Assembly: GCA_002371695.1 (NCBI GenBank)
Contig: DFGG01000159.1
Location: forward strand, 1-7,985
Length of the DNA stretch: 7,985 nt
From: a bacterium UBA3756
GTDB taxonomy: Bacteria > Bacteroidota > Bacteroidia > Bacteroidales > Bacteroidaceae
Direction of reading: 5' to 3'
Translations under genes and position numbers: made by a program
The notes under the pieces: model-generated
Told to the model about the DNA's origin: nothing
Seen by the model: the letters and a program-made list of their open reading frames with translations, nothing else
Database searches by the model: none
In this document: in pieces, positions 1-7,985 of the stretch
How the letters are laid out: each line of letters opens with the position of its first letter
Numbering within the stretch: the stretch's first letter is position 1

Positions 1-2
1 GC

Positions 3-602
3 ACGGGCTACTTCATCCAGAAGCTGATTCCCCACCAGTGCAACGAGGGCGACCGCTGGTACGACTGGGACTACGCCTTCCAGAGCTACCTGCCCTACAT
101 GCGCCTGGCTGATGTCTACCTGATGTATGCTGAGGCACAAGCCGCCATAGCAGGCAGTGTGGCAGACCTGAATACAAGACCCATCTACTGCACGTCGCTG
201 TCGGCAGTCGACGCTATCAACAAGCTGCGCGACCGTGTCAACTCCAGCGACTATCCCATGGAGCATGTGCCAGCCAACCTGCGTGACACCCGTGAGCACT
301 TCATCGACGAGGTACGTCGCGAGCGTGCCGTGGAACTTTCCTTCGAAGGTTTCCGCTGGTGTGACCTTCAGCGCTGGCTTCTGCTGACCGAACCTCCCTA
401 CACGGTGAAGTACTCTCATGAATTCGAGCGTTTGGAGACTGCCGACTGGTTCAAGAACCATGATCCGAAGGATGCCAAGATCGGTAACTTCCACAAGAAG
501 GAGCTCATCACCCGTCGCCTGGAGTCAAAGCACTACTGGTTCCCGCTTCCCGACAAGGATATCTATCTCTATGAGGGATTCCCCCAGAACCCGGGTTGGT
601 AA
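3..602 (+). CDS. SusD/RagB-family surface glycan-binding lipoprotein, C-terminal part (5' end outside window)
   Basis: SusD-family proteins are outer-membrane lipoproteins that sit as a lid on a SusC transporter and bind glycans at the cell surface. The frame is open from the first base; the first complete codon is at 3, giving 199 visible residues. It begins TGYFIQKL, which corresponds to the RTGYYLQKL segment of the second SusD in this window. Then comes the SusD C-terminal helix YMRLADVYLMYAEA, followed by AINKLRDR and the hallmark block VRRERAVELSFEGFRWCDLQRW. It ends in the usual YWFPLPDKDI...QNPGW tail, so the stop at 600-602 is the natural end. The ATG at 99 lies inside the conserved fold and is not the start. 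The signal peptide and N-terminal tetratricopeptide-like half lie upstream, where a partner susC would be expected. By position it would match xusB of xylan loci, but the fragment alone does not fix the substrate. Confidence 0.93.
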   Translation, partial: TGYFIQKLIPHQCNEGDRWYDWDYAFQSYLPYMRLADVYLMYAEAQAAIAGSVADLNTRPIYCTSLSAVDAINKLRDRVNSSDYPMEHVPANLRDTREHFIDEVRRERAVELSFEGFRWCDLQRWLLLTEPPYTVKYSHEFERLETADWFKNHDPKDAKIGNFHKKELITRRLESKHYWFPLPDKDIYLYEGFPQNPGW

Positions 603-603
603 G

Positions 604-636
604 ACATTGAACATTGAACATTGAACATTGAACATT
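604..636 (+). repeat. Heptamer tandem array 1, abutting the susC start
   Basis: Four complete ACATTGA units and a final ACATT fill the spacer from two bases after the TAA stop to the base before the ATG at 637. All units are identical. A TGA occurs once per seven bases, so successive stops fall in different frames and all three frames are closed. There is no Shine-Dalgarno sequence, as is usual in Bacteroidota; this A/T-rich array occupies the ribosome-binding region. No hairpin terminator is present. Confidence 0.95.
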
Positions 637-3555
637 ATGAATAGAATGAAAACAAACATATTGCTCTTTGCCATGTTTGCCGCGTCGCCACTGACGGCCC
701 ATGCCCAGGAAACGGCTGACGATGCTGACTCTACCGTGGTGAAGAAGAAGGTACATGTGGCCTTCCGCGACAAGGACGCCGACCAACTCCTCGGCGGCAT
801 CTCATACGTCGACATGGAGGAACTGCAGAAGAAGGATTACACGATGGGTAGCCTCGAAGACATGTACGCACTCGTCGGCGGATGGAACGGCAACAGCCTC
901 TGGGGCATGGACAACGACCGTCTGGACACCAACGACAACGACAACCTGCCGCTCGTGATCATCGACGGTGTGAAGCGTCCGTCGAACAACGTGCTCCCGT
1001 CCGAAATTGAGCAGATTACCTTCCTCAAGGGCGCTCAGGCCGTAGTACTCTATGGCGCCAAAGGGGCCAAGGGGGCCATCCTCATCACCACCAAGCGCGG
1101 CACGGTGGACGGTCTGCAGATCAAGGCCAATGCCAATACAGGTTGGCACGTGGCCAAGGAATTTCCCGAGTATCTGGGTAGTGCCGAGTACATGACGCTC
1201 TACCGTGAGGCGCTGATTAATGATGGTCTCGCTATACCTGAAAAGTACTCTCAGCAGAATATCTACAACCACGCCTCAGGGGTGAATCCCTACCGTTACC
1301 CCAACGTGAACTACTACTCCGACGAGTATGTCCGCAAGGCATACAACCGTTCGGAAGGTACGCTTGAGATACAGGGTGGCGGCTCTCGTGCCCACTTCTA
1401 TACGAACATCAACTACTACCGCAATGAAGACCTGATCAACTTCGGTCCTGCGAAGGATAACTACACCGACCGTTTCAGCGTTCGCGGTAATGTGGACATC
1501 GTCATCAACAAGGTCATCAAGGGCTGGGCCAATGCCAGTGCCACTTTCTACAATGCCAACCGGAACAAGGGTGACTTCTGGGGCGAGGCCGCTACGATGC
1601 GTCCTAACTTCCCTGAGAACGCTGCCCCGCTGATTCCCATCAGCATGGTAGACCCCAATGCCAGCAAGGCCCTGGCCATCCTGGGCAAGTCGCTCAACCT
1701 GCTCGACGGCATGTATTTCCCCGGTGGTACGAAGGCTACTCAAACCAATGCCATCGCCGACACCTACTTCGGGGGTAAGACGAAGGCAGTCAGCCGTCAG
1801 TTCCAGTTCGATGCCGGCATCATCTACGACATGAGCAAGTTCGTCAAGGGACTCTCCTTCCGTACGCTGTTCTCCATCGACTATGCTGCGAACTACAGCC
1901 TGTCGTACGACAACAAGTACGCCGTGTTCATCCCCACCTGGAGTAACTACAACTCGCAGGACGTGATTGTCGGCCTGACACAGCAGAACGATGAAATCGT
2001 AACCGGACACATGGCCATGTCTGACACGAAGTACCGCCAGACCATCACCTGGAACGGCCACTTCGACTACGACCACACCTTCGGCGGCAAGCACCACGTG
2101 ACGGGTATGCTGCTCGCCAATATGTTCACCACCACGGCCAGCGGCACCTATCACCGCTACGCCAATGCCAACCTGGGACTGCAGGCAGGTTACGACTATA
2201 TGGGTCGCTACTTCGCCGACATTTCGGTGGCCGGTGTACACTCCGCCCGCCTTCCCAAGGGACACCGTGAAGCACTCTCTCCCTCGTTCACCATCGGCTG
2301 GAACCTGGCCAGGGAGAACTTCATGAAGGACAGCTTCGTCGACGACCTGCTCATCAGCGCATCGTACAGCAACCTGAATGAGGATATCGATATCTATATG
2401 GGTGACTCGAATACCAAGTATTATTATCTCTACGATGCCCTCTGGTCGACAGGCGGCAGCGGCTTCTCCTGGAACGAGGGTGTCAGCACCGACCGCACGT
2501 TCTCCACAGCAGGTAGCAACCCCTCGCTCGACTTCATCCACCGCAAGGAATGGTCGGTCAGCCTGCGTGCTTCGCTATTCAACAAGCTCATCAGTGCCAA
2601 CCTGACATTCTTCAATACCGATATGGATGGCTTCATCACACAGAACCCCACCATCTTCCCCTCGCACCTGCAGGGAGGACTTTCCGGCAGTTCGTTCAAG
2701 CCCGCCATCAACAACAACATCCAGAACCGCAAGGGTCTCGACTTCAGTGTCACCTTCCAGAAGCAGATTGGCAAGGTTCATACAACGCTTGGTGTGGTCG
2801 GAACTTGGCTCACCACGAAGAACAAGAAGTACGATGAACTCGTAGAGTATGACTACCAGCACCGTGAGGGTCGTCCCCTCGATGCCATCTGGGGCTATAA
2901 GTGCCTGGGCTTCTATACTGAAGATGATTTCGTAAGGGATGCTGACGGCTATCTTACGTCAACCCTGAAAAACGGGGTTAAGCCAATGATCGGCGGTACC
3001 ATCCAGCCTGGCGACCTGAAGTATGAGGATGTCAACGGCGACGGCCGTCTCGACAGCAAGGACATGGTGGAGATTGGCAAGTCAGGACTCTACGGTGCAC
3101 CATTCACCCTCGGTGTGAACCTGACGCTGAAGTACAAGAACTTCACGCTCTTCGTACTCGGCAACGGCCAGTTCGGTGCTAAGGGTCTGAAGAACGGTTC
3201 CTATTATTATATGAGCGGCGATGCCAAATACTCCATCAACGCCCTTGGGCGCTGGACATCCGAGACAGCAGCAACCGCCACTCATCCCCGTCTGACGACG
3301 CTGAGCCACGCCAACAACGCATCTTCCTCCACCTTCTGGCTCTACAGCACCAACCGCTTCAACCTGCGTAAGGTGCAGCTCACCTACGACTTCCCCAAGG
3401 ACTTGTTCCAGGGCAAGTGGGTGAAGGAGCTCTCCATCTATGTGAATGGCAACGACCTGCTCACCTTCGCCAAGGAGCGCAAGCTGCTGGAAACCAGCGT
3501 GGGCTATGCTCCCCAGACCCGTTTCTATAATCTCGGTGTAAAGGTAACCCTTTAA
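637..3555 (+). CDS. SusC/RagA-family TonB-dependent outer-membrane glycan transporter, short form
   Basis: This is a TonB-dependent beta-barrel that imports oligosaccharides together with its SusD lid. The chosen start gives 972 residues. An upstream in-frame TTG at 628 lies inside the repeat array and is unlikely to be used; ATG 646 is also possible. A signal peptide ends near TAHA|QE (residue 23). The plug domain covers about residues 45-160 and carries the SusC signatures PSEIEQITFLKGAQAVVLYG and AKGAILITTKRG. The barrel follows, with the late conserved loop DVNGDGRLDSKD (about 798-809) and the C-terminal LSIYVNGNDLLTF segment. There is no N-terminal carboxypeptidase-regulatory-like domain; the mature protein passes almost directly into VKKKVHVAFRDKD, which may contain the TonB-box equivalent. 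A D/N-rich stretch (about 93-105) lies in the plug. Paired with the susD 34 bases downstream, it is positionally like xusC; the symbol is withheld because the substrate is unproven. Confidence 0.95.
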   Translation: MNRMKTNILLFAMFAASPLTAHAQETADDADSTVVKKKVHVAFRDKDADQLLGGISYVDMEELQKKDYTMGSLEDMYALVGGWNGNSLWGMDNDRLDTNDNDNLPLVIIDGVKRPSNNVLPSEIEQITFLKGAQAVVLYGAKGAKGAILITTKRGTVDGLQIKANANTGWHVAKEFPEYLGSAEYMTLYREALINDGLAIPEKYSQQNIYNHASGVNPYRYPNVNYYSDEYVRKAYNRSEGTLEIQGGGSRAHFYTNINYYRNEDLINFGPAKDNYTDRFSVRGNVDIVINKVIKGWANASATFYNANRNKGDFWGEAATMRPNFPENAAPLIPISMVDPNASKALAILGKSLNLLDGMYFPGGTKATQTNAIADTYFGGKTKAVSRQFQFDAGIIYDMSKFVKGLSFRTLFSIDYAANYSLSYDNKYAVFIPTWSNYNSQDVIVGLTQQNDEIVTGHMAMSDTKYRQTITWNGHFDYDHTFGGKHHVTGMLLANMFTTTASGTYHRYANANLGLQAGYDYMGRYFADISVAGVHSARLPKGHREALSPSFTIGWNLARENFMKDSFVDDLLISASYSNLNEDIDIYMGDSNTKYYYLYDALWSTGGSGFSWNEGVSTDRTFSTAGSNPSLDFIHRKEWSVSLRASLFNKLISANLTFFNTDMDGFITQNPTIFPSHLQGGLSGSSFKPAINNNIQNRKGLDFSVTFQKQIGKVHTTLGVVGTWLTTKNKKYDELVEYDYQHREGRPLDAIWGYKCLGFYTEDDFVRDADGYLTSTLKNGVKPMIGGTIQPGDLKYEDVNGDGRLDSKDMVEIGKSGLYGAPFTLGVNLTLKYKNFTLFVLGNGQFGAKGLKNGSYYYMSGDAKYSINALGRWTSETAATATHPRLTTLSHANNASSSTFWLYSTNRFNLRKVQLTYDFPKDLFQGKWVKELSIYVNGNDLLTFAKERKLLETSVGYAPQTRFYNLGVKVTL

Positions 3556-3589
3556 AGAATTAAGAATTGAGAATTAAGAATTGAGAATT
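3556..3589 (+). repeat. Heptamer tandem array 2, abutting the second susD start
   Basis: The entire 34-base spacer between the TAA of susC and the ATG at 3590 is a 7-base repeat of a different sequence family, AAGAATT alternating with GAGAATT, so the higher-order period is 14. Each unit carries TAA or TGA, again closing all three frames. The array ends in ATT directly before ATG, in the same phase as the other three arrays. Confidence 0.95.
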
Positions 3590-5425
3590 ATGATTACCAA
3601 GATCTATAAATCATTGCGCAGCCTCTGTGCCCTCAGTCTTCTCTGTGCCCTCTGTACGTCCTGCGACGACATGTTCAATCCTGCGGATGAGAACAACCGC
3701 ACCGAGGATGCCATGTACGAGGAGTCTAAGTATGCGCACGGCTTGCTCATCTATGGCTACGACCGTCTGCCATACATCACGACCACCCAGACAGATATTG
3801 CTACCGACGATGCCGTGACCAATGTGACGAGCAGCGCCTATCTGAACATGGCAACCGGTACCTGGGCCTCCGACAACAACCCCATGTCTCAGTGGGACAA
3901 ATGCAAGGACGGCATCCAGTATGTCAACCTCTTCCTCTCCAAGGTGGAGCGGGTGAAGTGGGCCCCCAGTGCCGCTTCCAAACAGCAGATGTTCGTCGAC
4001 CGCCTCAAGGGCGAGGCCTTCGGACTGCGCGCTCTGTTCTACTACTATCTGCTGATGGCTCACGGCGGCTATGCTGACGACGGCCAGCTCTATGGTGTGC
4101 CCCTGTTGCTCACTCCTGAAGACGGTAGTTCCGACTTCAATCAGCCCCGCGCTACATTTGCCGACTGCATGAAGCAGATCTTTGCCGACTGTGACAGTGC
4201 CATGGCTCTTCTACCCGCCTCTTATGACGACATCAGCAACAACAATGAGATTCCTGCCAAGTACCGTGCCCTGGGTGCTGAGTACTCCGGCTTCAACCTC
4301 GTGTTTGGTACGAAGGCTCGTAACTTGATGTCGGCCACCATCGCCGAGGCCATCAAGGCGCAGGCAGCACTACTCGCCGCCAGTCCCGCCTTCCGCGACC
4401 AAAGCGGTGTCACCTCTGCCGAGGCTGCTACGCTCTGCGCCAACGTGTTGAAACGCATCGGAGGCATGGACGGCTTCGACCCCACGGGCAATGTCTGGTA
4501 TAAGAACAAGGCTAAGCTCGAGCCCGCAGCTGCCGAAATGCCTGAGATTCTCTGGCGTGAGGACCGCCACAAGAATGCCGACCAGGAGCGCGAGAACTAT
4601 CCTCCCACCCTCTACGGTCAGGGCCGCACCAATCCGTCGCAGAATCTGGTAGACGCCTTCCCCATGCGCAGCGGACGTCCCATCACTGATGCCAACAGCG
4701 GTTACGACCCGCAGAATCCATACGCCAACCGTGACCCACGTCTGTCAGACGACGTGATCTACAACGGCATGACGTTCCGCAAGACCACCATCATCACGGG
4801 TACTTATCCAAATGATAAGAACGAGACGGACGACAACCTGAACAGCATCGGCACCTCCACCCGTACGGGCTACTATCTGCAGAAATTGCTCCGCGACGAT
4901 GTCAGCCCGCTGTCAAGCTCACTCATCGAGCAGCAGCACATCTATCCGCGCATCCGCTACACGGAGATATTCCTGGCCTACGCCGAGGCTGCCAACGATG
5001 CCTGGGGGCCCAAGGGCGATCAGGCTGGCGCAGGCTTCTCGGCCTACGATGTCATCAAGGCCATCCGCAAGCGTGCTGGTCTCGGCACTGACGAGTACGG
5101 ATTGCCGCTTCCCGAGGGAGACGCCTATCTCGAGGAGTGTGCTGGCGACCAGACCAAGATGACCAACCTCATCCGCAACGAGCGCCGGCTGGAACTCTGC
5201 TTCGAGAACAAGCGCTTCTGGGATCTCCGCCGTTGGATGTTGCCGCTCAACGAGACTGTGAAGGGTGTGAAGATCGACCGCAACGAAGAGACTGGTGTCC
5301 TCACCTATAACTATATGGACGTGGAGGAGCGCCGTTACGACAGCTCTTATCAGTGGTACGGCCCCATTCCTAAGGCCGAGCTGCTCAAGTGGAGCAACCT
5401 TAAACAGAACAAGGGCTGGCAGTAA
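3590..5425 (+). CDS. SusD/RagB-family surface glycan-binding lipoprotein, complete
   Basis: This 611-residue protein is the glycan-binding partner of the SusC encoded 34 bases upstream. The start ATG 3590 follows the repeat array; the in-frame TTG at 3581 is inside the array and was rejected. The lipoprotein signal peptide ends in LCTSC, with lipidated Cys25 followed by two Asp residues, an acidic pattern consistent with lipoprotein export to the cell surface in Bacteroidota. SusD landmarks are WDKCKDGIQYVNLFLSKVE, RLKGEAFGLRALFYYYLLMA (from about 138), the helix YTEIFLAYAEAAND (from about 457), and RNERRLELCFENKRFWDLRRW (from about 529), then the terminal YGPIPKAELL...QNKGW. It is longer than B. 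thetaiotaomicron SusD (about 550 residues), which is common for xylan-type and other SusD homologues. It is positionally like xusD. Which glycan it binds cannot be read from the sequence. Confidence 0.95.
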   Translation: MITKIYKSLRSLCALSLLCALCTSCDDMFNPADENNRTEDAMYEESKYAHGLLIYGYDRLPYITTTQTDIATDDAVTNVTSSAYLNMATGTWASDNNPMSQWDKCKDGIQYVNLFLSKVERVKWAPSAASKQQMFVDRLKGEAFGLRALFYYYLLMAHGGYADDGQLYGVPLLLTPEDGSSDFNQPRATFADCMKQIFADCDSAMALLPASYDDISNNNEIPAKYRALGAEYSGFNLVFGTKARNLMSATIAEAIKAQAALLAASPAFRDQSGVTSAEAATLCANVLKRIGGMDGFDPTGNVWYKNKAKLEPAAAEMPEILWREDRHKNADQERENYPPTLYGQGRTNPSQNLVDAFPMRSGRPITDANSGYDPQNPYANRDPRLSDDVIYNGMTFRKTTIITGTYPNDKNETDDNLNSIGTSTRTGYYLQKLLRDDVSPLSSSLIEQQHIYPRIRYTEIFLAYAEAANDAWGPKGDQAGAGFSAYDVIKAIRKRAGLGTDEYGLPLPEGDAYLEECAGDQTKMTNLIRNERRLELCFENKRFWDLRRWMLPLNETVKGVKIDRNEETGVLTYNYMDVEERRYDSSYQWYGPIPKAELLKWSNLKQNKGWQ

Positions 5426-5429
5426 CGTT

Positions 5430-5471
5430 GGACATTGAATATTGAACATTGAATATTGAACATTGAACATT
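5430..5471 (+). repeat. Heptamer tandem array 3, abutting the DUF1735-type gene
   Basis: Six 7-base units, right-aligned to the ATG at 5472, read GGACATT, GAATATT, GAACATT, GAATATT, GAACATT, GAACATT. This is the longest of the four arrays and the only one with non-repeat bases (CGTT, 5426-5429) between the preceding stop and the array. The C/T alternation at the fourth position gives a partial 14-base higher-order period. Confidence 0.95.
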
Positions 5472-6599
5472 ATGATAAAGATGAATATGAAGAAGACGGG
5501 ATTAGCATTGTGCTTTGCGTTTGGTGCATTGTGCATGACTTCCTGCTACAACAGCGAGAGGGAGTTCCCCGACTATGAAGGCGGCACTACAGCCTACTTC
5601 GCCTACCAGAACCCGGTGCGTACGCTCGTACTTGGCAATGACATCTATGACAATTCGCTCGACAACGCCCACAAGTGCCAGATATGGGCTACCATGGGTG
5701 GTGCCTACAGCGGACGCGACGCCGTGGCCGACATCGCTGTCGACGAGTCACTCTGCAACAACCTCTATTTCACCGATGAGGGCGGCAATGCAGCTGAACC
5801 CGTCAGGCCCCTGCCTACGTCCTACTATCAGCTGGCGTCCAACTCCATCCCCTACAATGGCGATGCTCGCGGCTATGTAGAGGTACAGCTCACCGATGCT
5901 TTCTTCAACGACGAGAAGGCTGCCCAGGACACCTACGTCATCCCCCTCGTGATGACAGGTGTCCGCGGCATCGACAAGATACTCACCGGTACGCCCCGTG
6001 AAGGTCTTTCTCCCTCGCGCACCAATACTGAGGACTGGGATGTCCTGGCCAAGGACTATGTGCTCTACCTGGTGAAGTACATGAACCCCTGGCAGGGTAA
6101 GTACATCCGCCGCGGTGTGGACAATGTGACGGAGAAAGGCGTTACCACGCAGATTGTCCGCAAGGACATGTCGATGTACAACTCCGACCTGGAGCATTAC
6201 AAGGAGAACCCCGTCAACCAGAATGACGAGATCTGCGGCATCACCACCAAGAACATGACGCAGGCCATCTTCCCCGTATCCTTCAAGACCTCGGGTGCTT
6301 CAGTATCCTGTAACCTCATCCTGACATTCTCCGGCAACCAGTGCACCATCTCTACTGATGATGCCGACGTGACAGCCTCCGGCTCCGGCGAGTTCATCGA
6401 AAAGGGAAGCGGCAGGACTGAATACAAGGACTACCAGTGGCAGGGAGAAGGCAAGGCCGACGAGCGTGACATTCTGCGTCTGGCTTACGACGTCAAGTTC
6501 AACAAGAGTGATATCCAGGTGTCCACCGCTGATACGCTGGTCATCCAGACCCGTGAGTCCAACAAGAAGGTGTTCTTCTCTACAAAGTACGTTAAATGA
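5472..6599 (+). CDS. DUF1735-type surface lipoprotein, probable glycan-binding accessory protein (XusE position)
   Basis: This 375-residue predicted lipoprotein has a signal peptide ending in ALCMTSC, with lipidation at Cys25. The N-terminal part (about 30-170) starts with TTAYFAYQNPVRTLVLG and resembles DUF1735, a beta-sandwich domain frequent in surface glycan-binding proteins of Bacteroidota PULs. A second domain starts near residue 195 (DYVLYLVKYMNPWQGKYIRRG) and runs to the C-terminus. That motif is typical of the domains following DUF1735 (DUF5627/DUF4361 class; I cannot say which without a profile search). No catalytic motif is apparent. It lies between susD and the GH10-like gene, where xusE is found in xylan loci, so a role in holding substrate at the cell surface is likely but inferred. 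Starts at 5481 and 5487 are also possible; 5472 was chosen because it abuts the repeat array in the same phase as the other genes. TTG 5463 was rejected. Confidence 0.88.
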   Translation: MIKMNMKKTGLALCFAFGALCMTSCYNSEREFPDYEGGTTAYFAYQNPVRTLVLGNDIYDNSLDNAHKCQIWATMGGAYSGRDAVADIAVDESLCNNLYFTDEGGNAAEPVRPLPTSYYQLASNSIPYNGDARGYVEVQLTDAFFNDEKAAQDTYVIPLVMTGVRGIDKILTGTPREGLSPSRTNTEDWDVLAKDYVLYLVKYMNPWQGKYIRRGVDNVTEKGVTTQIVRKDMSMYNSDLEHYKENPVNQNDEICGITTKNMTQAIFPVSFKTSGASVSCNLILTFSGNQCTISTDDADVTASGSGEFIEKGSGRTEYKDYQWQGEGKADERDILRLAYDVKFNKSDIQVSTADTLVIQTRESNKKVFFSTKYVK

Positions 6600-6632
6600 A
6601 GATTGAACATTGAACATTGAAGATTGAAGATT
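6600..6632 (+). repeat. Heptamer tandem array 4, abutting the GH10-like gene
   Basis: The whole spacer from the base after the TGA stop to the base before ATG 6633 is made of AGATTGA, ACATTGA, ACATTGA, AGATTGA and a final AGATT. Outer units carry G and inner units carry C at the second position, a symmetrical arrangement. A TGA recurs every seven bases, and ATT precedes the ATG as in the other arrays. Confidence 0.95.
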
Positions 6633-7985
6633 ATGATTACCAAGAATTATAAGAAACGACTGATAGGTCTACCGTTTATTGGTTATTGTTTAACGGTTAT
6701 TGGTTTGTCCTCCTGTGCCGACTATAACGTGACGGACGACTTCGTGGCACAACCCGATCCGACCGTCGTAGCACCTTACAACGACCTGGCTCCCATCAAG
6801 TCGTATATCAATAGGGACACATACGCCAACATGTCGCTCGGTGCCCAGCTGCAGGTGTCGGAATTCAACAAGCAGGAGCTGTCGCATGCCGCTGTCGTCA
6901 CCAATTTCGACAACGTGGCTTTCGGCACCTCACTGATGTCGGGTAACATCGTCAATGCCAAGGGCGTGATGAACTTCCTCGACATGAGCGACCTCCTGGC
7001 CCATGTCCAGGATATTGGTTATGAGGTTTACGGTAGTCCTATCGTGGCCAATGCCAACCAGGCCGACGAATGGTTGAGCACGCTTACTGCTCCCATTGAG
7101 ATTGTGGTAGACTATGTGGAGGGAAAGTCGGTTAACTTCAATGAGCTTGCAGTGGGCAAATTCGGTTCGGAAGACGGATCGACCGCTGCCGAGATTGTCA
7201 AGTACGACGGTCAGAACGTACTGAAATTGGCCGCCGGACTGAAGCCTACCCACGTGCGCATTATCGATGGCTTTGAGGTTGACCCCAAGGCCACCTATAC
7301 CGCCACCTTCTGGGCCATGTCTGAGAAGGATGCATCGTACGACGTGAACTTCTCCGGCAATCCCATCAAGGGTACAGGTCCTAACGGCAAGTGGACCTTC
7401 AAGGCCGGCAAGTGGACCAAGGTCGTCGTTGAGGCTCAGAGTGCCCCCGACGCCACTGAGGGTTACCTCCAGATAGACAACTCACGCACGGGTGTCATCT
7501 ATATCCAGAAGGTAGAGGTAGGCTACTATCCCGACAACCACCGTCCTCAGACAGCCCAGGAGCTGAACGACACCATCAATTACGCCCTCAATGCCTGGTG
7601 TGACGGTCTGATGAAGATCAACGAGGGACGTATCTCGTCCTTCGACCTCATCGACGAGCCTATCGACACGAAGGCCGAACTTGAGAACGGCATGTACGAC
7701 CTGAAGCACTCCACCGAGAAGATTTTCTGGCAGGACATCTTCGGCAGTGCCAACTATGCGCCCACTGTGTCGCGCGTGGCCAGTGCAGCCTTCGAGCGTC
7801 ATGGTGGCATCACCTCCGACCTGCGCTTCTTCATCAGCGAGCGCGGACTCGAGGACCAAAAGACTTTCGAAAGCTTGAAGTACTGGATTGGCGTCTGGGA
7901 TGCCAACGGTGCCAAAATCGATGGTATCAATGCCAAGCTGAACCTTATCTACAGCGAGAATGCCGAGACACAGGCCCAGAATGTG
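6633..7985 (+). CDS. GH10-like lipoprotein with inserted CBM4/9-like module, active site apparently degenerate (3' end outside window)
   Basis: The frame is open from ATG 6633 to the window end (451 residues, no stop). The signal peptide ends in GLSSC, with lipidation at Cys28. Residues about 65-155 follow the start of a GH10 barrel (SLGAQ, NFDNVAFG, VMNFLDMSDLLAHV, GYEVYGSPIV). Residues about 160-300 form an inserted beta-rich module, after which GH10 similarity resumes (FDLIDEPI, IFWQDIFG, LRFFISERGLE, GAKIDGINAKLNL). The split layout is that of Bacteroidota Xyn10C-type endoxylanases, and the position after the DUF1735-type gene matches xyn10C. By manual alignment, however, the canonical residues are changed: GNxMK reads GTSLM, GHTLVWHxQ reads GSPIVANAN, WDVVNE reads FDLIDE, DYN reads ERG, and GIGTQMH reads GINAKLN. 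Only the acid/base-position Glu342 seems kept; the nucleophile region lies beyond the window. A surface glycan-binding pseudoenzyme is as likely as an active xylanase. Confidence 0.85.
   Translation, partial: MITKNYKKRLIGLPFIGYCLTVIGLSSCADYNVTDDFVAQPDPTVVAPYNDLAPIKSYINRDTYANMSLGAQLQVSEFNKQELSHAAVVTNFDNVAFGTSLMSGNIVNAKGVMNFLDMSDLLAHVQDIGYEVYGSPIVANANQADEWLSTLTAPIEIVVDYVEGKSVNFNELAVGKFGSEDGSTAAEIVKYDGQNVLKLAAGLKPTHVRIIDGFEVDPKATYTATFWAMSEKDASYDVNFSGNPIKGTGPNGKWTFKAGKWTKVVVEAQSAPDATEGYLQIDNSRTGVIYIQKVEVGYYPDNHRPQTAQELNDTINYALNAWCDGLMKINEGRISSFDLIDEPIDTKAELENGMYDLKHSTEKIFWQDIFGSANYAPTVSRVASAAFERHGGITSDLRFFISERGLEDQKTFESLKYWIGVWDANGAKIDGINAKLNLIYSENAETQAQNV
7110..7532 (+). other. CBM4/9-like (galactose-binding-fold) module inserted in the GH10-like domain
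   Basis: This segment (about residues 160-300 of the last protein) breaks the GH10 barrel between the third-strand motif (YGSPIV) and the acid/base segment (FDLIDEPI). It starts near NFNELAVGKFGSEDG and has the alternating pattern of a beta-sandwich: NVLKLAAG, YTATFWAMS, KWTFKAGKWTKVVVE, then IYIQKVEVGYY. Those elements fit the CBM_4_9 pattern, in which carbohydrate is bound in a groove. Trp252, Trp261 and Trp227 are candidate aromatic residues, though which face ligand cannot be seen. Boundaries are approximate. Only one module seems present, in a length (about 140 residues) that would not hold the pair of modules found in some homologues. Confidence 0.65.

Follow-up and report, generated by a model that had tools for sequence, protein, structure and literature searches.

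The window, a stretch of 7,985 nucleotides analysed as a whole, contains a sugar-uptake operon of a rumen Prevotella in which each intergenic gap is filled by seven-base repeats that run up to the next start codon (Table 1). Period-7 arrays were located by Tandem Repeats Finder (TRF) at 604-636, 3555-3590, 5424-5471 and 6597-6632, and Rfam at gathering thresholds returned no known RNA family in the window.

Table 1. Genes, heptad arrays and repeated start regions of the window.
Feature	Position	Strand	Basis
SusD/RagB gene, 3' end	3..602	+	PF07980
Heptad array, unit ACATTGA (also read ATTGAAC), 4.7 copies, SusD to SusC spacer	604..636	+	TRF; shift 7
TonB-dependent receptor, SusC-like	637..3555	+	PF07715 (Plug)
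Heptad array AAGAATT/GAGAATT, SusC to SusD spacer	3556..3589	+	TRF; shift 7
Cassette core ATTATGATTACCAAGAT, start of SusD-like gene (MITKI)	3587..3603	+	read from sequence; repeated in relatives
SusD-like protein	3590..5425	+	PF07980, PF14322
Heptad array GAACATT/GAATATT, SusD to BT_3987-like spacer	5432..5471	+	TRF; shift 7
BT_3987-like / DUF5627 protein	5472..6599	+	PF08522, PF18620
Degenerate heptad run, signal peptide of BT_3987-like gene	5505..5536	+	17/25 at shift 7, 10/11 at shift 21
Heptad array GAACATT/GAAGATT, BT_3987-like to GH10-like spacer	6600..6632	+	TRF; shift 7
Partial core copy ATTATGATTACCAAGA, start of GH10-like gene	6630..6645	+	read from sequence
GH10-like protein, continues beyond window end	6633..7985	+	PF00331, 24.6 bits against a cut-off of 22.1
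Heptad run TTATTGG, lipoprotein-type signal peptide of GH10-like gene	6676..6705	+	17/23 at shift 7, 9/9 at shift 21; TRF period 7, 73% match

A preliminary description had held that all four spacers are 7-base tandem repeats with one period and one phase relative to the following ATG, and that four such junctions were unlikely to arise by chance. All of this was borne out. Over the four spacers together 107 of 119 bases were equal to the base 7 nt later, with 26/27 matches in the SusD to SusC spacer (over 603-636), 24/27 in SusC to SusD, 33/39 in SusD to BT_3987-like (over 5426-5471) and 24/26 in BT_3987-like to GH10-like; for each spacer the observed value was reached by none of 5000 dinucleotide and none of 5000 composition shuffles. 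ATT stands immediately 5' of the ATG in all four arrays (ATGs at 637, 3590, 5472 and 6633). As the spacer lengths are 34, 34, 46 and 33, the shared phase is set from the ATG and not from the upstream stop codon. The third array, previously listed from 5430, was found, but its proper start is near 5432, after CGTTGG. The further suggestion that the arrays set an unstructured A/T-rich initiation region was not supported beyond composition as regards an unusual lack of RNA structure: folding of the four starts is no weaker than that of shuffled sequences (z 0.90, 0.90, 0.29 and -0.96), so that their low structure is due to composition.

Arrays of this kind were sought in 80 related loci, all with the same SusC and mutually related; the genomes compared are mostly or all metagenome assemblies, and genes in the relatives were called as ATG ORFs of at least 100 aa by greedy choice. 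A local period of 7 was present in 124 of 405 same-strand gaps of at least 21 nt, period 8 in 15 and each other period from 4 to 12 in at most six. At the SusD-SusC junction period 7 was found in 50 of 78 spacers (the window's included, three of 81 records having been excluded because the start or the upstream end was missing), period 8 in three, period 9 in one and other periods in none. G003 and G006 are exceptions to this over-representation, period 8 equalling or exceeding period 7 there. In different species the same junction is filled by period-7 arrays of differing sequence, and at two junctions 24 distinct units occurred in 76 periodic gaps out of 137. The consensus RARNATT given in the preliminary description does exist as a unit type, but it is only one among several, and as the defining unit it was rejected because its reversed control outnumbered it in hits, by 70 to 15 in G001 and by 142 to 2 in G003.

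Arrays are present in tandem, convergent and divergent gaps. For G002 and G003 together the counts were 11 in 16.0 kb of convergent, 23 in 46.4 kb of tandem and 6 in 20.9 kb of divergent gaps, from stretches picked mostly by contig number (some of those in G003, like those of G004 and some of G001, came from contigs with pattern hits, so that densities there are biased upward). Shift-7 autocorrelation was strongest in tandem gaps and was also seen in G002 convergent gaps. Confinement of the arrays to tandem gaps was rejected, and the original notion of a start-anchored signal survives in part: period and phase recur in relatives, but in G002 and G003 convergent gaps are as dense in arrays as tandem ones.

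Among same-strand gaps, 113 of 177 distinct arrays end within 6 nt of a start (arrays sharing their last 40 nt were removed, reducing 188 to 177). Phase relative to the ATG is non-random in aggregate (z 20.9) but falls to z 2.6 with one array kept per first nine bases of the gene. G002 shows a preference (n=5, z 3.5), whereas none was seen in the small samples from G001 (n=12, z 0.8) and G004 (n=14, z -0.6); a phase lock as a universal signal was rejected as stated on these grounds. All four window starts have A-3, A-6, A-13 and T-1, and three have A-12. In the available text of two papers, A-3, A-6, A-12 and A-13 are positive determinants of initiation in F. johnsoniae (PMC6847099), and the Bacteroidales start logo shows A at -3 and T at -1 and is enriched in AT at -13 and from -8 to -6 (PMC3155529). 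The window starts resemble such Shine-Dalgarno-free Bacteroidota initiation regions in A-3, T-1, A-6, A-12/-13 and an A/T-rich leader, but differ from the single sequences described there in that here the phase of the repeat array fixes the bases. Scored with a matrix built on 699 non-array starts, the observed phase ranked first or second of seven in 66 of 113 arrays, with 32 expected; for G004, where phase is random, this matrix fails to predict it.

A second line of evidence comes from the genes that follow. In five of 81 records, genes without detectable homology have a start codon and signal peptide in common as far as the lipobox cysteine, and in some cases the leader too; homology here means a BLASTP hit at E 1e-3 once 35 residues are removed, a criterion that remote relatives can escape. 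Such pairs are near-identical and diverge directly past the cysteine. L271 and L272 fell into separate BLASTP clusters, yet both match DUF4960. In L005 (12960/14881) near-identity runs from the leader through the Cys codon, while L026, among the pairs listed, shares 140 nt at 85-91% and L021 is 87% identical over 114 nt. The leader in L005, which is the clearest case of sharing, is A-rich and irregular, with no clean heptad array. Identity of at least 60% at +4 to +63 was found in 9 of 2941 pairs without BLASTP homology within a locus and in 9 of 52062 sampled between loci; two downstream control segments gave no such pairs among genes without BLASTP homology. For the BT_3987-like gene of the window, the region from start through signal peptide (5469-5536) aligned at 84% to the beginning of a different, GH10-like gene in L001. 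Most close ortholog pairs (mature identity at least 0.85) keep their signal peptide, its identity falling below 65% in 18 of 284. The GH10-like pair of window and L001 is absent among the signal-peptide swaps listed, though its BLASTN alignment ends near the lipobox.

The window also holds two weaker period-7 runs in signal-peptide coding sequence, which were absent from the list in the preliminary description. In relatives, arrays likewise occur within signal-peptide coding regions, near the 5' end of ORFs in the stop-free strand, and are read in frame though the unit is not divisible by 3. When residues 1-40 of one G002 protein, its repeat-built N-terminus, served as query, the homology search returned only two 702-aa TPR-containing proteins.

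Short unique sequences recur beside the arrays. The core ATTATGATTACYAARAT (a Y/R pattern) was detected in 21 of 40 genomes, with 16 hits in G002 and none for the reversed control, and ATT followed by ATGATTACYAARAT is repeated across many genomes, mostly flanked by heptads on one or both sides. Among 48 distinct copies of ATTATGATTACYAARAT in the loci examined, 32 are preceded by an array and 25 are followed by one in the coding bases; 42 open an ORF of at least 100 aa and six a short ORF only. Eleven of the 16 copies in G002 open long ORFs of several families, and ten of these were scanned: matches above cut-off were to DUF4960 (two), GH10, DUF3108, SusD, PD40, TPR, Cthe_2159 and VTC, and the tenth had a sole, SusD-like match slightly below it. 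Leaders of core copies are only weakly more alike within genomes (0.649) than between them (0.571), and 113 of 2000 permutations of the labels gave a difference as large. In its exact form the core ATTATGATTACCAAGAT is very rare across the wider family, occurring in 3 of 399 genomes, one of which is G002. A second window core, ATTATGATAAAGATGAATATRAARAA, was unsupported as a dispersed element, with one copy each in 2 of 40 genomes. Copies can be numerous within a genome, as in MITE or REP-like elements (GAAGAATTTGCTACCGC has 29 hits in G001), and some relatives carry dispersed palindromes with heptad arms. Complementary arms were seen in 7 of 28 start-straddling array pairs, the window genes not being among the seven; this pooled count, like that of signal-peptide arrays, includes a few arrays twice because G001 and G002 stretches overlap L001 and L002 (e.g. 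L148, L175).

On balance we lean towards the view that heptad cassettes supply a leader, a start codon and often a signal peptide, with a phase that is mostly inherited and partly selected for Shine-Dalgarno-free initiation. The four window spacers would be leaders belonging to 5' cassettes that consist of heptanucleotide tandem repeats and are dispersed through a clade of rumen Prevotella, with units that vary by genome. The cassettes may have been copied through recombination or template switching, with the repeats as seed on the left and microhomology in the signal peptide or lipobox as seed on the right, after which the arrays would change by 7-base steps. Phase would be mostly inherited because the ATG is part of the copied unit; it would be kept because a 7-base step spares the ATG-proximal bases and because ATT directly before ATG gives A-3, A-6, A-13 and T-1, preferred in such initiation. 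The leader would then offer ribosomes an A/T-rich site of entry and at the same time close the three upstream frames. Of the guesses made in the preliminary description, that of a mobile spacer is the best supported, through the copied 5' cassettes and dispersed heptad elements. We suggest more tentatively that a mobile or recombining heptad family forms a plug-in start module. Its purine-strand array would provide the leader, a short core would bring the start codon, and a second array in the stop-free strand would encode the signal peptide's hydrophobic core. Where the two arms are complementary, as in some genes, a heptad hairpin might form with the start codon in its loop. By capturing such a module, unrelated proteins could come to be expressed and exported, and PUL lipoproteins would go on exchanging it.

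Several other explanations have to be weighed against copied cassettes. Neutral microsatellites, in which slippage favours 7-nt units that arise independently in free sequence (gaps and signal peptides) and unit sharing reflects biased composition, would account for arrays in convergent gaps and near the 5' ends of ORFs in the stop-free strand, and for the lack of phase in the G001 and G004 samples. Heptamers are, in the available text of two reports, the commonest longer simple repeats in many bacteria, and slippage related to the polymerase footprint has been proposed (PMC4679880, PMC4692102). Such an origin is nevertheless unlikely given near-identical cassettes of 100-140 nt with non-repeat bases before genes without detectable homology, the recurrence of unique cores beside arrays and adjacent inverted-pair palindromes that lie in one order in 23 of 23 cases (G026 and G019). 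Identical units are also commoner within a genome (453 of 4339 array pairs, about 300 of the 453 from G004 alone) than between genomes (183 of 11026).

That the heptad is a regulatory site, bound by an RNA-binding protein (S1, cold-shock or other) controlling translation of PUL genes, appears improbable: the genomes sampled contain several units, the unit varies at one junction across species while period and rough composition persist, and convergent gaps and ORF 5' ends have arrays as well. Its appeal stems from proposals, in the available portions of the papers, of S1, Csp and Csr proteins for TAACTGA arrays (PMC4679880) and of S1 binding to unstructured leaders in Prevotella (PMC3155529). 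A copy-number switch, with slippage tuning leader length or shifting the signal-peptide frame to give phase variation of PUL lipoproteins, would suit the in-frame signal-peptide arrays, and neuO of E. coli K1, for which heptanucleotide repeats are reported, is phase-variable; it is about as improbable here, as orthologous junctions differ by unit and not by copy number alone. Most improbable is an all-frame stop insulator, in which consecutive RARNATT units make TRA stops that block read-through into the next start. Since 7 is 1 modulo 3, three units close all frames, every window spacer does have a stop codon in each frame (4/4), and the sense strand closes three frames in 24 of 24 distinct units against 42% for the reverse complement. 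Permuted units, however, give 89%, so A-rich composition accounts for most of the effect, and 119 of 2000 permutations reached 100%; without collapsing of units the figure is 84% of arrays against 71% for permuted ones (z 2.9). The case for all-frame stop selection is thus weak, and gene calling itself favours arrays with stops.

Leaders and signal peptides are usually taken to evolve with their own gene, but here, for at least some genes, they appear to be exchangeable repeat-built parts. Such parts would offer proteins a simple route to export and a route for reshuffling the glycan-uptake operons of rumen bacteria. The existence of many natural arrays with one period and differing units at one junction makes the role of 7-base spacing in Shine-Dalgarno-free initiation testable.

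Heptanucleotide tandem families are known as STRR in heterocystous cyanobacteria. In the Mycoplasma vpma/vsa systems one 5' region with a lipoprotein signal peptide precedes many different surface lipoproteins, and a recombinase switches the expression site within one gene family. The shared 5' region with its lipoprotein signal peptide is alike here, but the copies precede several families and no recombinase is known. Start-anchored heptamers had been thought undescribed, which is contradicted by TAACTGA repeats: these adjoin start codons in Beggiatoaceae (MacGregor 2015, PMC4679880) and occur in five Bacteroidetes, one of which has 14 sets, 12 of them facing a start codon at a distance of 1-43 nt. 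Start-proximal heptamers are therefore already known, whereas for exchange of 5' cassettes searches of open-access literature showed no report. According to the available text on TAACTGA (PMC4679880), those repeats, found in Beggiatoaceae, Cyanobacteria and the five Bacteroidetes, resemble the present arrays in being intergenic tandem heptamers, in BOGUAY mostly directed toward and close to a start codon, with a sense strand that closes all frames, a proposed translational role and no evident mechanism of spread. The same position (intergenic, forward, a few nt from the start) is occupied by all four window arrays, which end 0 nt from the ATG. TAACTGA is, however, a single fixed unit and is not among the window units (ATTGAAC, AAGAATT/GAGAATT, GAATATT, GAAGATT), whereas here many A/T-rich units vary by genome, arrays enter signal peptides, and start and signal peptide, some with the leader, recur before other genes. 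The heptameric simple repeats GGGAATC of Xanthomonas and GGGGAYT of Nostoc (PMC4692102) share the intergenic over-representation of period 7, a genus-specific unit, length varying among relatives and some inverted pairs, but are G-rich and quadruplex-forming, and a start-codon cassette is not mentioned in the portion of that paper available. The BrickBuilt MITE of Porphyromonas gingivalis is likewise a dispersed Bacteroidetes element with an internal tandem repeat and unique flanks; as described in the accessible part of the report (PMC4596501), it differs in its 23-nt unit, its small inverted-repeat ends and its distance of 49-591 nt from coding sequence, and it has been shown to carry promoters rather than, as here, a start codon.

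The window is a SusC/SusD polysaccharide-utilisation operon with all genes on the plus strand, and its closest relatives among the 80 loci compared were Prevotella and related assemblies, many rumen-derived by title; SusC identity reached 94% in the best of them. The preliminary description saw four spacers built as 7-base tandem arrays ending in ATT directly before ATG, and this was borne out: all four gaps have this form, 107 of 119 positions pooled over them matched at a shift of seven and none of 5000 dinucleotide shuffles per spacer reached the observed value. Since the spacers differ in length (34, 34, 46 and 33 nt) the phase they share refers to the ATG. TRA stops close all frames in every spacer, which is not clearly in excess of the expectation from composition.

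Features of the window and of related loci (L numbers)
Record	Position	Strand	Feature
Window		+	Gene order: 3' end of SusD gene, SusC, SusD, BT_3987-like/DUF5627 gene, GH10-like gene
Window	3622-3655		Signal peptide of SusD-like gene: period-9 repeat CCTCTGTGC
Window	5469-5536		Start and signal peptide of BT_3987-like gene
Window	5505-5536; 6676-6705		Weaker period-7 runs in two signal-peptide regions
L001	15962-16242		281-nt spacer of CTCACGGAT/CTCACAGAT-type repeats with inverted copies; window counterpart a 33-nt heptad array
L018	from 12917		Start codon between complementary leader and signal-peptide heptad arrays; possible hairpin
L143	from 9231		As L018
L026	9909-9991		SusD-SusC spacer: internal second copy of heptads and ATGATTACTAAGAT, as if by tandem cassette duplication
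L029	9881-10000		Period-8 array in similar place; units of this and the L163/L168 arrays: GGTTRTAA; AACTYGTC
L163, L168 (genome G003)			Period-8 arrays in similar places; units listed under L029

Period-7 spacers are general in the clade, the period being kept and the sequence free. A count of exact tandem arrays lying mostly outside called ORFs, over 81 records totalling 1.69 Mb, gave 44 of period 7 and no more than three of any other period from 3 to 15. Of 405 same-strand gaps 21 nt or longer in SusC loci, 124 had local period 7, 15 period 8 and at most six any other period tested. At the orthologous SusD-SusC junction, whose two ends were each fixed by homology (78 spacers including the window's, three records dropped), period 7 was found in 50 spacers, period 8 in three, period 9 in one and other periods within 4-12 in none. 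The units there include ATTGAAC, ATTGANA, AATGATT, AGTGAAT, AATTAGA, GAGTTAA and AAAACCA types, and array-free spacers also occur (e.g. L040, L046, L069). Although the window and L001 have ~91% identity in aligned DNA, visual comparison finds one spacer of four the same in both and no relation between the other three. L002, which is more distant, carries a SusD-SusC spacer identical in every base to that of the window. Three copies of the consensus RARNATT followed by ATG gave 38 hits in 18 of 201 family genomes sampled, 14 of them in genome G002, and the reversed control gave eight. In samples of single related genomes, period 7 and period 8 were found in 19 and 1 of 96 gaps (G004), 20 and 5 of 98 (G001), 7 and 4 of 86 (G002), 2 and 5 of 77 (G003) and 0 and 2 of 77 (G006), so that the preference for period 7 is not shared by the last two. 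The dominant unit of the G004 sample, AAACATT, forms arrays before starts in both orientations (L115, L122, L125); reversed it reads AATGTTT, with an ATG inside it, and a repeat unit can itself supply the start codon.

Tandem gaps stand out in the SusC loci, with 155 arrays in 66.8 kb against eight in 20.0 kb of convergent and eight in 25.3 kb of divergent gaps. The corresponding tandem, convergent and divergent counts were 23 in 46.4 kb, 11 in 16.0 kb and 6 in 20.9 kb for G002 and G003 together (with 21 in 633 kb within ORFs), 0, 1 and 0 for G006 and, in two genomes partly sampled by hits, 40 in 24.2 kb, 0 in 8.5 kb and 9 in 9.6 kb (G001) and 25 in 18.8 kb, 5 in 4.6 kb and 3 in 6.6 kb (G004). 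Inside ORFs 57 of 76 period-7 arrays begin in the first 120 nt after the called start and many, not all, intra-ORF arrays encode by eye signal-peptide cores such as LITYHLSLITS, FFTLHSSLF, FLLPLSSFL and FIICHLSF. Equally start-proximal were 10/14 arrays of period 5, 6/75 of period 6, 6/18 of period 8, 9/119 of period 9, 4/12 of period 10 and 4/11 of period 11; period 5 thus shares the preference for the 5' end, in small numbers.

The proposed locking of phase to the start codon held in aggregate and weakened on collapsing. Among 113 distinct arrays ending within 6 nt of ATG the phase carried 1.12 bits against 0.13 expected (z 20.9), a value on which relatedness bears, and relative to the upstream stop z was 0.5. 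Omitting starts of the type ATGATTAC left z at 10.7 (n=93), one array per unit class gave 3.6 (n=30) and one per first nine bases of the gene 2.6 (n=59); by genome z was 3.5 in G002 (n=5), 0.8 in G001 (n=12) and -0.6 in G004 (n=14). A start matrix built from 699 non-array starts placed the observed phase among the top two of the seven possible ones for 66 of 113 arrays, where 32 were expected, and for 15 of 32 from the genome samples (3/14 in G004). Taken together, these tests indicate that the phase is partly a preference of the Shine-Dalgarno-free start and largely inherited.

In some loci arrays also appear to form part of cassettes, in which the start codon and signal peptide, up to the lipobox Cys and in some cases with the leader, recur before other genes. 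Comparison of -60 to +80 of 728 genes, in pairs without BLASTP homology, revealed 103 matches spanning the ATG in register, 24 of them extending 40 nt or more into the coding sequence (seven of these within one locus). Among the matches listed, L026 genes without BLASTP homology have 140 nt in common at 85-91%. Two neighbouring genes of L005 are near-identical from leader through signal peptide to the lipobox Cys codon and unrelated beyond, the shared leader being an irregular A-rich sequence. Identity of at least 60% at +4 to +63 was found in 9/2941 pairs within loci (from five loci), in 9/52062 sampled pairs between loci and in no pair in two control segments. The signal peptides of the BT_3987-like genes of the window and L001 have 59% identity, the level of unrelated pairs, and start and signal peptide of the window gene align at 84% with those of the L001 GH10-like gene. 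Of 284 pairs of close orthologs, with mature identity of 0.85 or more, 18 had a signal peptide below 65% identity, so that such swaps are a minority.

The core that heads the window's SusD-like gene, ATTATGATTACYAARAT, was present in 21 of 40 related genomes, with 16 copies in G002, and its reversed control in none of the 40; few genomes of the wider family have the exact form ATTATGATTACCAAGAT (3/399, including G002). The 48 distinct copies in the loci compared have a period-7 run just upstream in 32 cases and in the following coding bases in 25; the ORF they open reaches 100 aa or more in 42 cases and is short in six. Of the G002 copies 11/16 open long ORFs (ten scanned, with several Pfam families) and 5/16 ORFs of 5-21 aa. 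Mature parts of long-ORF copies fell into 12 BLASTP clusters, at least two sharing one Pfam family. With one core cassette as query 51 matches were found in G002 (40 of 86 candidates scored). The start ATGATTACCAAGAT (L284/L286/L287 set) also opens genes for two kinds of protein in which export is not expected: one with the sequence MITKIQPAERL, judged aminotransferase-like by eye, in two genomes, and, in G002, a VTC-domain protein.

Another dispersed sequence, GAAGAATTTGCTACCGC, had 29 hits in G001 and was present in 17 of 40 genomes (control 0), preceded by AGTGAAG-type heptads in most contexts listed. It is often one arm of a palindrome (L211-L240; L143, L144, L147, L188). Searched with the coding part of the L026 cassette, its own genome gave 55 matching places (40 of 97 candidates scored) and genome G019 gave 31. 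Of the six genomes searched, these two have 23 adjacent pairs within 200 nt, all in the same inverted order, and the examples folded gave hairpins with heptad arms. Arrays lie on both sides of the start in 28 of 1691 genes against 11.3 expected if independent, and in seven of these 28 the units are complementary, where shuffled pairing gives 1.1; two or more of the seven look doubtful as gene calls and none is a window gene. Judged from this excess in sequence, heptad hairpins may in some genes enclose the start codon in their loop.

The data show a conserved period with free sequence, copied cassettes and repeated cores. Cassettes are probably copied by recombination or template switching at repeats, and the phase of ATT to ATG would be maintained because it supplies A-3, A-6, A-13 and T-1, which unit addition would leave unaltered; these bases are favoured in Bacteroidota starts (PMC6847099, PMC3155529). 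The preliminary description knew of no role described for such repeats as start-codon-anchored elements in Bacteroidota PULs. Start-proximal TAACTGA heptamer repeats have been described, with Bacteroidetes among the hosts (PMC4679880). Heptamers are a known over-represented repeat class (PMC4679880, PMC4692102) and a repeat-bearing MITE is known from Porphyromonas (PMC4596501). No account of repeat-built leader and signal-peptide cassettes was found in the open-access literature searched.
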